From positions 3,992,010-4,056,009 of the forward strand of contig NZ_CP072467.1 in assembly GCF_018437505.1 (NCBI RefSeq): a stretch of DNA of 64,000 bases, read 5' to 3'. Made by a program: the position numbers and the translations under genes. How positions within the stretch are numbered: the first letter of the stretch is position 1; every line of letters begins with the position of its first letter. The notes below the pieces were generated by a model, which was given only the letters and a program-made list of their open reading frames with translations, was not told the origin of the DNA and made no database searches. This DNA is from Spiractinospora alimapuensis (GTDB lineage: Bacteria; Actinomycetota; Actinomycetes; Streptosporangiales; Streptosporangiaceae). Shown here piece by piece: positions 1 to 64,000 of the stretch.

Positions 1-1030
1 CGCGGGCGAACCGGAGACTGTCGGCGACGTAGTGCGCGTGGAGCTCGGTGAAGGTCCAGCTTCCCGTCTCTCGGTGCTCTGGGTCCGGGTTCAGGCTGAA
101 CGTCTCCTCACCGCGCCCGAGGTCGACCATGCGCCGGCACACCAGGGCCATGGCGCACGCCATGCGGAGCTCGTCGTAGTTGGCGCTCGGAAGTCCGTCC
201 TCGATGAGCCGGCCCATGATCTGCAGACCGCGTTCGTCATTGCCCGTCAAGACGCAGAACTCCATGTTGCGCGCCATGTCGGGCTCGATGCCGTTGCTCT
301 GCCAGGACTGGCGGTGGATCTCCACCGCCTCCTCCAGGCGACCCAGCCGCACGAGTGGCAGCAGCAGGCAGGCCAGTCGACCGCGGGGGTCAACCTCGCC
401 GTCCCCCGAGCGGATCGGGACCTGTCCGCTCAGAAGCGGTTCGGCCGCGTCGACGGCGTCCTGGTCCCTCTCGAGTTCGGCCAGGTAGACCACCATGTCC
501 AGGACCGTGGCGCTGTGGTTCACGTAGGGCGGCGGGTCGAGGGGCCTCAGCCGGCCGAGCGCGGCGTCGGCCGCGACCGTGTCGCCGGCCCGGGACTCCA
601 GTTGCAGGCGGACCAGTTCGATGGTGTGGAGATCGTCGCGGTCGGGCCGCGCGCGGGTCTCCATGTCGTCGAGGATTCCCCGGAGCCGATCCATGGGGAA
701 GGTGGGGGCGTCCTTCATCGCGATGCCGACCAGGCCCAGGCCGGCCCAGAAGTCGTCCAGGCGCTCGTTCGTGAACAGCTCCGGACGCTGGTCGTAGATG
801 GTGAGACACCGCGCGAACGCCGTGATCACCTCGTCCACCGACTCCTTGCGGGCGATGGGGACACCCAGGGTGTAGACGAGTTCGAGCCGGATGTCGAGAA
901 GTGGTTCCACGAGCTCCGCGGACTCGGCCTCCTCGGCGAGTTCCCGGATCGTCGCGGCGCGGACGGTTCCCGGAGGAAGCCGCCGGGCGTCGGCCAGCCG
1001 TTGGTACAGCTCGGCTTGGGTCGTGTGCAT
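1..1030 (-). CDS. TPR-like helical repeat protein, partial (3' end beyond the left edge)
   Basis: An open frame starts at ATG 1030 and runs off the left edge with no stop, giving about 343 visible residues. The translation is all-helical in character, with repeated Leu/Ala-rich amphipathic segments (for example the region reading LACLLLPLVRLGRLEEAVEI) that resemble tetratricopeptide repeats. There is no signal peptide or membrane segment, so it should be cytosolic. It lies 133 bp downstream of the HSP90-family gene on the same strand, and HSP90-type chaperones commonly work with TPR partners. A role as partner or client adaptor is inferred from this placement only. Codon use is typical of the window, with strong GC at third positions. 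The assignment as a real gene is firm; the function is not known. Confidence 0.8.
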   Translation of the reverse strand, partial: MHTTQAELYQRLADARRLPPGTVRAATIRELAEEAESAELVEPLLDIRLELVYTLGVPIARKESVDEVITAFARCLTIYDQRPELFTNERLDDFWAGLGLVGIAMKDAPTFPMDRLRGILDDMETRARPDRDDLHTIELVRLQLESRAGDTVAADAALGRLRPLDPPPYVNHSATVLDMVVYLAELERDQDAVDAAEPLLSGQVPIRSGDGEVDPRGRLACLLLPLVRLGRLEEAVEIHRQSWQSNGIEPDMARNMEFCVLTGNDERGLQIMGRLIEDGLPSANYDELRMACAMALVCRRMVDLGRGEETFSLNPDPEHRETGSWTFTELHAHYVADSLRFAR

Positions 1031-1163
1031 GGGGGAAGCCCTTCGGGGTTGGGGAGTGGCGACGACTCCGGTGAGCCGAGTTCGGAAGAAGGCGGGCGCA
1101 CGGAGGCGTCCGGGGACCTGGGAGGGCGCCGGACGACCGCGACGCGGACTGTGACTGGACCCG

Positions 1164-2942
1164 TCAGCGGTGCAGCGCGTAGTCCAGTAGGGACAGGAAG
1201 GAGCGGTTCGTCGACGCGGTGTCCGCCGGCGTCATGGGGTGGCGCCCCGCCAACAGGGCCTGGCTGTACAACGCCTCCGCGCCCGCCTCGGCGAGTTCGG
1301 CGTCGTCGATCGTCACCAGCCGGCGAACTGTCGGGTTGCGGTAGTTGAACACCAGCACCGGTCGGGCCTCCGCCGGGGCAGCGTCCATGGAGCCGAGGAG
1401 GTCCGCCCACGCGCCCTTGGCCTCCCGCGCCGCGACGGTCCGGTCGGTGTGCGCCCGCCACGCGTCGCTCTTCAGGTAGAGGGAGGGAAGGCTCGGCGGA
1501 TCGAACGCACGCACGTCGGGCACGCACCCGAGAGCTTCCAGTGCCGGACCCGCCGCCGCGCAGAAGCGGGACACCGCGGCGTCGCTCGCTGGGTCCACGG
1601 GGTCGAACCGGGTGGCCAGCACCGTCGGGTCCAGCTGTTCGACCCGCAGGGACGGATCCAAGCGAGGGAGGCGTTCCAGTAGTTCGCTGACGAGGCTGTA
1701 CCCGCCGTTGACCAGCCCGACCCCCTGAGCGGCGGCGACCGCGGAGAACCGGCGGAACTCGTCCACCGTGGTGGTGTGGACGATGCGGCCATGGCGACGA
1801 CGAAACTCCGTCATCGTCATCCAACCGTCACTGGTCTCCTGCTCCAGCCACTGGTCGACGAGGCGCAGCATGTCGTCGTCGTGCAGGGCGAGGGACTGCA
1901 CGCCACGCCCGTGGACCCGGAGGAACTCCGAGAGCCGCGTCGGCGACGTGGTCGCCAGCCCGGTCATCCAGTCCTTGAGCTGTGTCCCCAGCGCCTCCCG
2001 GGCGCTCTCCAGGAGTTCGTCGTCGTAGAGCTGTTCCCGGCTCGCGGTAGGACGAAGCTCCTCGGTGTTGACGACACCGCGGGCGAAGAACGCCCACTCC
2101 GGCAGGAGCCGCTCCACCCGGTCGCCGATCAGCATGCGCTTGAGGTAGACGCGGTGGCTCGGCCGCTCGGTGGGGTGCGTCGGCGTGGGCAGCACGAAGG
2201 CCACACCCGAGAGCCCCGCCTCGGGGACGTTGAGGTCGATGACGTCGAACGGGGCGGTACCGAGGATCCGCTGGCCGTACCGCAGGAGCCGTTCACGGCG
2301 CGCCGGTTCGGTGGAGTCCCGGGCCCACGGGGTGTCCGCCGCGTTCACCCGCTCGTGCCCGACCCAGACGTCGAAGGGAAGCAGGCCGCCGTAGTGCTCG
2401 GCGAGTTCCCGCACCGTCGCCGGGGCGAACCAGTGTGACGCCCCGGCACGTGGTGACAGGGTCACCGTCGTGCCGGGCTCCGAACGCGGGCTGGTCGTCT
2501 CCACGACGTAGTGGCCACCCGCGTTACCCCGCCACACCACGGTGTCGCTGTCCGGTTCGGCGGAGCGGGTGACCACTTCGATGTCGTCGGCGACCATGAA
2601 GCAGGACAGCAGCCCGATGCCGAACTGCCCGAGGAAGTCGTGCCGAGCGAAGCCGAGGTCGTCTCGTTTGGAGGAACGCCCGATCGTGGCGAGGAACTCG
2701 TGCACCTGGGGTTCGGTGAGTCCGACCCCCGTGTCGTGGATGCGGAGAGTCCCGTCCCCGGTGACGTTCGGAGCCTCGATGAGGATTCGTCCCCGCGCGG
2801 CACTGTCGATGGACTGGCGCTGGGTGATTGCGTCGACCGAGTTCTGGAGGACCTCACGCATGAAGACCCGGGGACTCGTGTACAGATTATGGCTCAGCAG
2901 GTCGACGATTCCCCGAAGGTCGACATGAAACGTGTGCCGCAT
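1164..2942 (-). CDS. HSP90-family (HtpG-like) ATPase chaperone
   Basis: The 592-residue product has the GHKL ATPase domain of HSP90 at its N-terminus. Visible motifs are the catalytic region MREVLQNSVDAI (E30, N34, D37), the ATP-lid motif DTGVGL at 70-75, and GQFGIGLLSCFMVAD at 105-119, which matches the GQFGVGFYSAFMVA box of HtpG. The middle domain follows, with an SREQLYDDELL-like segment. The C-terminal third is divergent from E. coli HtpG, though total length is close to the usual 620. Start ATG 2942 is chosen because the family begins right at MRHTFHVDLRGI; the 61-residue upstream extension is Arg/Trp/Pro-rich and looks untranslated. It is preceded 34 bp upstream by an MFS gene and followed by a TPR-like gene, so the three may form one transcript. 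Confidence 0.9.
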   Translation of the reverse strand: MRHTFHVDLRGIVDLLSHNLYTSPRVFMREVLQNSVDAITQRQSIDSAARGRILIEAPNVTGDGTLRIHDTGVGLTEPQVHEFLATIGRSSKRDDLGFARHDFLGQFGIGLLSCFMVADDIEVVTRSAEPDSDTVVWRGNAGGHYVVETTSPRSEPGTTVTLSPRAGASHWFAPATVRELAEHYGGLLPFDVWVGHERVNAADTPWARDSTEPARRERLLRYGQRILGTAPFDVIDLNVPEAGLSGVAFVLPTPTHPTERPSHRVYLKRMLIGDRVERLLPEWAFFARGVVNTEELRPTASREQLYDDELLESAREALGTQLKDWMTGLATTSPTRLSEFLRVHGRGVQSLALHDDDMLRLVDQWLEQETSDGWMTMTEFRRRHGRIVHTTTVDEFRRFSAVAAAQGVGLVNGGYSLVSELLERLPRLDPSLRVEQLDPTVLATRFDPVDPASDAAVSRFCAAAGPALEALGCVPDVRAFDPPSLPSLYLKSDAWRAHTDRTVAAREAKGAWADLLGSMDAAPAEARPVLVFNYRNPTVRRLVTIDDAELAEAGAEALYSQALLAGRHPMTPADTASTNRSFLSLLDYALHR

Positions 2943-2976
2943 TTCCGGGACATTACCAAAGGCACGAGCGTCCTCT

Positions 2977-4212
2977 TCAGGGCTTTTCCGCCGGAACGGT
3001 GGCCGCTTCGGGCCGTTGTGTGCGTGGTGCGCGCCCGAGGAGCGCGACCAACAGTCCCGCCAGGGCCAGCACGGTCGCCGTCCCCAGCGCGGCGGTGGCG
3101 CCGAAGCCGTCGACCGCGACTCCACCCGTCGTCGCGCCCAGGGCGATGCTGAGGTTGAAGACCCCGACCCCCAGGGACGACACCGTTTCGCGTGCGCCGG
3201 GGGCCGACGCCATCATCCAGGCCTGCACAGTGACCGAGGCCCCGCCGTAGGCCAGGCCCCACAGCACCAGCACCGCGCCCGCGCTCGTGGCGGTCGAGGC
3301 CAGGAACGGCATGAGGAGCGTGGACGTTCCCAAAGCCACGAGGATCACGCTGACCGTCGCGCGGGGCGCCCGCACGGCGCGTGGCCCGGCGACGAAGTTC
3401 CCGACAGCGCCGGCGATCCCGTACACGAGCAGGAGTGTGCCGATGAGGCTGGGGCCGGCATCCGCGTAGAGCTCCAGCGCGGGCCGCACATAGGTGTACG
3501 CGGCGAAGTGACCACCCACCAGGAGCACGATGATCGACAGGCCCGTGATCACCCGTGGGTTCCGCAGCAACCGCGACATTCCGGTCAGCCCGCCGTTCTG
3601 TTCGACCGGAAGCCGTGGGAGCGAGACGAGCAGTGCGATGGCGACGAGCAGCCCGACCGCTCCGATGACCAGGAAAGCGGTGCGCCACCCGGCCTGCGCC
3701 CCGAGGAAGGTGCCCAGCGGAACGCCGAGTACGGAGGCGAAGGCGACGCCGCTGAAGATCGTGGCCGTCGCGGAGCCGATCGACCGGCCGGCGACCAGAC
3801 GCGGGGCCAGCCCCGCCGCGATCGCCCAGACGCCGCCCATCGCGACGCCGAGCAGGACGCGGGCGACGACGACCACGCTGAACGTTGGGGCCCAGGCGGT
3901 AATGGCGTTGGCCACGAACAGCAGGACCATCAGGGCGGCGAGGAGGTTCCTGCGGTCAACGGATCGGGCGAGCAGCGGAACGCCGGGCGCGGAGACCGCC
4001 GCGACGACGCCGGTGATGGTGAGAGTTTGTCCGATGGTGCCTTCGGTGGTCTCCAGGGAGGACGCCATGGGGGTGAGCAGCCCGACCGGCATCATCTCCG
4101 AGGTCACGACGAGGAAGGTGCCCACAGACACCACGATGATGGCGAGCCACGCGCGTGCGGGCGACAGGACGGTGGGCGACGACAGGGTCGCGTGTTGCTT
4201 GGCGGAGTTCAT
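2977..4212 (-). CDS. MFS exporter, DHA1 (AraJ/NepI-like)
   Basis: A 411-residue membrane protein with about twelve hydrophobic segments and the N-terminal signature of DHA1 drug/sugar efflux proteins (TSEMMPVGLLTPMASSL in helix 1, then an ARSVDRRNLL loop between helices 2 and 3). Families of this length and layout export sugars, nucleosides or drugs by proton antiport; the substrate cannot be read from sequence. ATG 4212 is used; a GTG nine bases upstream is also possible, and neither has a clear ribosome site. It faces the LysR gene at 4346 across a perfect 10-bp inverted repeat, so LysR control of this exporter is likely. The HSP90 gene follows after 34 bp. Confidence 0.88.
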   Translation of the reverse strand: MNSAKQHATLSSPTVLSPARAWLAIIVVSVGTFLVVTSEMMPVGLLTPMASSLETTEGTIGQTLTITGVVAAVSAPGVPLLARSVDRRNLLAALMVLLFVANAITAWAPTFSVVVVARVLLGVAMGGVWAIAAGLAPRLVAGRSIGSATATIFSGVAFASVLGVPLGTFLGAQAGWRTAFLVIGAVGLLVAIALLVSLPRLPVEQNGGLTGMSRLLRNPRVITGLSIIVLLVGGHFAAYTYVRPALELYADAGPSLIGTLLLVYGIAGAVGNFVAGPRAVRAPRATVSVILVALGTSTLLMPFLASTATSAGAVLVLWGLAYGGASVTVQAWMMASAPGARETVSSLGVGVFNLSIALGATTGGVAVDGFGATAALGTATVLALAGLLVALLGRAPRTQRPEAATVPAEKP

Positions 4213-4263
4213 GGGAGCCACTCAACGTGTGCCGACACGACGGAACAACGGCGAAGTGCTTAT

Positions 4264-4290
4264 GCGTCGATGAGGTAGGCTCATCGACGC
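4264..4290. promoter_or_regulatory. Inverted repeat operator between MFS and LysR genes
   Basis: A perfect 10-bp inverted repeat, GCGTCGATGA and TCATCGACGC, separated by 7 bases, lies between the divergent MFS and LysR starts. It contains a T-N11-A core typical of LysR-family sites. It is the obvious candidate for the regulator binding site. Confidence 0.7.
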
Positions 4291-4345
4291 AGGTCACAGG
4301 GCTTTCGTTTCGGGTTGAGTCACGGTTGTGACGAAAGGAGCCGGT

Positions 4346-5290
4346 ATGCGGGGGCTGGAGATTCGGGAGTTGGAGTGCTTCCTCGTTCTCGCCGAGGAAC
4401 TGCACTTCGGCCGAGCGGGGGTGCGTCTGCGCGTCTCCCAGGGGCGTGTGAGTCAGATGCTGGGCCAGTTGGAACGACGGATGGGCGTGCGACTCATCGA
4501 CAGAACGAGCCGACGCGTTCGCCTCACCCCGTTCGGTGGGGAGTTCCTCGCCTCTCTCCGCCCCGCGTACGACCACTTGGACGCGGTGGTCACCGATGCC
4601 CAGAGTGCGGCGCGCGGTGTCCGGTCCCGCCTTCGCCTGGGGTTCCAGGGGGCGATTCTCGAGCCCGTGACCAGTGCGATGGAGAAGTTCCGGCGTACCA
4701 GTCCCGAGTGCCAGGTGGAGATCGTCGAACTGCCCTACTCGGACCCCTTCGGAGCGCTGCGACGCCGGGAGGTGGACGCGGCCGTCGTCCTGCTTCCGGT
4801 CCAGGAGGACGACCTCACGGTGGGGGTCTCCTTCTCCGAACAGCCGCAGACCCTGGCGGTATCCACACGTCACCCCTTCGCCCGTCTCGCCGAGGTGTCC
4901 GCCGAGGACCTCACCCGTACCAGCCTGGTGGAGATCGCGGGACCCGCGCCCCGTTACTGGACCCGGGTGCAGGCCCCCCACCAGACGCCGTCCGGCCGGG
5001 CCATCCCGCACGGCGACACCGCGCGCACGTTCCAGGAGGCGCTGAGCCTGATCGCCGCCGACCGAGGAGCGATGCTCATGTGCGCCAGCACCGCGGCCCT
5101 CCACTCTCGCCCCGACATCGTGAACGTCCCCGTCACCGGCCTCGATCCCTCGATCCTGGGCCTGGCCTGGCCCGAGGGCAACACCACGTCCCCGGTCCGG
5201 GAGTTCGCCGCCGCGCTCGCCACGTGTGCCCGACGGGCGACCCCGGGCGACGACGATCGCGTCGCCCCACGCGCCCCTGTGGCCTCCTGA
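4346..5290 (+). CDS. LysR-family transcriptional regulator
   Basis: The 314-residue product begins with a winged helix-turn-helix of LysR type (LECFLVLAEELHFGRAG, then RVSQGRVSQMLGQLERRMGV). The rest is a periplasmic-binding-protein-like effector domain of normal size. ATG 4346 is chosen over the in-frame GTG 4328 because AAAGGAG at 4334-4340 sits 5 bases before ATG. It is divergent from the MFS exporter gene with a dyad between them, which is the classical arrangement for a LysR activator and its target. The effector is unknown. Confidence 0.92.
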   Translation: MRGLEIRELECFLVLAEELHFGRAGVRLRVSQGRVSQMLGQLERRMGVRLIDRTSRRVRLTPFGGEFLASLRPAYDHLDAVVTDAQSAARGVRSRLRLGFQGAILEPVTSAMEKFRRTSPECQVEIVELPYSDPFGALRRREVDAAVVLLPVQEDDLTVGVSFSEQPQTLAVSTRHPFARLAEVSAEDLTRTSLVEIAGPAPRYWTRVQAPHQTPSGRAIPHGDTARTFQEALSLIAADRGAMLMCASTAALHSRPDIVNVPVTGLDPSILGLAWPEGNTTSPVREFAAALATCARRATPGDDDRVAPRAPVAS

Positions 5291-5382
5291 CGACGGGGCC
5301 GAGGAACCAAGTCCGGTTTGCGTGGTTCAGGGCACGGGCACGGGTTGGGCCTAGGGTGACGCCGCGTCACATGGAGGTACCC

Positions 5383-5622
5383 ATGGCTACGTGTGAAGTC
5401 TGCGGAAACGAGTACCTGCGCGCGTTCGAGGTACACATGGCGGGAAGGGTCCACACCTTCGACAGTTTCGAGTGCGCGATCCAGAAGCTCGCACCGACCT
5501 GCGGGAACTGTGGCTGTCGGGTGATCGGACACGGTATCGAAGCCGGAATGGACGTCTTCTGCTGTGCCCACTGCGCCGGTGTCGCCGGCCACGCGGACGC
5601 GCGGGATCACCTCACCGTCTGA
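5383..5622 (+). CDS. Small Cys-rich zinc-ribbon-like protein
   Basis: A 79-residue protein with four CxxC-like pairs: CEVC near residue 4, CGNCGC near 40-45, and CCAHC near 62. Together they could bind one or two metal ions, probably zinc. The motif FDSFECAIQKLAPTC between the pairs is a signature I associate with a widespread actinobacterial family of unknown role, sometimes labelled metallothionein-like. A GGAGGT ribosome site at 5373-5378 precedes ATG 5383. It follows the LysR gene by 92 bp on the same strand, but nothing ties their functions together. Confidence 0.75.
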   Translation: MATCEVCGNEYLRAFEVHMAGRVHTFDSFECAIQKLAPTCGNCGCRVIGHGIEAGMDVFCCAHCAGVAGHADARDHLTV

Positions 5623-5720
5623 GGTGAGGCTCCGCTCTCCACTGCTGACAGGGATCTCTGTCAGCCAGGTGAGGTTGGCCGACCCCCGAACCGACCAAGA
5701 CCACAGTGGAGGTGCGAACC

Positions 5721-5945
5721 ATGTCTGCCACGCCTGAACCACCGGCCCTCGTCCCGGTGGCGACATTCTGTGGAAAGTGCGACTGCGGCTGCCCACAACT
5801 GTGGATCGACCCAGCCGCCGAACCGGAGAAACGTGTCGTCCTCACCGACGACTTCGGCCAACGAATCCAAATGAGCGCCGACCAACTGGCCGACCTCGTC
5901 GAACAAGCCCGAACCGGAGCCTTTGAGGGGGTCGCCGGCCGGTGA
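5721..5945 (+). CDS. Small hypothetical protein with CxxCxCGC motif
   Basis: A 74-residue product with a Cys cluster FCGKCDCGCPQLWID near residues 15-29, followed by a charged segment (DDFGQRIQMSADQLADLVEQ) that predicts one helix. GGAGGT at 5708-5713 sits 7 bases before ATG 5721. I do not recognise the family. The Cys spacing suggests metal binding. It ends 24 bp before the stop of the convergent Uma2-like gene. Confidence 0.7.
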   Translation: MSATPEPPALVPVATFCGKCDCGCPQLWIDPAAEPEKRVVLTDDFGQRIQMSADQLADLVEQARTGAFEGVAGR

Positions 5946-5969
5946 CCAGGCCCGGGGGCTCAACGCTCG

Positions 5970-6569
5970 TCAGCGACGGTTCGCCCGCGTGAGGTCGATG
6001 TCCACAGGGAACGGCGTGGTCAGCAGCAGTCGCTGATGATGGATCCCGGTCAGGTGGTAGGAGCGGGTCGAGGGGTCCAGTTCGTAGGTGAACACGGCAG
6101 GGCCGTCGTCGCCCTGCTCGACCCGCCAGAAGTGGGGGATCCCCGCCTCCGCGTAGAGGTGCGGCTTCCGCTTGCGGTCCCGCTCTTCGGATTCCGGGGA
6201 GACCACCTCGGCCACCAGACGTACAACATGTGGTGGGTAGGAGGTCTCCGACCCGGTGGGGTCGGTCTCGAAAGAGGCCTCGACCACAAGGATGTCGGGC
6301 TCGGGGCGTTGCTTGGGCCCCAGAGTCACGGTCATCCCTCGCCGCACACGTAGGTCCTCAGGGGCTGCGACGTTCAAGCCATGCTCCAGCACGTACAAGG
6401 TCAGTGAGTGCGCGAGCCTCTGTGGCCCCACCAGGACGAGGGTGCCGTCGATCAGTTCGCTGTGGGGAGGAAGCCCGGGAAGACGGTCAAGATCATCGGA
6501 GGTGGAGCCGTCGGTCGGAGGCATCGGCCACCGGTACTCCTCGTCGAACAGCGGGGATCGCGCACACAT
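5970..6569 (-). CDS. Uma2-family (DUF820) PD-(D/E)XK nuclease-like protein
   Basis: A 199-residue protein with the Uma2 fold signature: the N-terminal LPGLPPHSELIDGTLVLVGP, then RPEPDILVVEASFE and VRLVAEVVSPESEERDRKRK. The last two carry the Asp, Glu and Lys residues of a restriction-endonuclease-like active site (PD...ExxSp...K). The family is very abundant in cyanobacteria and actinomycetes and its biological role is unsettled; many copies are lone genes, as here. ATG 6569 gives the usual family length; upstream codons are out of character. Confidence 0.82.
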   Translation of the reverse strand: MCARSPLFDEEYRWPMPPTDGSTSDDLDRLPGLPPHSELIDGTLVLVGPQRLAHSLTLYVLEHGLNVAAPEDLRVRRGMTVTLGPKQRPEPDILVVEASFETDPTGSETSYPPHVVRLVAEVVSPESEERDRKRKPHLYAEAGIPHFWRVEQGDDGPAVFTYELDPSTRSYHLTGIHHQRLLLTTPFPVDIDLTRANRR

Positions 6570-6700
6570 CGTCCACGTCCTGGGGGCAGTAGGGGCGGTG
6601 CCGAGTGTCGGTGCGATCGACACCCTAGCGTCATGGCTCAGCCGCCGTGCTCGGGCGGAATCCCTTGCACCGGGAGTGCTGCTGAGGTACAAAAGTTGCC

Positions 6701-6739
6701 ATGAGTGACTGGAAAGGCGGCCCTGCCGCTGCCCGATGA
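6701..6739 (+). other. Possible 12-codon leader peptide coupled to the DUF6745 gene
   Basis: ATG 6701 opens a tiny frame (MSDWKGGPAAAR) whose TGA stop overlaps the ATG of the next gene (ATGA at 6736-6739). The downstream start has no ribosome site at normal distance, so translation through this leader could be what brings ribosomes to it. The frame is short enough to arise by chance. Confidence 0.3.
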
Positions 6740-7929
6740 CGGGCCCGCGCGGGGCGGAGATCCCGCGTACTGATTTGAGTCCCCAAAGCCCCCAGCAGGC
6801 TGCCCAGGAGATCCGCGACGAGTGGGTGCGGTGGGCGCTGTGCACCGAACCGGCCGATCGGGTGACGGCCAAAGCCGCGATCGAGGCGATCTACGCCTCC
6901 GTAGGTGCGAAACCACCCCGAATTCACTGGGTCGACTCCCCGCGTGGACTGTTACACCTCGATGTGGACATTCCCGCACCCCCACCCTTGCGGTACGCGC
7001 CGGAACGGATGTGTGGGAGCGACTGGGCGACGCCGAACCGCGTCGCCGACCGGATGTTCGCGCTACGCCACCGGCTGGACGCGAGAACCGGGCAGTCCCT
7101 CGTGCCCGCCTGGGGGCGTCGTCAAGGCGGGCCTCGGTCCGCGACGGAGTCCGCCGCGGAGGCGGCGGCCCGCTCGGTCCAACGGGTGGTCCACGACGCG
7201 GTGAAGGCGCCGTTGCGCACCGCGTTCACCACCCTGGTCGGGGCGGGCGAGGGCGTGAGCTTCGCGGGACAGCACGAGGCGCCGTGGCTCGCCCGGATCG
7301 ACCTCTGGCGTCGGCTCGGACTGCTCACCCTCAACCGCGCGGACGCCGAGGAACTCGCCCCGTGGATCGCCCTCGCGCGCTCCTGCGGCTGGTGGTGGCC
7401 CCGGGAGAACTTCTGTGTGGTGGCGGAACGACCAACGGCGATCCGCCACGAGGTCGTGCCGCCCGCCGAGCAGGGGGACATCCGGCTGCACGACACTGAC
7501 CATCCGGCGGTCGAGTACCGGGACGGGTGGGGGATCCACGTCGTGCACGGCACACTCGTGCCCGCCTGGGTGCTCCAAGAGCCCACGGTCGAGCGGATCG
7601 CGGCCGAACGCAACGTGGAGGTGCGGCGGACCGCGATCGAGCGTGTCGGCTGGCCCACGTATATCAGTCAGGCGGGGCTGTGTCGTGTCGCGGTGGCGCC
7701 CGATCCCGGAAACCCCGGGGCGGAGCTCCAGCTCTACGACGTCCCCCCAGACGCCCGCTTCCCACCGTCGCGCCTGCTGCTGGTCCGCAACGGTTCCCTC
7801 GAACGTGACGGGCGGCGTCGGAACTATGGAATCAGTGTCCCGGACGGGATCGACGACCCCCTGGCCGCGGCCGGCTGGACCTACGGACTGACCGGCTCCC
7901 AGTACGCGCGGCTCGTCCGCCGCACCTGA
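6736..7929 (+). CDS. DUF6745 domain protein
   Basis: A 397-residue cytosolic protein. The middle and C-terminal part carries the features I associate with DUF6745: DIRLHDTDHPAVEYRDGWG, then HGTLVPAWVLQEP, and later ERVGWPTYI. These are beta-rich repeats reminiscent of YwqK/antitoxin-like segments. The N-terminal 150 residues are helical (RDEWVRWALCTEPADR). Function is unknown for the family. It is followed 69 bp later by a second unrecognised gene on the same strand, and the two may be co-transcribed. A small CCCCGA/TCGGGG hairpin (7934-7953) lies just after its stop. Confidence 0.8.
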   Translation: MTGPRGAEIPRTDLSPQSPQQAAQEIRDEWVRWALCTEPADRVTAKAAIEAIYASVGAKPPRIHWVDSPRGLLHLDVDIPAPPPLRYAPERMCGSDWATPNRVADRMFALRHRLDARTGQSLVPAWGRRQGGPRSATESAAEAAARSVQRVVHDAVKAPLRTAFTTLVGAGEGVSFAGQHEAPWLARIDLWRRLGLLTLNRADAEELAPWIALARSCGWWWPRENFCVVAERPTAIRHEVVPPAEQGDIRLHDTDHPAVEYRDGWGIHVVHGTLVPAWVLQEPTVERIAAERNVEVRRTAIERVGWPTYISQAGLCRVAVAPDPGNPGAELQLYDVPPDARFPPSRLLLVRNGSLERDGRRRNYGISVPDGIDDPLAAAGWTYGLTGSQYARLVRRT

Positions 7930-7998
7930 ACATCCCCGATCCCGCGCTCGGGGTGAACACTTCCCCCTCACCCATCCTCACGACGACATCCCACGGTG

Positions 7999-8478
7999 AT
8001 GCGCATGAGCAAGACACTGTCCGACCTCACCCGACTGAGCGGTGTACAGGTCCTGGACCACCTGGAACAAGAGGTGGCCGTCCCTGTCATCGCCGACCTC
8101 CAAGCTCAGGGGGACCTGATCGTGATTCCCCACGACCTCGTGCGCGACGACGTCGTGCTCCCCCCGGACCACGGCTGGCGCGACGTTCCACCCGAGGGGC
8201 TGGACCTGCTGCGCAGCGCCGCGGGCGGGAACCCGCACTGTTTGGTCGCCGAGCCAGGCACGTGCCGCTGGGTCACCCACATCCGCGACGGCTCTGGTCT
8301 CTCCCTCGGCGCGCTCACGACGACGCGCCCCGCCTACCTCATCCACCCAGAGCACGGCGGTAGCGGACTCGCTCCTGGCACCTATGTCGTGCGTCGACAG
8401 CGGGAGGGGACCGGCGACGTCCGACTCCCGCGCAGCTTCAACCGTCGTCGCCTCGGGGCGCGCCTCGTCGCGGACTGA
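7999..8478 (+). CDS. Hypothetical protein next to the DUF6745 gene
   Basis: A 159-residue product (ATG 7999; GTG 7996 and ATG 8005 are alternatives, and none has a clear ribosome site). The first half is hydrophilic with LIVIPHDLVRDDVVLPPDHG, the second half carries GLAPGTYVVRRQRE and ends in an Arg-rich tail. No signal peptide or membrane segment is seen. I do not recognise the family. Codon use fits a real gene, and position suggests an operon with the DUF6745 gene. Confidence 0.65.
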   Translation: MRMSKTLSDLTRLSGVQVLDHLEQEVAVPVIADLQAQGDLIVIPHDLVRDDVVLPPDHGWRDVPPEGLDLLRSAAGGNPHCLVAEPGTCRWVTHIRDGSGLSLGALTTTRPAYLIHPEHGGSGLAPGTYVVRRQREGTGDVRLPRSFNRRRLGARLVAD

Positions 8479-9112
8479 GCGGACTGACCGGCGGATCCGT
8501 GGGGGCGCGGAGCTTCTCGGTGTGGTTCTCCGACGGCAGCGCGCGAACTGGTGCACGGGGGCCGGCGGTGTCCCAGGTTCACGTTCCGTGGACCGGACGG
8601 GGGGTCGCCCGAAGCTCTCTCAAGGAGAGAGCTTCGGGCGATCCAGCGGGCAGTACAAGGCGGCGAACGACGACGGAAGCAACGAAACCGAAGGCGGCGG
8701 TGTGGGGCCGGCTCAGGCGCCGGCTCCCTTCCGCGTCATGGAGGCGCACCACCACGCCGGGGTACGTTCGGCCACGTTCGCGTGCCACGTCCTTGGCTCC
8801 CGTGTGGTCATGCCTGGGAGGATCGCCCCAGGTACCGATCAGAGTGAACAACGACCGACGGAGCCACCGAACGCCAGGCGTCCCCATGGCTGGCGACCGC
8901 GTCATGCGCGAGAAAGCCTCACCTGGGGATGGTCCGCCCACGAGTCTCGTTGACGATGCCGGTACGCGCCACGTCCGGGACCGTGGACACACCGCGCCCC
9001 CCGCGCCGCGGGTCGGGCCGCCGCCGAATCATCCATGGACACGCCCACTGTTTGCCCACCTCAGAGCCGTTTCTCCCCCGAGAATGGGGCCACACAGGAT
9101 TGAGGGGGAACC
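8479..9112. other. 634-bp stretch without a credible gene
   Basis: Open frames exist in several registers but their translations are low-complexity Arg/Pro/Ser-rich and lack normal third-position bias. The only structured element is the long hairpin at 8605-8641. The last part must hold the promoter of the HbpS-like gene at 9113. Confidence 0.5.
8605..8641. terminator. Strong 17-bp hairpin (probable terminator)
   Basis: TCGCCCGAAGCTCTCTC and its exact complement are separated by a 3-base loop (AAG), with three further G-C/G-T pairs outside. There is no T-run, which is common for actinomycete terminators. It lies 126 bp after the 8478 stop and could end that transcript. Confidence 0.6.
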
Positions 9113-9520
9113 ATGGGTGTGACGCTGGCGCAGGCACGTCGGATCATTGACGCGGGGGAGACCAAGGCACGCGACATCGGCCAGCCGATGAACGTCGCGG
9201 TGGTCGACGCGGGAGGCAACCTGGTCGCGCACGCGCGAATGGACGGCGCGTGGATCGGCAGCATCGACATCTCCATCAACAAGGCGTTCACCTCGCGGGC
9301 GTTCGACATCGCGACCAAGGACCTCGCCGAGCACTCGCAGAGCGGCGGCCAGTTCTTCGGGATCCACGCGTCGAACCACGGTCGGGTGATGATCTTCGCG
9401 GGTGGGGTGCCGCTGCGGGACGGTTCCGGCGCGGTCGTCGGCGCTGTCGGGGTGAGTGGAGGCACCGGGGAACAGGACCAGGCCGTGGCGGATGCCGCCG
9501 CGCGCGTCTTCACCGGCTGA
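9113..9520 (+). CDS. HbpS/GlcG-family heme-binding-like protein
   Basis: A 135-residue single-domain protein matching the HbpS/GlcG fold. Typical segments are MNVAVVDAGGNLVAHARMDGAW, then INKAFTSRAFDIATKDLAE, GRVMIFAGGVPLRDGSGAVVGAVGVSGG and the C-terminal EQDQAVADAAARVF. In Streptomyces HbpS binds heme and acts with a two-component system; many other members stand alone with unknown role. There is no signal peptide. The ribosome site GAGGGGGA precedes ATG 9113 closely. Confidence 0.9.
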   Translation: MGVTLAQARRIIDAGETKARDIGQPMNVAVVDAGGNLVAHARMDGAWIGSIDISINKAFTSRAFDIATKDLAEHSQSGGQFFGIHASNHGRVMIFAGGVPLRDGSGAVVGAVGVSGGTGEQDQAVADAAARVFTG

Positions 9521-9595
9521 CGTGGGATGACACGGAACCCCGGCTTGCTGTGATTATGTCGTCACGCTGAGTTGTTTTCCCCTACGGTGGGACTG

Positions 9596-10171
9596 ATGAG
9601 TACATCAGACGAGGACGCCAACGAGCCCGGCAACAGGGGTGTCCCAGACGCAGACACGACGGAGTCCGACGCCGCCACCGGAGACGCGCGGTCGGGCGGC
9701 ACGCCAACCGGCGAGAACGGCGACGTGGACGGCACCGCTGAGGACGCCGGAGTCGGCGCCGACACCGACTCCGACACCGACTCCGGGGCCGGGGTCGGCG
9801 CGGCCGCGCTGCCGCCTCCGGGGCGGTCCACCCTCGCCGAGGCCTGCACCGCCATCGGGCTGCTCCTGCTCGCCGCGCTGTTTTTCGGCGCGCAGCCCAT
9901 ACAACTGCTGGCGGAGCTGGTGGGACAGCAGGGCGGGTCGCAGCTCGCGGTGGTGAACAACCTGGTGCTGGGCAACGGGCTGCTGGCGGCGCTCGCGGCG
10001 GTGTTCGGCGTGGTCGCTCTGGCGACCCGTAGGGCGACCACGGCCCCCTGGGTGTCCTGGGCCGCGACCGCGCTTGTGGTGGTCGGAGTGTTGTTCCTGG
10101 TGGTGTCGTTCGTCAGCTTCCCGCTCGTGCCGACCGAGCAGGCTCCGGTGGTTCCCCCGATCCAGCAGTAG
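9596..10171 (+). CDS. Membrane protein with acidic disordered N-terminus
   Basis: The 191-residue product starts with about 70 residues rich in Asp, Glu, Gly, Thr and Ser, including a DTDSDTDS run. Three hydrophobic helices follow (around AIGLLLLAALFFGAQPI, GNGLLAALAAVFGVVALA and WAATALVVVGVLFLVVSFVS). It is likely a small inner-membrane protein with a cytosolic acidic tail. ATG 9596 is preceded by GGTGGGA. I do not recognise the family, and it has no clear operon partner. Confidence 0.75.
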   Translation: MSTSDEDANEPGNRGVPDADTTESDAATGDARSGGTPTGENGDVDGTAEDAGVGADTDSDTDSGAGVGAAALPPPGRSTLAEACTAIGLLLLAALFFGAQPIQLLAELVGQQGGSQLAVVNNLVLGNGLLAALAAVFGVVALATRRATTAPWVSWAATALVVVGVLFLVVSFVSFPLVPTEQAPVVPPIQQ

Positions 10172-10241
10172 GTGTGGCGGGGCCCGGCCGGGCCACTACT
10201 CTCGCAGGAGCACAGCGGGCGACTGACGGAGAGATGCGGCG

Positions 10242-11018
10242 ATGACGGACGGGTTCTTCACCGACCTGGGGGAGGGATGGTTTAGCGCGAGCGACCACAC
10301 GTCCGGACCGTGGACGCCGGGGCACCAGCACCTGGGGCCCCCGTCGGCGTTGATGACCCGAGCCCTCGAACGTGTGGACGGGGTAGCCGGAACGACACTC
10401 GCCCGGATCACCGTCGAGATCCTCGGGCCGGTTCCGGTCGGGGACCTGTACGTCTCCACCCAGGTGGAACGCCCGGGCCGCTCGGTCGAGCTGCTGTCCG
10501 CCACGCTGTCGACGTCGGACCGTGCCGTCGCCGTGGCGCGGGCCTGGCGCATGACCACCAGTGACTCCGCCGCCGAGGCCGCGGGGGAGTCACCACCGCT
10601 GGCCCCGGCGCACACCGGGACGGAGTTCGACCGCCCCCCGGGGTGGCTTCCGGGCTACATCGACGCGATGGAGTGGCGTAGCCTGCGCGGGTCCCTCGGC
10701 GAGGAGGGCCCCGCGACCGTGTGGGCGCGCCAGCGCGTCCCCCTGGTCACGGGTGAGGACCCCACGCCCCTGCAACGCCTGATGGCCGCGGCGGACTCCG
10801 GGAGCGGCGTCTCCAACCGGCTCGATCCCCGGAACTGGCTCTTCATCAACACCGAGGTCACGGTCCACCTCCACCGCCAGCCCTCGGGCGCGTGGACCGG
10901 ACTCGACGCCAACACCGTCATCGGAACCGACGGAGTGGGCACCGCCCTCACCGCGCTGCACGACGAGCACGGGCACGTGGGATCCTGTGCCCAAGCGCTC
11001 CTCGTCCGCCGGCGCTAG
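10242..11018 (+). CDS. Acyl-CoA thioesterase-like (double hotdog) protein
   Basis: A 258-residue protein with the two-hotdog layout of TesB-like thioesterases. The first half has GHQHLGPPSALMTRALERV and ITVEILGPVPVGDLYVSTQV; the second has WLFINTEVTVHLHRQPSGAW and LDANTVIGTDGVGTALTALH. The family hydrolyses acyl-CoA esters or serves in related lipid chemistry, in the cytosol. ATG 10242 follows a GAGAGATG-type leader. It is a single gene with a 717-bp empty stretch after it, so its physiological substrate cannot be inferred from neighbours. Confidence 0.85.
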   Translation: MTDGFFTDLGEGWFSASDHTSGPWTPGHQHLGPPSALMTRALERVDGVAGTTLARITVEILGPVPVGDLYVSTQVERPGRSVELLSATLSTSDRAVAVARAWRMTTSDSAAEAAGESPPLAPAHTGTEFDRPPGWLPGYIDAMEWRSLRGSLGEEGPATVWARQRVPLVTGEDPTPLQRLMAAADSGSGVSNRLDPRNWLFINTEVTVHLHRQPSGAWTGLDANTVIGTDGVGTALTALHDEHGHVGSCAQALLVRRR

Positions 11019-11735
11019 GTGGGGTTCTTTGCACCGCTGTGCCTGTTGGGAGCGCTTTGGGCTCGCGACCGTCGGGGCGGCGTTCGCTGTGTCGATCCTT
11101 TCGAACAGCCAACCAGGGTGCCCAGCACGGATCGTCGTGCGAGTCGAAGGAAGCCCGGCCCCCGCAGGGGCACCATCCGCGCAGCGACCCCAGTAGGGAC
11201 GAGGGCCCCTCCCTCACCAGAAAACCCGTTGCGAACACTCCCCACGTCTTCGCGGATGCTGGACGTCCCGCCGCCCGAAGGCCCTGAGTCCGCACGCCAG
11301 CCCAGACCCGCGCCCGGTGGCCCGCTGGCCCGGTGGCTGAAGGGTTGGCCTGGCCGCTGCCGGATCTGTGCAGAGCCGTGATGGTCGACGCCTCCAGCCC
11401 TCCGGCCCGTTCTCCTGAGGGCCCCAGTCCCGCTTCGTCCCGGCCGGCATCACCGTGGGACGGGTCCATCGGCCACATCAGCACCGGAACCAATCCACGC
11501 CGCGATCCAAACCCACCCGCCCTCCGCGCCGCGAACGTCACAGGGCACATCGCCGAGACAACGAGGTGGACGCCCCCCGGTGGAGTCAGGGCGGTGGCGG
11601 GGCAGAGGGGCTCCGTTGGGAGGACTCTCACCGAACAGTGGGTGGGGCGTGTGATGATCCTCAGTGGGCGCCGAGGTAAGGCACCCCCCTGTTCTCCCAG
11701 CCTCGACATGGTGAGCCCCGCGGGCGCCCACCCGA
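11019..11735. other. 717-bp stretch without a credible gene
   Basis: All frames translate to Arg/Pro/Gly-rich sequence with no recognisable domain, and third-position GC bias is absent or inconsistent. No terminal repeats or transposase remnants were seen. It may hold a decayed gene or an unrecognised RNA. Confidence 0.5.
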
Positions 11736-12533
11736 TCACCGAAGGGCGACCAGGATGTGGTCGTCGCCCGCCTGCCAGATGGGGCCCGCTGAGCGGTAAC
11801 CGGCGCTGAGCAGTCGGTCGACGTGTGCCTGGGCGCTGAGTTCGTTGGTGCCGTGGTGGTGTTCGGCCCCGGCGGCCTCGTGCTGGTCCTTGTCCGGACG
11901 GCCGGCGGTGGTGTTCCACGCGGCGAGGGTCTCGTCGGCGAGAACGGCCGTCCACCAGTCCTTCCAGCCCTCACGTTCGCCGGTCTCGGTGCGTACCTGT
12001 CGTCCGACGGCCACCGCGTCGGCGATGGCGCTGAGCCGCTCGTCCGGGAGGGGGAGGTGGTCGGCGTTGGCGAAGATCCCGCCGGGCGCGGTGCGCGCCG
12101 CCAGCGTTTCGTACACCGAGGACAGGGCATCCCCGTCCATCCAGTGCAAGGCGGTCGACGAGACCGCGGCGTGGATGGTTTCGGGCAGGGTCTCCTCCCA
12201 GCCGGGCTGGCCCAGGTCGGCGTGTACCCAGGTCGCGATCTCCCCGTAGTGCGCACGGGCCAGCGCCAGGAGCAGCCCGTTGGCGTCGATCCCGATGAAC
12301 GTCGCCCTCGGTAGCCGCTGCGCGAGACGCGCGGTGAGAGACCCGGGCCCGCAGCCGAGGTCAACGATGACCGGGTTGTCCACGCCGGCCACGGCCTGGG
12401 CGACCGCGTCGGCCTGGACGGCGAACCGTTCCTCGCGGTCGGGGATGTAGCCCTCCTGTTGAGCGTCCCAACGCTCGATCCAGGTCGCCGCCAGTTCCGC
12501 GGGGATGTCAGCCGGGGTCTGTGGTTCCGCCAT
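11736..12533 (-). CDS. Class I SAM-dependent methyltransferase
   Basis: A 265-residue methyltransferase. Motif I is VIVDLGCGPGSLTARLAQ near residue 55, followed by ATFIGIDANGLLLALAR (motif II), WVHADL, and HAAVSSTALHWMDGD, which resembles the motif IV region of trans-aconitate/UbiE-type enzymes. The C-terminal part is helical and probably binds the acceptor, which is not identifiable. ATG 12533 has GGAG 7 bases upstream. It is divergent from a CGNR zinc-finger regulator gene with a 9-bp inverted repeat between them, which suggests control by that protein. Confidence 0.9.
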   Translation of the reverse strand: MAEPQTPADIPAELAATWIERWDAQQEGYIPDREERFAVQADAVAQAVAGVDNPVIVDLGCGPGSLTARLAQRLPRATFIGIDANGLLLALARAHYGEIATWVHADLGQPGWEETLPETIHAAVSSTALHWMDGDALSSVYETLAARTAPGGIFANADHLPLPDERLSAIADAVAVGRQVRTETGEREGWKDWWTAVLADETLAAWNTTAGRPDKDQHEAAGAEHHHGTNELSAQAHVDRLLSAGYRSAGPIWQAGDDHILVALR

Positions 12534-12544
12534 CACGCAGCTCC

Positions 12545-12574
12545 GTCACTGTCCATGTAAAGTTCGACAGTGAC
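12545..12574. promoter_or_regulatory. Inverted repeat in the methyltransferase/CGNR divergent region
   Basis: GTCACTGTC and GACAGTGAC form a perfect 9-bp inverted repeat with 12 bases between. A further GGTGACTGG follows at 12593. The position between divergent starts makes it a likely operator. Confidence 0.65.
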
Positions 12575-12593
12575 GAAATTACGTGGATGAGAG

Positions 12594-13190
12594 GTGACTG
12601 GTCAAGTGGATTTTGACAGTCATTTGAGTGACGTCGTGGGGGTGACCGTACACGTCGTCAACCTCCTGACGCCCGGCCATCGCCGAGGTCAGGAGTACCC
12701 CGGCGACGCGACGCCGGCCGGCGTGGCCGCGGCGTTCGCCGCCGAGGGCCGGTTCTCCTACCGGATGCCGAGCGACGCCGAAGTCGTGGAGATGCGTGGG
12801 TACACCGACCGTCTCCACTCGGTCTTCGCGGCCGTGGACGTCGGCGACCTCGACACCGCGTGCCTGACCGTGAACGCCCTGATGGCCGACACGCACGCCA
12901 TGCCGGTCCTGTCCCGGCACGGTGGGGAACCCTGGCACCTGCACTTCCACGCGGCCGAGGCCGGGTGGGCCATCGGGTCCGGCGCCTCCATGGCGACGTC
13001 GCTCGCCGTGGTGCTGGGCGGCCCGACCGCGGACCGGCTCGGTATCTGCTCGGCCTCAGCATGTGACCGCGTGTTCGCCGACACCTCCCGCAACGGGACC
13101 CGTCGGTTCTGTTCCGTGGCGTGTCAGAACCGACGCAAGGCCGCCGCCTTCCGCTCCAGGCGACGACTCCACGGGGGCGGCGGGGAGTAG
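12594..13190 (+). CDS. CGNR zinc-finger (ABATE domain) regulator-like protein
   Basis: A 198-residue protein. The N-terminal 140 residues fit the ABATE stress-response domain (VTVHVVNLLTPGH, then ALMADTHAMPVLSRHGGEPWHLHFHA). The C-terminus is a treble-clef finger: CSASACDRVFADTSRNG then RRFCSVACQNRRKAAAFR. The family name motif CGNR reads CQNR here. These proteins are predicted DNA-binding regulators. GTG 12594 or GTG 12606 may be the start; the GAGG at 12591 is well spaced only for the second. It is divergent from the methyltransferase gene, its probable target. Confidence 0.85.
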   Translation: MTGQVDFDSHLSDVVGVTVHVVNLLTPGHRRGQEYPGDATPAGVAAAFAAEGRFSYRMPSDAEVVEMRGYTDRLHSVFAAVDVGDLDTACLTVNALMADTHAMPVLSRHGGEPWHLHFHAAEAGWAIGSGASMATSLAVVLGGPTADRLGICSASACDRVFADTSRNGTRRFCSVACQNRRKAAAFRSRRRLHGGGGE

Positions 13191-13262
13191 CCGAGGTCAG
13201 CGAACGACGCCGTCCGACAAAGCGGTTGCGCGGCGGGCCGCGCGGCCCAATACTCAACGCTC

Positions 13263-13793
13263 ATGGACCATGTGGTGATTCGCCCGGCGACGGCCGACGA
13301 CGCGGAGTTCCTGGCGGACATGCTCGTGCACGCGGCGAACACGCCCAGCCACCCCGACCGTAGCCGGGACGACACCCTCGCCGATCCGGCGATCGCGCAC
13401 TACGTCACGGGGTGGCCCCGGGCCACCGACATCGGAGTGGTGGCGGTCGAGGCCGGGCGCGGGAGCATCGGCGCGGCCTGGCTCCGGTTCTTCACCTCCG
13501 CGCGGCCCTCGCACGGATTCGTCGCCCCCGACATCCCCGAGCTGGCGGTCGGCGTCGTTCCGGACCGACGCGGGCACGGTGTCGGCCGGGCCCTGGTGCG
13601 CGCGGCGGCCGACGCCGCCCGGGAGGGCGGGTTGACCCACATCAGCCTCAGCGTCGAACGCGCCAATCCCGCCGCCGCGCTCTATTCGGCGGAGGGCTAT
13701 GAGGTGGTGGAGCGCCGCGAGCACGCGGACACGATGGTTCTCGCGTTGGCCCCGGCGCCCGTGTCGTCCGACGCGTCCACCGGGATCTCCTGA
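13263..13793 (+). CDS. GNAT-family N-acetyltransferase
   Basis: A 176-residue acetyltransferase. The start MDHVVIRPATADDAEFLADM is typical, and motif A is present as LAVGVVPDRRGHGVGRALVRA, with the RxxGxG/A loop for acetyl-CoA. The C-terminal LSVERANPAAALYSAEGYEVV is motif B. The acceptor is unknown. It converges with the DUF418 gene. Confidence 0.92.
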   Translation: MDHVVIRPATADDAEFLADMLVHAANTPSHPDRSRDDTLADPAIAHYVTGWPRATDIGVVAVEAGRGSIGAAWLRFFTSARPSHGFVAPDIPELAVGVVPDRRGHGVGRALVRAAADAAREGGLTHISLSVERANPAAALYSAEGYEVVERREHADTMVLALAPAPVSSDASTGIS

Positions 13794-13822
13794 GCCATCG
13801 GCACTATCGGCCCTCTCGGACG

Positions 13823-15091
13823 TCAGGTCACGGGTGTCCGCCCAGCGGGGGGACCGTACGTCAACCGGCGCAACAACCAGTCGGCCGGCCCCGCGCGGAC
13901 CACCGGGTTCGACGCGTGCTCCGCGAGTCCGGTCGCGACCACCGTCACCAACCAGGTCCCCACCGCGAACAGTGCCATCGTCGCGATGGTCATGTGCTCC
14001 CCGAGCCCCAACCCCCACCCGGCGAGGATCGGCGCCATGACCAGCGAGTGCGCGAGGTAGCAGGACAGGGAGCGCCTCCCGACCGATCCCACCGCGACCG
14101 TCACCATCCCCTGGCGTTCTCGGCGCGCCACGCGCACCGCGACCAGCGCGAAGACCGCCACGTAGCCGAGCCCCCCGGCGAGTCCGGTGGGCCAGCTCAT
14201 GGCGAGTCCGATCGGGCCCTCAAGACCGCCGGTCTCGGGGGGTTCGACGACGCCGACGGTGAACAGGGCGGTGGGGAGCGCGCCGATCAGGCCGAGGCTC
14301 ACGCCGCCCACCGCCACGCGGCGAAGGAGGGGGAGATGCCGCCCGGGTTCCTCGAGGATCCGGCGTCGTGCCGCCCAGAAGCCCAGCAGCATGGCGATTG
14401 GGGCGGTCACGCCGAGCGTGGTCAGGGACGTGACGCCGAACCACGTCGCGAGTCGCGGCACGACCGAGACCGCGTAGCTGGAGGTCTCCGCCGCCGTGAA
14501 CGGGTTGGGCAGCTCATCGCCCGACTGGCTCGCGCCCGCCAAGTAGTCGAGCGCTCCGCTCCACAACAGGGCGAGGCCGGTGATCCCGACCGCGAACAGC
14601 AGGGTGAGCAGGGAGACCCCGGTCCAGATCCATCGGCGCAGCGCCCGTTCACGTGAGCTGAGCAGCAGTGCCCCCAGGACCAGACCGATCACGCCGTAGG
14701 CGCCGAGTACGTCCGTGGGCAGCAGCAGGGCGGCGTGGAGGAAGCCGAGGACCACGAGCCACACACCGCGGCGGCGCAGAAGCCGGACGGTGTCCGACTC
14801 CGTGGCGCCCGCGGCGGTCTGCCGCAGGAAGACGTGCATCATTCCGTAGCCGAAGAGGAACGCGAACAGCGGATAGACCCGCACGTCCACGAGCGTCACC
14901 ATCAGGAACTGGACGACGCGGTCCGCGTTCCCCGCTGCCACGGGTTGTCCGGAGGGGTCCAGTTGGACTCCCCAGAGGAAAAGCGTGGTGTTGGACAGCA
15001 CGATGAGCAGCAGCATCACGCCCCGCGCGAGATCGGGGGCGAGCGCGCGTTCCTTGGGTCGGGTCGGTCCGCGAGTGGGGAGCTCCCGCAT
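13823..15091 (-). CDS. DUF418-domain multi-pass membrane protein
   Basis: A 422-residue membrane protein with about nine or ten hydrophobic helices. The N-terminal helix LARGVMLLLIVLSNTTLFLW and the segment FGYGMMHVFLRQ match the YeiB/DUF418 family, and the C-terminal VGRRSLSCYLAHSLVMAPIL is the DUF418 hallmark. The role is unknown; homologues are often near acyltransferase or transport genes. ATG 15091 is preferred over ATG 15097 because AGGAGG sits 7 bases ahead of it but only 1 base ahead of the other. An unusually AT-rich dyad lies about 30 bp upstream. Confidence 0.88.
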   Translation of the reverse strand: MRELPTRGPTRPKERALAPDLARGVMLLLIVLSNTTLFLWGVQLDPSGQPVAAGNADRVVQFLMVTLVDVRVYPLFAFLFGYGMMHVFLRQTAAGATESDTVRLLRRRGVWLVVLGFLHAALLLPTDVLGAYGVIGLVLGALLLSSRERALRRWIWTGVSLLTLLFAVGITGLALLWSGALDYLAGASQSGDELPNPFTAAETSSYAVSVVPRLATWFGVTSLTTLGVTAPIAMLLGFWAARRRILEEPGRHLPLLRRVAVGGVSLGLIGALPTALFTVGVVEPPETGGLEGPIGLAMSWPTGLAGGLGYVAVFALVAVRVARRERQGMVTVAVGSVGRRSLSCYLAHSLVMAPILAGWGLGLGEHMTIATMALFAVGTWLVTVVATGLAEHASNPVVRAGPADWLLRRLTYGPPAGRTPVT

Positions 15092-15120
15092 GGCCATGCC
15101 TCCTGGAGGGTGGAGGGCGA

Positions 15121-15164
15121 GCTTAACTATACGTTCTTGTATATACATCGACGTATAGTTAAGC
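15121..15164. promoter_or_regulatory. 44-bp AT-rich dyad upstream of the DUF418 gene
   Basis: GCTTAACTATACGT and ACGTATAGTTAAGC form a perfect 14-bp inverted repeat around 16 bases that themselves contain the palindrome TGTATATACA. In this GC-rich setting it stands out and is likely an operator and promoter region for the DUF418 gene. Confidence 0.7.
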
Positions 15165-15343
15165 AATTCGTGGCCGCGCGATCGGCCCCCTCACGCCGCT
15201 CGGACCCCGTAGAGACACCTGTGGCGCCCACCCCGACTGAGGTGGAGCGCCACGTCGCTGACGCCCACGGGCACCGCCGCCGGGGCGGGCTGACCCTCCC
15301 GTCTCCGGCGGCGTGACCTGGTCACGGCGGACGGACCAACGGG

Positions 15344-15658
15344 TTAGAGCGCCCCGTCCAGCTCCGCGAGCAGCTTGCGCTTGGGGCGGGCGCCGACGAG
15401 CCGATGGGAGAGCTCGCCGTCGCGGAAGAGCAACAGCGTCGGGAATGCCATCACGCCGTACCGCGCCACGATGTCGGGATGGTCGTCGCCGTTGATGGTC
15501 GCGACGGCCAGGCGGTCCCCGCGTTCACGTTCGATCTGTTCCAGGATCGGTGGGAGCATCGCGCACGGTGGGCACCAGTCCGCCCAGAAGTCCACCAGGA
15601 CCGGCTTGGTGGAGTTGACGACCTGGTCGTCGAAGGTCTCGCTGGTCAACGTGATCAT
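15344..15658 (-). CDS. Thioredoxin-like protein with WCPPC active site
   Basis: A 104-residue thioredoxin-fold protein of normal length. The active site is WCPPC at residues 28-32 rather than the usual WCGPC, which should change redox potential or make it more selective. The conserved cis-Pro loop is YGVMAFPTLLLFRDGEL. It is cytosolic, with no signal peptide. AGGAGG precedes ATG 15658. Its first 134 bases overlap the 3' part of the MerR gene in another frame, so the two genes are surely co-transcribed and probably translationally coupled. Redox control by the MerR protein is plausible. Confidence 0.92.
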   Translation of the reverse strand: MITLTSETFDDQVVNSTKPVLVDFWADWCPPCAMLPPILEQIERERGDRLAVATINGDDHPDIVARYGVMAFPTLLLFRDGELSHRLVGARPKRKLLAELDGAL

Positions 15659-16034
15659 TCAGGTCCTCCTGGGTGAAGGCGCAGCCCGGACAGGCGTGTG
15701 CGAGTCGGTCCGCCACCGCCGCTCGGCGTCGCATCAGCGCGCGAATCTCGGCGTCGATCTCGGCGAGCTTGCGACGGGAGGCGGCCACGGAGTCGGGGCA
15801 GGCGCTCGCCACCGGGCTTCCCGACCGAAGACAGTCCAGGAACGGTCTGGCGTCGTCCAACGTGAATCCCAGAGCGAGCAGGGTGCGGATCTCGACCACG
15901 AGTTGGACGTGGTGCTCGTCGTACTCCCGGTAGCCGTTCGCCGTACGCGCGGAGGACAGTACTCCCTGCTCCTCGTAATAACGCAGCGCGCGGGTACTCA
16001 CCCCCACGCGTTCGGCCAACTCCCCGATTCGCAT
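15525..16034 (-). CDS. MerR-family transcriptional regulator
   Basis: A 169-residue product starting MRIGELAERVGVSTRALRYY, the classical MerR winged helix. A coiled dimerisation helix follows (RRKLAEIDAEIRALMRRRAA). A Cys pair (ACPGC near residue 118, plus a Cys earlier in ACPDS) could be redox- or metal-sensing. The last 45 codons overlap the thioredoxin gene in another frame and look like a shadow of it, so the functional part may end near residue 125. GGGAGG lies 3 bases before ATG 16034. An indel that hides a nearby stop is an alternative explanation. Confidence 0.85.
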   Translation of the reverse strand: MRIGELAERVGVSTRALRYYEEQGVLSSARTANGYREYDEHHVQLVVEIRTLLALGFTLDDARPFLDCLRSGSPVASACPDSVAASRRKLAEIDAEIRALMRRRAAVADRLAHACPGCAFTQEDLNDHVDQRDLRRPGRQLHQAGPGGLLGGLVPTVRDAPTDPGTDRT

Positions 16035-16242
16035 CCGCCCTCCCCGACCCCGTGGCGCGAGTGACGCTACGCCTTCACGTCGACGTCAACGCCAGCCACG
16101 ACCCGCGTACTCCCGGGGTCGGGTTTCGGCAACGACATAACAAGAGGCGATGTGTTCGCTACTTTTCGTGATTGTCCTCACGGGTACCTCCGCGAACGAG
16201 GCCGCGGATACCGGCCATTCCCCTGTTTGGAAAGGCGAGGAC

Positions 16243-17793
16243 GTGACGGAGTACGACAAGGGCGGCATCAAGATCACCCCCGACGACTGGCGTTACGCCA
16301 CCCTCAGGCGAGGCTTCAACCCCCGATGGAGCTCTGAGCCCGACTACATTCGGCTCGTGCGCAATCCCGGCGAGGTCGTCTACGCGCTGCGTGCCGCGCT
16401 GCGGGAGCCGCAGGACTGGACGCGGTCGCGGATCACGGTGCGTTCGGGCGGGCACTGTTACGAGGACTTCGTCTGTTCACCCGACGTCCGGGTGATCCTC
16501 GACGTCGGGCTGATGAACGGGATCTACTACGACCCCGACATGGAGGCCGTCTGCATCGAGTCCGGGGCGAGCAACTGGGACGTCACCGAGAAACTCGTCA
16601 AGAAGCTCGGCCTGCTGCTCCCCGGAGGATCCTGCAACACCGTCGGCGCAGGGGGGCACATCACCGGCGGGGGATTCGGCCTCTTCTCGCGGCAACATGG
16701 CCTCACCGTCGACTACCTGTACGGCGTGGAGGTCGCCGTGGTCACCGGTAGGGGCGAGGTGCGCCTGGTCACGGCCACCGCCGACGACGAGGGCGACCTC
16801 GGCGACCTGTTCTGGGCGCACACCGGTGGCGGCGGCGGGAATTTCGGCGTGGTCACCCGGTTCTGGTTCCGCGGCCTGCCCAAGGCGCCGTCCGGATACA
16901 TCCGGGTCGAGGCGGGGTGGCGTTGGGCGGACTTCCTCCCCGACGGCTACGACGACTTCAAGCGTGTCGTGACCCGGTTCGGCGAGTTCTTCCGGGACCA
17001 CCAGGACGAGGACGACGAGTACGCGGCCCTGTTCGGCATCCTGCAGCTCACTCCGTCGAACAACGAGAAGATCGGACTGTTGGCACAGATGGACGCCGAC
17101 ATTCCCGGCGCCGAGGACAGGGTCTGGGAGTTCGTCCGGTCCCTCGACGACGAGATCGGCCCCTTCCTGGTCGACCGCACCGAGGTCACCGGGGAGCACC
17201 CGGTGCTCACCGCGAGTCGGGAGCCAGTGCACGTCGACTGGGAGAAACTCTCCCAGGTGCCCATCCTCAGCAACAACGAGGCCGGCAAGTACAAGTCCGC
17301 CTACCTCCGTCGCCCGTTGCCCGAGCGTCAGATCCAGGCACTGTGGAACGGCCTGACCAACCCGCCCGACGGGGTGACCAAGGCGGTCATGCAGATCGAC
17401 TCCTACGGCTCGGCGATCAACCGGTCGGAGGTGGAGACGGCCATGGCCCAACGTGATTCGATCATGAAGATGCAGCACCAGGTCTACTGGCCGTCCGACA
17501 CCGACGGAACGACCCACATCGCGTGGATCCGGGACCTGTACGCCCGGATGTACGGGAGCGCCGCCAACCCGGTCGTTCCCGGTGTCCCCGTCCCCGACGA
17601 CGACACCGACGGCTGCTACATCAACTACCCGGACGTCGACCTGAGCGACCCCGCGTGGAACCGGTCGGACTACACCTGGGCGGAGCTCTACTACAAGGAG
17701 CACTACCCCCGCCTCCAGCGGGCGAAGGCGCGCTGGGACCCGATGAACGTCTTCAACCACCAGCAATCGATCGACCTGCCCACCGACGACTAG
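16243..17793 (+). CDS. FAD-linked oxidoreductase, berberine-bridge type, bicovalent flavin
   Basis: A 516-residue flavoenzyme of the BBE/GOOX class. The FAD domain has VRSGGHCYEDF with His71, and PGGSCNTVGAGGH with Cys131; together these are the two positions used for 8-alpha-histidyl and 6-S-cysteinyl flavin linkage. The C-terminus has the BBE domain (CYINYPDVDLSD, then YYKEHYPRLQRAKARWDP and NVFNHQQSI). Such enzymes oxidise sugars, alkaloids or polyketides using oxygen. GTG 16243 with a GAGGA site is preferred because family members begin at this TEYDKGGIKI segment; an ATG at 16150 would add 31 residues. The gene stands between MerR/Trx and ArsR, with no biosynthetic neighbours. Confidence 0.9.
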   Translation: MTEYDKGGIKITPDDWRYATLRRGFNPRWSSEPDYIRLVRNPGEVVYALRAALREPQDWTRSRITVRSGGHCYEDFVCSPDVRVILDVGLMNGIYYDPDMEAVCIESGASNWDVTEKLVKKLGLLLPGGSCNTVGAGGHITGGGFGLFSRQHGLTVDYLYGVEVAVVTGRGEVRLVTATADDEGDLGDLFWAHTGGGGGNFGVVTRFWFRGLPKAPSGYIRVEAGWRWADFLPDGYDDFKRVVTRFGEFFRDHQDEDDEYAALFGILQLTPSNNEKIGLLAQMDADIPGAEDRVWEFVRSLDDEIGPFLVDRTEVTGEHPVLTASREPVHVDWEKLSQVPILSNNEAGKYKSAYLRRPLPERQIQALWNGLTNPPDGVTKAVMQIDSYGSAINRSEVETAMAQRDSIMKMQHQVYWPSDTDGTTHIAWIRDLYARMYGSAANPVVPGVPVPDDDTDGCYINYPDVDLSDPAWNRSDYTWAELYYKEHYPRLQRAKARWDPMNVFNHQQSIDLPTDD

Positions 17794-17882
17794 CGAGACC
17801 TCGGAGCCGTGCTGCCGCCTCGTGACAGTGGCGGCGGCACGACACCGCGCGCTCCGCCAGTCGTGATTTGCTCGGAACGCAT

Positions 17883-17912
17883 GCATGGAAAAGCGTGCAC
17901 GGATTTCCATGC
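17883..17912. promoter_or_regulatory. Inverted repeat operator before the ArsR gene
   Basis: GCATGGAAA and TTTCCATGC are separated by 12 bases. The repeat ends 17 bp before the chosen ATG, a position suited to autoregulation by the ArsR-type protein. It also argues against translation from ATG 17885, which lies inside the dyad. Confidence 0.65.
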
Positions 17913-17929
17913 GTGCTATGGTCGGTGGC

Positions 17930-18568
17930 ATGACCTCGGATCAGTCCCCTGATCATCTGAACGGCCAGGCGCCGACCACGGCTGACCTGAACACGCTCAA
18001 AGCGTTGGCCAACCCACTGCGCCAGCGGATTCTCCGCCATCTCCAGGAACGGGGACCGGCGACGTCCACGACGCTCGCGAAGGACCTGGGCGTCACCAGC
18101 GGCGGGACGAGCTACAACCTCCGCATCCTCGCCGACAGCGGGCTGGTCGAGGAGGTGCCGGAGCGCGCGCACGGCCGGGAGCGGTGGTGGCGCTATCGTT
18201 CCGCTGACCTGCGTCTTCCCCGTGGCGGCGACACGGAGACCGAGGCGGCCGTGGGCGAGCTGCTGGGACAGTGGTTCGAGGCGGACGCCCAGGACCTGGA
18301 ACGGTTCGCCGCGGCGCAGGCCTCCATGGGGGAGTGGGGCGACGCGCTGCAGTACTCGCGCGGGGCGATCACCGTCACCCGCGCCGAACTGGAGAACTTC
18401 TTCAGCGACTACCTCGCCCTGCTGCGCCGCTACCAGCACGCGGCCGCGTCGACCGACGACGCCCGGCTCGTACACACTCGACTGCTGGCACTCCCATCCC
18501 CGGACGCACCCGACGCCGCCGATGCCCGTTCGGACGCGACAGGGATGGACGGTGAGGGGCACGGATGA
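17930..18568 (+). CDS. ArsR-family (winged HTH) regulator
   Basis: A 212-residue protein. The wHTH spans roughly residues 20-95 with LKALANPLRQRILRHLQERG and LAKDLGVTSGGTSYNLRIL, and a wing reading ERAHGRERWWRYRS. The C-terminal half is helical (LLGQWFEADAQDLERFAAAQ) as in the larger ArsR/YdfF-like regulators with an added ligand or dimerisation region. There are no Cys metal ligands, so metal sensing is unlikely. It is followed 167 bp later by a secreted hydrolase gene, its likely target. Confidence 0.87.
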   Translation: MTSDQSPDHLNGQAPTTADLNTLKALANPLRQRILRHLQERGPATSTTLAKDLGVTSGGTSYNLRILADSGLVEEVPERAHGRERWWRYRSADLRLPRGGDTETEAAVGELLGQWFEADAQDLERFAAAQASMGEWGDALQYSRGAITVTRAELENFFSDYLALLRRYQHAAASTDDARLVHTRLLALPSPDAPDAADARSDATGMDGEGHG

Positions 18569-18735
18569 ACTGACCTCACCCACGGACCGACAGCACCGTC
18601 CGATACTCCCCGGCAGCCACCGCTGTGCCTGGGTCGCCGAGCTGCAACTCGACGACCCAGAGGTGGAGGCCGTCCCACCACGCGACTTCGCGTGGCCTCT
18701 TCAGGTACGCACCTCCACCAGCAAGGAGAGCACCA

Positions 18736-20178
18736 TTGTCGTGCGCCCGCAAACAGCTCCGCCCCACCGCCGTCGTGCTCCTCACCGCCCTCTGTCTGGC
18801 GCTGGCCTGGAGCGTCCTCCCCGCGAGGGCGGACGCCACCCCGTCGGACCTCGCGCCTTCCGAGTTGGTGACCGAGGAGGTCACCGTCCCCTCCGACGGA
18901 GCGGCCCTCGACGGGACCCTGGTCATCCCACAGGACCACGCCGTCGACCTGCCGGGGCTGGTGATGATCACCGGGGCCGGTGGGATGCGTCAGGACTACA
19001 CGGCTGAGGCCGAGGAGCTCGCGCGGTCCGGGATCGCCGTCCTCCTCTACGACAAGCGCCCGACACAGCGACCCGCGATGTCGTTCGACGTGCTCGCGGC
19101 CGACGCTCTCGCAGCCGTCGACCTGTTGAGCGACCACGAGGCCACGGACCCCGACCGGATCGGGGTCTGGGGGCACAGTGAGGGAGCGTGGGTCGCCCCG
19201 CTCGCCGCCTCGGAATCCGACGAGGTCGCGTTCGTGGTCGCCGTGGCGGGCAGCGCCTACTCCCCGGACCGGAGTCAACTGTGGAGCAACCGCGTCCACC
19301 TGACGCACGCCGGCGTCCGGGAGTCGCTGCTGGCACCGCTCGGCGAGCGGCTGAGTCGGATGTTGGTCGACCTCGACGCCTACGGCGACGTCGACCACGA
19401 CCCGCTGGCCACCATGGGCGCGGTGACCCAACCGATCCTCATCGTCGCCGCGGAACACGATCGCTCCGTGCCGGCGGGCGAGAGCGTGGGGCTGCTGCGT
19501 GACGCCTTGGCGGAGCATCCACACCACACGATCCGCGTCGTCGCGGACGCCGACCACGGGATGCGCCACAGCGAGGACGGATTCGACGTCGACCGGTCGG
19601 CGCCGTTCGCGGCGGGCTACCCGGATCTGGTGACCGAGTGGATCCACCCCTTGGACCCCGCCGAACCCGTCGCCTCGGTGGACGAGGCTCCGGAACAGGA
19701 CACCTCGACCGAGCCCGTGGCGGCCCTCTCCTGGTTCGAAACGTCCGGCGCGCACGCGACGGCGGTCCTGCTGATGCTCGTCTGCTTCGCGTCCATGCCG
19801 GTCACGATGCTGGTGCGCCGGATCCGCCGTCGACCTCGAGACCCTTCCCGCTGGTGGTTGCTGTCGGGCAGTGCCGCCGGTATCGGCGTCGCATTGGGGA
19901 CCCCGGTCTACCTCTTCACGATCGTGATGTCCGGCGCCAGCACGGTTACCACCACGGTGCTGGGGCGGCCCCTGCCGTGGCTGGTGCTGCAGCTCCTCGC
20001 GAGCTTCCTTGTGGTCGCCGCTCTCGTCGTCGCGACCAGCCGCGTCCGCGCGGCCCGAGCCAATCGCGCCGGCAGTGGGAGCACCGCCGTTCCCATCACC
20101 TGGGGCCTGTCGCTACCCACGCTAGGCGCCGCCCTATTCGTACCCTGGGCGACCCTTTGGGGACTGTTCACGATCTGA
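18736..20178 (+). CDS. Secreted/membrane alpha/beta hydrolase with C-terminal membrane helices
   Basis: A 480-residue protein from a TTG start at 18736, chosen because AAGGAGAG lies 5 bases upstream and because it exposes a clean signal peptide (Arg/Lys, then TAVVLLTALCLALAWSVLPA, ending ARADA). The hydrolase domain has nucleophile Ser148 in WGHSEGAW, an acid in AAEHDRSVP and His in VADADHGM. After residue 330 there are about four membrane helices, an unusual fusion that would anchor an extracytoplasmic esterase. A dienelactone-hydrolase-like or acyl-peptidase-like role is possible. It sits behind the ArsR gene. Confidence 0.85.
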   Translation: MSCARKQLRPTAVVLLTALCLALAWSVLPARADATPSDLAPSELVTEEVTVPSDGAALDGTLVIPQDHAVDLPGLVMITGAGGMRQDYTAEAEELARSGIAVLLYDKRPTQRPAMSFDVLAADALAAVDLLSDHEATDPDRIGVWGHSEGAWVAPLAASESDEVAFVVAVAGSAYSPDRSQLWSNRVHLTHAGVRESLLAPLGERLSRMLVDLDAYGDVDHDPLATMGAVTQPILIVAAEHDRSVPAGESVGLLRDALAEHPHHTIRVVADADHGMRHSEDGFDVDRSAPFAAGYPDLVTEWIHPLDPAEPVASVDEAPEQDTSTEPVAALSWFETSGAHATAVLLMLVCFASMPVTMLVRRIRRRPRDPSRWWLLSGSAAGIGVALGTPVYLFTIVMSGASTVTTTVLGRPLPWLVLQLLASFLVVAALVVATSRVRAARANRAGSGSTAVPITWGLSLPTLGAALFVPWATLWGLFTI

Positions 20179-20434
20179 CACCCATGTCGCCATGGCGCGG
20201 TGAGAGGAGACGCCACGCGCGGTGGGTTTCCTTCTACGGCCGGCTCCTCAACGGCGCCGAGGCCTTGGAAAGGTCGCGCTGCGCGCGGCTCATTTTCGTG
20301 GCGACTTCGGTGCTGCGGGCAAGTGGTTGGTGGCCTGGTGCCCCGGGCTTGCTCCCCACTTGGCCCTTCACTCCGCGGGCGCGTAACCGGAGTGGCCGCT
20401 GGGGAGTGAGCCACGCGAAGCGTGCCCGATGTTT

Positions 20435-21016
20435 TTAGGTGGGTTTGAGGAGGCGGCTGGTGTAGCCGGCGTTGATGAGGGATTGGTAGGCGTGGAGGAC
20501 GGGTTGGGGGATGTCTTGTTGGATGGCGAATCCGCGTTCGGGGTACTCGATGATGCGGTTGAGGTCGCCGATGAGCATGTCGACCACGAACTGTTCGTTG
20601 TCCATGGTCTTGAGGTAGTCGTCGAAGTCCAGGGGTGCGGAGGTGCAGGTGATGTCGACTTCGGGCCACTCCTTGCGGGCGGTGGCGTAGGCGCGGCGTT
20701 CCATGTAGGGCATGGACACCAACAGGACTGACTTCACCTCGGCGCCGACCTGGGTGAGTGCCTCGCGGGAGAAGCGGATGTTCTCGCCTGTGTTGCGGGC
20801 ACGAGGCTCGACCACGATCGCCTCAGCGGGCACACCCAGAGCCTGAGCGTGCTCGGAGAAGTGCACCGCCTCCCCACGCGGGAAACGCCCCGGCTTCGTC
20901 GGATTCGGCCCTCCGGTGAACACCAGGGTCGAGAACAGTCCCGCCTGGTACAGCCGGGCACATCCGCCAACCACCGCGACCCACCCGACACAACCAACTC
21001 CCCGATGATCACTCAC
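20435..21016 (-). CDS. YdcF-like (DUF218) protein with shortened N-terminus
   Basis: A 193-residue product from GTG 21016. Most of the DUF218 fold is present: ARLYQAGLFSTLVFTGG, then RFPRGEAVHFSEHAQALGVP, EAIVVEPRARNTGENIRFSR and LLVSMPYMERRAYATARKEWP. Family members normally have about 40 more residues at the N-terminus ending in a GLGxxDxxVA loop; here that part is missing or scrambled, and a second frame (VIIGELVVSGGSRWLADV) also resembles it. Decay or an indel near 20965 is likely. DUF218 proteins act on envelope polymers or nucleotide-like metabolites in other bacteria, but this cytosolic type is uncharacterised. It sits beside the DUF397/XRE genes, a frequent neighbourhood. Confidence 0.72.
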   Translation of the reverse strand: MSDHRGVGCVGWVAVVGGCARLYQAGLFSTLVFTGGPNPTKPGRFPRGEAVHFSEHAQALGVPAEAIVVEPRARNTGENIRFSREALTQVGAEVKSVLLVSMPYMERRAYATARKEWPEVDITCTSAPLDFDDYLKTMDNEQFVVDMLIGDLNRIIEYPERGFAIQQDIPQPVLHAYQSLINAGYTSRLLKPT

Positions 21017-21117
21017 GGAAGCACCTGCACAACAGCCTGCTTCCGGATGGCCTCCACACTCTGAAGCTGATGTCGCAAGCCAACCCTGAGCACGGCGCCG
21101 CCGCAAGAACTCAGAAA

Positions 21118-21309
21118 TCAGAGCTCGCCAGTGCGCGCGGCGTGGAGGAAGGCTGACCACTCAGTGGTCGTGAAGGACAGGGGGCCCAGGTCGGGGTGTT
21201 TCGAGTCCCGGACCGCTGCCCCGGCTGGGAGTTCGGCGACCTCCACGCAGTTGTTGCCCGAGCCGCTGTAGCTGGACTTGTGCCAGGTGGGGTGGGGGGT
21301 TTGTGGCAT
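21118..21309 (-). CDS. DUF397 protein (copy 1)
   Basis: A 63-residue DUF397 protein with the hallmark WHKSSYSGSGNNCVEVAEL at the start and EWSAFLHAARTGEL at the end. GGGAGGAACCC precedes ATG 21309. DUF397 genes typically accompany XRE/DUF5753 regulators; in Streptomyces the Scr1/Scr2 pair (XRE and DUF397) affects antibiotic production, and WhiJ clusters affect development. This is one of two tandem copies here, likely a duplication because their tails are almost identical. Confidence 0.93.
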   Translation of the reverse strand: MPQTPHPTWHKSSYSGSGNNCVEVAELPAGAAVRDSKHPDLGPLSFTTTEWSAFLHAARTGEL

Positions 21310-21429
21310 GGGTTCCTCCCGGCTGGGTGGGGGTGGCCGTGGAGTTCACCGTAGCCCGGCGGGGTTCTCCGTACGGCGGGGATGACGAAGGCCCCGGCGC
21401 TTGCCAGGGGCCTCGGACGACTGGGGTGC

Positions 21430-21612
21430 TTAAAGTTCGCCGGTGCGGGTGGCGTGAAGGAAGGCGGACCACTCAGGGACGGGGATGGTGAGATGGCCAA
21501 GGTGGCGATGCTGGGTGTCGCGGATGAGTACCTGGCCAGTGTCAGTGCGGCACTCGACACAGGCGTTAGAGCTTCCACCGCTGTAGCTTGACTTGTGCCA
21601 CTGGTCATTCAT
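21430..21612 (-). CDS. DUF397 protein (copy 2), coupled to the XRE gene
   Basis: A 60-residue DUF397 protein beginning MNDQWHKSSYSGGSSNACVE and ending EWSAFLHATRTGEL. Its ATG overlaps the TGA of the XRE gene (ATGA), so the two are translationally coupled. This is the usual partner arrangement of DUF397 with an XRE/DUF5753 regulator. The central part differs from copy 1, which may give a different binding partner. Confidence 0.94.
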   Translation of the reverse strand: MNDQWHKSSYSGGSSNACVECRTDTGQVLIRDTQHRHLGHLTIPVPEWSAFLHATRTGEL

Positions 21613-22418
21613 GGCGCGAAATCCTCTCTGATCTTCTTGATCATCTTGCCAGACTCGGTGAGGGAGAGCGCCTCGGCTTGCAGTGCCCCGAAGAGCGTCT
21701 CACAGCGGTTGATTTGCTCAGCGTTTTCGACCACCTCCTCACCCAAGAGGTGTTCTACCAAGACCACAGAGGTTCTACCGGTGAATCTCAACACACGAAA
21801 ATTGCCGTTCATCCCAGGATGATGGGGTGCGTACTCCGGGATGATCTGTAGTTTCAGCGACGAGGCGTCCATCAGGGTGATGATGTGGGTCAGTTGGTCG
21901 TGTATGAGCTCACGACTCCCGACCACCCGCTTCAACGCGACCTCGTCGACCACGTACCACAGCAGCGGGTTCAGGTTGAGCTCACCTCGGCGCTTCACTC
22001 GTGCTCGCACGTCTTGATCAATCTCCATGGGGGTCGCCCAGGGCCGCGCATCCGTCATAAACGTGCGTGCGTACTCCTCGGTCTGGAGAAGCCCGGGAAT
22101 GAAGGTGGTCGTGTACTCCCTGATCTCGACGGCCTCTCGTTCCAGGAGACCGATGTCCCGCCACCAGGCGGGGACGTCCACGTTGTTGTTGATGTCGAGC
22201 CAAAGCCGGGTCAGCTTTCCATCTGTGGAGAGCGCGGTGTCCATTGCCTCCGCATGTGACCGTTTTGGCTCTCGTGTCCCATTCTCGATTGCGGAGATCA
22301 TGGAGCCGGACATGTTCACGGCAGCACCCAGCGTGACCTGCGTGATCCCTTCCTTTGTTCGGTAGTGCCGCAGTTCGTTGCTGAATTCGTGCCACTGGTT
22401 TTCCGCTTCAGAGGTCAT
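21609..22418 (-). CDS. XRE helix-turn-helix regulator with DUF5753 (WhiJ/Scr1-like)
   Basis: A 269-residue regulator. The N-terminal HTH covers residues 12-65 (LRHYRTKEGITQVTLGAAVN, then SGSMISAIENGTREPKR). The DUF5753 domain follows, with the typical REYTTTFIPGLLQTEEYART and later LNPLLWYVVDEVALKR, ending in a Ser/Leu/Lys tail. In Streptomyces such proteins repress or activate development and secondary-metabolism genes together with a DUF397 partner. It is first in a minus-strand operon with DUF397 and faces a second, plus-strand set with an anti-sigma-like ATPase. Confidence 0.94.
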   Translation of the reverse strand: MTSEAENQWHEFSNELRHYRTKEGITQVTLGAAVNMSGSMISAIENGTREPKRSHAEAMDTALSTDGKLTRLWLDINNNVDVPAWWRDIGLLEREAVEIREYTTTFIPGLLQTEEYARTFMTDARPWATPMEIDQDVRARVKRRGELNLNPLLWYVVDEVALKRVVGSRELIHDQLTHIITLMDASSLKLQIIPEYAPHHPGMNGNFRVLRFTGRTSVVLVEHLLGEEVVENAEQINRCETLFGALQAEALSLTESGKMIKKIREDFAP

Positions 22419-22596
22419 AGCACATTTCTATGCGGAAGCTCTACGAGGCTCCACTCGTTCAACGGAATTCGCCATTCCTGTGGAAAACCTAGCGGATGGT
22501 TACCGCGTGACCCCACTGTGGAGACTCCGACCAGCCAATAGACCCCCGCGACCGACAAAAGCGGTCCGGGGGCGTGGCCCAACTGGGAGGTTCCAG

Positions 22597-22791
22597 ATGG
22601 ACAGGTTTGACCCTAACGCTCGTGGTGTGGACTGGTGTCGGCGCGGTGGTGCGGCTCGGGTGCGGCCGTACCTCTTTCGTCGCCATGCGTATGTGTGGTG
22701 TCGAGGGTGCGGCACTGCGCTGGACCACCCCTCTACGGTGACCTCGGTGTTGTCGACGGGGCCGATGCCGGTTGTGGAGGTCGTGTCATGA
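22597..22791 (+). CDS. Small Cys/Arg-rich hypothetical protein
   Basis: A 64-residue product, MDRFDPNARGVDWCRRGG at the start and WCRGCGTALDH in the middle. GGGAGG (22585-22590) is 6 bases before ATG. Its TGA overlaps the ATG of the next gene (ATGA), so it leads a coupled operon. The CRGC pair plus an earlier Cys could bind metal, but no family is recognised. Small proteins of this kind often precede anti-sigma-like ATPase genes in actinomycetes. Confidence 0.72.
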   Translation: MDRFDPNARGVDWCRRGGAARVRPYLFRRHAYVWCRGCGTALDHPSTVTSVLSTGPMPVVEVVS

Positions 22792-23207
22792 CCGGCCGCA
22801 GGTTCGCGGGTGTTCCTGGAAGTGTCGCTTTGGTGCGGGCGTGGACTCGGAACGAGCTCCATCAGCGTGGTACCGATCTCGGCGCGGTGGAGGAGGCCGC
22901 GCTTGTCGTGAGCGAGTTGGCGACGAACGCGATCCGTCACTCCCGGAGCGGTCACCCCGGCGGCTCGTTCCTGGTGGAACTCGACATCCGACCCTCAATG
23001 GTGCGGATCAGTGTTGTTGATCAGGGCACGGATGGGAAGTCGGTTCCGATGTGGGGGAAGAAGACCGATCCCCTCACCGAGCACGGCCACGGGTTGAACC
23101 TTGTGGCGAGTTTGGTGGAGCGGTGGACCACCATCACCAACAACGGCCACTGCACCGTCACCACCGACCTCCCCACCCTCGTCCCCACCGCGGGAGGCCG
23201 ACGGTGA
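22788..23207 (+). CDS. RsbW-like ATP-binding protein (anti-sigma/AbaA-like)
   Basis: A 139-residue GHKL ATPase of the HATPase_c_2 type. It has VVSELATNAIRHSRSGHPGG (N-box, E and N for Mg-ATP), VDQGTDGKSVP (G1) and HGHGLNLVASLVERW (G2). Such proteins act as anti-sigma factors or related kinases; members beside XRE/DUF397 genes are grouped with the WhiJ/AbaA-type clusters. GGAGGT precedes ATG 22788. It overlaps both neighbours by 4 bases (ATGA and GTGA), so the three genes form one translational unit. Confidence 0.9.
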   Translation: MTGRRFAGVPGSVALVRAWTRNELHQRGTDLGAVEEAALVVSELATNAIRHSRSGHPGGSFLVELDIRPSMVRISVVDQGTDGKSVPMWGKKTDPLTEHGHGLNLVASLVERWTTITNNGHCTVTTDLPTLVPTAGGRR

Positions 23208-23449
23208 ACACCAACCCCGTCACCACCCTGCTCCACCTCTTAACCCCGCACGGCGCCGTGTTCTACCGCACCACCGGAAACCCCACACAAGGCCGAACCC
23301 ACGTCTCCCTCTCCATCAAACGGGACAACGGCCAAATGATCCACGCAACGTTGACCAACGACATGTGGCACGTCGCTGGCCGCACCTACCCCACCGGCGC
23401 CGAACACCACGTCGCCACCCACCTCCTCACCCACAAACACCACACCTAG
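23204..23449 (+). CDS. Small hypothetical protein after the RsbW-like gene
   Basis: An 81-residue product from GTG 23204, which overlaps the stop of the ATPase gene (GTGA) and has GGGAGG about 7 bases upstream. The sequence is His/Thr-rich (HLLTPHGAVFYRTTGNPTQG, and THLLTHKHHT at the end) and predicts beta strands. The coupling suggests it works with the ATPase; no family is recognised. Confidence 0.75.
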   Translation: MNTNPVTTLLHLLTPHGAVFYRTTGNPTQGRTHVSLSIKRDNGQMIHATLTNDMWHVAGRTYPTGAEHHVATHLLTHKHHT

Positions 23450-23642
23450 ACCACAACCCCGCCCCGCACCCCTCCCGCAGGGCGGCCCCCAAGTGGTGGG
23501 GATCCAGGCCAACCCGACCCGGATCCCCACCACCACCCCCACACGCCAACTGGAACGTCCTGACCCACGTAGGCCTGCGGGCATCATGGGGGGCGCCCCC
23601 CGCGACAACACGTCCGCACCACTACGCCAGTCACGGAGAACT

Positions 23643-24821
23643 ATGCAGCCCTCCGAGCACGTACCCGAACTGATGTCTCTCCTCGTGGAGGGGTTCGCCA
23701 ACGCACAGGTCGAGGTCGAACTGCTGCCGCCGACCACATTGCGGATCCAGGTCCCCGGGCACGACCCGGTCGAGGCGGACTACGAGTCCACCGTGGCGGA
23801 GGCGCGTGCGTTCGAGGCGGAGGACTATCCCGAGATCGCGGCCCAGGTGGTGCGCGCGCTGCTGCGGCGGTACCGGGAGAACGGGATCCGGCTGGGCACG
23901 CACTACCCGCCCCACTACGACGACCACGGGCGCCACGCCCTGGTCACGGCACTGGCCGAGCGGGACCTGCCCTCCTTCTTTGAGGACCCGCGCACGCTGA
24001 GCCTCCCCCTGTCCAGTGGCGACCGCGTCATCAGCGACGTGAGCAGCTACATCGACACCGTCGAGGGTGTGTCGGCGGAACAGGCCGAGGAGGCGGCGAA
24101 CCGCTTCGCGGACCTGCTGGCCCAGCAGCTCGCGCAGATCGTCCCGCAGCGGTCGGCACCGGACAGCCAGATCCGCGTCCGGCTCTACCCGGAGTCGGCC
24201 TTCTCCGAGGAGGTCCTGGCGGGCCTGCTCTGTCGCCCCTTCGGCCCCGGACTCTGGCAGGTCGCGGCGCTGGACAGCCCCGACACCGTCCAGCCGATGG
24301 GGCGGCAACAGCACGAGGAGACGGGCCGCCCCGACGACGAGGTCTTCGCGGCCGGGGTCGCCAACGCCCTGCGGGAGCCGGTCGAGGTGTCGCGGCACGA
24401 GATCGGCGGCGTGACCATCGTCCACGTCGGGGGCCAGCACCCCTACGTCGCGGCGCAGTTGCACAACCTCGGCGAACACATTGGTCCGGCGCCCCACGGC
24501 GCCCTGGTCGCGGTGCCGGTCCCGCAGGTGGTGATGGCGCACGTCCTGGGGGATGGGCATCCGATCGCCGCACTGGAGACCCTCCAGAACGTCGCCCAAC
24601 GGTTCGTGGACGACAGCGAGCGCCCGATCACGCCGCACCTGTACTGGTGGCGCCCCGCCGGCCCGGCCGATGACGTCTCCGCGGTGCCGGAACTGCACCT
24701 GGCGCGGATCGAGATCGAAGAGGAGGACGACCGCGTGGCCCTGTACTCAAGCTCCGACGACTTCCAGCCGATGATGGAGTCCGTGCTCGAGAGCCAGCGC
24801 GCCGCCTCCGACGAATCCTGA
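23643..24821 (+). CDS. Hypothetical 392-residue protein
   Basis: A long acidic cytosolic protein. The N-terminus (HVPELMSLLVEGFANAQVEV) is followed by a helical and then mixed region; the middle has RVRLYPESAFSEEVLAGLLC and VTIVHVGGQHPYVAAQLHNL, and the C-terminus a run of acidic residues (EIEEEDDRVALYSSSDDF). GGAG lies 5 bases before ATG 23643. I do not recognise a domain. Steady codon bias over its full length shows it is a real gene. It is ended by the perfect palindrome at 24865. Confidence 0.8.
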   Translation: MQPSEHVPELMSLLVEGFANAQVEVELLPPTTLRIQVPGHDPVEADYESTVAEARAFEAEDYPEIAAQVVRALLRRYRENGIRLGTHYPPHYDDHGRHALVTALAERDLPSFFEDPRTLSLPLSSGDRVISDVSSYIDTVEGVSAEQAEEAANRFADLLAQQLAQIVPQRSAPDSQIRVRLYPESAFSEEVLAGLLCRPFGPGLWQVAALDSPDTVQPMGRQQHEETGRPDDEVFAAGVANALREPVEVSRHEIGGVTIVHVGGQHPYVAAQLHNLGEHIGPAPHGALVAVPVPQVVMAHVLGDGHPIAALETLQNVAQRFVDDSERPITPHLYWWRPAGPADDVSAVPELHLARIEIEEEDDRVALYSSSDDFQPMMESVLESQRAASDES

Positions 24822-24864
24822 GGCGCGGCCGGTGAGCTGACCGGCGTAGCCGGGCGGAGTCACG

Positions 24865-24914
24865 AAGTCCGCGGGGTGGGTGGGTACTCGAGTACCCACC
24901 CACCCCGCGGACTT
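24865..24914. terminator. 50-bp perfect palindrome (terminator)
   Basis: A 25-base arm starting AAGTCCGCGGGG is followed directly by its exact complement, with no unpaired loop (centre CTCGAG). A short T-run follows on the plus strand. It lies 43 bp after the 24821 stop and is the strongest hairpin in the window. Confidence 0.8.
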
Positions 24915-25011
24915 TCCCGTCCCGGAACCGCCCGAAGGTGGCCACGCACTCGGTGCCGGCCGGACCTGGCGCGCGCTGACCTGCGAGGACAATTCATCGG
25001 GGGAAATCACT

Positions 25012-25042
25012 ACACAATAGTGTGTGCCACACAGTACTGTGT
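25012..25042. promoter_or_regulatory. Tandem PadR-type operators
   Basis: ACACAATAGTGTGT (25012-25025) and the perfect palindrome ACACAGTACTGTGT (25029-25042) lie side by side, ending 5 bases before the PadR start codon. This suits dimeric PadR autorepression. Confidence 0.75.
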
Positions 25043-25047
25043 GAGTC

Positions 25048-25386
25048 GTGTCATCAGAAGAGCTGATTCACGCGCAGGCCCAAGAGCTTCGTCGGGGAAC
25101 TGTCGTGTTGGCGTGCCTGTGTCTCCTGGACGAGGCCCAGTACGGTTACGCGCTCCTGGAGAGGCTCAACGACGCTGGCGTCGCGGTCGACGGAAACACG
25201 CTGTATCCCCTGCTCCGTCGGCTGGAGAAGCAGGGGCTCCTCACCAGCGAGTGGAACACCGAGGAGTCCCGACCACGCAAGTTCTACCGCACCAGCCCAG
25301 AGGGATCCCGCGTGCGCGCCGGCCTGGTGCGCGAATGGGACGACCTGGTCTCCTCCATTGCACAGCTCACCAGGGAGAACTCATGA
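25048..25386 (+). CDS. PadR-family transcriptional regulator
   Basis: A 112-residue PadR-type winged helix protein (RRGTVVLACLCLLDEAQYGYALLERLND, then GNTLYPLLRRLEKQGLL and ESRPRKFYRTSPEGSRV). GTG 25048 has no ribosome site; the operators abut it, so the transcript may be leaderless. Its stop overlaps the next start (ATGA), making an operon with the HAAS-type membrane protein. PadR with such a partner is a common actinomycete module. Confidence 0.93.
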   Translation: MSSEELIHAQAQELRRGTVVLACLCLLDEAQYGYALLERLNDAGVAVDGNTLYPLLRRLEKQGLLTSEWNTEESRPRKFYRTSPEGSRVRAGLVREWDDLVSSIAQLTRENS

Positions 25387-26318
25387 CCAACCCGCCTCTC
25401 ACCGAGCGCTACGTCCAGGAAGTCGTGCGACGGATCCCCTCCGGGCAGCGTGACGACGTCGCCAACGAGCTCCGCGCCACCATCGCCGACACGATGGACG
25501 CCCAGAACCCGGAGGTCCCCGACGATGCGGAACGGGCCGTACTCACGGAGATGGGCGATCCGATCCGACTGGCCGCCCGGTACGCCGACCGGCCACTCGG
25601 CCTGATCGGGCCCAACAGTTATCCGACCTACGTGCGCTTACTCTCCGTCCTGCTGGGTGCGGTGCTGCCCGTGGTCGTCGTCGCCCTCATGGTGCTCGCG
25701 GTCGTGGACGGCGAGGACCTGGCGGAGGTCCTGCTCACGGGGATCGGCGCGACGGTCACCATCGGCGCGCAGATGATCGCGTGGCCGACGCTGGTGTTCG
25801 CCCTGGTGGAGCGAAGCAATCACCGGGCCGAACGCACCCGGAGCGCGTGGTCGCCCGACGAGCTCCCCGAGGCCGGCAAGCCCGGCCGTAGCGCGGTCGC
25901 GTCCTGCGTCTCGGCCGTGGGCAACGCGCTGCTGCTGGGGCTGATCGTGTGGCAGCAGACCGCCCGCCCCTACACGGCGGACGACGAAAGCCTGGAGATC
26001 CTCAACCCGGAGCTCTGGTCGGGCTGGATGTGGCCCGTCCTCGCCGGACTCGCGGGGATCATCGTCCTCAACCTTGTCCACGCCGTCACCCCGACCTGGA
26101 CCGTCACCATGGCGGGCGGCTATGCCCTCAGCGAGGCGCTGTTCGCCCTCCCGATGGCGTGGATCTTGTACCAGCAGGAGTTCTTCAACCCGCCCTTTCT
26201 GACCCACTTCAACCAGGGGTGGACGACACCCGACGAGTTCTACGTGGTGCTCGCCCTGGGCATTCTTCTCATCGCCGCCAGCAGCGTGTATGGCCGGGTC
26301 CGTGAGGCGCTCCGCTGA
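25383..26318 (+). CDS. HAAS-type membrane protein, partner of PadR
   Basis: A 311-residue protein with an N-terminal cytosolic HAAS-like helical domain (VQEVVRRIPSGQRDDVANELRATI, then ERAVLTEMGDPIRLAARYAD) and about six membrane helices. HAAS domains are found in proteins encoded next to PadR regulators and are thought to signal to them or to act on envelope stress. It overlaps the PadR gene by 4 bases and ends before a hairpin at 26343-26372. Confidence 0.88.
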   Translation: MTNPPLTERYVQEVVRRIPSGQRDDVANELRATIADTMDAQNPEVPDDAERAVLTEMGDPIRLAARYADRPLGLIGPNSYPTYVRLLSVLLGAVLPVVVVALMVLAVVDGEDLAEVLLTGIGATVTIGAQMIAWPTLVFALVERSNHRAERTRSAWSPDELPEAGKPGRSAVASCVSAVGNALLLGLIVWQQTARPYTADDESLEILNPELWSGWMWPVLAGLAGIIVLNLVHAVTPTWTVTMAGGYALSEALFALPMAWILYQQEFFNPPFLTHFNQGWTTPDEFYVVLALGILLIAASSVYGRVREALR

Positions 26319-26342
26319 GACCGAGCGGACCAGCGACGCGAA

Positions 26343-26372
26343 GCCCCCACTCGTGCCGGCCACGGTGGGGGC
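26343..26372. terminator. Hairpin between convergent genes
   Basis: GCCCCCAC and GTGGGGGC around 14 bases lie between the stops of the HAAS gene and the lipase gene. It could end both transcripts. Confidence 0.6.
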
Positions 26373-26383
26373 CGCGGTGTGTC

Positions 26384-27201
26384 TCAGCCGGCCGCCCGGG
26401 AGAGGCAGGCGAGATAGTTCTTCATGCTGTGGTCGCGCACGGCATCGGTGCCGGGGGAGAACACGTCCGCCGTGTGGCCCTTCAGCGAGTCGCCGACCCG
26501 CCCGAACAACGTGGCCTGTTCCTCCAGATTGCCGTCGGCGTCGATGTACTTCTCCACCGCGACGTGCCGGTAGACGGGCTCCGGGGGCACGCGCGGCACG
26601 ACGTCGTTGTTGTTGACGAACCGGAACATGCGCCCCGCGAACGCCTCGTCGTAGGCGTCGGCCAGGGCTTGGTCACAGGTCCGGGGCTGGCCGTAGGTGT
26701 ACACACCGTCGGGGACAGCGCGGGGTCCTCGAAGTGCAGCCGGGCGGCGGCCAACATCGCGAGCGCGCCGCCGAGGCTGTGCCCGGTCAGCCACAGTGAC
26801 TGGTCCCGGTCCCGCAGCGTCGTGACGGCGTCCCGGGTCTCCTCGTAGACGGCCTCCAGGGCCGTGTGGAATCCCCAGTGGGCCCGCCCGTCCTTGACCG
26901 AGGTACCGACCAGGGGCGCGTTCGCGTCGGAGAGCCAGTCGCGGATCTCCGCGGGTTCCGTCCCCCGGAAGGCGAGGATGATCATGTCGTCGTTGGCCAT
27001 GGCGTAGGCCTGGGTGTCCTCGAGGGGGAACGGTTTCCGGTGTTCCACCCGGAAATGGCGAAAATCATCGAATCCCCACGTGCCGGCCTGGGTTTCGATT
27101 TCCGGTTCGTCCTTGTAGGCGAGGCTGGCCGCGTGTGCCAGTCGGAGCGCGTTCCCGAGGTCGTACCCAGGGTGCATGGCGGCGAACGAAACAGTCGTCA
27201 T
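26384..27201 (-). pseudogene. Class 3 lipase family protein, frameshifted
   Basis: Two frames together give one lipase. From ATG 27201 the first has the fold with FRGTEPAEIRDWLSD and nucleophile GHSLGGALA, up to HFEDPALSP. The second resumes with DGVYTYGQPRTCDQALADAY, then FVNNNDVVPRVPPEP and a C-terminal DHSMKNYLACL. The switch lies at the run of four C (plus-strand G 26711-26714): one more C would join the frames exactly. The whole protein would be about 272 residues, with all catalytic parts present. A sequencing error in a homopolymer is as likely as a true mutation. It is a single gene, divergent from the MHS transporter. Confidence 0.85.
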
Positions 27202-27560
27202 TGGATTGTTTCCCGGTGGCGATCGGTGCCCGAAGGTTGACGTGCGCGAAGTTAGCACGAGCATTGATTGGCGTCGCCGCATATTTCCCTCGGCAATTCC
27301 GTTGGGGTCCGGATTGCCCTTTTCTCGGGGGTGTTTCGGGCGAGGAAGGGGAATTCCCGCTTCCCCGATCGTGCCGCCGTCGCGTGGCGCCAGGCGTCGA
27401 CCCCGACGGCCCGGCCCGGGCGCCACCGCGTGAGATTCGCCCCACTTTGATCTAGGATGCGGCGTTGTGTCGAGAGGGCATCGGTTCGCGGGCGGTGTGC
27501 CTCTCCGGCCCCCCTGTCCTCCCGCGGCGGCGTCCGCCGAGGGAGCGAAGGGATTTCGCG

Positions 27561-28910
27561 TTGAGCATGCGAGCGGAGAGCGAGGGGCGCCCCCAAGGCG
27601 GCGCTCCTCGATTCAAGGTCCTGGCCGCGAGTCTCACAGGGAGCACAATCGAGTGGTTCGATTTCTTCCTCTACGGTACGGCCGCCGCGCTTGTCTTCAA
27701 CAAGTTGTTCTTTCCCACGGACGACCCGTTCGTGTCATTGATGCTGTCTTATCTGACATTCGCGTTGACGTTCTTCATTCGCCCACTCGGTGGCGTGATC
27801 TTCTCCCACATCGGTGACCGCATCGGGCGGAAACGCACCCTGGTCATCACGCTGTCCCTGATGGGCACGGCCACCATGCTGATCGGGATGCTGCCCACCT
27901 ACGAGACGTGGGGGCTGCTCGCGCCCGTGCTCCTGATCCTGCTGCGCATCGTCCAGGGGTTGGGCATCGGAGGGGAGTGGGGTGGGGCGCTGCTGCTCGC
28001 CTACGAGTACGCCCCGGCGAACCGTCGCGGCCTGTTCGGCAGTGTCCCGCAGATGGGTGTCACCGCGGGCATGCTCCTCGCCAGTCTCGCCCTCACGGGG
28101 ATGACCCTCCTGCCGCAGGACCAGTTCGAGGCGTGGGGGTGGCGGGTCCCCTTCATCGCCAGCATCGTGCTGGTGGCGCTGGGCCTGTGGATCCGCGCCG
28201 GTCTGGACGAGACACCGGCGTTCCGGAAGGCCAAGGCGGAGGGCAACGTCGCGCGGTTGCCGATCGCCGACACACTGCGTTTCCACTGGCGGGCGGTCCT
28301 GGTGGCGATCGGCGCCAAGGTCGTCGAGACCGCCCCTTTCTACATCTTCGGCACCTTCGTGGTGAGCTACGCGACCGGGACCTTGAACTTCGGCGACACC
28401 ACGGTCCTGAACTCCGTGACCACGGGAGCCATCGTGGCGACCGTGCTCATCCCGGTGATGGGCCGGCTGTCGGACACGTTCGGGCGCCGCCGCGTCTATC
28501 TCACCGGCGCCGTCCTGCTGGGCGCGTTCTCGGCGCCGTACTTCATGCTCCTCGACGCCGGAACCGTCCCGCTGCTGTTCGTCGCGACGGTCCTCGGGCT
28601 GGGAATCCTGTGGGCGCCGGTGACCGCGACCCTCGGCACCCTCTGCTCGGAGATCTTCTCCACCCGGATCCGATACACCGGCATCACCCTCGGCTACCAG
28701 GTCGGGGCCGCGCTCGCGGGCGGGACGGCGCCCCTCATCGCCACGTGGCTGCTGTCCCGGTTCGACGAGTCCTGGACCCCCATCGCCGTCTACCTCACCG
28801 TCACCGCGCTGTTGTCCATCGTGGCCGTCGCCCTCGCCGGACGGGCGGCGCGCTCGGAGGTCCACGACGACGCGGTCGCGGAGACCCCGGTGTCGCCCAA
28901 CCGGGACTAA
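27561..28910 (+). CDS. MHS-family MFS transporter (organic acid/compatible solute symporter)
   Basis: A 449-residue twelve-helix MFS protein of the metabolite:H+ symporter (ShiA/ProP/KgtP-like) family. Signatures are GSTIEWFDFFLYGTAAAL in helix 1, the motif-A loop GDRIGRKRTL, and RIVQGLGIGGEWGGALLL in helix 4. Substrates of the family include shikimate, citrate, alpha-ketoglutarate and betaine; the one here is unknown. TTG 27561 with AAGGGA 7 bases upstream fits best; ATG 27567 is the alternative. It is divergent from the lipase gene with about 360 bp between, containing no gene. Confidence 0.9.
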   Translation: MSMRAESEGRPQGGAPRFKVLAASLTGSTIEWFDFFLYGTAAALVFNKLFFPTDDPFVSLMLSYLTFALTFFIRPLGGVIFSHIGDRIGRKRTLVITLSLMGTATMLIGMLPTYETWGLLAPVLLILLRIVQGLGIGGEWGGALLLAYEYAPANRRGLFGSVPQMGVTAGMLLASLALTGMTLLPQDQFEAWGWRVPFIASIVLVALGLWIRAGLDETPAFRKAKAEGNVARLPIADTLRFHWRAVLVAIGAKVVETAPFYIFGTFVVSYATGTLNFGDTTVLNSVTTGAIVATVLIPVMGRLSDTFGRRRVYLTGAVLLGAFSAPYFMLLDAGTVPLLFVATVLGLGILWAPVTATLGTLCSEIFSTRIRYTGITLGYQVGAALAGGTAPLIATWLLSRFDESWTPIAVYLTVTALLSIVAVALAGRAARSEVHDDAVAETPVSPNRD

Positions 28911-28973
28911 CGGCCGCCGCTGGCGTCGTCGGGGCCGTCCACGGATACCGACGGCACCACCTGCCGTACTATT

Positions 28974-28997
28974 TGACCGAACGAACGTATTTGGTCA
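28974..28997. promoter_or_regulatory. TetR-type operator before hydrolase-TetR operon
   Basis: TGACCGA and TTGGTCA are separated by 10 bases. The layout is the same as at 55244-55267, where another TetR gene of similar type lies. The site is 18 bp ahead of the GTG start, so binding would block transcription. Confidence 0.75.
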
Positions 28998-29014
28998 ATG
29001 CGTCGGAGGGTGTC

Positions 29015-29836
29015 GTGCGGCGAGAGATCGAACGGTCAGGGGCACGGATTCGCTACTGGGTGGACGGCCCGGAGGACGGTCCGCTCGTCGTGCTCACGCA
29101 CGGCGCCAGCATGGACCACCGGATGTTCGACGCACAGCTCCCGGTGCTCCACGAGACCGGGTATCGCACCCTCACCTGGGACCTTCGTGGACACGGCGCG
29201 TCGAAGCCGATCGGGGACGGGTCCCTGACCGTGCGCACCATGAGCGATGACCTCCTCGCCGTCCTGGACGCGGTTGGGCACTGCGCGCCGGTGTGCCTGG
29301 TGGGCCAGTCCCTGGGCGGCTACGTCGCCCAGGAGATGGAGTTCGCGCACCGGGACCGGGTTTCGGTCCTGGTGATCATCGGCTCGACCTGCGTCACTCT
29401 CCCTGTCCGGCGCTGGGAGGAGTGGGCGCTGCGCTCCTCGCCCTGGTGGTTCCGGGTGTGGCCGTACGAGAACCTCCGACGCGTCATCTCCCGCGCCACG
29501 GCCGTCACTCCGGCCGTGCGGGCCTACGCGTACGAGGCCACCGGTGCGCTGACCAAGACGGAGTTCGTCGCGGTGTGGCGGGCCGTCGCGACCTCCCTTC
29601 ACCCCGATCCCCAGTACACGGTCACCATTCCGTTGCTCCTCACTCACGGGGACGGCGACGGCACCGGGAACATCGCCGCGTCCACGCCCCAGTGGGCGGC
29701 CCGGGACACCCACGCCCGTTACGAGGTCATCCCGAACGCGGGCCACAATGCCAACCAGGACAATCCCGAGGCCTTCAACGAGCTGTTGGTGGACTTCCTC
29801 ACCGAGCACTACCCCGTGGGACAGACACATGAGTGA
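29015..29836 (+). CDS. Alpha/beta hydrolase
   Basis: A 273-residue hydrolase of the short-loop alpha/beta type. It has THGASMDHRMFDAQL (oxyanion region), LRGHGASKP, nucleophile in VGQSLGGYVAQEM, and catalytic His in NAGHNANQDNPEAFN. GTG 29015 has GGAGGG 4 bases upstream; no better in-frame start exists. Its stop overlaps the TetR gene by 8 bases, so both form an operon behind the operator at 28974. The substrate might be an ester or lactone that also serves as the TetR ligand; this is inferred. Confidence 0.88.
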   Translation: MRREIERSGARIRYWVDGPEDGPLVVLTHGASMDHRMFDAQLPVLHETGYRTLTWDLRGHGASKPIGDGSLTVRTMSDDLLAVLDAVGHCAPVCLVGQSLGGYVAQEMEFAHRDRVSVLVIIGSTCVTLPVRRWEEWALRSSPWWFRVWPYENLRRVISRATAVTPAVRAYAYEATGALTKTEFVAVWRAVATSLHPDPQYTVTIPLLLTHGDGDGTGNIAASTPQWAARDTHARYEVIPNAGHNANQDNPEAFNELLVDFLTEHYPVGQTHE

Positions 29837-30500
29837 CCGCGCCATCCGCATCCTGACGGCCGCCGCCGCGCTGTTCGTTCGCTACGGCGTCGCCAAGACC
29901 ACCGTGGACGACATCGCCACCGAGGCGGGCGTGTCCAAGGGAGCCGTCTACCTGGAGTTCTCCGGAAAGGACGCGCTGGTCGAAGCGTTGGTCCGCCACG
30001 AGTTCCGTACCTACCTGGAGGCCGCGGCGGCGCGCGTGGACAGTGATCCCCGAGGCGGCCATCTCTCGCGCGTCTACTACCACTCACTCGAGGAATTGGC
30101 ACGGCGCCCCATGCTGCGGGCCCTATACACCCGCGACAGCGACGTACTGGGCACCCTGGTTCGACGCGGCGGCGCCGCCCGGCACGCGCCGCGCCTGCTG
30201 CTGGGGAGGGACTTCGTCGAACGCATGCAGGCCGCCGGGCTGGTGCGGGCCGAACTGGACCCGGCCGTCCTCAGCCACAGCATGGGCGTGCTCTCGGTCG
30301 GGTTCCTGATGGCACAGCCCGTCCTGGCCGACGGCACGGAACCCCCGCTGCCCGAGACGGTGGGCATGCTCGCCGACATGATCACGAGCCTGGCGGAGCC
30401 CAGCGACACCACCACCGAAGGCGACACTCCCTCGAGTGAGGCGGGCAAGGCCGCGTTCGCCGACCTGTGCCGACAGCTCGTCACCGCGATCGAGAGGTGA
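29829..30500 (+). CDS. TetR-family regulator of the hydrolase operon
   Basis: A 223-residue TetR protein with the HTH ILTAAAALFVRYGVAKTTVDD and VSKGAVYLEFSGKDALVEAL. A central RRPMLRALYTRDSDVLGTL segment is shared with the TetR at 56867, so the two belong to one subfamily, and their operators look alike. ATG 29829 overlaps the hydrolase stop. It probably represses its own operon through 28974-28997. Confidence 0.92.
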   Translation: MSDRAIRILTAAAALFVRYGVAKTTVDDIATEAGVSKGAVYLEFSGKDALVEALVRHEFRTYLEAAAARVDSDPRGGHLSRVYYHSLEELARRPMLRALYTRDSDVLGTLVRRGGAARHAPRLLLGRDFVERMQAAGLVRAELDPAVLSHSMGVLSVGFLMAQPVLADGTEPPLPETVGMLADMITSLAEPSDTTTEGDTPSSEAGKAAFADLCRQLVTAIER

Positions 30501-30603
30501 CCCCGGACCGGCGCGGTCGGTTGGGGCGTCGCCTCCCCAACACGGCGCACGGTCGCGATACTGGGGTGGCCACTGTGGGTGTCTGCGCTGAGGGAGTGCG
30601 TCC

Positions 30604-31101
30604 GTGACTGACGAGCGGGAGAACCTGACCTACGAACGCTTCGGATCCGCCGTCCGAGATCTAGCGCAGATGGTCGCCGCGGACGGGTTCGAACCGGACA
30701 TCATCCTGTCCGTCGCCCGCGGCGGCCTCTTCGTGGCGGGTGGGCTGGGCTACGCGCTGGACGTCAAGAACCTGCACGTCGTGAGCGTCGAGTTCTACAC
30801 GGGGGTAGGCACCACCCTGGACATGCCGGTGATGCTACCCCCGGTCCCCAACGCGGTGGACCTCACCCGTAAGCGGGTCCTCGTCGCCGACGACGTCGCC
30901 GACACCGGCAAGACGCTGAAACTCGTCTACGACTTCTGCCACGAGCACGTCGCCGAGGTCCGCAGCGCCGTGATCTACGAGAAGTCCACCTCACTGGTCC
31001 GGTGCGACTACGTCTGGCGCCGCACCGACCAGTGGATCAACTTCCCCTGGAGCGTCCTCCCGCCCGTCGTCCAACGCGCCGGACAGGTGCACGACTCCTA
31101 G
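30604..31101 (+). CDS. Phosphoribosyltransferase (Gpt/HPRT-like)
   Basis: A 165-residue type I phosphoribosyltransferase. The PRPP motif is VLVADDVADTGKTLKLVYD, and the second loop is ILSVARGGLFVAGGLGYAL. It is short, as in bacterial Gpt/xanthine-guanine or putative nucleobase transferases. GTG 30604 follows a GAGGGAG site. Its TAG stop overlaps the stop of the convergent beta-lactamase gene by 4 bases (CTAG). The base specificity is not readable from sequence. Confidence 0.9.
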   Translation: MTDERENLTYERFGSAVRDLAQMVAADGFEPDIILSVARGGLFVAGGLGYALDVKNLHVVSVEFYTGVGTTLDMPVMLPPVPNAVDLTRKRVLVADDVADTGKTLKLVYDFCHEHVAEVRSAVIYEKSTSLVRCDYVWRRTDQWINFPWSVLPPVVQRAGQVHDS

Positions 31102-32018
31102 GGCCGGATCGTGTCGACGACGACTTCGGTGGCCTGGGCGATGAGGGCGTCATTGGGCTCGGCGTCCTCCTGGTCGCGGCTCGACATCACCGCGATCAGG
31201 ATGGGCTCCTCGTCCGGCGGCCACATGATGCCGATGTCGTTGCGGGAGCCGTAGCCACCGCCACCGGTCTTGTCGCCGACCTCCCAGTCGTCGGGGACGC
31301 CGGCGCGGATGAGGTCGTCGCCGGTGGTGTTCTCCCGGAGCATCTGTTCCAGGACGTCGCGTTTCTCCGGCTCCAGCGTGTCGCCGAAGACGAACTCCTG
31401 GAGGTTCACGGCGAACTGCTCGGGGGTGGTCGTGTCGCGCGGGTCACCGGGAGCGGCCTCGTTCAGTGCCACCTCGATCCGGTCCACCTGCGTGGTCTCG
31501 TCACCGGTGGCGCGCAGTGCCTCCTGCAGTCCCTCCGGCCCGTCGAGTTCGCGGAAGAGGAGGTTGGCGGCGGTGTTGTCGCTGTAGCGGATGGTGGCGT
31601 CGCACGCCTCCATCAGTGAGATCCCCGTGTCGACGTGCTCCTCGGTGATCGGGGAGTGTGGCACGAGGTCCTCGGCGTCGAAGGTGACCACCTCGTCCAT
31701 GTCGTCAAGGGACCGTGTCTCCATCACGGCGCCGCAGACGAACGGCTTGAAGGTGGAGGCGTAGGCGAAGCGGTCGTCGGCGTTGTAGGAGACCTCCTCG
31801 CCGGTCGCGGTGTCGAGCGCGTAGACACCCAGCCGGGCGTCGAACTCCTCGGCCAACCGGTCGAACTCCTCCGCGTACTCGGGCGAGGAGTCCTGCCCCT
31901 CTCCGTCAGCGGCCTGCGGCTCCGCCACGGCCTCGGTGGAGGAGCATCCGGCGAGGAGCGACAGCGCGACGGCCGCCGCGCCCCCGTAGGTCACTCGACG
32001 CGCAGAACTGTGCGGCAT
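31098..32018 (-). CDS. Class A beta-lactamase (lipoprotein)
   Basis: A 306-residue class A beta-lactamase. It begins with a lipoprotein signal (VALSLLAGC, Cys25), so it is likely anchored to the outer face of the membrane. All active-site boxes are present: S88-T-F-K91, S146-D-N148, E182 in IEVALNEAA (the E166 equivalent) and K250-T-G252. ATG 32018 follows GGAAGG at proper distance; ATG 32027 is too close to it. It is divergent from the LysR and BlaB-like genes, the arrangement known for blaL of Streptomyces cacaoi, so expression is probably induced through them. Confidence 0.95.
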   Translation of the reverse strand: MPHSSARRVTYGGAAAVALSLLAGCSSTEAVAEPQAADGEGQDSSPEYAEEFDRLAEEFDARLGVYALDTATGEEVSYNADDRFAYASTFKPFVCGAVMETRSLDDMDEVVTFDAEDLVPHSPITEEHVDTGISLMEACDATIRYSDNTAANLLFRELDGPEGLQEALRATGDETTQVDRIEVALNEAAPGDPRDTTTPEQFAVNLQEFVFGDTLEPEKRDVLEQMLRENTTGDDLIRAGVPDDWEVGDKTGGGGYGSRNDIGIMWPPDEEPILIAVMSSRDQEDAEPNDALIAQATEVVVDTIRP

Positions 32019-32092
32019 GTATTCCATCCTTCCGTAGGTCTCGGAAGGGCCCCGGGAACCCATGCCGTTGAGTCTCACCCACGAACACGATG

Positions 32093-32137
32093 CTGTCGAA
32101 GACAGAATCGGTGGAATTCATGCGAATGCGGCATAAT
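32093..32137. promoter_or_regulatory. Divergent bla promoter region with CTGTC/GACAG dyad and -10 box
   Basis: CTGTC-GAA-GACAG (32093-32105) lies between the divergent starts. CATAAT at 32132-32137 is a good -10 for the LysR gene and sits only 8 bases before ATG 32146. No ribosome site precedes that ATG, so its mRNA may be leaderless. Confidence 0.5.
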
Positions 32138-32145
32138 CAGTGTTC

Positions 32146-33036
32146 ATGGATCTCGTTGGTGCCTGCACCGCGTTCGTTCACGTGAGCGAGCAACGCAGCT
32201 TCACGCTGGGCGCCGCCGCCGCGCGCGTCCCCCAGCCGGTGGCGAGCCGCAGGGTCGCCGCGCTGGAGCGCCACTTGGGCGCGCGCCTCTTCGATCGTTC
32301 GACCCGGCGCGGTGAACTCACGCCGTTCGGGCGGGCCATGCTGCCGACCGCGCGTCGCCTCGTCCAGCTCGCCGAGGCCCTCGAGGACGCGGCGGAGCAC
32401 GCCCTGCGTACGCCGCTGCGGGTGGCCGTGCCCGAGACGTGCTCGATGCTGCGCCTGGCCCGGCTGCAGCTCGAGGCCAAGGACCACGGGGTCGTTCTCG
32501 AAGCCCACCCCGCGCCACCGGCGACCCGGATCGAGCTGCTGCAGACCCAGGAGATCCGTGCCGCGCTCGTCGCCGCGCCCGCCGACGAGGCGACCTGGCA
32601 CATCCCCCTGGGGCTCGCCTCCGCGACCGACCCCGGAGTGGACAGCCTCTTCCTCCAGACGCTGCGCCCCGGACGTGGCGGCGCGTCGGGCCCCCCGCGG
32701 CACGTCTGGCTGCAACCGGAGGATGACGTCCCCCACGTCAGGGATCGCGTGTACCGGGTACGGGACATGGTCGGCCTGCGGAGCGGTCAGGTGCGTGTCG
32801 CCCACTCCGTCCCCGCGGCGACGGCCGCGGTGCTGGGCTCCGGGGACTACCTGCTGGCCCCTCCCGACCAGGCGCGGGAGCTCGGCCTGTACTGGACGCC
32901 CCTCGGCGAGCTCGACCTCGCGCGTGGCCTCGCGGTCGCCACCACGGGCGGAGAGGATCCCGACCTCCTGCGTTCGAAGGTCTGGACGAGTGTCGCGCGC
33001 TGTGTCGGCGCCGTCGAGGACGGAGCACCGGAGTGA
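32146..33036 (+). CDS. LysR-family regulator of beta-lactamase (BlaA-like)
   Basis: A 296-residue LysR protein. The HTH reads FVHVSEQRSFTLGAAAARVP then RVAALERHLGARLFDRSTRR. The effector domain follows with no membrane part. ATG 32146 is used. Position tells its job: it is divergent from a class A beta-lactamase gene and overlaps (GTGA) the gene for a beta-lactamase-like protein. This matches BlaA of Streptomyces cacaoi, a LysR activator needed for beta-lactam-induced blaL expression. The BlaA name is by context and domain, not by alignment. Confidence 0.9.
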   Translation: MDLVGACTAFVHVSEQRSFTLGAAAARVPQPVASRRVAALERHLGARLFDRSTRRGELTPFGRAMLPTARRLVQLAEALEDAAEHALRTPLRVAVPETCSMLRLARLQLEAKDHGVVLEAHPAPPATRIELLQTQEIRAALVAAPADEATWHIPLGLASATDPGVDSLFLQTLRPGRGGASGPPRHVWLQPEDDVPHVRDRVYRVRDMVGLRSGQVRVAHSVPAATAAVLGSGDYLLAPPDQARELGLYWTPLGELDLARGLAVATTGGEDPDLLRSKVWTSVARCVGAVEDGAPE

Positions 33037-33938
33037 GGGCACATTCGCTGTTGCGTGGGTTGCGCGAACAGCTCGACGATGGCGGGCTGCGCGGATCCTT
33101 CCTGGTCCGCGATCTGCGTACGGGCGAGGAGATCGGGATCGAACCCGACCTGGAGTTCGCCTCCGCCTCGCTGGTGAAGGTTCCCCTCGCGATCGTCACA
33201 CTGGACCGCATCCGTCGGGGGGAACTGGACGGCGCCGAGGAACTGCTGGTGCGTCCGGGCGTTGACGCGGTGCGCGGACCGACCGGGCTGGGACTCTTCC
33301 GCCACCCGGCCCGCGTCGCTATCGACGACCTCGTCTACCTCAGCGTGGTCATCAGCGACAACATCGCCGCCGACCTGCTGTTCGCCCGAACACCACCCGC
33401 CGAAGTCGCCGCGGCGCTGAAGGCCTTCGGGATCCACGGGATCAGCGTTCGCCACACGCTGGGCGACCTGATGGAGACCCCGCAGGAACAGCTCGCGCCC
33501 GACGACGCCCACCTCGCCCACACTCTGGCCATTCAGGCGGGCACGGCGGGGAGGGGACACAGCGTGCCGCAGTTGGATGTGACGCGCGCGAACGCGGGGA
33601 GCGCCCGGGCCTATGTGGACCTCCTCCAGGCACTGTGGCTACCGTCAGCCATCCCGGCGGAGGTCGCGGCGCGGGTGAGGGAGCTGATGGGAGTCAACAT
33701 CCACCGGCAGCGGCTGACACCGGACTTCAACTCCGACGCCTCGCCCTGGGCGTCCAAGACTGGCTCGGTCCTCAACCTCCGCCACGAGATCGGCGTCGTC
33801 GCCCACTCCGACGGCGACCTGTTCGCCGTCGCCGCCCTCACGGAGTCCCGCGTGCCGGCGCTGGTGCAGCCCGAGGCGGAGGCACTCATGGGTCAGGTCG
33901 CGCGGCGTCTCCGCGACCACCTCAGGGCCCGCGCCTGA
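33033..33938 (+). CDS. Beta-lactamase-like serine hydrolase (BlaB-like)
   Basis: A 301-residue protein with the penicillin-binding/beta-lactamase fold. S46-L-V-K49, S108-D-N110 and K242-T-G244 are present, but the ExxLN loop that holds the deacylating Glu166 is not seen. It has no signal peptide, so it is cytosolic. These traits fit BlaB of S. cacaoi, which binds rather than destroys beta-lactams or a muropeptide and helps BlaA. GTG 33033 overlaps the LysR stop, so translation is coupled. A hairpin at 33952 ends the unit. Confidence 0.88.
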   Translation: MRAHSLLRGLREQLDDGGLRGSFLVRDLRTGEEIGIEPDLEFASASLVKVPLAIVTLDRIRRGELDGAEELLVRPGVDAVRGPTGLGLFRHPARVAIDDLVYLSVVISDNIAADLLFARTPPAEVAAALKAFGIHGISVRHTLGDLMETPQEQLAPDDAHLAHTLAIQAGTAGRGHSVPQLDVTRANAGSARAYVDLLQALWLPSAIPAEVAARVRELMGVNIHRQRLTPDFNSDASPWASKTGSVLNLRHEIGVVAHSDGDLFAVAALTESRVPALVQPEAEALMGQVARRLRDHLRARA

Positions 33939-33951
33939 CGGGCCGGCGACC

Positions 33952-33977
33952 AACCGGTGCCACGGCGGGCACCGGTT
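33952..33977. terminator. 10-bp stem hairpin between convergent genes
   Basis: AACCGGTGCC and GGCACCGGTT surround a 6-base loop, starting 13 bases after the BlaB-like stop. The stem touches the stop codon of the convergent TetR gene. Confidence 0.65.
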
Positions 33978-34573
33978 CACGTCAGGTCAAGGCCCTCCTG
34001 CAGGGCGGCCAACGTGCGGTCGAGGAGCTCCGGGAGGGGTTCGGTGCCGCCCTCGGCGTGCCACACCCGGACGGCGGACAGCACGGCGCCCAGCAGCGCC
34101 CCGGTGGTGACCTGGACCCGAAAGTCCGTCGCGGCGGCCCCACCACGCGCCGCGAGGCGTGCCGACAGCGTGTCGACGGCCTCGGCGGCGCGGCTCACGG
34201 CGGCGGCCTTGATCGCCGGTTCGGTCAGCAACAGGTGGAGGCGCCGGCGCTCAGGTCCCTCACTCCAGTCGTCGTCGCTGGCGAAGTAGTTGGTGAGGGC
34301 TCGCCGAACCGCCTCCAACAACGGCCGGCCGTCATCCGACTCCAGGAAGAGACTGACGAGCGCGGAGTCCCGGTTCGGGTTCCACAGCACGATGCCTTCC
34401 TTGGTCTGGAAGTAGCGATAGATCGAGCTGGGTGAGACCTCCGCCGCGTCGGCCACGCGCTCGACGGTGACGGCGTCGAAGCCGTGCTCCTCGAAGAGGT
34501 CGAACGCCACGTCACGGATGTGGCGCATCGTCTTGTGCCTCTTGCGTTCGCGCAGTCCGCCCCGTTCGACCAT
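33977..34573 (-). CDS. TetR-family regulator
   Basis: A 198-residue TetR protein. The HTH reads HIRDVAFDLFEEHGFDAVTVE and VSPSSIYRYFQTKEGIVLW. The C-terminal part is an all-helical ligand domain. It is divergent from an SDR gene at 34694, with three 17-bp-phased AGTGAC boxes in the gap, which are the probable operators. The ligand is unknown. Confidence 0.92.
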   Translation of the reverse strand: MVERGGLRERKRHKTMRHIRDVAFDLFEEHGFDAVTVERVADAAEVSPSSIYRYFQTKEGIVLWNPNRDSALVSLFLESDDGRPLLEAVRRALTNYFASDDDWSEGPERRRLHLLLTEPAIKAAAVSRAAEAVDTLSARLAARGGAAATDFRVQVTTGALLGAVLSAVRVWHAEGGTEPLPELLDRTLAALQEGLDLT

Positions 34574-34587
34574 GCCTCCACGCTAAC

Positions 34588-34627
34588 AGTGACTCCGAAT
34601 TGACAGTGACAAGCAATAGGGAGTGAC
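34588..34627. promoter_or_regulatory. Three AGTGAC boxes at exact 17-bp spacing
   Basis: AGTGAC occurs at 34588, 34605 and 34622, each on the same strand and 17 bp apart, within the TetR/SDR divergent region. Direct repeats with fixed phase are unusual for TetR, which usually uses inverted sites. Confidence 0.6.
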
Positions 34628-34693
34628 TGTACGTTGAGGATGGTCGCCGGGCGGCGCCGGCCGCCCGGCAGGACGATCGCGGAGGAGCGAGCC

Positions 34694-35563
34694 ATGACCC
34701 AGGTCGAGAACGGGACGCTGTTCGTCACAGGTGGAGCGCAGGGCATCGGGCTCGGGATCGCGCGGACCTTCGCCCACGCCGGCGCCAAGGTCGCCGTCGC
34801 GGACATCGCCCGCGACGAGCTCGACGCGGCCGTCGCGGGTCTCGCCGAGACCACGGAGGCCGCCGGATTCGAGTTGGACGTGCGCGACCGGGCGGCGTTC
34901 GCGCGCGTGGTGGACGAGGCGGAGGAGCGGCTCGGCCCCATCACCCTGCTGGTCAACAACGCCGGCGTGACCCGACTGCTTCCGTTCCCAGAGATGACCT
35001 ATGGCGTGTGGGACCACATCATGGACATCAACCTGGGCGGTGTGGTCAACGGTCTCCAGACCGTGTTGCCCCGGATGATCGAACGCGGTGGTCCGGGGCA
35101 CGTGGTGAACGTCGCGTCCGGAGCGGGGCTGGTCGCCGGACCGGACTACGCCTACAGCATGACGAAGTTCGGAGTGGTGGGCCTGACCGAGTCGCTCGCG
35201 TGGGAGGCGTCGCTCCGTGCGGCCGAGATCGGTGTCACCGTCCTGTGCCCGAGCTTCGTGCGCACCAAGATCGCGGGGAACAGCGCCGCGCACCAGATCG
35301 ACGGCACGACCGACCCCAACGAGGAACGAACGCACCGGATGACGAAGTTCTTCGACCGCTATGGTCTGCCGCCGGAGACGGTGGGCGAGATGGTCCTCGA
35401 CGCGGTACGCGAGAACCGGCTGCACGTCATCACCGACCGCCTGTTGGAGCGGGGACTTGAGGCACGGGCCACCGGCCTGCGCGACGCCCTTCCGCCGGAG
35501 ACCGAACTCGACCGGGAGACGGGGGCGGCGGTGGCGGAGCTCCTTTCGATGGAGCGGGGCTGA
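34694..35563 (+). CDS. Short-chain dehydrogenase/reductase (SDR)
   Basis: A 289-residue classical SDR. Cofactor motif TGGAQGIGLGIA is near residue 12, NNAG is near 90, and the catalytic set is S (VASGAGLVAG) with YAYSMTKFG as the YxxxK. GGAGGAG precedes ATG 34694. It is divergent from the TetR gene, which likely represses it. Substrate could be a steroid, sugar or hydroxy-acid; nothing in the context decides. Confidence 0.93.
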   Translation: MTQVENGTLFVTGGAQGIGLGIARTFAHAGAKVAVADIARDELDAAVAGLAETTEAAGFELDVRDRAAFARVVDEAEERLGPITLLVNNAGVTRLLPFPEMTYGVWDHIMDINLGGVVNGLQTVLPRMIERGGPGHVVNVASGAGLVAGPDYAYSMTKFGVVGLTESLAWEASLRAAEIGVTVLCPSFVRTKIAGNSAAHQIDGTTDPNEERTHRMTKFFDRYGLPPETVGEMVLDAVRENRLHVITDRLLERGLEARATGLRDALPPETELDRETGAAVAELLSMERG

Positions 35564-35587
35564 CGCGACAGTCCCGCTCCACCCCGC

Positions 35588-36499
35588 TCAGCGATCGGCG
35601 CGGGCGCGCAGTCGGCGCAGCATTCGGGCGTCCCGGAAACCGACGGCCCGGGCGGCTGCCTCCGCGGTCGCCCCGGTGTCGATCATGTGCTGGGCGTGTT
35701 CCAGCCGAAGCCGTTGTTGGTAGCGCAACGGGGTGCTTCCGGTGGCGGCGACGAACGCCCGCGTCAGCGTACGGTCGCTGACCCCCACGGCGGCGGCGAG
35801 CTCCACGAGTGGGAGGGGAGACGCGAAACGGCGGTCGATCACGTCCTGCGCTCGATGCACGACGTCGGTGTTGTGGGCGCGATGGCGCAACATCGCGCTC
35901 ACCTGCGGCTCGTCGCCGTTGCGTCGCGCGTAGACCACCATCTCCCGGGCGACGTGGGCGGCCACGGCCGGCCCGTGCCAGGTCGCCACCTGGTGGAGCG
36001 CGAGGTCGATGCCGCTGGCGATTCCGGCCGAGGTCAACACGGTCCCGTCCGCGACGTAGAGCACGTCGGGAACGACCTTGGCCCGCGGACAGGCGCGGGC
36101 CAGGTGACCCTGAAGGGCATGGTGGGTCGTGCAGCGGCGTCCGTCCAGCAGGCCGGCCTCCCCCAGGGCGAAGGCACCGGAACACACGCTCGCCACGGTG
36201 CCGCCCCGCGCGTGGTGGGCGGCCAACGCCTCCACCTGGCCCGGGGTGAGCACCGGCCGGAGGGGTTCGGAACCCACGCGCTGCCCCGGGACGACGACCA
36301 CGTCCCGGGGCGTGAGGGTGGGCCAGGTCGTGTCACAACGCAGCGGCAGCCCCTGGGCGGTCGTGACCTCGGCGTCGCCGGACACGTAGCGGATCTCGTA
36401 CCCCAGACCCATGTCGGCGGCGGTCGAGAAGACCTGTGCCGGACCGGCGAGGTCCAGGAGATGGATCCGCGGCGTCACTAGGAACACGATGAGGGTCAC
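35588..36499 (-). CDS. GlxA-type AraC regulator (DJ-1/PfpI domain plus HTH)
   Basis: A 303-residue protein. Residues 1-180 form a DJ-1/PfpI-like domain (LLDLAGPAQVFSTAADMG, ASVCSGAFALGEAGLLDGR). The C-terminal AraC HTH is VGVSDRTLTRAFVAATGSTP and LEHAQHMIDTG. The Cys in CSGAFALG occupies the nucleophile elbow of the GATase fold. It is downstream (28 bp) of the isochorismatase gene on the same strand, so they form an operon; the ligand may be an amide or amine related to that enzyme. GTG 36499 is the start. Confidence 0.92.
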   Translation of the reverse strand: MTLIVFLVTPRIHLLDLAGPAQVFSTAADMGLGYEIRYVSGDAEVTTAQGLPLRCDTTWPTLTPRDVVVVPGQRVGSEPLRPVLTPGQVEALAAHHARGGTVASVCSGAFALGEAGLLDGRRCTTHHALQGHLARACPRAKVVPDVLYVADGTVLTSAGIASGIDLALHQVATWHGPAVAAHVAREMVVYARRNGDEPQVSAMLRHRAHNTDVVHRAQDVIDRRFASPLPLVELAAAVGVSDRTLTRAFVAATGSTPLRYQQRLRLEHAQHMIDTGATAEAAARAVGFRDARMLRRLRARADR

Positions 36500-36527
36500 G
36501 ATCCGGTCAGTGTACGGTGCCGCCTGC

Positions 36528-37115
36528 TCACGCTCGCGAGAGAAGGTCCTCGAGCGTGCACACGTCCGCGAATCGGCCCGCGAGGGCGTAGGCGGTCCGT
36601 TGGACCACCTCGTCGGTGCCGAGCGTCAGCGGATCGGCGAGAATCTCGTCGAGGGAACGGCCGGTCGGGGAGCCGGGGGCCTCGATGGGCTCGGTCGCGG
36701 TGGCGTCGATCGGGAAGGTCACGCGGTACCCCAGGTCCGAGGCGATCCGCGCGGTGGTCTCACAGCACTGCTCGGTGCGGATCCCACAGACCGTCACCTC
36801 GGAGACCTCCCACCGACCGAGCTGGTCGTGCAGTGTCGTTCCGGTGAACGGGTTGTGGACGGTCTTGGTGAGCACAGGTTCGTCGCCTCCGGCGGAGAGG
36901 CCGGCCAGCGGTTGGACGAACCCACGGTCGGGGTCGAAGACGGTCCCCGATCCGGGTTCGGTGTGGAGCACCCATACGACGTGGTCGCCGCGGGCGCGGA
37001 AGTGGTCCACCAGCGAAGCGATGTCGTCGGCGACGTCGGGATTGGATGAGGCGCGCCACAGTTCCCGTCGCGGGAAGGACTGTTGGGCGTCGACCACGAG
37101 GAGCGCTCTTGTCAT
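36528..37115 (-). CDS. Isochorismatase-family hydrolase
   Basis: A 195-residue cysteine hydrolase. The triad is visible: Asp9 (VVDAQQSF), Lys84 (TKTVHNPF) and Cys117 (GIRTEQCCETTAR). Such enzymes hydrolyse amides such as nicotinamide, N-carbamoylsarcosine or biuret; the true substrate is open. It leads an operon with the GlxA-type regulator. The gene is preceded by a hairpin that ends the DHA2 exporter transcript. Confidence 0.93.
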   Translation of the reverse strand: MTRALLVVDAQQSFPRRELWRASSNPDVADDIASLVDHFRARGDHVVWVLHTEPGSGTVFDPDRGFVQPLAGLSAGGDEPVLTKTVHNPFTGTTLHDQLGRWEVSEVTVCGIRTEQCCETTARIASDLGYRVTFPIDATATEPIEAPGSPTGRSLDEILADPLTLGTDEVVQRTAYALAGRFADVCTLEDLLSRA

Positions 37116-37138
37116 GCCTCGAGCGTCGCAGCGGCGTC

Positions 37139-37178
37139 CGGTCCGGGGGAGGACACGATCATGTCGTCCCCCGGACCG
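37139..37178. terminator. 17-bp stem hairpin after the DHA2 exporter gene
   Basis: CGGTCCGGGGGAGGACA pairs with TGTCGTCCCCCGGACCG with one mismatch around a 6-base loop. It lies just 3' of the exporter stop (37185) and before the isochorismatase start on the same strand. Confidence 0.75.
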
Positions 37179-37184
37179 ATCCGG

Positions 37185-38774
37185 TCAGCCGACGGGCCGC
37201 TCTTCCCCGGCCTCGGGTCCCGCCGTGTCGGCGACGGGGGCGTCGGCGAGCCCCTTGTCGGCGGCCCCCGCCGGCGCGTCGGGAATCTCGCCCTCGGTCG
37301 CGGTGTGTTCCGTGACCTCGGCGGCGGGCTCGGCGGACCGGCGGACGAAGAAGGTCGCGACGAATCCGGCCGTGGCGACGCACGCGCCGAGCACGAACGC
37401 GATGTGGATCCCACCCGCGTCCGCCGCGACCTCGGTCGCGCCGTCGGCCAACCGGCCGGCGGCCACGCTGGTCATGACCGCGATGAACGTGGCGGTGCCG
37501 GCGGCGCCCGCGACCTGTTGCACGGTGCCGACGACGGCGCTGCCGTGCGAGTACAGGCGCTGCGGCAGCGAACCGAGCGCTCCGGTGAGCAGGGGTGTGA
37601 ACATGAAGCCCAAGCCGAGGCTGAGCACGATGTGCGCCGCCACGACGAACCCGATGGGCGTCTCGGTCCCGAACAACGTCATGCCCCACAGGACGAGCCC
37701 CACCAGCCCCGCACCGGGGGTGACCAGCGGGCGCGGACCGTAGGCGTCGAACAGGCGGCCGACCAGGGGAGCGATCAGGCCCATCACCAGTCCGCCGGGT
37801 AGCAGCACCAGGCCGGTGACCAGCGTGTCGTACCCGAGGATGTTCTGGATGTAGAGAGGCAGCAGGATGATCGTGCCGAACAAGGCCATGAAGCTGACGC
37901 CCACGAGCACGATGGACAACGAGAACTGGGTGGATCCGAAGACCCGGAGGTCCAGCAGGGCTCGGTCGTCGCGCTGCAGTTGGATCTGCCGCCAGACGAA
38001 CACCACGAGCGACACCGCGCCGAGGGCGATGGCGGCCCACGGCGACACGGCCGGATCGGGTGCCTCGTGCCCGCCCTCACCGCCGAGCGCCGAGAAGCCG
38101 TAGACCAGCCCGCCGAAGGCCAGCGCGGACACGACCACGGAGAAGACGTCGATCGCGGCCGGACGGGGCTCGGTGACGTTGCGGATGAACGCGATGCCCA
38201 GTGCGAGTCCGAGCAGGGCGATCGGGAGCACCAGCCCGAACATCCACCGCCAGTCCAGCGCCTGCAGGATGAATCCGGAGATCGTCGGTCCGACCGCCGG
38301 TGCCACGGCCATGACGATCGAGATGGTGCCCATGGTGCGCCCGCGTCGATCCGCCGGCACCATGTTCAACACTGTAGTGATCAGCAGTGGCATCATGATC
38401 GCCGTGCCGCCGGCCTGCACGATCCGCCCCAGCAGCAGCACGGTGAAGCCCGGTGCCAGGAAGCAGATCAGGGTCCCGATCGAGAACAACGTCATCGCGG
38501 CGACGAAGACCTGTCGGAGGTGGAACCGCTGCAGCAGGAATCCGGTGACGGGGATGACCACGGCCATCACGAGCATGAACGCGGATGTCAGCCACTGTCC
38601 GGTGGAGACCGCGATGCCGAGGTCCCGGTTCAGTACCGGGAGGGCGACACTCATGATCGTCTCGTTGAGGATCACGACGAACGCCGACACCAGTAGCAAC
38701 GGGATCACCAGTCGGTCACTCCGTCGGTTTTCGGGAGTCTTCTCCGTCGTGTCGAAGGTGGATAGCCCGGTCAC
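37185..38774 (-). CDS. DHA2-family (EmrB/QacA-like) multidrug exporter
   Basis: A 529-residue MFS protein with about fourteen hydrophobic helices. Typical DHA2 parts are VVILNETIMSVALPVLNRDL in helix 1, ADRRGRTMGTISIVMA and APAVGPTISGFILQALDWRW (motif C region). The last 60 residues are a cytosolic acidic Ala/Glu/Asp-rich tail. GTG 38774 with GGGAGA just upstream starts the gene. No regulator is adjacent except the operon behind it; the substrate is unknown. Confidence 0.92.
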   Translation of the reverse strand: MTGLSTFDTTEKTPENRRSDRLVIPLLLVSAFVVILNETIMSVALPVLNRDLGIAVSTGQWLTSAFMLVMAVVIPVTGFLLQRFHLRQVFVAAMTLFSIGTLICFLAPGFTVLLLGRIVQAGGTAIMMPLLITTVLNMVPADRRGRTMGTISIVMAVAPAVGPTISGFILQALDWRWMFGLVLPIALLGLALGIAFIRNVTEPRPAAIDVFSVVVSALAFGGLVYGFSALGGEGGHEAPDPAVSPWAAIALGAVSLVVFVWRQIQLQRDDRALLDLRVFGSTQFSLSIVLVGVSFMALFGTIILLPLYIQNILGYDTLVTGLVLLPGGLVMGLIAPLVGRLFDAYGPRPLVTPGAGLVGLVLWGMTLFGTETPIGFVVAAHIVLSLGLGFMFTPLLTGALGSLPQRLYSHGSAVVGTVQQVAGAAGTATFIAVMTSVAAGRLADGATEVAADAGGIHIAFVLGACVATAGFVATFFVRRSAEPAAEVTEHTATEGEIPDAPAGAADKGLADAPVADTAGPEAGEERPVG

Positions 38775-39202
38775 ATATCTCCCTTATTCGCCGTAGAGAT
38801 GGACACAGAGTCACGAGTTGTGGCCGCGCACGCGAAAACGCCGCCGAACGGCGCGCTAACCGCCGGAGAGCCCCCCTCGCCAACGACAGAGGAACCACGC
38901 AAACCCCCCGCGTATTCCGGTTCCGGGCGTGTCGCGGAGCACCCGCGCGCATCCCGAGATCGTGGCCGGCGATGTCCGCGCAGCTCGTCGGTGGGGGCAT
39001 GGGGGATACCCGGCGCGGCACCACGACGGGTGGGACGTGAGTTCTGCCACCAGCAGAACCCGTGCCGTGCGCGCCTGAGGGGGTCACGGGCATCGGGGGC
39101 GGGTTCCGATCCGCGGGGGTACGGCGGCGCCGCACGGTGTCCAGCGGCGCCTTGGCGCCGGTCCCCCCGATCGGGCGGTGTCACACCGTCCGCCAACAGC
39201 GG
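38775..39202. other. Gene-free stretch before argG
   Basis: No frame shows normal codon bias or a known domain; the plus-strand frame over this stretch translates to Arg/Pro/Ser-rich sequence. The promoter of argG lies at its right end. The promoter of the DHA2 gene must lie at its left end. Confidence 0.5.
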
Positions 39203-40692
<1,490 letters not shown>

Positions 40693-40703
40693 AACGACGG
40701 GAC

Positions 40704-40750
40704 GGTCCCGGGCCGTGTCGGGTGGAACCCACCCGGCACGGCCCGGGACC
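40704..40750. terminator. 20-bp stem terminator after argG
   Basis: GGTCCCGGGCCGTGTCGGGT pairs with ACCCGGCACGGCCCGGGACC (one G-T pair) around 7 bases. It lies between the convergent argG and SGNH hydrolase stops and may serve both. Confidence 0.8.
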
Positions 40751-40755
40751 CGCGC

Positions 40756-41451
40756 TCAGCCGGACGGCACGTGGTCCGCGACGAGCGTGGCCCAATGGCC
40801 GTAGCCGGTGCCCGAGGGATGGAACCGGTCCCGCGCGAAGAACTCCGGCCCCACCGGGACCGCGTCCACGGAGCTGACCCACGTGACAGCGGGATGCGCT
40901 CCGCAGACGCGACGGGATTCCGCGTCCAGCGCGGCGGCCCGCTCGGCGAGATACCACCCCAGGGGTTTCGGGACCCCCGGGAAGGCGGCGAACGGCGGGA
41001 TCCCCGCGACGACCACGAACCTCGCGCGTCGGGCGAGGTCGTCCACGATGGCGGAGAGATCCGTCGCCCACTCTTCGGGCGCGCGACGTCCAAGCGTGTC
41101 GTTCACCCCGGAGAGCAGTACCGCGACGTCGAGATCATCGGAGAGCCGCGCCAGGAGGCGGTGGCGTATCCGGCGCGCCGTCGCCCCGTCATGCCCCACC
41201 ACCTCCCACGCGACTTCACCTCCGGTGCGTTCGGCGAGGATCCGGGCGAGACGCCCGGGAAAACCCTCCGCGTGGGTGGCCACACCGCACCCGGCGGCGG
41301 TGGACTCGCCGACCACACCCAGCCGCAGCGACCGCTCGGCGACCGGCCCGACGGAACCCCGGGTATCGCCGGACGCCGGTGGGAGGCGCTCGGTCCGGGC
41401 CCGCACCCAGAGGCCCTGCGCGGCGGCCAACGGCAGGAGAACCGGGTTCAT
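40756..41451 (-). CDS. SGNH/GDSL-family hydrolase
   Basis: A 231-residue SGNH hydrolase. Block I reads GVVGESTAAGCGV (Ser50; the usual GDS is GES here), block III SGVNDTLG, and block V DRFHPSGTGY with the catalytic Asp/His. There is a short hydrophobic N-terminus (VLLPLAAAQGLW) but not a clear signal peptide. ATG 41451 overlaps the TetR stop (ATGA). The family acts as esterases or lipases, some on envelope polymers. Confidence 0.9.
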   Translation of the reverse strand: MNPVLLPLAAAQGLWVRARTERLPPASGDTRGSVGPVAERSLRLGVVGESTAAGCGVATHAEGFPGRLARILAERTGGEVAWEVVGHDGATARRIRHRLLARLSDDLDVAVLLSGVNDTLGRRAPEEWATDLSAIVDDLARRARFVVVAGIPPFAAFPGVPKPLGWYLAERAAALDAESRRVCGAHPAVTWVSSVDAVPVGPEFFARDRFHPSGTGYGHWATLVADHVPSG

Positions 41452-41996
41452 GAGGTCTCTCCCTCGACCTTGAGGGCGCGTACCGCGGCCCGGCTGCCGT
41501 GGCTCAGGTCCGCGCCCAGGGACTGCAGCATCATCACCAGCGCACCGTCGGCGAGGAACGACGCGGCCTCCTCGGGAGGGGCCCCGCTCAACCGTTCGGC
41601 TTCGCGCAGGGAGTCGGCGACGACGGCACGACACCGTGCCGCGACCTCCGCGTCACCCCGGGCGAGGGCGCACGCCTGAAGCCAGAGCCCGGTGACGGCG
41701 CCGTCCGCGACCAGTTCACGGAAGCCGTCCCCCATCGCCCGTAACGGATCACCGGGCTCGTGCTCCGCGGCGCCGCGAAACACGACCCGCACCCGCGTCT
41801 CCAGTTCGTCCACACACGCGAGGAAGAACGCCTTCTTGCTGCCGAACAGTCGGAACACGTAGGAGGAGGACACGCCAACCTCACCGGCGATCCGCTCCAT
41901 CGCCGCCGTGGTCACCCCCAAATCCGCGAACGCGCGTATCCCGCTCGCCACGGCCTGCGCCCGACGTCGCTCGGAGGAACTCCGTATGGTCGCCAT
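41448..41996 (-). CDS. TetR-family regulator, coupled to SGNH hydrolase
   Basis: A 182-residue TetR protein. The HTH reads VASGIRAFADLGVTTAAMERI and VSSSYVFRLFGSKKAFFLA. It leads a two-gene operon with the SGNH hydrolase by a 4-base overlap. An 18-bp palindrome at 42011 just upstream is its probable autoregulatory operator, which would also control the hydrolase. Confidence 0.92.
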   Translation of the reverse strand: MATIRSSSERRRAQAVASGIRAFADLGVTTAAMERIAGEVGVSSSYVFRLFGSKKAFFLACVDELETRVRVVFRGAAEHEPGDPLRAMGDGFRELVADGAVTGLWLQACALARGDAEVAARCRAVVADSLREAERLSGAPPEEAASFLADGALVMMLQSLGADLSHGSRAAVRALKVEGETS

Positions 41997-42010
41997 GCCA
42001 GGAGTCTAAT

Positions 42011-42028
42011 GAAGTAATCACTTACTTC
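42011..42028. promoter_or_regulatory. TetR operator (GAAGTAA-N4-TTACTTC)
   Basis: A perfect 7-bp inverted repeat with a 4-base centre lies 15 bp upstream of the TetR start codon. Confidence 0.75.
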
Positions 42029-42247
42029 CAATAGATCGTCTCTCCCCTCCTCTTGGGCGAGGGGCCGGGGTGGCCAGAGGTTCGGCCGGGTATGCGTGGC
42101 GGGGAATGGGCAGGCCTTCCACGCGCGGGGGCGGAGCGCGTTAGTGTCAGAACAGATCGATCACCATCGGGTGACGAGTTTCGCGGCGTCCCGTTGAGAG
42201 GAACGGGTGGGGGAACGCGGCGGATATGACACGGGATGGAGCTCGTC

Positions 42248-43189
42248 ATGTCAGTGCTTGGCATTCCCCGCGTCGCGGCCGCCGCGGCGACCGGAGCACA
42301 GGGTCTGGTCTCCCTGGCCGAGGTCAGGCTGGCCAGGGAGAAGCGTGCGGCCTTCCCCGACCTCCCCAGCGACATCCACGGGATCACGGTGCCGACGTCG
42401 GTCGCGCCCGCCCGCGCCGTCGTCTACCGTCCCGCCGCCTCGGTGCGTAACCCACCGGTCCACGTGAACTTTCACGGCGGGGGGTTCATCCTCCCCGGAA
42501 TCTGGCTCGACGACCCGCTGTGCAGGCTGCTGGCCGCTGAGGCGGGTGTCGTGGTCGTCAACGTCGACTACGTGCTCGCCCCCCGCCACCCGTTCCCGAG
42601 CCCGCCGCGCCAGGCCTTCGAGGTGGTTCGGTGGGTGGCCGAGCACGGCGCGGAACACGGGTGGGACGGCACCCGGTTGACGATCGGCGGTCAGAGCGCC
42701 GGGGGAGGGATCGCGGCGGCCGTGGCCCGGCAGGCACTCGAGCGGGGCGGGCCCGAGATCACGCTCCAGGCACTGCTGTATCCGGTGCTGGACCTCACCC
42801 TCCCCATGAGCGAGAAACCGTCGGCCATCGACCGGCCGATGCTGCGCCCGTGGATGGGGGAGGTCTTCGACAACTCCTACGTCCCCGATCCGGCCGTCCG
42901 CGCCGACCGACTGGCCTCGCCGGCCGGCCCGGCGGACACCGAGGACCTCACGGGGATCGCGCCCGCGTTCCTCATCACCCCGGAGTACGACCTCCTGCGT
43001 GCCGAGGGGCAGCGATACGCGCGGCGCCTACGCGACGTCGGCGCCCTGGCGGAGCACTGCGACGTTCCCGGCGCGGACCACGGGTTCGACGTGCGCGACC
43101 TGGAGCTGGCCCGCGCCATCTACGCACTGATCGCCGACCACCTGACCCAGGCCGACGCGCCGCGTGCGACGTCGGCCGGCCGGGGCTAG
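42248..43189 (+). CDS. HSL-family (hormone-sensitive-lipase-like) esterase
   Basis: A 313-residue esterase. The oxyanion motif HGGGF is at 76-80, the nucleophile is Ser150 in GGQSAGGGIA, the acid is in FLITPEYDLLRAEG and the His in VPGADHGFD. No signal peptide is seen, so it is cytosolic. GGAG at 42238-42241 favours ATG 42248. It lies behind the TetR palindrome but on the other strand, so the same repressor might act on it too. Confidence 0.9.
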   Translation: MSVLGIPRVAAAAATGAQGLVSLAEVRLAREKRAAFPDLPSDIHGITVPTSVAPARAVVYRPAASVRNPPVHVNFHGGGFILPGIWLDDPLCRLLAAEAGVVVVNVDYVLAPRHPFPSPPRQAFEVVRWVAEHGAEHGWDGTRLTIGGQSAGGGIAAAVARQALERGGPEITLQALLYPVLDLTLPMSEKPSAIDRPMLRPWMGEVFDNSYVPDPAVRADRLASPAGPADTEDLTGIAPAFLITPEYDLLRAEGQRYARRLRDVGALAEHCDVPGADHGFDVRDLELARAIYALIADHLTQADAPRATSAGRG

Positions 43190-43201
43190 CACCCCGGCCG
43201 G
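43176..43201. terminator. 10-bp GC hairpin over the HSL stop codon
   Basis: CCGGCCGGGG and CCCCGGCCGG enclose CTAGCA, so the stop TAG lies in the loop. It separates the esterase gene from the convergent DoxX-like gene. Confidence 0.65.
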
Positions 43202-43234
43202 TTCGTCACTGATGCACTGGCCCGTGCCGTGCGC

Positions 43235-44228
43235 TCAGCGGTTGATTGGCGTTCCGAGCCACGAGAACTCCCGGTCGTAGAGGAAACGAAGTTCCGGATC
43301 GGGCTCCAGGACGAGATCCACCCCATCGCCGGAAAGCGTCACCCGATCGTCGGCGTCCTTGGACCACTCCAGGGAGATCGTCTCCTGGGTCTCCCGGTTG
43401 AGGGGGGCGGTCGCCGTCCATGATGGGGTAGAGACTCACCTCGACGGTGTCGTCATCGGCCGTCTCGTAGAACCCTTCGTGGAGGTCGCCGTTGGCGTAT
43501 CGGAGGGTGAACTGCCAGGTGCCACCGTTCATGGACTCGTACTGTCCGAAGGCGACCTCCTGCCACCGCGTGTCATCGGCCAGTTGGTCAGCGGGTTCCC
43601 GCGTGTCCTCCACTACCCGGTAGACACCCGCGAGGCCCGGGTCGGACTCCTGAGGTACATAGGTGGTCACGAACGCGATCGGGCCGACGACGATCGCCAC
43701 CCCGATGGTCCCGAACACCCAGCGCGTCACCCGATGCACGGCGGGCCAGGGGATGGGGCGAGGGATCACCGGCTCCCCCGGGTCCCGCCCCAGCACGAAA
43801 CGCGTGAGGCGGCGCATCTCCGGAGCGAGGACCAGCAGGGCGACGACGGCCAGCAGCAGGGCGAGCAGCTTCACGGGGACGTCGTAGAAGAGGTTCAGCA
43901 GGAACACGAACCCCATGGCGCCGGCGCCGAGGAGGCCGCCCAGCCAGACCGTCCGTCGCCAGATCAACAGGACTCCGGCGATAACCTCGACCAGTCCGGA
44001 GAGAAACTGGAACGCCGGCGAATAGGCGGTGAAAGTCCAGAGGAGGCCCATCGGACTTTTTTCGCCAATGGTGTAGAGCGCCTCGGCGTAATCCAGGAAC
44101 CCCATTTGTATGAACAGGAGTTTGGACCAGCCGTACACCATCAAATGAACGAACAGATAGCCGCGCAGTAGCGCATGGACCAGCCACAGGGCAGTCGTCC
44201 ACCAGGGTCTCGTCGGGGGAGTGCTCAT
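43235..44228 (-). pseudogene. DoxX-like membrane protein, frameshifted near the 3' end
   Basis: From ATG 44228 the product has four hydrophobic helices with LFVHLMVYGWSKLLFIQMGF and LSGLVEVIAGVLLIWRRTVW, like DoxX-family proteins, then a soluble C-terminal part (VSLYPIMDG). As written it enters a run of six C (plus-strand G 43402-43407) and continues into an odd Arg/Pro-rich tail to 43206. With five C the frame becomes DGDRPLNRETQETISLEWSK and then DDRVTLSGDGVDLVLEPD, ending at TGA 43235, which is coherent sequence. The annotated end follows that reading. A sequencing error is likely. The role is unknown. Confidence 0.8.
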
Positions 44229-44455
44229 GGTCAACAATTGTTCCATGGCGGCGTATTGGTGCTGAAAACGGGTCGGTGGTGTTGAGTCGACATGATTTGC
44301 GTTCCCCTGATCATTTGGTGTAGGGATTGACGAAAGAATCGTGGTCCCAATGGTGAGTCGCGTCACGCACACGCACCGCCTGTCGGGGGTGGGCGAGAGT
44401 CGGTGAAATCCGGCGCGCCGACCCAGCGTGGGGCGCGAACCCAAGGAGGGGCTAC

Positions 44456-45892
44456 GTGGCGGACGCGGTGGTTGTGGGGGCCGGACCCAACGGCCTCGCG
44501 GGCGCCCTCACCCTGGCCCAGGCCGGGCTACGGGTCACCGTGCTGGAAGCCCAGGCCACGATCGGCGGCGGCGCGCGCTCGTCCACGTCGGTACTCCCCG
44601 ACCTGGTGGTGGACCACTGCGCCGCGATCCATCCGCTCGCCGTGCGATCCCCCTTCATGCGGCGGGCCGGACTGGAACGGTACGGGCTTCGCTGGCGCTG
44701 GCCGGAGATCGACGCCTCCCACCCGCTTGACGGAGGATTAGGTGTGGACCTCCACACGTCGGTGCACCGCACGGCCCACGGCCTCGGGCCGGACTCGCTG
44801 CGGTGGCTGTGGGCGCACCGCGGTCCCGCCGCGGACTTCGACGACCTCCAGTCCGACGTGATGCGTCCCCTGTCCTGGCCGCCCAGCCAGCCACTGCGGA
44901 TGGCGCGGTTCGGGCTGCCCGCCCTCAGTCCCGCCACGGTCTACGGTCGGCTGTTCGCGACACCGCGGGCGAGAGCGCTCTTCGCCGGGGTGGCCGCACA
45001 CGCCATGCGACCGCTGGAGCACCCCCTCAGCGCGTCGGTGGGCTTGGGCCTGTTGACGGCCGCCCACAGCAACGGCTGGCCCGTGGTGGAAGGCGGCACG
45101 GGGCGGCTCGTCGCGGCGATGGCCGCCGCACTCACCGAGCTCGGTGGGCGGATCGAGACGGCGACGCCCGTCGAGCGGTGGTCCGACCTGCCGTCGGCCG
45201 ACATCGTCCTGCTGGACCTGACCCCCGACACGGCGGCCCGGATCCTGCGCGGCCGCCTCCACCCACGAGTCCAACGGGCCTACGAGCGGCAGCGACGCGG
45301 CCCCGGCGTCCACAAGGTCGACTTCGCGGTCGAGGAGGGCGTGCCCTGGGCGTACGAACCGGCGCGACGCGCGGGAACCGTCCACCTCGGCGGAAGCGCG
45401 GAGGAGATCGCCACCACCGAGCGCGCCGTGGCCGCCGGCCGAATGCCGGAACGTCCCTTCGTCCTCGTCGGGCAGCAGTACCTCGCCGACCCGGGACGCT
45501 CCGCCGGGAACGTGCACCCCGTCTACGCCTACGCGCACGTCCCCCACGCGTACCCCGGCGACGCCACCTCGGCGGTGATGGCCCAGATCGAACGCTTCGC
45601 CCCCGGCTTCCGCGCTCGAGTGGTCGCCTCGGTGAGTACTCCACCGGAGACGTTCCACAGCCGCAACGCCAACTTCACCGGGGGCGACATCCTCAGCGGG
45701 GCGGAAACCCCGGCCCGCCTGATCTTCGGGCCCCGCCCCGCCCTCAACCCCTACGCCACCGGTATCCCCGGCGTCTACCTCTGTTCCGCGACCACACCCC
45801 CCGGCCCCGGAGCCCATGGCATGTGTGGCCACCACGCGGCCCGATCGGCACTGCGCGCACTGGACCGCCGCACGACGCCTCACGGTAGGTAA
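44456..45892 (+). CDS. FAD-dependent oxidoreductase (phytoene desaturase/PYROXD2-like)
   Basis: A 478-residue flavoprotein. The Rossmann motif VVVGAGPNGLAGALTLAQAG is at the N-terminus, followed by EAQATIGGGARS. The C-terminus has GVYLCSATTPPGPGAHGMCG, typical of the NAD(P)/FAD amine oxidase and phytoene-desaturase superfamily. No carotenoid genes are near, so its substrate is open. The ribosome site AAGGAGG lies well before GTG 44456. Confidence 0.9.
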   Translation: MADAVVVGAGPNGLAGALTLAQAGLRVTVLEAQATIGGGARSSTSVLPDLVVDHCAAIHPLAVRSPFMRRAGLERYGLRWRWPEIDASHPLDGGLGVDLHTSVHRTAHGLGPDSLRWLWAHRGPAADFDDLQSDVMRPLSWPPSQPLRMARFGLPALSPATVYGRLFATPRARALFAGVAAHAMRPLEHPLSASVGLGLLTAAHSNGWPVVEGGTGRLVAAMAAALTELGGRIETATPVERWSDLPSADIVLLDLTPDTAARILRGRLHPRVQRAYERQRRGPGVHKVDFAVEEGVPWAYEPARRAGTVHLGGSAEEIATTERAVAAGRMPERPFVLVGQQYLADPGRSAGNVHPVYAYAHVPHAYPGDATSAVMAQIERFAPGFRARVVASVSTPPETFHSRNANFTGGDILSGAETPARLIFGPRPALNPYATGIPGVYLCSATTPPGPGAHGMCGHHAARSALRALDRRTTPHGR

Positions 45893-45926
45893 CGGCTCCG
45901 AGCCGGCGCGCCGACTCGGGCAGCGA

Positions 45927-46109
45927 TCACCGGGCGGCGATCTCCTCGGCGCGGGCGGTGATCTCCTGTCGGTCCACCTCGGTGAGGGCGATGCCGAACA
46001 CGGTGCGGAGCGTCTCGGGCACCTCCGGGACGGGCGGCGTGGTGGCGCCGTGTTCGTCGGCGACGACGGCACGGTCTCCCCACGGACGGGGCGTCTGTGG
46101 GGAGACCAC
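45927..46109 (-). CDS. Possible small protein or lost C-terminal extension of the YhaN-like ATPase
   Basis: A 60-residue frame from GTG 46109. The end reads FGIALTEVDRQEITARAEEI, a normal-looking amphipathic helix. The frame is the same as that of the AAA gene and stays open all the way back to its TGA at 46188, so it could be the remains of a longer C-terminus. No ribosome site is evident. Support is weak. Confidence 0.35.
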   Translation of the reverse strand: MVSPQTPRPWGDRAVVADEHGATTPPVPEVPETLRTVFGIALTEVDRQEITARAEEIAAR

Positions 46110-46187
46110 GCCCGAACCGCGCTGTCCGCGTGCGCACGTCCGGGTCCCGGGCCCGGATCTCGTGGCGTGGGTGGACGAGGTCTCTGG

Positions 46188-49100
46188 TCAGGGGCTGGTG
46201 GTGCGGGGCGTCGGCGCGAATCGGGCGAGGGGGTGGGGGTGGACGCGGTCTGGGGGGAGGGTGTGGTGGGCGAGGTCGACGAGGTGTCCGTGGTGGGTGA
46301 AGACCACGATCTGGAACCGTTCGGCCATGGAGTCCAGGATCCGCAGCGCGGCGGCGCTGCGTTCATCGTCGAAGGTCATGAAGACGTCGTCGACGACGAA
46401 CGGCATGGTCTGGCCCGCGTCGGCGTAGCGCTCGAGGGACGCGAGACGCAGCGCCAGGTAGAGCTGGTCGCGGGTGCCCTCGCTGAGGGCGGGGACCTCG
46501 GCGGTGTCCCCCGTCTCCCGCGTCACGCGCAGAATCTTGCCACCCCTGTCGTCGGTGTCCGGAACGAGGCGGGTGAACCGGCCCAACGTCAGTCCCGCGA
46601 AGATCTCCGCGGCTCGACCGAGGATCGGATCCTGGTTCCTACGCCGGTAGTCCTCCATCTGCTGGTGCAACAGGTCGTGCGCGAAGGCGAGCCGGAGGTA
46701 CTGCTCCGTCTGCTCCACCAGCTCGGCCTCGAGTGACGTCAACTCGTCGGCGATCCGGGCGGCCTCCGCCGTGGAGTCGACCTGGCTGAAGGCGATCCGA
46801 GCCTCCGTCTGGGCGTTCTGGGCGGCGTCGCGCGCCTCCGTCACCCGCTCCAGCTCCGCGGCGGCCTCGACGGACCGTTCACCGATCTCGTCCTGGGTCA
46901 GGTCACCGACCTGTGCCGCGATCGCGTCGACGTCGCCCCACTGCGCGAGCTTCTCCTCGGCGTCCACGAGCCGGGCGCGCTCGTGGGTGACGCGCTCCGA
47001 CCGGGCGATCGCCTCGCGCAGTTCCTCGACGCCGGTCACCCCCACCTCGGCACACAGCGCGGCGAGACGTTCCTCGGCCCGGGCGCGTGCGGAGTCGGCC
47101 TCGCCCAGTTCCGCTTCACCGTCGGCGATCCGGGTCCGGAGCTCCTCACGCCGGCGGTCCTGTTCCGCGTTGTCCCGCACCCGTTGTGCGAGCGACTCCA
47201 ACGCGAGGGAGCGCTCCGCCCGGTCCTCCGGGAGCTCCGTCGCACACGTGAGGAACACGGCGCGCAGGTCCTGGTCGAAGCGGGCGGTCTCGGCGTGTTC
47301 CCGCTCGGCCCTCTCCTCGGCCTCGGTCGCGCGTTCCACCAGGTCGGCCGCTTCGGAGAGGCGGTCGAGGTCAGCCCGTACCGCGTCCACCGGGCTGTCC
47401 GGCGGGAATCCGATCGGCGCCGTGGCCTCGTTCCAGCGACGGGTCCAGTCCGCGAGCTCGGTGTCCGCCTCGACCTTGGCGTCCTGGGCACGTTCCAGCG
47501 CCTCGTGGGCGCTGGCGACCTGTCGGACGGCCTCGGCGCGTTCCTCGGCGGCGGCGTCACGACGGGTGAGTTCATCGTGCGCGTACTGGGTGAGCTGGCG
47601 GAGTTGTACGGCCAGTCCGGCCGGGGTGGCCCGCTCCTCGAGTGGTTCGGTGTTGACGCCGCAGTCACCGAGGTGTTCTCGCAGTTGGTGGGCGAGGCCA
47701 CGCGCCACGTCCTGGGTCCAGGCCAGTGCCTGGTCACGCTCGTGGCGCTCCTGATTCAGCGCGCGCAGTTCGCGGATCCGTTCGAGGACGTCCTCGGCCG
47801 CGTCCAGCGCCGGTGCGGTGACGGGCTCGGCCGGCCAGAGCTCCGTCCACGCCCGTTCCAGCTCCTCTCCGGTCTGTTCCAGCGCCGCGATGTCGCCCTC
47901 GAGCGAGTGGATCTCCTGGTCCAGGGTGTGCACCCGACGTTCCAGCGTGGTGCGCCGCGCGACGGTGTCGGCCTCGCGCAGTAGCCGGTCGGCCAGGTCG
48001 TCGGCGGCCCGCACCGCCGTCTCGAAGGAAGCGCTGTCGTCGTCCTGTGGTTCCGGGGCGGTGCGGATTCGCCGCCACAGGGAGTCGCGGTGGCCCCGCG
48101 CGGTGGCGAGGTCGTCGGGGCTGGGTGGGGCGCTCCGGGAGAGGAGGTCGTCCAGTTCGGCCTGGACCCGGGAGCGATCCGAGGTGAGTTTGCGAAGTTC
48201 CCTGCGTCGCCCTTTGAGGTCGCCGCGGTGTTCGGTGACCCGTTCGCGGTGCGCGACGACCTCGGCCCGGGTGGGCACGGTGGCGGCCAGCACCTCGTCG
48301 ACGGCGTGCTCCGTCCACCCGGCAGCGGCCACGACGGCCTCCTGGCTGGCCACGGTGGTGGCGAGAGCGTCGTACTCGCGGCTCAGGGCGTCCGGCAGTT
48401 CGGCGGGAACACTCGTGAGCACGGTGGACAGCGCACGCGGGTCGGGGACCTCGGGCAGTGCGTCCCGCGCGGCCTCGGCCCGCTCGACCGTCCGCTCCGC
48501 GGTAGCGACCTGGTGTTCGGTGCTCCGCCGGGTGGCGCCCAGCTCCGCGTACTCGGCGGTGAGGAGGGCCACGCGTTCCCGCGCCGAGGGGTCAACCCGC
48601 GGCACCGCGCCGGCCACGGGTTCGTCGCGCGGCCGGTTGCCGTGGGGATCGTGGTGCAGGCCGTCGAGTAGCCGGTCGGCCGCCGCCCGGTACTCCGCCG
48701 CCTGGCGTTCCAGCTCGTCCGCCGTGCTCGCGGCCTTCTCGACCCCGGCGACCGCCTGTGTCAGCGCCGTCACGTTCTCCTGGACCAGGACCAGCCGGGA
48801 GTCGACCTCGATCTCCGCCAGGGCGTCGCGGGCCGTGGCCAGGGCTTGGGCGGTCCGGTCCCGGTCCTCGCGGCTGCGCTCCAGCGCGCGGTCGAGGTCC
48901 AGGCGTCGGTGCTCGGCGTCGGCCGGAGCGACCGGACCGGTCGCCTCCAGCCGTTCCACTTCCGCCGTGGCGCTGTGCCGCGCCCGCAGCAGGGGCAACG
49001 CCAGCCGCAGGCGTTCCAGGCGTTCGTGGTGCGTCGCGGCCTCCCGGTGCTGGGCGTCGACCTCCGCGAAGCGCGCCTCGGCCCGCTCCTTCTCCCGCCG

Positions 49101-49718
49101 CAGCCGCACGTAGGTGTCGGTGTCGGTGGTGGTGTCACGCAGGGCGTTGGTGAGGTCGCGATGGCGACGGAGCCCTTGGTTGAGTGGGGGCTTGCTGCCG
49201 CTGGGCAGGTACAGCTCCCGTTGCCGGGCGTCCAACTCGCACAGCACGGCCGTCAGGTCCTGGCTGGACTGTGCGGAGAAGAGCGCGCGCCCGAGGTCAC
49301 CCTCCCCGCGGAGCAGGGCGTCGCCACCGTTCTTCAACTCCGCCAAGGTGAGGGCGAAGGTGCTCGTGAACACCTCGGCGGAGATTCCGTTGAGGAGGGG
49401 CGCCAGGGCGTCCTCACCGATCGGCGTCCCGTCGGCGTCGGTGAGCGGGTTCTTGTTCCGTTTGTGCCGCACCAGCTCGAGCGTGGTCCCCGCGCCGTCG
49501 TCGATGCGCGCGCCCAGCCGTAGGTCACGTTTGGCGTGCACGAAGTCGTGCGTCGTCCGGTTCGGGATGCCGTACAGCAACGCGCCCAGCGCCGCGAGCG
49601 CGGAGCTCTTGCCGGCCTCGTTGGGGCCGTGGACCACGTGAAGGCCGGGGGCGCTCAGGTCGAGCGAGAGGTCGGTGAACGGCCCGAAGGCGGTCAGGTC
49701 CAACCGTGCGATCCTCAA
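46188..49718 (-). CDS. YhaN/SbcC-like AAA (SMC-type) ATPase
   Basis: An 1176-residue SMC-like protein. The N-terminal ABC half has Walker A GPNEAGKSS at 31-39; about 850 residues of coiled coil with Glu/Arg/Ala heptads follow; the C-terminal half has the signature LSEGTRDQLYLALRLA and Walker B PFVVDDVFMTFDDERS, ending with an H-loop FTHHGHLVDLA. It belongs to the YhaN branch, which pairs with a YhaO-type phosphoesterase. TTG 49718 overlaps the stop of that gene by 4 bases (TTGA) and has GGAGGG 6 bases upstream. The pair should handle DNA ends, in repair or possibly in defence. Confidence 0.93.
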   Translation of the reverse strand: MRIARLDLTAFGPFTDLSLDLSAPGLHVVHGPNEAGKSSALAALGALLYGIPNRTTHDFVHAKRDLRLGARIDDGAGTTLELVRHKRNKNPLTDADGTPIGEDALAPLLNGISAEVFTSTFALTLAELKNGGDALLRGEGDLGRALFSAQSSQDLTAVLCELDARQRELYLPSGSKPPLNQGLRRHRDLTNALRDTTTDTDTYVRLRREKERAEARFAEVDAQHREAATHHERLERLRLALPLLRARHSATAEVERLEATGPVAPADAEHRRLDLDRALERSREDRDRTAQALATARDALAEIEVDSRLVLVQENVTALTQAVAGVEKAASTADELERQAAEYRAAADRLLDGLHHDPHGNRPRDEPVAGAVPRVDPSARERVALLTAEYAELGATRRSTEHQVATAERTVERAEAARDALPEVPDPRALSTVLTSVPAELPDALSREYDALATTVASQEAVVAAAGWTEHAVDEVLAATVPTRAEVVAHRERVTEHRGDLKGRRRELRKLTSDRSRVQAELDDLLSRSAPPSPDDLATARGHRDSLWRRIRTAPEPQDDDSASFETAVRAADDLADRLLREADTVARRTTLERRVHTLDQEIHSLEGDIAALEQTGEELERAWTELWPAEPVTAPALDAAEDVLERIRELRALNQERHERDQALAWTQDVARGLAHQLREHLGDCGVNTEPLEERATPAGLAVQLRQLTQYAHDELTRRDAAAEERAEAVRQVASAHEALERAQDAKVEADTELADWTRRWNEATAPIGFPPDSPVDAVRADLDRLSEAADLVERATEAEERAEREHAETARFDQDLRAVFLTCATELPEDRAERSLALESLAQRVRDNAEQDRRREELRTRIADGEAELGEADSARARAEERLAALCAEVGVTGVEELREAIARSERVTHERARLVDAEEKLAQWGDVDAIAAQVGDLTQDEIGERSVEAAAELERVTEARDAAQNAQTEARIAFSQVDSTAEAARIADELTSLEAELVEQTEQYLRLAFAHDLLHQQMEDYRRRNQDPILGRAAEIFAGLTLGRFTRLVPDTDDRGGKILRVTRETGDTAEVPALSEGTRDQLYLALRLASLERYADAGQTMPFVVDDVFMTFDDERSAAALRILDSMAERFQIVVFTHHGHLVDLAHHTLPPDRVHPHPLARFAPTPRTTSP

Positions 49719-50959
49719 CGCCGGCCCTCCACCATCGCGGTCAGCAGGTCCGTGGCCTCGCGGGTGAGGCGGTCGGTTCGCTCGGCGTCCTCGAACAGGC
49801 TCCGCAACTCCGCGGGGAGACGGCTGGGAAGCCGGGTGCGCGCGAGGAGCTCGTGGACCCGCTCGGGGTCGGAGCGCAGCGCCGCGGCCTCCTCGTGGAG
49901 ACCAGCGACCACGCTGGTCACCCGTTCCGGAGCGACGCGGGACTCCTGCGGCGTCGTCCGCACGTGGACCTTCTCGATCCATACCCCCGCACGCATCTGC
50001 GCCAGACTGCGGATCCCGTTCACGAACTCGTCCCGACGGCCCACCAGAGCCGAGTGGGCGGCGCTGCGCCCGGTGGCGACGACGCGCACGGCGTTGGACC
50101 GGTCCGGAGGCGAGGGGGTGACCACCTCGTTGACCAGCCGATCCTCCACCCGGTCGCAGGCGTCGTCGAGGTCCTTGGCGTCGGAGACGTCGACCCGGAT
50201 CTCGTGCCAGCGCGCGGAGGTGTCGAGGTCACGGTGCTCAGGCTCGCCGACGACGCGGAGGTTGTCCACCGTCACCAGGGTGCAGCCCTTGGCGCCGGTC
50301 TCGCCCGCGTCGCGCCCCTGGGTGTTTCCCGGGAACACGACGTGCGCGCCGTCACTGTGCTCGATCGCCCGCTTGTGCACGTGGCCCAGCGCCCAGTACT
50401 CGTAGCCGTGGTGGGCGAGCTGGTCGACGGAGCACGGCGCGTAGTGGTCATGGCCGGGGCGCCCCGTCAGTGATGTGTGCAGGATCCCGACGTTGAACAG
50501 GTCGGAGCGTGGTGCGGGATAGTCCCTGGCCAGGTCGTCCTTCACGCTGCCCGTGGCGAAGCTCTGCCCGTGCACCGCCAGGCCCAGGTCCTCGCGCAGC
50601 GCGGTCCGCGCCTTCGCGCTGTCGAACCGGTACACGTTGTCCGGTAGCGGTAGCTCGCGCGTCATCTTGTTCTCGGCGTCGTGGTTGCCGGAGATCATGA
50701 AGACCGGAACGTCGGCGGCGCGTAGCCGGGCCATCTGGTTGGTGAAGAACAGTCCGGTGCTGAAATCCCGCCACGAGCCGTCGTAGATGTCTCCGGCCAG
50801 CAGTACCGCCGTGACCTCCTCCGCCAGCGCCAGGTCGACGAGGTTCTCCACCGCGGTACGGGTCGCTCCCCGCATCTGTTCGACCGGGGCTCCGTCGTAG
50901 CGGACGAGTCCACGCATTGGGCTGTCGATGTGGAGGTCGGCTGCATGGAGGAGTTTCAC
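49715..50959 (-). CDS. YhaO/SbcD-like metallophosphoesterase (DNA exonuclease subunit)
   Basis: A 414-residue metallophosphoesterase. The five metal motifs are visible: AADLHIDS (D8, H10), LLAGDIYD, ISGNHDAENK, GILHTS and LGHVHK. The C-terminal 150 residues are a helical capping part (LLARTRLPSRLPAELRSLFE). The order phosphoesterase then SMC-like ATPase, with a 4-base overlap, is that of YhaO-YhaN and SbcD-SbcC. GTG 50959 is used; GTG 50968 is the alternative. The role in double-strand break processing is inferred from family. Confidence 0.93.
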   Translation of the reverse strand: MKLLHAADLHIDSPMRGLVRYDGAPVEQMRGATRTAVENLVDLALAEEVTAVLLAGDIYDGSWRDFSTGLFFTNQMARLRAADVPVFMISGNHDAENKMTRELPLPDNVYRFDSAKARTALREDLGLAVHGQSFATGSVKDDLARDYPAPRSDLFNVGILHTSLTGRPGHDHYAPCSVDQLAHHGYEYWALGHVHKRAIEHSDGAHVVFPGNTQGRDAGETGAKGCTLVTVDNLRVVGEPEHRDLDTSARWHEIRVDVSDAKDLDDACDRVEDRLVNEVVTPSPPDRSNAVRVVATGRSAAHSALVGRRDEFVNGIRSLAQMRAGVWIEKVHVRTTPQESRVAPERVTSVVAGLHEEAAALRSDPERVHELLARTRLPSRLPAELRSLFEDAERTDRLTREATDLLTAMVEGRR

Positions 50960-51169
50960 GAGGGACACCGTTTTCGAAGCGGAGGCTGCGACGCCAGGGG
51001 GCCACACGCGCCACCGGAGGAGACTGGCCACCCTGGGTTCCCAGGCTATGCGTCACCATCGATGTGCGTATGTTTTATCCACAGCCCTGTGGATCGCGCC
51101 AGTGTGGACGGTCGGCCTGGGACGCCCACGCGCCCACCAGGCCGGACCCCTCGTCCCCGAACACCACGG

Positions 51170-51631
51170 CTAGGGAGTGTCCTTCCCTGGTCGTTCCGGG
51201 TTCCGGGCCGCGGCCCCGTAGATCTCCGCGGCCCCGACGAAGTAGGAGCGCAGGCCATCCACCTGGTCCTCGGAGAGTGCCGCGACAAGCTCCCCGATCT
51301 GTCGACGGATGGGGCCGAGCAGGCTGGCCAGCTCCTCCGGCAACTCACCGGTGTGCTCGATCATCACACGGCGACGGTCCGCTGGATCCACGACGCGGCG
51401 CGCGAGCCCGAAGTCGATGAGTCGGTCCACGACCCGTGTCGTCGCCCCGGCGGAGAGGCCCAGTCGCGCGGCCAGTTGACCGTTGGTCATCCGTTTGTCC
51501 AGGTCCAGCAGGCTGCTGGCCTGGTAGTCGGTCAGGCCGAGCCCGGACCGTTCCGCCGCGGCGAAGTGGAACAGGATCACTGAGGCCAGGTAGTTGCGGT
51601 ACGGCTCCCTGAGGTCGCGTGCCGTCGTCAT
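51170..51631 (-). CDS. MarR-family regulator
   Basis: A 153-residue MarR protein with LTDYQASSLLDLDKRMTNGQ, LAARLGLSAGATTRVVDRLI and the wing VVDPADRRRVMIEH. GAGG lies 6 bases ahead of ATG 51631; the longer start at 51661 lies inside the operator. It is divergent from the SnoaL-like gene at 51725 with an inverted repeat between. Confidence 0.92.
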   Translation of the reverse strand: MTTARDLREPYRNYLASVILFHFAAAERSGLGLTDYQASSLLDLDKRMTNGQLAARLGLSAGATTRVVDRLIDFGLARRVVDPADRRRVMIEHTGELPEELASLLGPIRRQIGELVAALSEDQVDGLRSYFVGAAEIYGAAARNPERPGKDTP

Positions 51632-51649
51632 GGCCCACCTCACATTTCG

Positions 51650-51680
51650 TTGCTTGGACAAAACTATTGTGTCTGTGCAA
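51650..51680. promoter_or_regulatory. MarR operator-like inverted repeat
   Basis: TTGCTTGGACA and TGTCTGTGCAA form an 11-bp imperfect inverted repeat (8 of 11) with a 9-base spacer, between the divergent MarR and SnoaL-like genes. Confidence 0.6.
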
Positions 51681-51724
51681 ATATTACTTCAGTTCAACCA
51701 ACGGGCACACCCCAAGGAGAGCAC

Positions 51725-52405
51725 ATGTCCGAGACCACGATCCAGCCAACGACCCAGACGCCGACGGAACCCCGAGCGCGCGGGCGAAGCCGCCGCGGCC
51801 GGATCGCGCGGATCACCGCCCTCGTCGCCACGGGCGTCGTCGCCGCCGGACTCGGTGGTGGTTACCTCTGGTTGTCGGCCACCTCCGAGCCACTGCAGAC
51901 GGGGCAGGCGGAGTGCGAGGAGGCGCCCGTGTCGCTCCCCGAGACCATGGCCGACGCCTCGGTCGAGGACGACGTCCGCGCCGTTTGCGACACCATCGGG
52001 TCACTCACCGAGGCCTGGGCGGTACACGACGCCGACGCCTACGGCGAGGCCTTCACCGAGCAGGGCACCTACACGACGTTCATGGGAACCCACTACGCCG
52101 GGCGCGAGGACATCGTGGAGAGTCACCGCGAGCTCTTCGACGGGCCACTGGAGGGCACCCAGCTCGCGGACTCCTTCCTGTCGATCAACTTCGTGCACGA
52201 GGACGTCGCGGTCGTCACCACCCGGGGCGACACATACGAAGGAGACGTCCCCGAGCGACTCGCCAAGGTCCAGACCTACAACGTGACGCGGACCGAGGGG
52301 GACGAGTGGCGGATCAGCTCCTTCCACAACACCAAGCGCGACGGTGCCATGGAGCGGCTCCAGTTCCTGATGATGCCCGACTCGCGCCCGGCCGCCGAGC
52401 GCTGA
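51725..52405 (+). CDS. SgcJ/EcaC (SnoaL-like) protein with N-terminal membrane anchor
   Basis: A 226-residue protein. A Thr/Arg-rich start and RIARITALVATGVVAAGLGG form a membrane anchor or uncleaved signal. The rest is the NTF2-like fold of the SgcJ/EcaC type: LTEAWAVHDADAYGEAFTEQ, then YAGREDIVESHRELFDGPLEG and WRISSFHNTKRD. Similar proteins are enzymes or ligand carriers of unknown substrate. AAGGAG precedes ATG 51725. The divergent MarR protein is its likely regulator. Confidence 0.88.
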   Translation: MSETTIQPTTQTPTEPRARGRSRRGRIARITALVATGVVAAGLGGGYLWLSATSEPLQTGQAECEEAPVSLPETMADASVEDDVRAVCDTIGSLTEAWAVHDADAYGEAFTEQGTYTTFMGTHYAGREDIVESHRELFDGPLEGTQLADSFLSINFVHEDVAVVTTRGDTYEGDVPERLAKVQTYNVTRTEGDEWRISSFHNTKRDGAMERLQFLMMPDSRPAAER

Positions 52406-52426
52406 CGCGGGACCGAACGGCACGTC

Positions 52427-52496
52427 GGCCACACACACCCGGCGCGTGTGGCCAACGCCCGATCTGGGGGGCCGTCGGTGCCCGGACGGCCCCCCA
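52427..52496. terminator. Two hairpins between convergent genes
   Basis: GGCCACAC/GTGTGGCC (52427-52453) and the stronger TGGGGGGCCGTC/GACGGCCCCCCA (52465-52496) lie between the SnoaL-like gene and the phosphotransferase-like gene. They probably end both transcripts. Confidence 0.75.
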
Positions 52497-52547
52497 CGAA
52501 GCCGAACAGGTGACCGAGCGAGTCCGTCCCTCGCTCCGGTGGCGCAC

Positions 52548-55148
52548 CTATCCGGGCTGTGCCACGGGCGCCGGCTCCGGCTCCGTGGCGGACCGTAGGA
52601 CCTCGACGGTGCCAGCGACACCGTTCACCCGAACCCTGTCCCCGGTGGTCAGGCGGGTGGTGGCGTCGCCGCACCCCACGACGGCGGGGATGCCGAGCTC
52701 GCGGGCGACGATCGCGGCGTGGGACAGCGGAGCGCCGACGTCGGTGACCACCGCGGCCAAGCGCGGGAACAACGGGGTCCAGCCGACGTTGGTGATCGTC
52801 GTTACCAGGATCTCCCCGGGCAGGACCGACTCGCTCTCGGCCATGGAGCCGATGACCCGCACCGTCCCCTCGACGACCCCCCGCGACCCCGGCGCGCCGC
52901 TGATCTCCGCCGCGGGCGGTGGTGCGTCACGGTGCTCGTCGAATATGTCCCCGCGCCGGTTCGGGTCCGCGGCCCAGCGGTCCGGGGCGAACCGACCCCG
53001 GATGAACAGCGGGTAGGTCGGCAGCGAACGGTAGTGATCGTAGGCCGCCCGCCGCGACGGAACATGGTTCAGGGGCCTCTCGTCACCCCGGAGCACGTCC
53101 ACGAGCTCATCGACGTCCAGGAAGAACAGATCGTCGCCGTGCCCGGTGAGCTCCCCAGCACGCAGCACGAACTCACGCTGGACCCACCCCATGCGCACCC
53201 ACTCCGATCGCCCCGCCTCCCGAGAACGGGTGCCCACGGCCGAGGCGGCCATCCGCCGGCGCAGGGCCCCCACCTTCGTCGGGTGCCGCTGCGCGAACCG
53301 GGCCACGGCCTGCTCCCGTTCCTCACGCTGGCGCTTCAGGAGGTCGGTGACCTGGGTGACGGAATCACCCATCGCCGCGAGCTGAGCGTCCAGCCAGTCG
53401 GGGGCCTCCACGGGACGCGGCTCAGACAGTTCGAGCTCGTCGGGGCAGCGATGCCCCCACCGGTCGACGAACGTCCGCTGGTCGATCTCGCCACGGGACA
53501 GTTGGGCGAGACCGATGAGCGGACCGAGGCTCGCCATCGGCGCGTCGTCGGAGTCATCGCCGCCTCCGGAGGCCAGCGCGTTGACGTCCTCCTCGTCTAC
53601 GCCGATCTTGCCGAGCCAGCGGCGCAGCGTGAACTGGCTGAGCGTCTTGGCGTTCGTTCCCCAGAACGTACGCGTCACGAACGTGAAGCAGGGGTCCAGC
53701 TCGAGGTCCCACAGCCGCGCCAGGTCCGCCGGGGTACGTGCCGCGCGGATGGCCGTGCGGGCGGCGGACATCCGCGCGTGCGACGCGGCGAGCCGCTCGG
53801 ACGTGCGGCGGAGGAACGGCAGGAGCGAGGGCATCGTCCGGAGGATCGGTGGCGCGATGCGGGTGGCGACCTGTCGCCGTGGCATCGCGGGCGGAATCGT
53901 CAGGTTCGATGGAAGGGGGCCGGTGATTTGTTCTCCGATGGTGTCCTCGCCCGCGCCCATGCTCGCCATCATCGAGACGTTCATGTACAGCCGCCCGCCG
54001 ATGTTGCCGAACATCGGCACTCCGGGAACCAGGTTCTGCGGCTTGATCAGCCCGATGTAGCGCGTGAAGAACGTCCACGTCATCGGGGTCATCACGCTGG
54101 GCACGGCCTCGCCCACGTTGGCGCTGGTCCACAGGAAGTCACCGAGAGCGCTGTCGTTCCACTCCTCACGTTCGACCGCGTCACCCGCGTCGACGACGGT
54201 GGTGATCGGACGCGCCTGCAGGATGTACAGGTCGTTGTCGTGCCGGGCCCACTCGACGTCCATCGGGGTCCCGTACAGCTCCTCCACCCGCGTACACAGT
54301 GCGGCGAGTTCGCGTGCCTCGGCCGAGTCCAGGACGTCGACGGAGCGCCGGTTCTTCGGCACGGGCGCCTCGTGCGTTCCCGTGGTGTCGCGCACCGTCA
54401 TCACGGACTTGTCGGCGGTGCGCCGGTCCGTGATGTTCCAGGTCGCCCGGTCGACGACCACTGTGTCGGCGTTCACCGCGCCGCTGACGACGGCCTCGCC
54501 CAGGCCCCAGGCGGCGTTGATGGTGATGCCGCCGCGAGTTCCGGTGACCGGGTCGGCGGTGAACGCGACCCCCGCGGCGTCGGCGGGCACCAGCGTCTGG
54601 ACGACCACGGCGAGGCTGACGCTCTCCGGGGTGATGCCGGCCCGGGCGCGGTAGCCGATCGCTCGGGCGGTCCACAGCGACGCCCAGCAGTCACGTACCG
54701 CCCGGAGCAGTGCGTCGTCACCGCTGATGTTGAGGAACGTGTCCTGCTGTCCGGCGAAGGAGTGTTCGGGCAGGTCCTCGGCCGTGGCGGAGGACCGCAC
54801 CGCGACGGACCCGCCGCCGAGTCCCGCGTAGGCGGCACGGATGTCGTCGGCGATCGCGTCGGGGATCGACGCCGTTCGGAACAGGTGCGCGATCCGCTCC
54901 TGGGCCGAGGCCATGGTCTCCGGAGCCTCCAGGTCGACCGTCGAGACGGCCGCAAGGATCGGTTCCCGCAGCTCGGCACCGTCCACGAAGCGGGCGTAGG
55001 CGTCGGTCGTGACGCAGAAGCCGTCAGGTACGGGAACGCCCGCCCGGACCAGTCGTGCCAGGGACGCCCCCTTGCCGCCGACGCGCTCCAGCTCGGCCTT
55101 CGGGTCGTCCAGCGGCAGCACGGTGACGTGCTGGTGGTTGTCGCTCAT
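52548..55148 (-). CDS. PEP-utilising enzyme, rifampin-phosphotransferase-like
   Basis: An 866-residue protein, almost exactly the length of Listeria rifampin phosphotransferase. The N-terminal ATP-grasp domain has VGGKGASLARLVRAGVPVPD, AVRSSATAEDLPEHSFAGQQ and DVEWARHDNDLYILQARPIT. A long middle helical domain follows. The C-terminal swivelling domain has the phospho-histidine in GAPLSHAAIVAREL (His about 810). It could phosphorylate rifamycin-type drugs or another alcohol; plain PEP synthase is shorter. It is divergent from a DHA2 exporter and TetR, which fits a resistance unit. No rifampin-associated (RAE) motif was seen, so drug specificity is open. Confidence 0.85.
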   Translation of the reverse strand: MSDNHQHVTVLPLDDPKAELERVGGKGASLARLVRAGVPVPDGFCVTTDAYARFVDGAELREPILAAVSTVDLEAPETMASAQERIAHLFRTASIPDAIADDIRAAYAGLGGGSVAVRSSATAEDLPEHSFAGQQDTFLNISGDDALLRAVRDCWASLWTARAIGYRARAGITPESVSLAVVVQTLVPADAAGVAFTADPVTGTRGGITINAAWGLGEAVVSGAVNADTVVVDRATWNITDRRTADKSVMTVRDTTGTHEAPVPKNRRSVDVLDSAEARELAALCTRVEELYGTPMDVEWARHDNDLYILQARPITTVVDAGDAVEREEWNDSALGDFLWTSANVGEAVPSVMTPMTWTFFTRYIGLIKPQNLVPGVPMFGNIGGRLYMNVSMMASMGAGEDTIGEQITGPLPSNLTIPPAMPRRQVATRIAPPILRTMPSLLPFLRRTSERLAASHARMSAARTAIRAARTPADLARLWDLELDPCFTFVTRTFWGTNAKTLSQFTLRRWLGKIGVDEEDVNALASGGGDDSDDAPMASLGPLIGLAQLSRGEIDQRTFVDRWGHRCPDELELSEPRPVEAPDWLDAQLAAMGDSVTQVTDLLKRQREEREQAVARFAQRHPTKVGALRRRMAASAVGTRSREAGRSEWVRMGWVQREFVLRAGELTGHGDDLFFLDVDELVDVLRGDERPLNHVPSRRAAYDHYRSLPTYPLFIRGRFAPDRWAADPNRRGDIFDEHRDAPPPAAEISGAPGSRGVVEGTVRVIGSMAESESVLPGEILVTTITNVGWTPLFPRLAAVVTDVGAPLSHAAIVARELGIPAVVGCGDATTRLTTGDRVRVNGVAGTVEVLRSATEPEPAPVAQPG

Positions 55149-55243
55149 CGCGTGGACTCCTCGTCTCGCGGTCGGCTACCGAGCCTCGGCTCTTGGGGTT
55201 GCCTACCGCCATCCGTCAGTTGCCAACCCTTCACGTGTAATAA

Positions 55244-55267
55244 TGACCAAGTTAATATAATTGGTCA
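55244..55267. promoter_or_regulatory. TetR operator between the phosphotransferase-like and DHA2 genes
   Basis: TGACCAA and TTGGTCA are a perfect 7-bp inverted repeat with a 10-base AT-rich spacer. It has the same layout as 28974-28997. It is placed to control both divergent promoters. Confidence 0.8.
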
Positions 55268-55324
55268 ATAGTCAAAAATCTGGGTCGGGTCGGAGGCGCT
55301 CCGTCCGGCGAGAGGAGGCGGGGC

Positions 55325-56851
55325 ATGACGGACCTCGCGGACGAGCGGCGAATGGCGCGGCTTCGGCCCGTCCTCGCCGCGATCCTGATGGCCATGGCGA
55401 TGGCCACGCTGACGAGCTCCATCGTCGGCCCCGCGATGCCGACCATCGTGGGTGACCTCGGGCGGATCGACCTCCTGCCCTGGGTGGCCAGTGCGACCCT
55501 CCTCGCCCTGACCGTGTCCACCCCCGTCTGGGCGGCCCTGTCGGACCGGTTCGGGCGCAAACGTCCCTTCCAGGTCGCGATGGTGCTGTTCGTCGTCGCG
55601 GCCCTGGTGGCCGGCCTCGCGCAGGACATGGTGACGCTGATCGTCGCCCGGTTCCTCCAAGGAGTCGGGGCGGGAGGACTCGTCGTGCTGGCCCAGGTGT
55701 TGCTCGCGGACATCCTTCCGCCGAGACAGCGAGGACGCTACAACGGCCTGATCGGCGCGGCCCTGTTGCTACCCATGGTCGGTGGCCCCGTCCTCGGCGG
55801 AGTGCTCGTGGGGCTCGGCGACGCCGGGTGGCGCTGGTGTTTCCTGATCAACGTCCCGGTGGGTCTGCTCACCCTGGTGTTCAACCAACGTTTCCTGCCC
55901 GCGGACGCCGCGACCGGTCGGGCACGGCCGCTGGACTGGCGGGGGACGGTCGCGGTCACCGGCGCCGCATCCTGCGGAATGCTGCTGCTCACGCTGGGTG
56001 GAGCCGAATTCGCCTGGACCTCGGGATGGAGCTGGGGCCTGGGCGGCGCCGCGCTCGCGCTGACCGCACTCGCGATCCACACCCAGCGGCGCGCGTCCGC
56101 GCCGATCCTCCCGCCGTGGCTCTTCACGCACCGCACCGTCGCGCTGGCGCTTGTCGGAACCGCGCTCCTGGGCGCCGGCAACTACGCCGGAATGATCTAC
56201 CTCCCTCAGTTCCTCCAGCTCGTCGCGCACCTGAGTCCCACGGAGTCGGGCCTGATGATGCTCCCGCTCCTGCTCGGCCTGCAGGGGGCGCTCACGGTCT
56301 CCGGGTTCCTCATCTCCCGCAACGGTCGATGGAAGTCCCACGCGGTGCTGGGGTTCTCCCTCCTCGTCGCGGCCTTCCTCCTACTGGCCGGGCTCACCAC
56401 GCGGCCGGAGCTCATCCTCCTGGGGGTGGGATTCACGTTGGTCGGATGTGGGCTCGGGCTGTCCATGCAGGTCCTGATGTTGGCGGCGCAGAACGAGGTC
56501 GACGGGGAGGGGACCGCCGCGGTGACGGCCGCGATCACGTTCTTCCGTTCACTGGGCGGCGCCATCGGCGTCTCCGCACTGGGCGCCGTCTTCGCCACGC
56601 GGCTCCGCAGTGGGCTGACGGGAGGCGACGACCTTGGTCTCCCCGCACGCCTCACCGAGGACCTCGAGCTCGGGGCACCGGAGGAACTGCGCGCACTGCC
56701 CGCGGCGGCCGGGGAACTCGTACACGAGGCGCTCACCGGCGCCATGCAGGGCGTGTTCCTCGCCGCCGCGATCCTGACCGCGGTGGGCACGGTCGCAGTG
56801 CTGGCCATGCGGACGACCCGCCTGCGCTCCACGATGACGCGGGATCGCTAG
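55325..56851 (+). CDS. DHA2-family multidrug exporter
   Basis: A 508-residue MFS protein with about fourteen helices. Helix 1 has LTSSIVGPAMPTIVGDLG, the motif-A loop is LSDRFGRKRPF, and VARFLQGVGAGGLVVLAQVL and LLPMVGGPVLGGVLV follow. GAGAGGAGG precedes ATG 55325. The TetR gene is 15 bases downstream (same strand), so they are one operon. With the divergent phosphotransferase-like gene this resembles an efflux-plus-inactivation resistance island. Confidence 0.93.
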   Translation: MTDLADERRMARLRPVLAAILMAMAMATLTSSIVGPAMPTIVGDLGRIDLLPWVASATLLALTVSTPVWAALSDRFGRKRPFQVAMVLFVVAALVAGLAQDMVTLIVARFLQGVGAGGLVVLAQVLLADILPPRQRGRYNGLIGAALLLPMVGGPVLGGVLVGLGDAGWRWCFLINVPVGLLTLVFNQRFLPADAATGRARPLDWRGTVAVTGAASCGMLLLTLGGAEFAWTSGWSWGLGGAALALTALAIHTQRRASAPILPPWLFTHRTVALALVGTALLGAGNYAGMIYLPQFLQLVAHLSPTESGLMMLPLLLGLQGALTVSGFLISRNGRWKSHAVLGFSLLVAAFLLLAGLTTRPELILLGVGFTLVGCGLGLSMQVLMLAAQNEVDGEGTAAVTAAITFFRSLGGAIGVSALGAVFATRLRSGLTGGDDLGLPARLTEDLELGAPEELRALPAAAGELVHEALTGAMQGVFLAAAILTAVGTVAVLAMRTTRLRSTMTRDR

Positions 56852-56866
56852 TTTGGAGGGATGACG

Positions 56867-57613
56867 ATGGGCCAGAGCACGAGCCAGCGGCGCACGAAGG
56901 AACGGCGCGAGGAACGCGCCGAACGCATCCTCGACGCGACCAAGGAGCTCATCCTCCGCTGGGGGTATCGCAAGACCACGCTCGACGACATCGCCCGCCA
57001 GGCGGAGGTCGGCAAGGGCACCCTGTTCCTGCACTGGCCCAACCGCGACACGTTGTTCGTCTCGCTGCTGCTCCGGGAGCGTCTCGGCATGCTGACCGAC
57101 ATCCGGGACACCCTCGCGGAGGCCCCGGGAACGGCCACGGTCGAGCGCTTCTTCTACCGCCACATTCAGGCCTATCGGCGCCGTCCCCTCTTGACCGCGC
57201 TCGTGCGTCGCGACCAGAGCACCCTCGGCCGTCTCGCGGAGCAGCGACAGGACGGCAGGAACCTCGCCGAGCGACGGGTGGAGCTCGTCGCCTACTTCGA
57301 GGAGCTTGGCACGGCGGGAGTGGTGCGCGACGACCGCCCAGCCAACGACCTCGTGCACGTCGTCGTCGCCACGATCTACGGCTTCATCTCCATCGACCAG
57401 TTCCTCGCCGAGGACTCCCTCACCGACGACCACGCCGCCGAGCTGTGCGCCGACGGCATCGCGCGGATCACCACGTCGAACGCCCCGCGAACCGCGGATT
57501 TGGTCGCCGCGGAGTCCGAGATCACGATGCGCCACGCCGACCGGATGCTCGCCATCACCCAGAGGAAGTACCAGGCGTCCCTCGACGAACCAGGGGGCAC
57601 GGACACGGTGTGA
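56867..57613 (+). CDS. TetR-family regulator of the exporter operon
   Basis: A 248-residue TetR protein; ATG 56867 is 6 bases after GGAGGG, while ATG 56861 would be in contact with it. The HTH reads RILDATKELILRWGYRKTTLDD and VGKGTLFLHWPNRDTLF. The helical core has RRPLLTALVRRDQSTLGRL, which resembles the TetR at 29829. It most likely represses the divergent pair through 55244-55267. Confidence 0.92.
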   Translation: MGQSTSQRRTKERREERAERILDATKELILRWGYRKTTLDDIARQAEVGKGTLFLHWPNRDTLFVSLLLRERLGMLTDIRDTLAEAPGTATVERFFYRHIQAYRRRPLLTALVRRDQSTLGRLAEQRQDGRNLAERRVELVAYFEELGTAGVVRDDRPANDLVHVVVATIYGFISIDQFLAEDSLTDDHAAELCADGIARITTSNAPRTADLVAAESEITMRHADRMLAITQRKYQASLDEPGGTDTV

Positions 57614-57658
57614 AGCACCGATCGCCCGCGGCCGATGCCCGCGGTGGTCCGGTCAGGA

Positions 57659-58297
57659 TCACTCGTCCGGCCCGGACCGCGTCCCGTCCGGGCGAACGCG
57701 CCACCCGGCGCGCACCGAACGGTGACAGCGATCTGGTTCGTCCCCCGCGCTGACGAACAACGCGGTCAGCAGTGTGACGCCGTGGTCGAGAGCGTCCAGT
57801 GGCAGCGGGCCGTTGGCTGTCAGCGAGGTCAGTCCGTGTCCGATCGCCCAGCTCTGGGTCGCGAGGTCGACCGGTTCGACGTCGTCGCGGAGCCGTCCGT
57901 CGGCCCGTGCCCGGTTGATCGCGCTGACCAGGGTGTTCAGGGTGTCGTCCGCCGCCGCGGCGTCCTCGAGCTCGAAGTTCGCGTCGAACATCACCCGGTA
58001 GAGATCGGGTGCGGCCAGGGCGGAGGACACGTAGGCCGAGCCCAGGGCGGCCAGGTCCCGGATCGCGTCCGTCGACGGCGCCACGTTGGCGAGTTCGGCG
58101 GACAGTCGGGTGAAACCCTCCTGGCGCAGGGCGCTCCACAGGCCGTCCATCCCTCCGAAGTAGGTGTAGACCGCCATCGTGGAAACGCCGGTGTCGGCGA
58201 CCAGCGCCCGCGACGTGACCGGCTGCCTGGTACGGAGTAGCTGCGCGGCACGATGCACGAGCAGGGAACGGACAGCGGGATCCTTGGTGCGTGCCAT
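57659..58297 (-). CDS. TetR-family regulator
   Basis: A 212-residue TetR protein, MARTKDPAVRSLLVHRAAQL at the start, with the recognition helix VSTMAVYTYFGGMDGLWSAL. The C-terminus ends in an Arg-rich tail. It is divergent from the RidA-family gene at 58365, with an imperfect CATA/TATG dyad in the short gap. Its likely target is that gene or itself. Confidence 0.9.
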   Translation of the reverse strand: MARTKDPAVRSLLVHRAAQLLRTRQPVTSRALVADTGVSTMAVYTYFGGMDGLWSALRQEGFTRLSAELANVAPSTDAIRDLAALGSAYVSSALAAPDLYRVMFDANFELEDAAAADDTLNTLVSAINRARADGRLRDDVEPVDLATQSWAIGHGLTSLTANGPLPLDALDHGVTLLTALFVSAGDEPDRCHRSVRAGWRVRPDGTRSGPDE

Positions 58298-58364
58298 GAC
58301 TCCCACATTACATAACATCGCTATGCTTGAGTGACGGAATCCGGATCGCACCCGAGGAGTGGTC

Positions 58365-58772
58365 ATGGCTGTACGACTGGTGAACCCCGAAGGACTGCCC
58401 AAGCCCGAGGTCTATCGACAGATGTCGGTCGCGACCGGCTCGAGGATGGTGTTCCTCGCGGGACAGGTGGCCCGAGACGCCGACGGTCAGCCCGTGGGTA
58501 CCGGGGATCTGGCGGCCCAGGTGGAGCAGTGCTACATGAACATCGCCACCGCGCTCGCGGCGGCCGGCGGGTCCTTCGACGACGTCGCCAAGCTGACGAT
58601 CTATGTCGTCGACTGGGACCCGGAGAAGATGCCTCTCCTCGGCGAGGGCGTGACCCGCGCCGCGGAGCGGCTGGGCGTCGACCCCACCAAACCGATCACC
58701 CTGCTCGGCGTCTCCGCGCTGGGTGAGCCCGACCTGCTGGTCGAGGTGGAGGCGACCGCGGTGTTGGACTAG
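58365..58772 (+). CDS. RidA-family (YjgF/Rid) deaminase-like protein
   Basis: A 135-residue Rid-superfamily protein: MSVATGSRMVFLAGQVARDA, AQVEQCYMNIATALAAAGGS, DVAKLTIYVVDWDPEKMPLL and EPDLLVEVEATAVL. The Arg that binds substrate carboxylates in true RidA is not present at the usual site, so it may belong to another Rid subgroup. GAGGAG is 5 bases before ATG 58365. Its TAG stop lies in the CTAG target duplication of the adjacent IS element, so the gene is intact. Confidence 0.9.
   Translation: MAVRLVNPEGLPKPEVYRQMSVATGSRMVFLAGQVARDADGQPVGTGDLAAQVEQCYMNIATALAAAGGSFDDVAKLTIYVVDWDPEKMPLLGEGVTRAAERLGVDPTKPITLLGVSALGEPDLLVEVEATAVLD
58769..58772. repeat. CTAG target duplication, left copy
   Basis: The last base of the GAC codon plus the TAG stop of ridA form CTAG. 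On the minus strand it also gives the TAG stop of the transposase. The matching copy is at 59704-59707. Confidence 0.85.
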
Positions 58773-59646
58773 GTCGTGTTTTTTGAACGGGTGAGGTCGC
58801 GGAGCCAGATCCGGATGGAGGCGAGTTGAACCGTTCCGTCGTAGATCGCGGCGCGTTTGTCGTATCTGGTCGCGACTGCTCGGTTTTGTTTGGGTAGGTT
58901 GATGGATTGTTCGACGGTGTTGCGGTTTCGGTAGGTGTCCCGGTCGAAGGTCGGGGGTCTGCCGCCTTTGGCTCCTTTGCGTTTGCGGTTGGCGCTTTGG
59001 TCGTGGGGTTGGGCGATGGTCGCCCGGATGCCTCGTCTGCGCAGGTGGGCCCGGATCGCTGATGAGGAGTAGGCCTTGTCTGCCAGTAGACGGTCTGGGC
59101 GAGTCCGTGAGCGGCCGGCGCTGCGCGGTAGCCGTAGCGCGGCCATTAGCGGCTCGAACATGCGGGTGTCCCCGCGTTGGCCGGGGCTGGTGGCGATGGC
59201 CAAGGGGCGGCGACGGTTGTCGGCGATCAGGTGAATCTTGGTGGTCAGTCCTCCCCGGGAGCGTCCCAGTGCTTCGGACCCGTCCGGTTCGTTCCGGGCC
59301 GCTCCCCCTTTTTTGTGGCGCCGGCGGCGTGGTGGTGGGCGCGCACGGTGGTGGAGTCGATGCCGACCTCGAGGGCCTCGCCGGTGGCGGCGTCGATACG
59401 CAGCCGTTCGGCGATCCTGTCCCAGGTCCCGTCCAGTGACCAGCGGCGGTGCCGCCCGGCAGCGGTCTCCCAGGGCCCGTACCGCTCGGGCAGATCCCGC
59501 CAGGGGATCCCGGTGCGGGTTCTGAACAGGATCGCGTTGATGACCTTGCGGTGGTCGGCCCACCGCTTTCCTTTGTGGGGGTGGGCGGGCATGAGCGGGG
59601 CGAGCAAAGCCCACTCAGCATCGCTAAGTTCATGGCGTCGAACCAT
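58769..59646 (-). CDS. IS5-family transposase (two frames, -1 frameshift)
   Basis: The first frame (ATG 59646 to about 59308) has MVRRHELSDAEWALLAPLMP and the first Asp in VGIDSTTVRAHH. The second frame carries the second Asp in LLADKAYSSSAI and the Glu in NTVEQSINLPKQNRAVATRY. The join is at A AAA AAG (plus-strand 59308-59314), the same heptamer as in E. coli dnaX, so programmed -1 frameshifting is expected, as in the IS427 group. The TAG stop is completed by the target CTAG. GGGTGG precedes the ATG. Confidence 0.92.
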
Positions 59647-59703
59647 GCCACCCAACACTTCCAGACCACCCACCCACCCCGCAGACCTTCCAAAAAACAC
59701 GAC
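58773..59703 (-). mobile_element. IS5-family (IS427-like) insertion sequence, 931 bp
   Basis: The ends are GTCGTGTTTTTTG and its complement (13-bp perfect inverted repeats), flanked by the 4-base direct repeat CTAG (58769-58772 and 59704-59707). The element holds one transposase, split into two frames with a slippery site between. All DDE parts are present. The element looks complete and recent. It sits on the ridA stop codon. Confidence 0.93.
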
Positions 59704-59707
59704 CTAG
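59704..59707. repeat. CTAG target duplication, right copy
   Basis: It follows the right inverted repeat directly and matches the left copy at 58769-58772. Confidence 0.85.
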
Positions 59708-59848
59708 GTCGTCGCTCGTCACCAGTGGTCGCGTCGTTGGTCTTTCAGCGGGCTTGCACAAGACATAACCCCTGGTTGGAGGTATCGCTGGCCCGGTGGG
59801 GAGCACGCTGGAGGGAGGGAGTGAACCACACGAACGCTGGAGGGGACG

Positions 59849-60232
59849 ATGTCCGTCACGGAAGAGAGCGGTGCCGGGTTCGACACGGCGACGCTGCGTC
59901 ACGCCATCGAGGACCGGGACGTCGACGCGATGCTGGGAATGCTCGCGGAGGACGCCGAGGTGCGCACGGTGAACCGGAACGCGCCTCCAGGAGCGCCGGT
60001 CGCGTTGCACGGGCGCTTCGAGATCGAGGGCGCCCTGCGCGACGTGTTCGGTCGCGAGATGACGCACGAACTGCGCAATGTCGTGGTGGAGGGGAACCAC
60101 GCCGCGTACGAGGAACTATGCACGTATCCCGACGGGACCCAGGTTCTCGGGATCACCATGCTCGACCTGGAGAACGGGCGCATTCGGCGCCAGACCACGG
60201 TCGAGGCGTGGGACGAGGAGAAGCCGGGCTGA
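59849..60232 (+). CDS. SnoaL/NTF2-like protein
   Basis: A 127-residue NTF2-fold protein: FDTATLRHAIEDRDVDAMLG, MLAEDAEVRTVNRNAPPG, GRFEIEGALRDVF and ELCTYPDGTQVLGITMLDLE. GGAGGGG precedes ATG 59849. Members include polyketide cyclases and ketosteroid isomerases, but many are of unknown role. It is 142 bp from the IS end. It may be a former operon partner of the RidA gene before the insertion. Confidence 0.87.
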   Translation: MSVTEESGAGFDTATLRHAIEDRDVDAMLGMLAEDAEVRTVNRNAPPGAPVALHGRFEIEGALRDVFGREMTHELRNVVVEGNHAAYEELCTYPDGTQVLGITMLDLENGRIRRQTTVEAWDEEKPG

Positions 60233-60297
60233 CCTGAACGCGTACCCGGCGCCGATCCGGGCGACCCACCCGTGAACGCGCCTACGGGCACCTTGTT

Positions 60298-60323
60298 AAG
60301 GTGAGTGAGTACTCACTCACCTT
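60298..60323. promoter_or_regulatory. 26-bp perfect palindrome, TetR-type operator
   Basis: AAGGTGAGTGAGT is followed directly by its complement ACTCACTCACCTT. It abuts the ribosome site of the gene at 60334, so it would sit in the transcript leader or at the start site. No regulator gene is adjacent. Confidence 0.75.
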
Positions 60324-60333
60324 GGAGGTGTCT

Positions 60334-60933
60334 ATGACGCGCGCACACGACCGGCCCACGTTCCCGAGGGCCGGCGACCAGGACACGAGCCGTCGATCCG
60401 CTCGTGTCCTGGTCGTGGTCGCCGTGGTGGTGGCGGTCCTGGAACTCGGCGCCACCATCGGCAGCGTCGGCGGTGAGCCCTTCGCGCCCGTCGAGGGCTG
60501 GACCCCCACCCGGGCCACCGATCTCTGGGCCTTCGCCCTTCTGGTCGTGGGCTGTGGCGCGCTGTTCGGGCTGCGGCGGTCCCCGTCGTTGGCCACGGCC
60601 GTGGCGGCCGTGGCCTACGGAGCGTTCATGCTCCTCGGCTACGAGTTCGGCATGTCCCTGCCGGCGATGGCCGCGGTGTTCCTCCTCGTCGCGTGGGGCG
60701 GGAGCCGCACGGTCGCCGTGGTCGCGGCGATGGCGTGTCTCGCCTCCACCCTGCTCTGGGTGAACACCCGGGCCGAGGGAGTCGCCGACCCGGGGGTGTC
60801 CATGCTGATCTGGGTCGCCTTCGGAACGGTCGCCGCCGTCTTCTTCTACGCCCCGATCCTCGTCGCCGAGATCGTCCGCACCCGACGACTGCTCACCCGC
60901 GGCGCTCCCGCGTCTCAGGAGTCGGCTTCCTGA
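60334..60933 (+). CDS. Small multi-pass membrane protein
   Basis: A 199-residue protein with about five hydrophobic helices (ARVLVVVAVVVAVLELGATI, ATDLWAFALLVVGCGALFGL, then ATAVAAVAYGAFMLLGYEF and others). The layout resembles the N-terminal sensor part of some histidine kinases, but no kinase follows. GGAGG (60324-60328) is 5 bases before ATG 60334. Expression is probably controlled through the palindrome just upstream. Confidence 0.8.
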   Translation: MTRAHDRPTFPRAGDQDTSRRSARVLVVVAVVVAVLELGATIGSVGGEPFAPVEGWTPTRATDLWAFALLVVGCGALFGLRRSPSLATAVAAVAYGAFMLLGYEFGMSLPAMAAVFLLVAWGGSRTVAVVAAMACLASTLLWVNTRAEGVADPGVSMLIWVAFGTVAAVFFYAPILVAEIVRTRRLLTRGAPASQESAS

Positions 60934-61031
60934 CCGCCTTGCCGATGGGAGGCGCGCCAGAGCACGGTCATCGGTGCGGCGGTCGAAGGAGTGCGGCGAG
61001 GGCGTCGATCGTCCGTCGCGCCACCAAGGCG

Positions 61032-61790
61032 CTACAACCGCGATCCCCCGGTGGCGTCGACGGTCTGTGCCGTGACCCAGCGCGCCCGGTCGCTGGCCAG
61101 GTAGCTGATCACGTCGGCCACGTCCTCAGGGGTGCCGACCCGGCCGAACGCCGAGACGGCGGCGGCGCCGTCCCGGGCGCCGGGCGCGTCGATCCAGTCG
61201 GCGTTGAGGTCGGTGTCGATGATGCCGGGGGCGACCGTGTTCACGGTGATGCCTCGCTGGGCCAGCTCCGGTGCGACGGCCCGCATCACTCCTTCCAGTC
61301 CGGCCTTGGAGGCGGTGTAGGCGAGATGGGTCGGTGCCGCGACACGCGTGTAGCCGGTCGAGACCGCGATCACCCGTCCGTCGTCGTTCAACGACGCGGA
61401 CAGGTGGTGCAGCAGGAACAGCGGTGCGGTGAGGTTCACCGCCTGCACACGCGCATAGGTCTCGGGGTCGAGGTCGGAGAGCACCTGAGCGCCATTGATG
61501 CCGGCGTTGCTCACGAACACGTCCGTGCCGGTGAAACCGTTCTCGGCCACCGCGCGCTTCCATTCGGCGGCGATGGCCGCTGCCGCCGTCTCACCTTCGG
61601 CCAGGTCGGCCTGGATGAGGACCGGCGTCGCGCCGTGCGAGAGCACGCGCTCCGCCGTTCGTTCGCCGGCGGAGCGGTCACGTCCGAAGTGGATGCCGAT
61701 CAGCGAGACGCCGTCACGGGCCAGTGCCGCCGCGGTGGCGGAGCCGATCCCCCGGGACGCGCCGGTGACGAGAGCTGTGGATCGAGACAT
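61032..61790 (-). CDS. Short-chain dehydrogenase/reductase (SDR)
   Basis: A 252-residue SDR: TGASRGIGSATAAALARDG for the cofactor, NAGING, a Ser in VSTGYTRVA and Tyr/Lys in YTASKAGLEG. The end GRVGTPEDVADVISYLASDR and TVDATGGSRL is typical of FabG-like members. GGAGG precedes ATG 61790. It is divergent from the TetR gene at 61847, with GTAGTGATCATTAC in the gap as a possible operator. The substrate is unknown. Confidence 0.93.
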   Translation of the reverse strand: MSRSTALVTGASRGIGSATAAALARDGVSLIGIHFGRDRSAGERTAERVLSHGATPVLIQADLAEGETAAAAIAAEWKRAVAENGFTGTDVFVSNAGINGAQVLSDLDPETYARVQAVNLTAPLFLLHHLSASLNDDGRVIAVSTGYTRVAAPTHLAYTASKAGLEGVMRAVAPELAQRGITVNTVAPGIIDTDLNADWIDAPGARDGAAAVSAFGRVGTPEDVADVISYLASDRARWVTAQTVDATGGSRL

Positions 61791-61846
61791 GAATCCTCCG
61801 TAGTGATCATTACGAAATGCCGTCATGGGATACCGTAGCAGTCACT

Positions 61847-62449
61847 ATGGAAAAGACTCGCAAGGCAGGACGCCCGCGCTCATTCGACCCGGATCAGGCG
61901 TTGGACCAGGCGCTCCTGGTGTTCTGGGAGCACGGTTACGAGGGCGCGAGCATGGCATCGCTCCAAGCCGCCACCGGGTTGACGGCTCCCGCGCTCTATC
62001 GTGCGTTCGACTCCAAGGAGCGCCTGTTCGAGCTCGCTGTGCGGCGCTACCAGGAGCGATACGCCTTCGCCGCCCGCTCCGACCTCCCATTCGCGGAGGC
62101 CATCGCCCACTACCTGGACCGGGCCGCTCGGGAGTTCACCACCGACCCCGGACGAGGGTGCCTCGTCTCCACCGGGCTGCTCGCCACCGGCCGCGACTCC
62201 GAGCTCGCCGCCGCGGTGGTGCGGGCGGAACGTGACCAGGCCCTGGCGAACCTGCGAGGTCGCATCATCGACGCCCGGGCGCGCGGGGAGCTACCTCCAA
62301 CCACCGACACCGAAGGACTCGCGCGCACCATCGGAGCGTTGATCCAGGGAATGTCCGTACAGGCCCGAGACGGCGCCGGCTACCGGGAACTCGCCACCAT
62401 CGCCACCGCCGCCCGAGACCTGCTGCCAACGGACGTCCCCGGGGCCTGA
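61847..62449 (+). CDS. TetR-family regulator
   Basis: A 200-residue TetR protein beginning MEKTRKAGRPRSFDPDQALD, with ATGLTAPALYRAFDSKERLF as recognition helix. The early GRPR motif and FWEHGYEGASM are typical of the subgroup that represses a divergent SDR or nitroreductase. The SDR at 61790 is the likely target. It converges with the methyltransferase gene 12 bases away. Confidence 0.92.
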   Translation: MEKTRKAGRPRSFDPDQALDQALLVFWEHGYEGASMASLQAATGLTAPALYRAFDSKERLFELAVRRYQERYAFAARSDLPFAEAIAHYLDRAAREFTTDPGRGCLVSTGLLATGRDSELAAAVVRAERDQALANLRGRIIDARARGELPPTTDTEGLARTIGALIQGMSVQARDGAGYRELATIATAARDLLPTDVPGA

Positions 62450-62461
62450 CCTCGGCGGAGG

Positions 62462-63349
62462 CTACTCCGCGCGCAGCACTCCGCCGTACTCGTAGCCGCG
62501 GCGGGTGTGCTTGGAGGCGCCGAGGTAGGGGGCGACCACGGGGTGCGGGTCCGGCAGCGGGGGCTGGTCGGGGTCGGGGCGCCAGTCGTTGACGTCGCAC
62601 AGACCCGGGGGCACCGGGTCAAGGCCCGCGAGCAGGGCGTCCACCTCGCGGGGTTCACGGGTACGGAACGTCATACCGATGGCCGCCGCGTTGGCGTCCA
62701 CCTCCGCGCGCGTCGACTCGATCTCGGAGACGACCGCCGACAGTGCGAGGAAGCTGCCGGGGGCCGCCGGTTCGAGGCAGCCGAACGCGATCCGGCGCAC
62801 CTCGGAGTCGTCGGGGACGTAGTGCAGGATGGAGAGCATCAACACCGCGACCGGCCGGGAGAGGTCGATCAGCTCCTTCGTCTCCGCGGCGTTCAGGATC
62901 GCCTCGGTGTCGCCGATGTCGGCCTGGATGAAGGCGGTCGAGGCGTCCTTGGCCAGGAGCGCGCGGCCGTGCGCGAAGACGATGGGATCGTTGTCCACGT
63001 ACACCACCCGGGCGTCCGGGCGGAACTCCTGGGCCACCTCGTGCACGTTGTTGTCCGACGGCAAACCCGACCCCAGGTCGATGAACTGGTCGATGCCGGC
63101 GTCCCGCGCCAGGTAGCGCACCGCCCGATACAGGAACCGGCGGTTCTCCCGCGCGACGTCCACCGCCTCGGGGTACTGCTTCAGCCCCTCCGCGGCGGCT
63201 TCGCGGTCGATCGCGAAGTTGTCCTTACTGCCCAGGTGCAGGCCGTAGATACGGGCCGGTGTGGGGCGATCGGTCGGGATCGCGGGCGGTGGCGCGCCCG
63301 CGTCGGGTTCCCGGGCCGCCTGCCGCATGAACTCTGTCGGGTCTGCCAT
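62462..63349 (-). CDS. SAM-dependent methyltransferase (DUF574 type)
   Basis: A 295-residue protein of the actinomycete DUF574 group: IPTDRPTPARIYGLHLGSKD, NFAIDREAAAEGL, QFIDLGSGLPSDNNVHEVAQ (SAM site), VVYVDNDPIVFAHGRALL and LSILHYVPDDSEVRRI. Many paralogues occur per genome; the substrate is not known. ATG 63349 has GGAGC upstream. The last residues RRGYEYGGVLRAE are usual for the group. Confidence 0.93.
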   Translation of the reverse strand: MADPTEFMRQAAREPDAGAPPPAIPTDRPTPARIYGLHLGSKDNFAIDREAAAEGLKQYPEAVDVARENRRFLYRAVRYLARDAGIDQFIDLGSGLPSDNNVHEVAQEFRPDARVVYVDNDPIVFAHGRALLAKDASTAFIQADIGDTEAILNAAETKELIDLSRPVAVLMLSILHYVPDDSEVRRIAFGCLEPAAPGSFLALSAVVSEIESTRAEVDANAAAIGMTFRTREPREVDALLAGLDPVPPGLCDVNDWRPDPDQPPLPDPHPVVAPYLGASKHTRRGYEYGGVLRAE

Positions 63350-63519
63350 CGTGTCGGGCTCCTGGGGGGAGAGGTCCGCGCCACCGACAACCGTCGTGGC
63401 GCCTGGCGTCACGGGGAGTGTAGAAGCCGAACGGCCGACGCAGGAGGCCCAGAAATCGGAGCGTGGCGACCCGGGCCCCGGTGGCCCCGGGCCTCAGGTC
63501 GCCACGGTGAACCTCGCCC

Positions 63520-64000
63520 TCAGGTCCGTGGCGTTGGTGCCGTGGCCACGGACACCGCCGGCCGCGTCGCGCCGGGCCGTAGCGTGGCGACCACGAGCAG
63601 CGCGGTCACCAGCAGCTCCTGGAAGACGCGCCGTACCCAGTTGAGCGCGGTCCACGCCTCGACCTCCGCGAGGAGCTGGCCGGTGACCACGGTGTCCGCC
63701 GGTAGCTGCCCCCACGCCATGGCGGTGGGCGCGAAGTACACGGCGCTGACCATCCGCATGCCGTAGAACGCCACCATCGCGACCAGTAGCAGCGTGCGGC
63801 GCCCACGGTCGTGCCAGTTCAGCATCACCGCCGCCGGGAGCAACACCCACTCGAAGGTCAGGTGGACCGTCATGAAGTAGAACCCGAAGGCGGGGATCCG
63901 CGTGAACTCGAACGCCGACTGCGCGTCGGGCGTCAACAGGTCGCCCAGAATGGCGGCGCCCAGCGACATGAAGGCGATCGCGCACGCCACGTAGAGCGGT
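63520..64000 (-). CDS. Small membrane protein, partial (5' end beyond the right edge)
   Basis: A hydrophobic protein whose frame continues to the right edge (PLYVACAIAFMSLGAAILGD), so the start is outside. About four helices are visible, with FYFMTVHLTFEWVLLPAAVM, RTLLLVAMVAFYGMRMVSAV and a C-terminal LVTALLVVATLRPG. A segment YFAPTAMAWG lies in a loop. I do not recognise the family firmly; small DUF1772-like membrane proteins have similar shape. Confidence 0.7.
   Translation of the reverse strand, partial: PLYVACAIAFMSLGAAILGDLLTPDAQSAFEFTRIPAFGFYFMTVHLTFEWVLLPAAVMLNWHDRGRRTLLLVAMVAFYGMRMVSAVYFAPTAMAWGQLPADTVVTGQLLAEVEAWTALNWVRRVFQELLVTALLVVATLRPGATRPAVSVATAPTPRT

Follow-up and report, generated by a model that had tools for sequence, protein, structure and literature searches.

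A predicted cis-antisense RNA over the translation start of a small-protein and ATPase operon in a WhiJ/BldB/AbaA-type island of Spiractinospora alimapuensis

The window analyzed here, a stretch of 64,000 nucleotides from the genome of Spiractinospora alimapuensis, contains an island of two oppositely oriented gene groups. On the minus strand lie a YdcF-like DUF218 gene (20435..21160), two BldB-like DUF397 genes (copy 2 at 21118..21309, Pfam E 2e-23; copy 1 at 21430..21612, Pfam E 4e-17), and a WhiJ-like regulator with an XRE HTH and a DUF5753 domain (21609..22418; Pfam DUF5753 E 2e-48 plus HTH), which shares an ATGA overlap with DUF397 copy 1. Divergent from the regulator, the plus strand carries small protein 1 (S1; 22597..22791), read from its ORF as a 64-aa basic microprotein with an RVRPYL motif, an RsbW/AbaA-like ATPase (22788..23207; Pfam HATPase_c_2 E 1e-15), and small protein 2 (S2; 23204..23449), of 81 aa and with a GTG start. 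S1 and the ATPase share an ATGA, the ATPase and S2 a GTGA, and the sequence places the Shine-Dalgarno GGGAGG of S1 at 22585..22590. Direct reading of the ORFs confirmed the gene order and these overlaps as originally predicted, including the XRE/DUF5753-DUF397 overlap and the second DUF397 copy. The YdcF-like gene, also named there, is present by its DUF218 match but is probably truncated, since the profile matches from its position 20 onward only and about 115 bp are missing relative to the paralog L044 at 3.67 Mb.

The earlier assignment to the WhiJ/Scr type is correct: Pfam identifies the XRE HTH with DUF5753, both adjacent DUF397 copies, and an HATPase_c gene that is multi-copy in the genome, and the island belongs to the known WhiJ/BldB/AbaA type. 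In Streptomyces, such islands combine an XRE regulator (WhiJ), a DUF397 protein (BldB), and a nearby HATPase_c gene (AbaA), with many paralogs per genome, according to the available parts of two accounts (PMC10294661; PMC4255298), and the window island resembles them in all four respects. In the same parts, these accounts make no mention of an RxRx[YF] small gene, a third gene, or an antisense RNA. As developmental regulators, the BldB-WhiJ-AbaA loci remain enigmatic; the silencing of abaA-type genes is only partly understood.

The two small proteins had been described as unrecognized and as possible partners of the ATPase in a signaling trio not described before. Neither has a Pfam or NCBIfam match (E up to 1). 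Among the 27 ATPase matches in the genome, an RxRx[YF] small gene lies upstream in 18, a third gene lies downstream in 13, and all three genes occur together in 12, most with 4-nt overlaps; thus, inside this genome, the small genes are conserved beside such ATPases, and this part of the trio view stands. Other genomes count against it: sequence searches for S2 in 80 family genomes and for S2-long in 100 relatives returned the own genome only. Searches for distant homologs of the S1 C-terminal domain and S2-long in GTDB r220 found none, and the S1 protein pattern has no match in IMG/VR, records very near the window's genome being possibly left out of both. With the S1 profile, eight other genomes of the 80 gave matches with an E-value of at most 0.01, and one of them (G030) a match below 0.001.

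The low pooled pN/pS of S1 in three clean paralog groups (0.17, 0.23, and 0.26) indicates more than a chance ORF. The value is 0.43 in the group containing the window copy, which is chimeric, the window trio being a recombinant of two islands. For S2, pN/pS is 0.24 and 0.35 in close groups and 0.67-0.71 in more divergent ones. A single-sequence model of S2 predicts a helix, five strands, and a helix (pLDDT 81.8), and its comparison with the PDB gave nothing with E below 0.001; the S1 model was poor (pLDDT 46.8) and was set aside. A role of S1 as a simple attenuator peptide was rejected for the own-genome S1 because its C-terminal part is conserved there at the protein level, a rejection that does not reach the 22-30 aa versions elsewhere. 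The joint occurrence at 12 of 27 ATPase places, mostly with 4-nt overlaps, and the low pN/pS of S1 and of the close S2 groups agree with a new protein signaling trio to which any RNA is incidental. Nevertheless, other ATPases have variable versions of S1 and S2 next to them or lack them, the divergent S2 groups show the higher ratios, and S2 is confined to one genome in the searches above. We regard the trio, which is compatible with the antisense RNA proposed below, as rather doubtful.

Missing from the earlier description is a predicted RNA feature across the start of S1, which is both wider than the trio and more unusual. Hairpin 1 (22543..22572), in plus-strand letters CCCCCG-[C]-GACCG / CGGTC-CGGGGG, contains a single bulged base and is GC-rich and, on the minus strand, terminator-like. 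Hairpin 2 (22583..22596; assigned to the same strand), whose CTGG/CCAG stem closes a loop of 6 nt, spans the S1 Shine-Dalgarno. Two such short hairpins are present in all 18 S1 leaders of the genome, which were collected via the protein and not via the structure. In these leaders, 96.9% of 195 hairpin 1 cells are paired, compared with 34-62% in slid controls, and double-sided change is seen at 5 of 11 pairs, a value reached by 1 of 500 shuffles. The number of further pair types, as high in 68 of 500 shuffles of the same leaders, is not above expectation. Ending at most 2 nt from the start codon, hairpin 2 has at least 3 bp in 18/18 leaders and at least 4 bp in 15/18; the 4-bp level is reached by 5.2% of the 401 control genes and by 9.3% of shuffles, all shuffle controls ignoring kinship among copies.

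The same architecture recurs in larger collections. A perfect two-part hairpin 1 was found in 113 of 117 elements, with 25 different upper stems and with C as the bulged base in every case; hairpin 1 counts of profile-found elements lean towards this hairpin because it was contained in the search model, in which hairpin 2 was not modeled as pairs. In 103 of these 113 elements (the other four of the 117 being left out) it is accompanied by a hairpin 2 with 4 bp or more, compared with about 20% of shuffles. Viral contigs were retrieved by patterns that place no constraint on the inner stem; the count took in 146 stretches (L349-L494) of at least 186 matching ones, and 147 sites were deduplicated to 133. 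Of the 133 sites, 117 form at least three further hairpin 1 pairs, against 3.5% of shuffles. One site lies too near a contig end for hairpin 2 to be judged; among the remaining 132, 102 have it with 4 bp or more, against about 16% of shuffles. Judged by these sequence comparisons, the hairpins are conserved through compensatory change.

Exceptions to pairing suggest which strand carries the structure. At hairpin 1 positions of 271 elements (one of 272 was left out), the non-Watson-Crick combinations in plus-strand letters are eight A.C, one G.T, and three others; inside hairpin 2 of 256 elements they are 21 A.C, one G.T, and 11 others, with 11 different A.C stems versus one. The excess of A.C over G.T agrees with G.U pairing in the opposite strand. 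The end positions of a 5-bp register of hairpin 2, which may partly not be pairs, give 48 A.C, two G.T, and 39 others.

A second signal for the minus strand is a predicted -10 box, TAGGGT (22610..22615, minus strand), which lies inside the S1 reading frame and at a fixed position in the own-genome copies. The pattern TAnnnT, seen on the plus strand as AnnnTA 12-13 nt past the A of ATG, occurs in 20/20 of these copies and in 8% of shuffles. Among elements with hairpin 1 and hairpin 2 of at least 4 bp, on which the remaining promoter and A-tract counts were made (17 of the 20 own copies being used), it stands at the expected place in 64 of 87 family, 13 of 14 class, and 94 of 100 viral elements, and in 0, 0, and 1 of the control windows; 23 of the 87 family elements lack it there. 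No conserved -35 box was detected, as at least 4/6 matches to TTGACA with spacers of 16-18 were found in 0/17 own, 5/64 family, 0/13 class, and 15/94 viral elements, and a consensus scan of the window stretch returned neither a promoter nor a minus-strand terminator. The 9 nt before hairpin 1 contain 46-53% A, which reads as U on the minus strand, versus 26% in the 50-nt upstream stretch, with at least five A in 6/17 own, 56/87 family, 8/14 class, and 66/100 viral elements; the U-tract of the window copy is weak. The pairing and strand comparisons indicate a minus-strand RNA structure under selection, as in cis-antisense RNAs of the ctRNA or RNA-OUT type.

Alternatively, the hairpins might work within the S1 mRNA itself by structuring its ribosome-binding site, in the manner of the phage Start-Associated Sequences (SAS), and a protein, for instance the Arg-rich S1, might bind them. 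SAS and ESAS of Cluster K and EF phages are described, in the available parts of the reports, as a repeated motif at ribosome-binding sites (PMC3203893, PMC7302621, PMC11373665, PMC12699233). The own-genome copy L054 has exactly the phage SAS, GGGATAGGAGCCC (PMC3203893), and its hairpin 2 is the same 3-bp/7-nt hairpin as far as the SAS is described there; most own-genome copies carry other stems. The S1 Shine-Dalgarno lies in or beside the hairpin 2 loop, and the fold of the plus strand is no weaker than that of the minus strand (z -4.5 versus -3.7). However, the A.C-over-G.T exceptions, the minus-strand -10 box, and the A-rich flank are left unexplained by a sense-strand leader, which we therefore consider unlikely. 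The ESAS, an imperfect repeat of 17 bp, is reported to contain a SigA-like promoter, and its first authors, in the part available, saw little support for an mRNA hairpin. Set beside it by description, hairpin 1 appears to differ in that it covaries and in that no conserved sense-strand promoter at a fixed distance was found in the 50 nt upstream of the element.

Related elements were found in 55 of 150 family genomes and on Streptomyces plasmids; others abut an HNH endonuclease gene of Gordonia phage Asapag and RepA of the Bifidobacterium plasmid pDOJH10L. Many unrelated genes have the element at their start, in a fixed position. In a census of 99 loci, of which the 97 from other genomes are among the better-scoring matches listed and not a random sample, the first gene was taken as the one with a start codon near the element, one holding [VIML]RPY being preferred, and two rows (L232 and L250) were dropped because contig starts cut the flank. 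The ATPase follows the element in only 7 of the 99 loci, a further point against the protein trio, and an XRE/DUF5753 gene is divergent in 39. This location between divergent genes in many islands would suit a DNA operator, with the inverted repeats as binding sites of the divergent regulator, and WhiJ9 is reported to bind repeats in such a region. Yet the WhiJ9 sites are direct repeats in the available part of that report (PMC10294661), the stems of the element change sequence while keeping complementarity, and the element is also found with other regulators or with none in view, so that an operator appears very improbable.

Based on these sequence features, we consider it likely that a cis-antisense RNA of about 68 nt, lying across the Shine-Dalgarno and start codon of S1, keeps the S1-ATPase-S2 operon off. 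The predicted gene occupies approximately 22536..22603 on the minus strand, with +1 near 22603 as judged from the -10 position and the 3' end in the sequence that follows hairpin 1. The RNA, transcribed from the strand opposite the S1 start, would pair with the S1 leader via its two loops and block ribosome binding at S1. The ATPase and S2 would be silenced along with it, because they are coupled to S1 by the ATGA and GTGA overlaps. The block would be overcome only if the divergent XRE/DUF5753 regulator drove enough mRNA to titrate the antisense RNA. Such an RNA would add a testable post-transcriptional layer to the control of these loci.

Short structured antisense RNAs over the translation start of a rep or transposase gene are known as plasmid ctRNAs and IS10 RNA-OUT. 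The predicted RNA resembles them in being short, structured, and antisense over a translation start, and differs from them in that one element, with diversified stems, occurs on a plasmid, on a phage, and in many chromosomal islands. In S. coelicolor, scr4677 is a cis-antisense RNA beside the anti-sigma-type gene SCO4677, and it starts 14 nt upstream of the start codon of SCO4676, a putative HTH protein, according to the part of the report available (PMC3896431). Compared with that description only, the predicted RNA likewise adjoins an anti-sigma-type gene and starts near the start codon of an opposed gene, at it in the window rather than 14 nt upstream. A type I toxin-antitoxin system, with the microprotein as toxin and the RNA as antitoxin, would also suit the small ORFs, the predicted antisense RNA across their ribosome-binding sites, and the multiple copies, which occur on mobile elements too. 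This we hold to be quite unlikely, as RepA and HNH endonucleases are also among the genes that follow the element, and the window S1 reads as a basic, Cys-bearing protein with no evident membrane helix.

Other origins and analogies were considered for the element. Rfam 15 gave no match at the gathering score in the window and ten other loci, and a relaxed scan of 20300-23700 gave two sub-threshold hits, both elsewhere in the stretch. A tRNA-derived leader was rejected, no tRNA being found in the window. The iron-responsive element also has a bulged C and a 5-bp upper stem; the analogy was dropped because the loops of our element vary.

The relatives at gene starts in chromosomes, plasmids, and phages suggest that the predicted antisense element may be a shared off-switch. 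We tentatively propose, as a possibility somewhat short of an even chance, that one RNA family, absent from Rfam, acts throughout the Actinomycetes as an interchangeable switch that turns off the translation of plasmid RepA, of phage HNH endonucleases, and, via a new family of RPY-motif microproteins, of many chromosomal WhiJ/BldB/AbaA-type islands. Diversification of the hairpins would stop paralogous switches from silencing each other, as plasmid incompatibility groups do. If this is true, a single kind of small RNA gene, placed over RepA, over phage HNH endonucleases, and over RPY microproteins, would represent a mobile silencing device shared by actinobacteria. The element would also be a marker for finding unannotated small proteins.

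The genes named in the original prediction, read directly as open reading frames, all lie at the places and with the overlaps it gave, and its assignments (XRE/DUF5753, two DUF397, the YdcF-like DUF218 and HATPase_c_2) were borne out by family searches. The two small proteins, S1 (22597-22791, plus strand, 64 aa, with an RVRPYL motif) and S2 (23204-23449, plus strand, 81 aa), which form a trio with the RsbW/AbaA-like ATPase gene (22788-23207, plus strand), have no matches in Pfam or NCBIfam; the original prediction had called them unrecognised. The island is of a known kind, since its arrangement agrees with the BldB/WhiJ/AbaA triplets described from Streptomyces in the available portions of two papers (PMC10294661; PMC4255298). 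In the 5.86-Mb single-contig genome the ATPase has 27 matches (E <= 0.001); 18 of them are preceded by a small open reading frame with the motif R[VI]R[PR][YF], 13 have a third gene alongside, of a short (7) or a long (6) type, and the complete three-gene set occurs at 12. At 14 of the 18 S1 loci a match to the window XRE/DUF5753 protein (21609-22418, minus strand) lies across the gap. The YdcF-like gene of the window (20435-21160) lacks about 115 bp found in its paralogue at 3.67 Mb (island L044), with DNA identity of 97% and 94% on either side of the gap, and this copy is therefore probably not functional.

Alignment of the 18 S1 leaders revealed a pair of short inverted repeats that extend up to the start codon. 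Hairpin 1 (22543-22572) consists of CCCCCG, a bulged C, and GA followed by a variable stem; 96.9% of its cells are paired, and both sides have changed in 5 of 11 pairs. Hairpin 2 (22583-22596) has a loop that is mostly 7 nt long, with the Shine-Dalgarno sequence inside it or adjacent to it; the stem is at least 3 bp in all 18 leaders and at least 4 bp in 15. A covariance model built with the hairpin 1 pairing only (R1) found 20 places in the genome at E < 1e-8, the next-best match having E 0.005. These are the 18 S1 loci, a decayed S1/S2 locus at 4.53 Mb, where the hairpin 2 stem is different again, and a place divergent from an XRE and two DUF397 genes. One of the 18, at 4.45-4.46 Mb (L050), is itself a decayed island with a frameshifted S1 and a TGA within the ATPase gene; both hairpins and a minus-strand -10 box are kept there despite the decay. 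A weak partial R1 match at 36284-36314 of the window (plus strand, 18.9 bits) is probably due to chance.

Three observations favour the minus strand as the one on which the element is read. Stem exceptions are predominantly A.C, which reads as G.U on the minus strand: 8 A.C, 1 G.T and 3 others for hairpin 1 (271 elements), and 21 A.C, 1 G.T and 11 others in the interior of hairpin 2 (256 elements), or 11 A.C versus 1 G.T when different stems are counted. Further, AnnnTA (TAnnnT on the minus strand, a predicted -10 box at 22610-22615 in the window) begins 12-13 nt past the A of ATG in 20/20 own copies, compared with 8% of shuffles, and occurs near the equivalent place in 64/87 family, 13/14 class and 94/100 viral elements, against 0, 0 and 1 for control windows. 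Since the proteins whose codons it spans are unrelated, it is no protein motif. Finally, the sequence next to hairpin 1 is A-rich where the U-tract of a minus-strand terminator would be expected. Four results count against the minus strand: only 6 of 17 own copies have at least five A in the 9 nt before hairpin 1; folding of the plus strand is no worse; no conserved -35 for a minus-strand promoter was seen among the own, family, class or viral elements; and a consensus scan returned neither a promoter nor a minus-strand terminator in the window stretch.

In the simplest reading, the element is a predicted cis-antisense RNA gene, about 68 nt long, running from 22603 to about 22536 over the Shine-Dalgarno sequence and start of S1; we infer both the production and the action of this RNA from sequence. 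The ctRNAs and RNA-OUT are antisense RNAs that provide a model for translation block. By analogy, the predicted RNA would block S1 translation, the block would extend to the whole trio via the ATGA and GTGA couplings, and activation by the divergent regulator would outrun it. Activation of this kind has been proposed for WhiJ9 and iosA in the available portion of one report (PMC10294661), and scr4677, likened here by description only, is a precedent in the accessible text for an antisense RNA beside an anti-sigma-type gene (PMC3896431).

The element in the window and at 10 other loci is unmatched in Rfam 15, and no description of it was found in the titles and abstract openings of top-ranked open-licence papers. 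Hairpin 2 resembles the phage SAS, with an exact SAS in one copy, whereas hairpin 1 appears unlike the ESAS repeat as judged by the ESAS description only; the authors of that description, in the portion available, reported little support for a hairpin (PMC3203893).

At E <= 0.01, R1 matches 55 of 150 family genomes in 33 of 68 genera; the own genome has 20 such places and other genomes have up to 18. Some single matches may be chance, because only 34 of the 55 genomes reach 1e-6. With a cut-off of 1e-4, 45 of 296 class genomes have a match, 21 of them in one family. Sixteen plasmid records are matched, including nine Streptomyces, three Bifidobacterium and one Rhodococcus. The Rhizobium, Marinibacterium and Halomonas plasmid matches, which span just 40-64% of the query, may be chance. 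None of the 61 phage records (53 Gordonia, 8 Arthrobacter) spans 80% of the query, hairpin 1 and the linker being the sole matching parts among the matches listed; sequence was inspected at one plasmid and one phage of the named records. Two patterns searched in IMG/VR yielded 66 and at least 120 stretches, respectively.

The genes downstream are diverse. A strict [VIML]RPY motif is present in the gene directly after the element at 63 of 99 loci, a count that has no control set and in which start-codon choice favoured the motif; an XRE/DUF5753 gene is divergent at 39 of the 99, and the ATPase gene follows at 7. RPY microproteins after the element are as short as 22 aa. On viral contigs the following genes resemble, by eye, HNH endonucleases, small Cys-rich proteins and some RPY proteins. 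The annotated HNH start coincides with the element end in Gordonia phage Asapag and lies about 150 nt beyond the element in Arthrobacter phage Bauer; on plasmid pDOJH10L the element end abuts RepA, and on the Streptomyces NBC_01724 plasmid no gene is annotated directly after it. At six loci of other genomes (L249, L253, L256, L333, L346, L347), R1 matches stand before or beside phage antirepressor-, HNH/zinc-finger-, phage- or transposase-like genes, again by eye. A recurrent small gene near five element loci (L233, L238, L239, L247, L251; LL..RYG.RW.IRRTE.LWIAT...HAPT.IE) resembles S2 in outline. Miniature versions of S1, about 26-29 aa long (RVRPYV/RIRPYV), lie immediately upstream of the ATPase gene at L170 (genome G023) and L079 (G030), both without an R1 match.

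Judged by sequence identity, the window trio is a recombinant of islands. With positions counted from the ATPase start, the stretch between -139 and +762 shares 92.6% identity with L044. The 5' part of the trio, -248 to -118, has 90.2% identity to island L051 and 88.6% to L052, and -222 to -118 has 82.2% to L053; the switch point is at the RVRPY codons of S1. Islands L045 and L046 have only ATPase and S2 in common with the window (89-90% identity); their S1 genes are different ones, and the identity of their XRE proteins is 31% and 26%. The ATPase and S2 blocks (window 22649-23550; L044, L045, L046) show 89-93% DNA identity in islands whose regulators differ, which points to inter-island recombination. 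According to its pN/pS, S1 evolves as a protein: three clean groups have values of 0.17, 0.23 and 0.26, and a group including the chimera has 0.43. For S2 the close groups stand at 0.24 and 0.35 and the divergent ones at 0.67-0.71; the ATPase ranges over 0.09-0.34.
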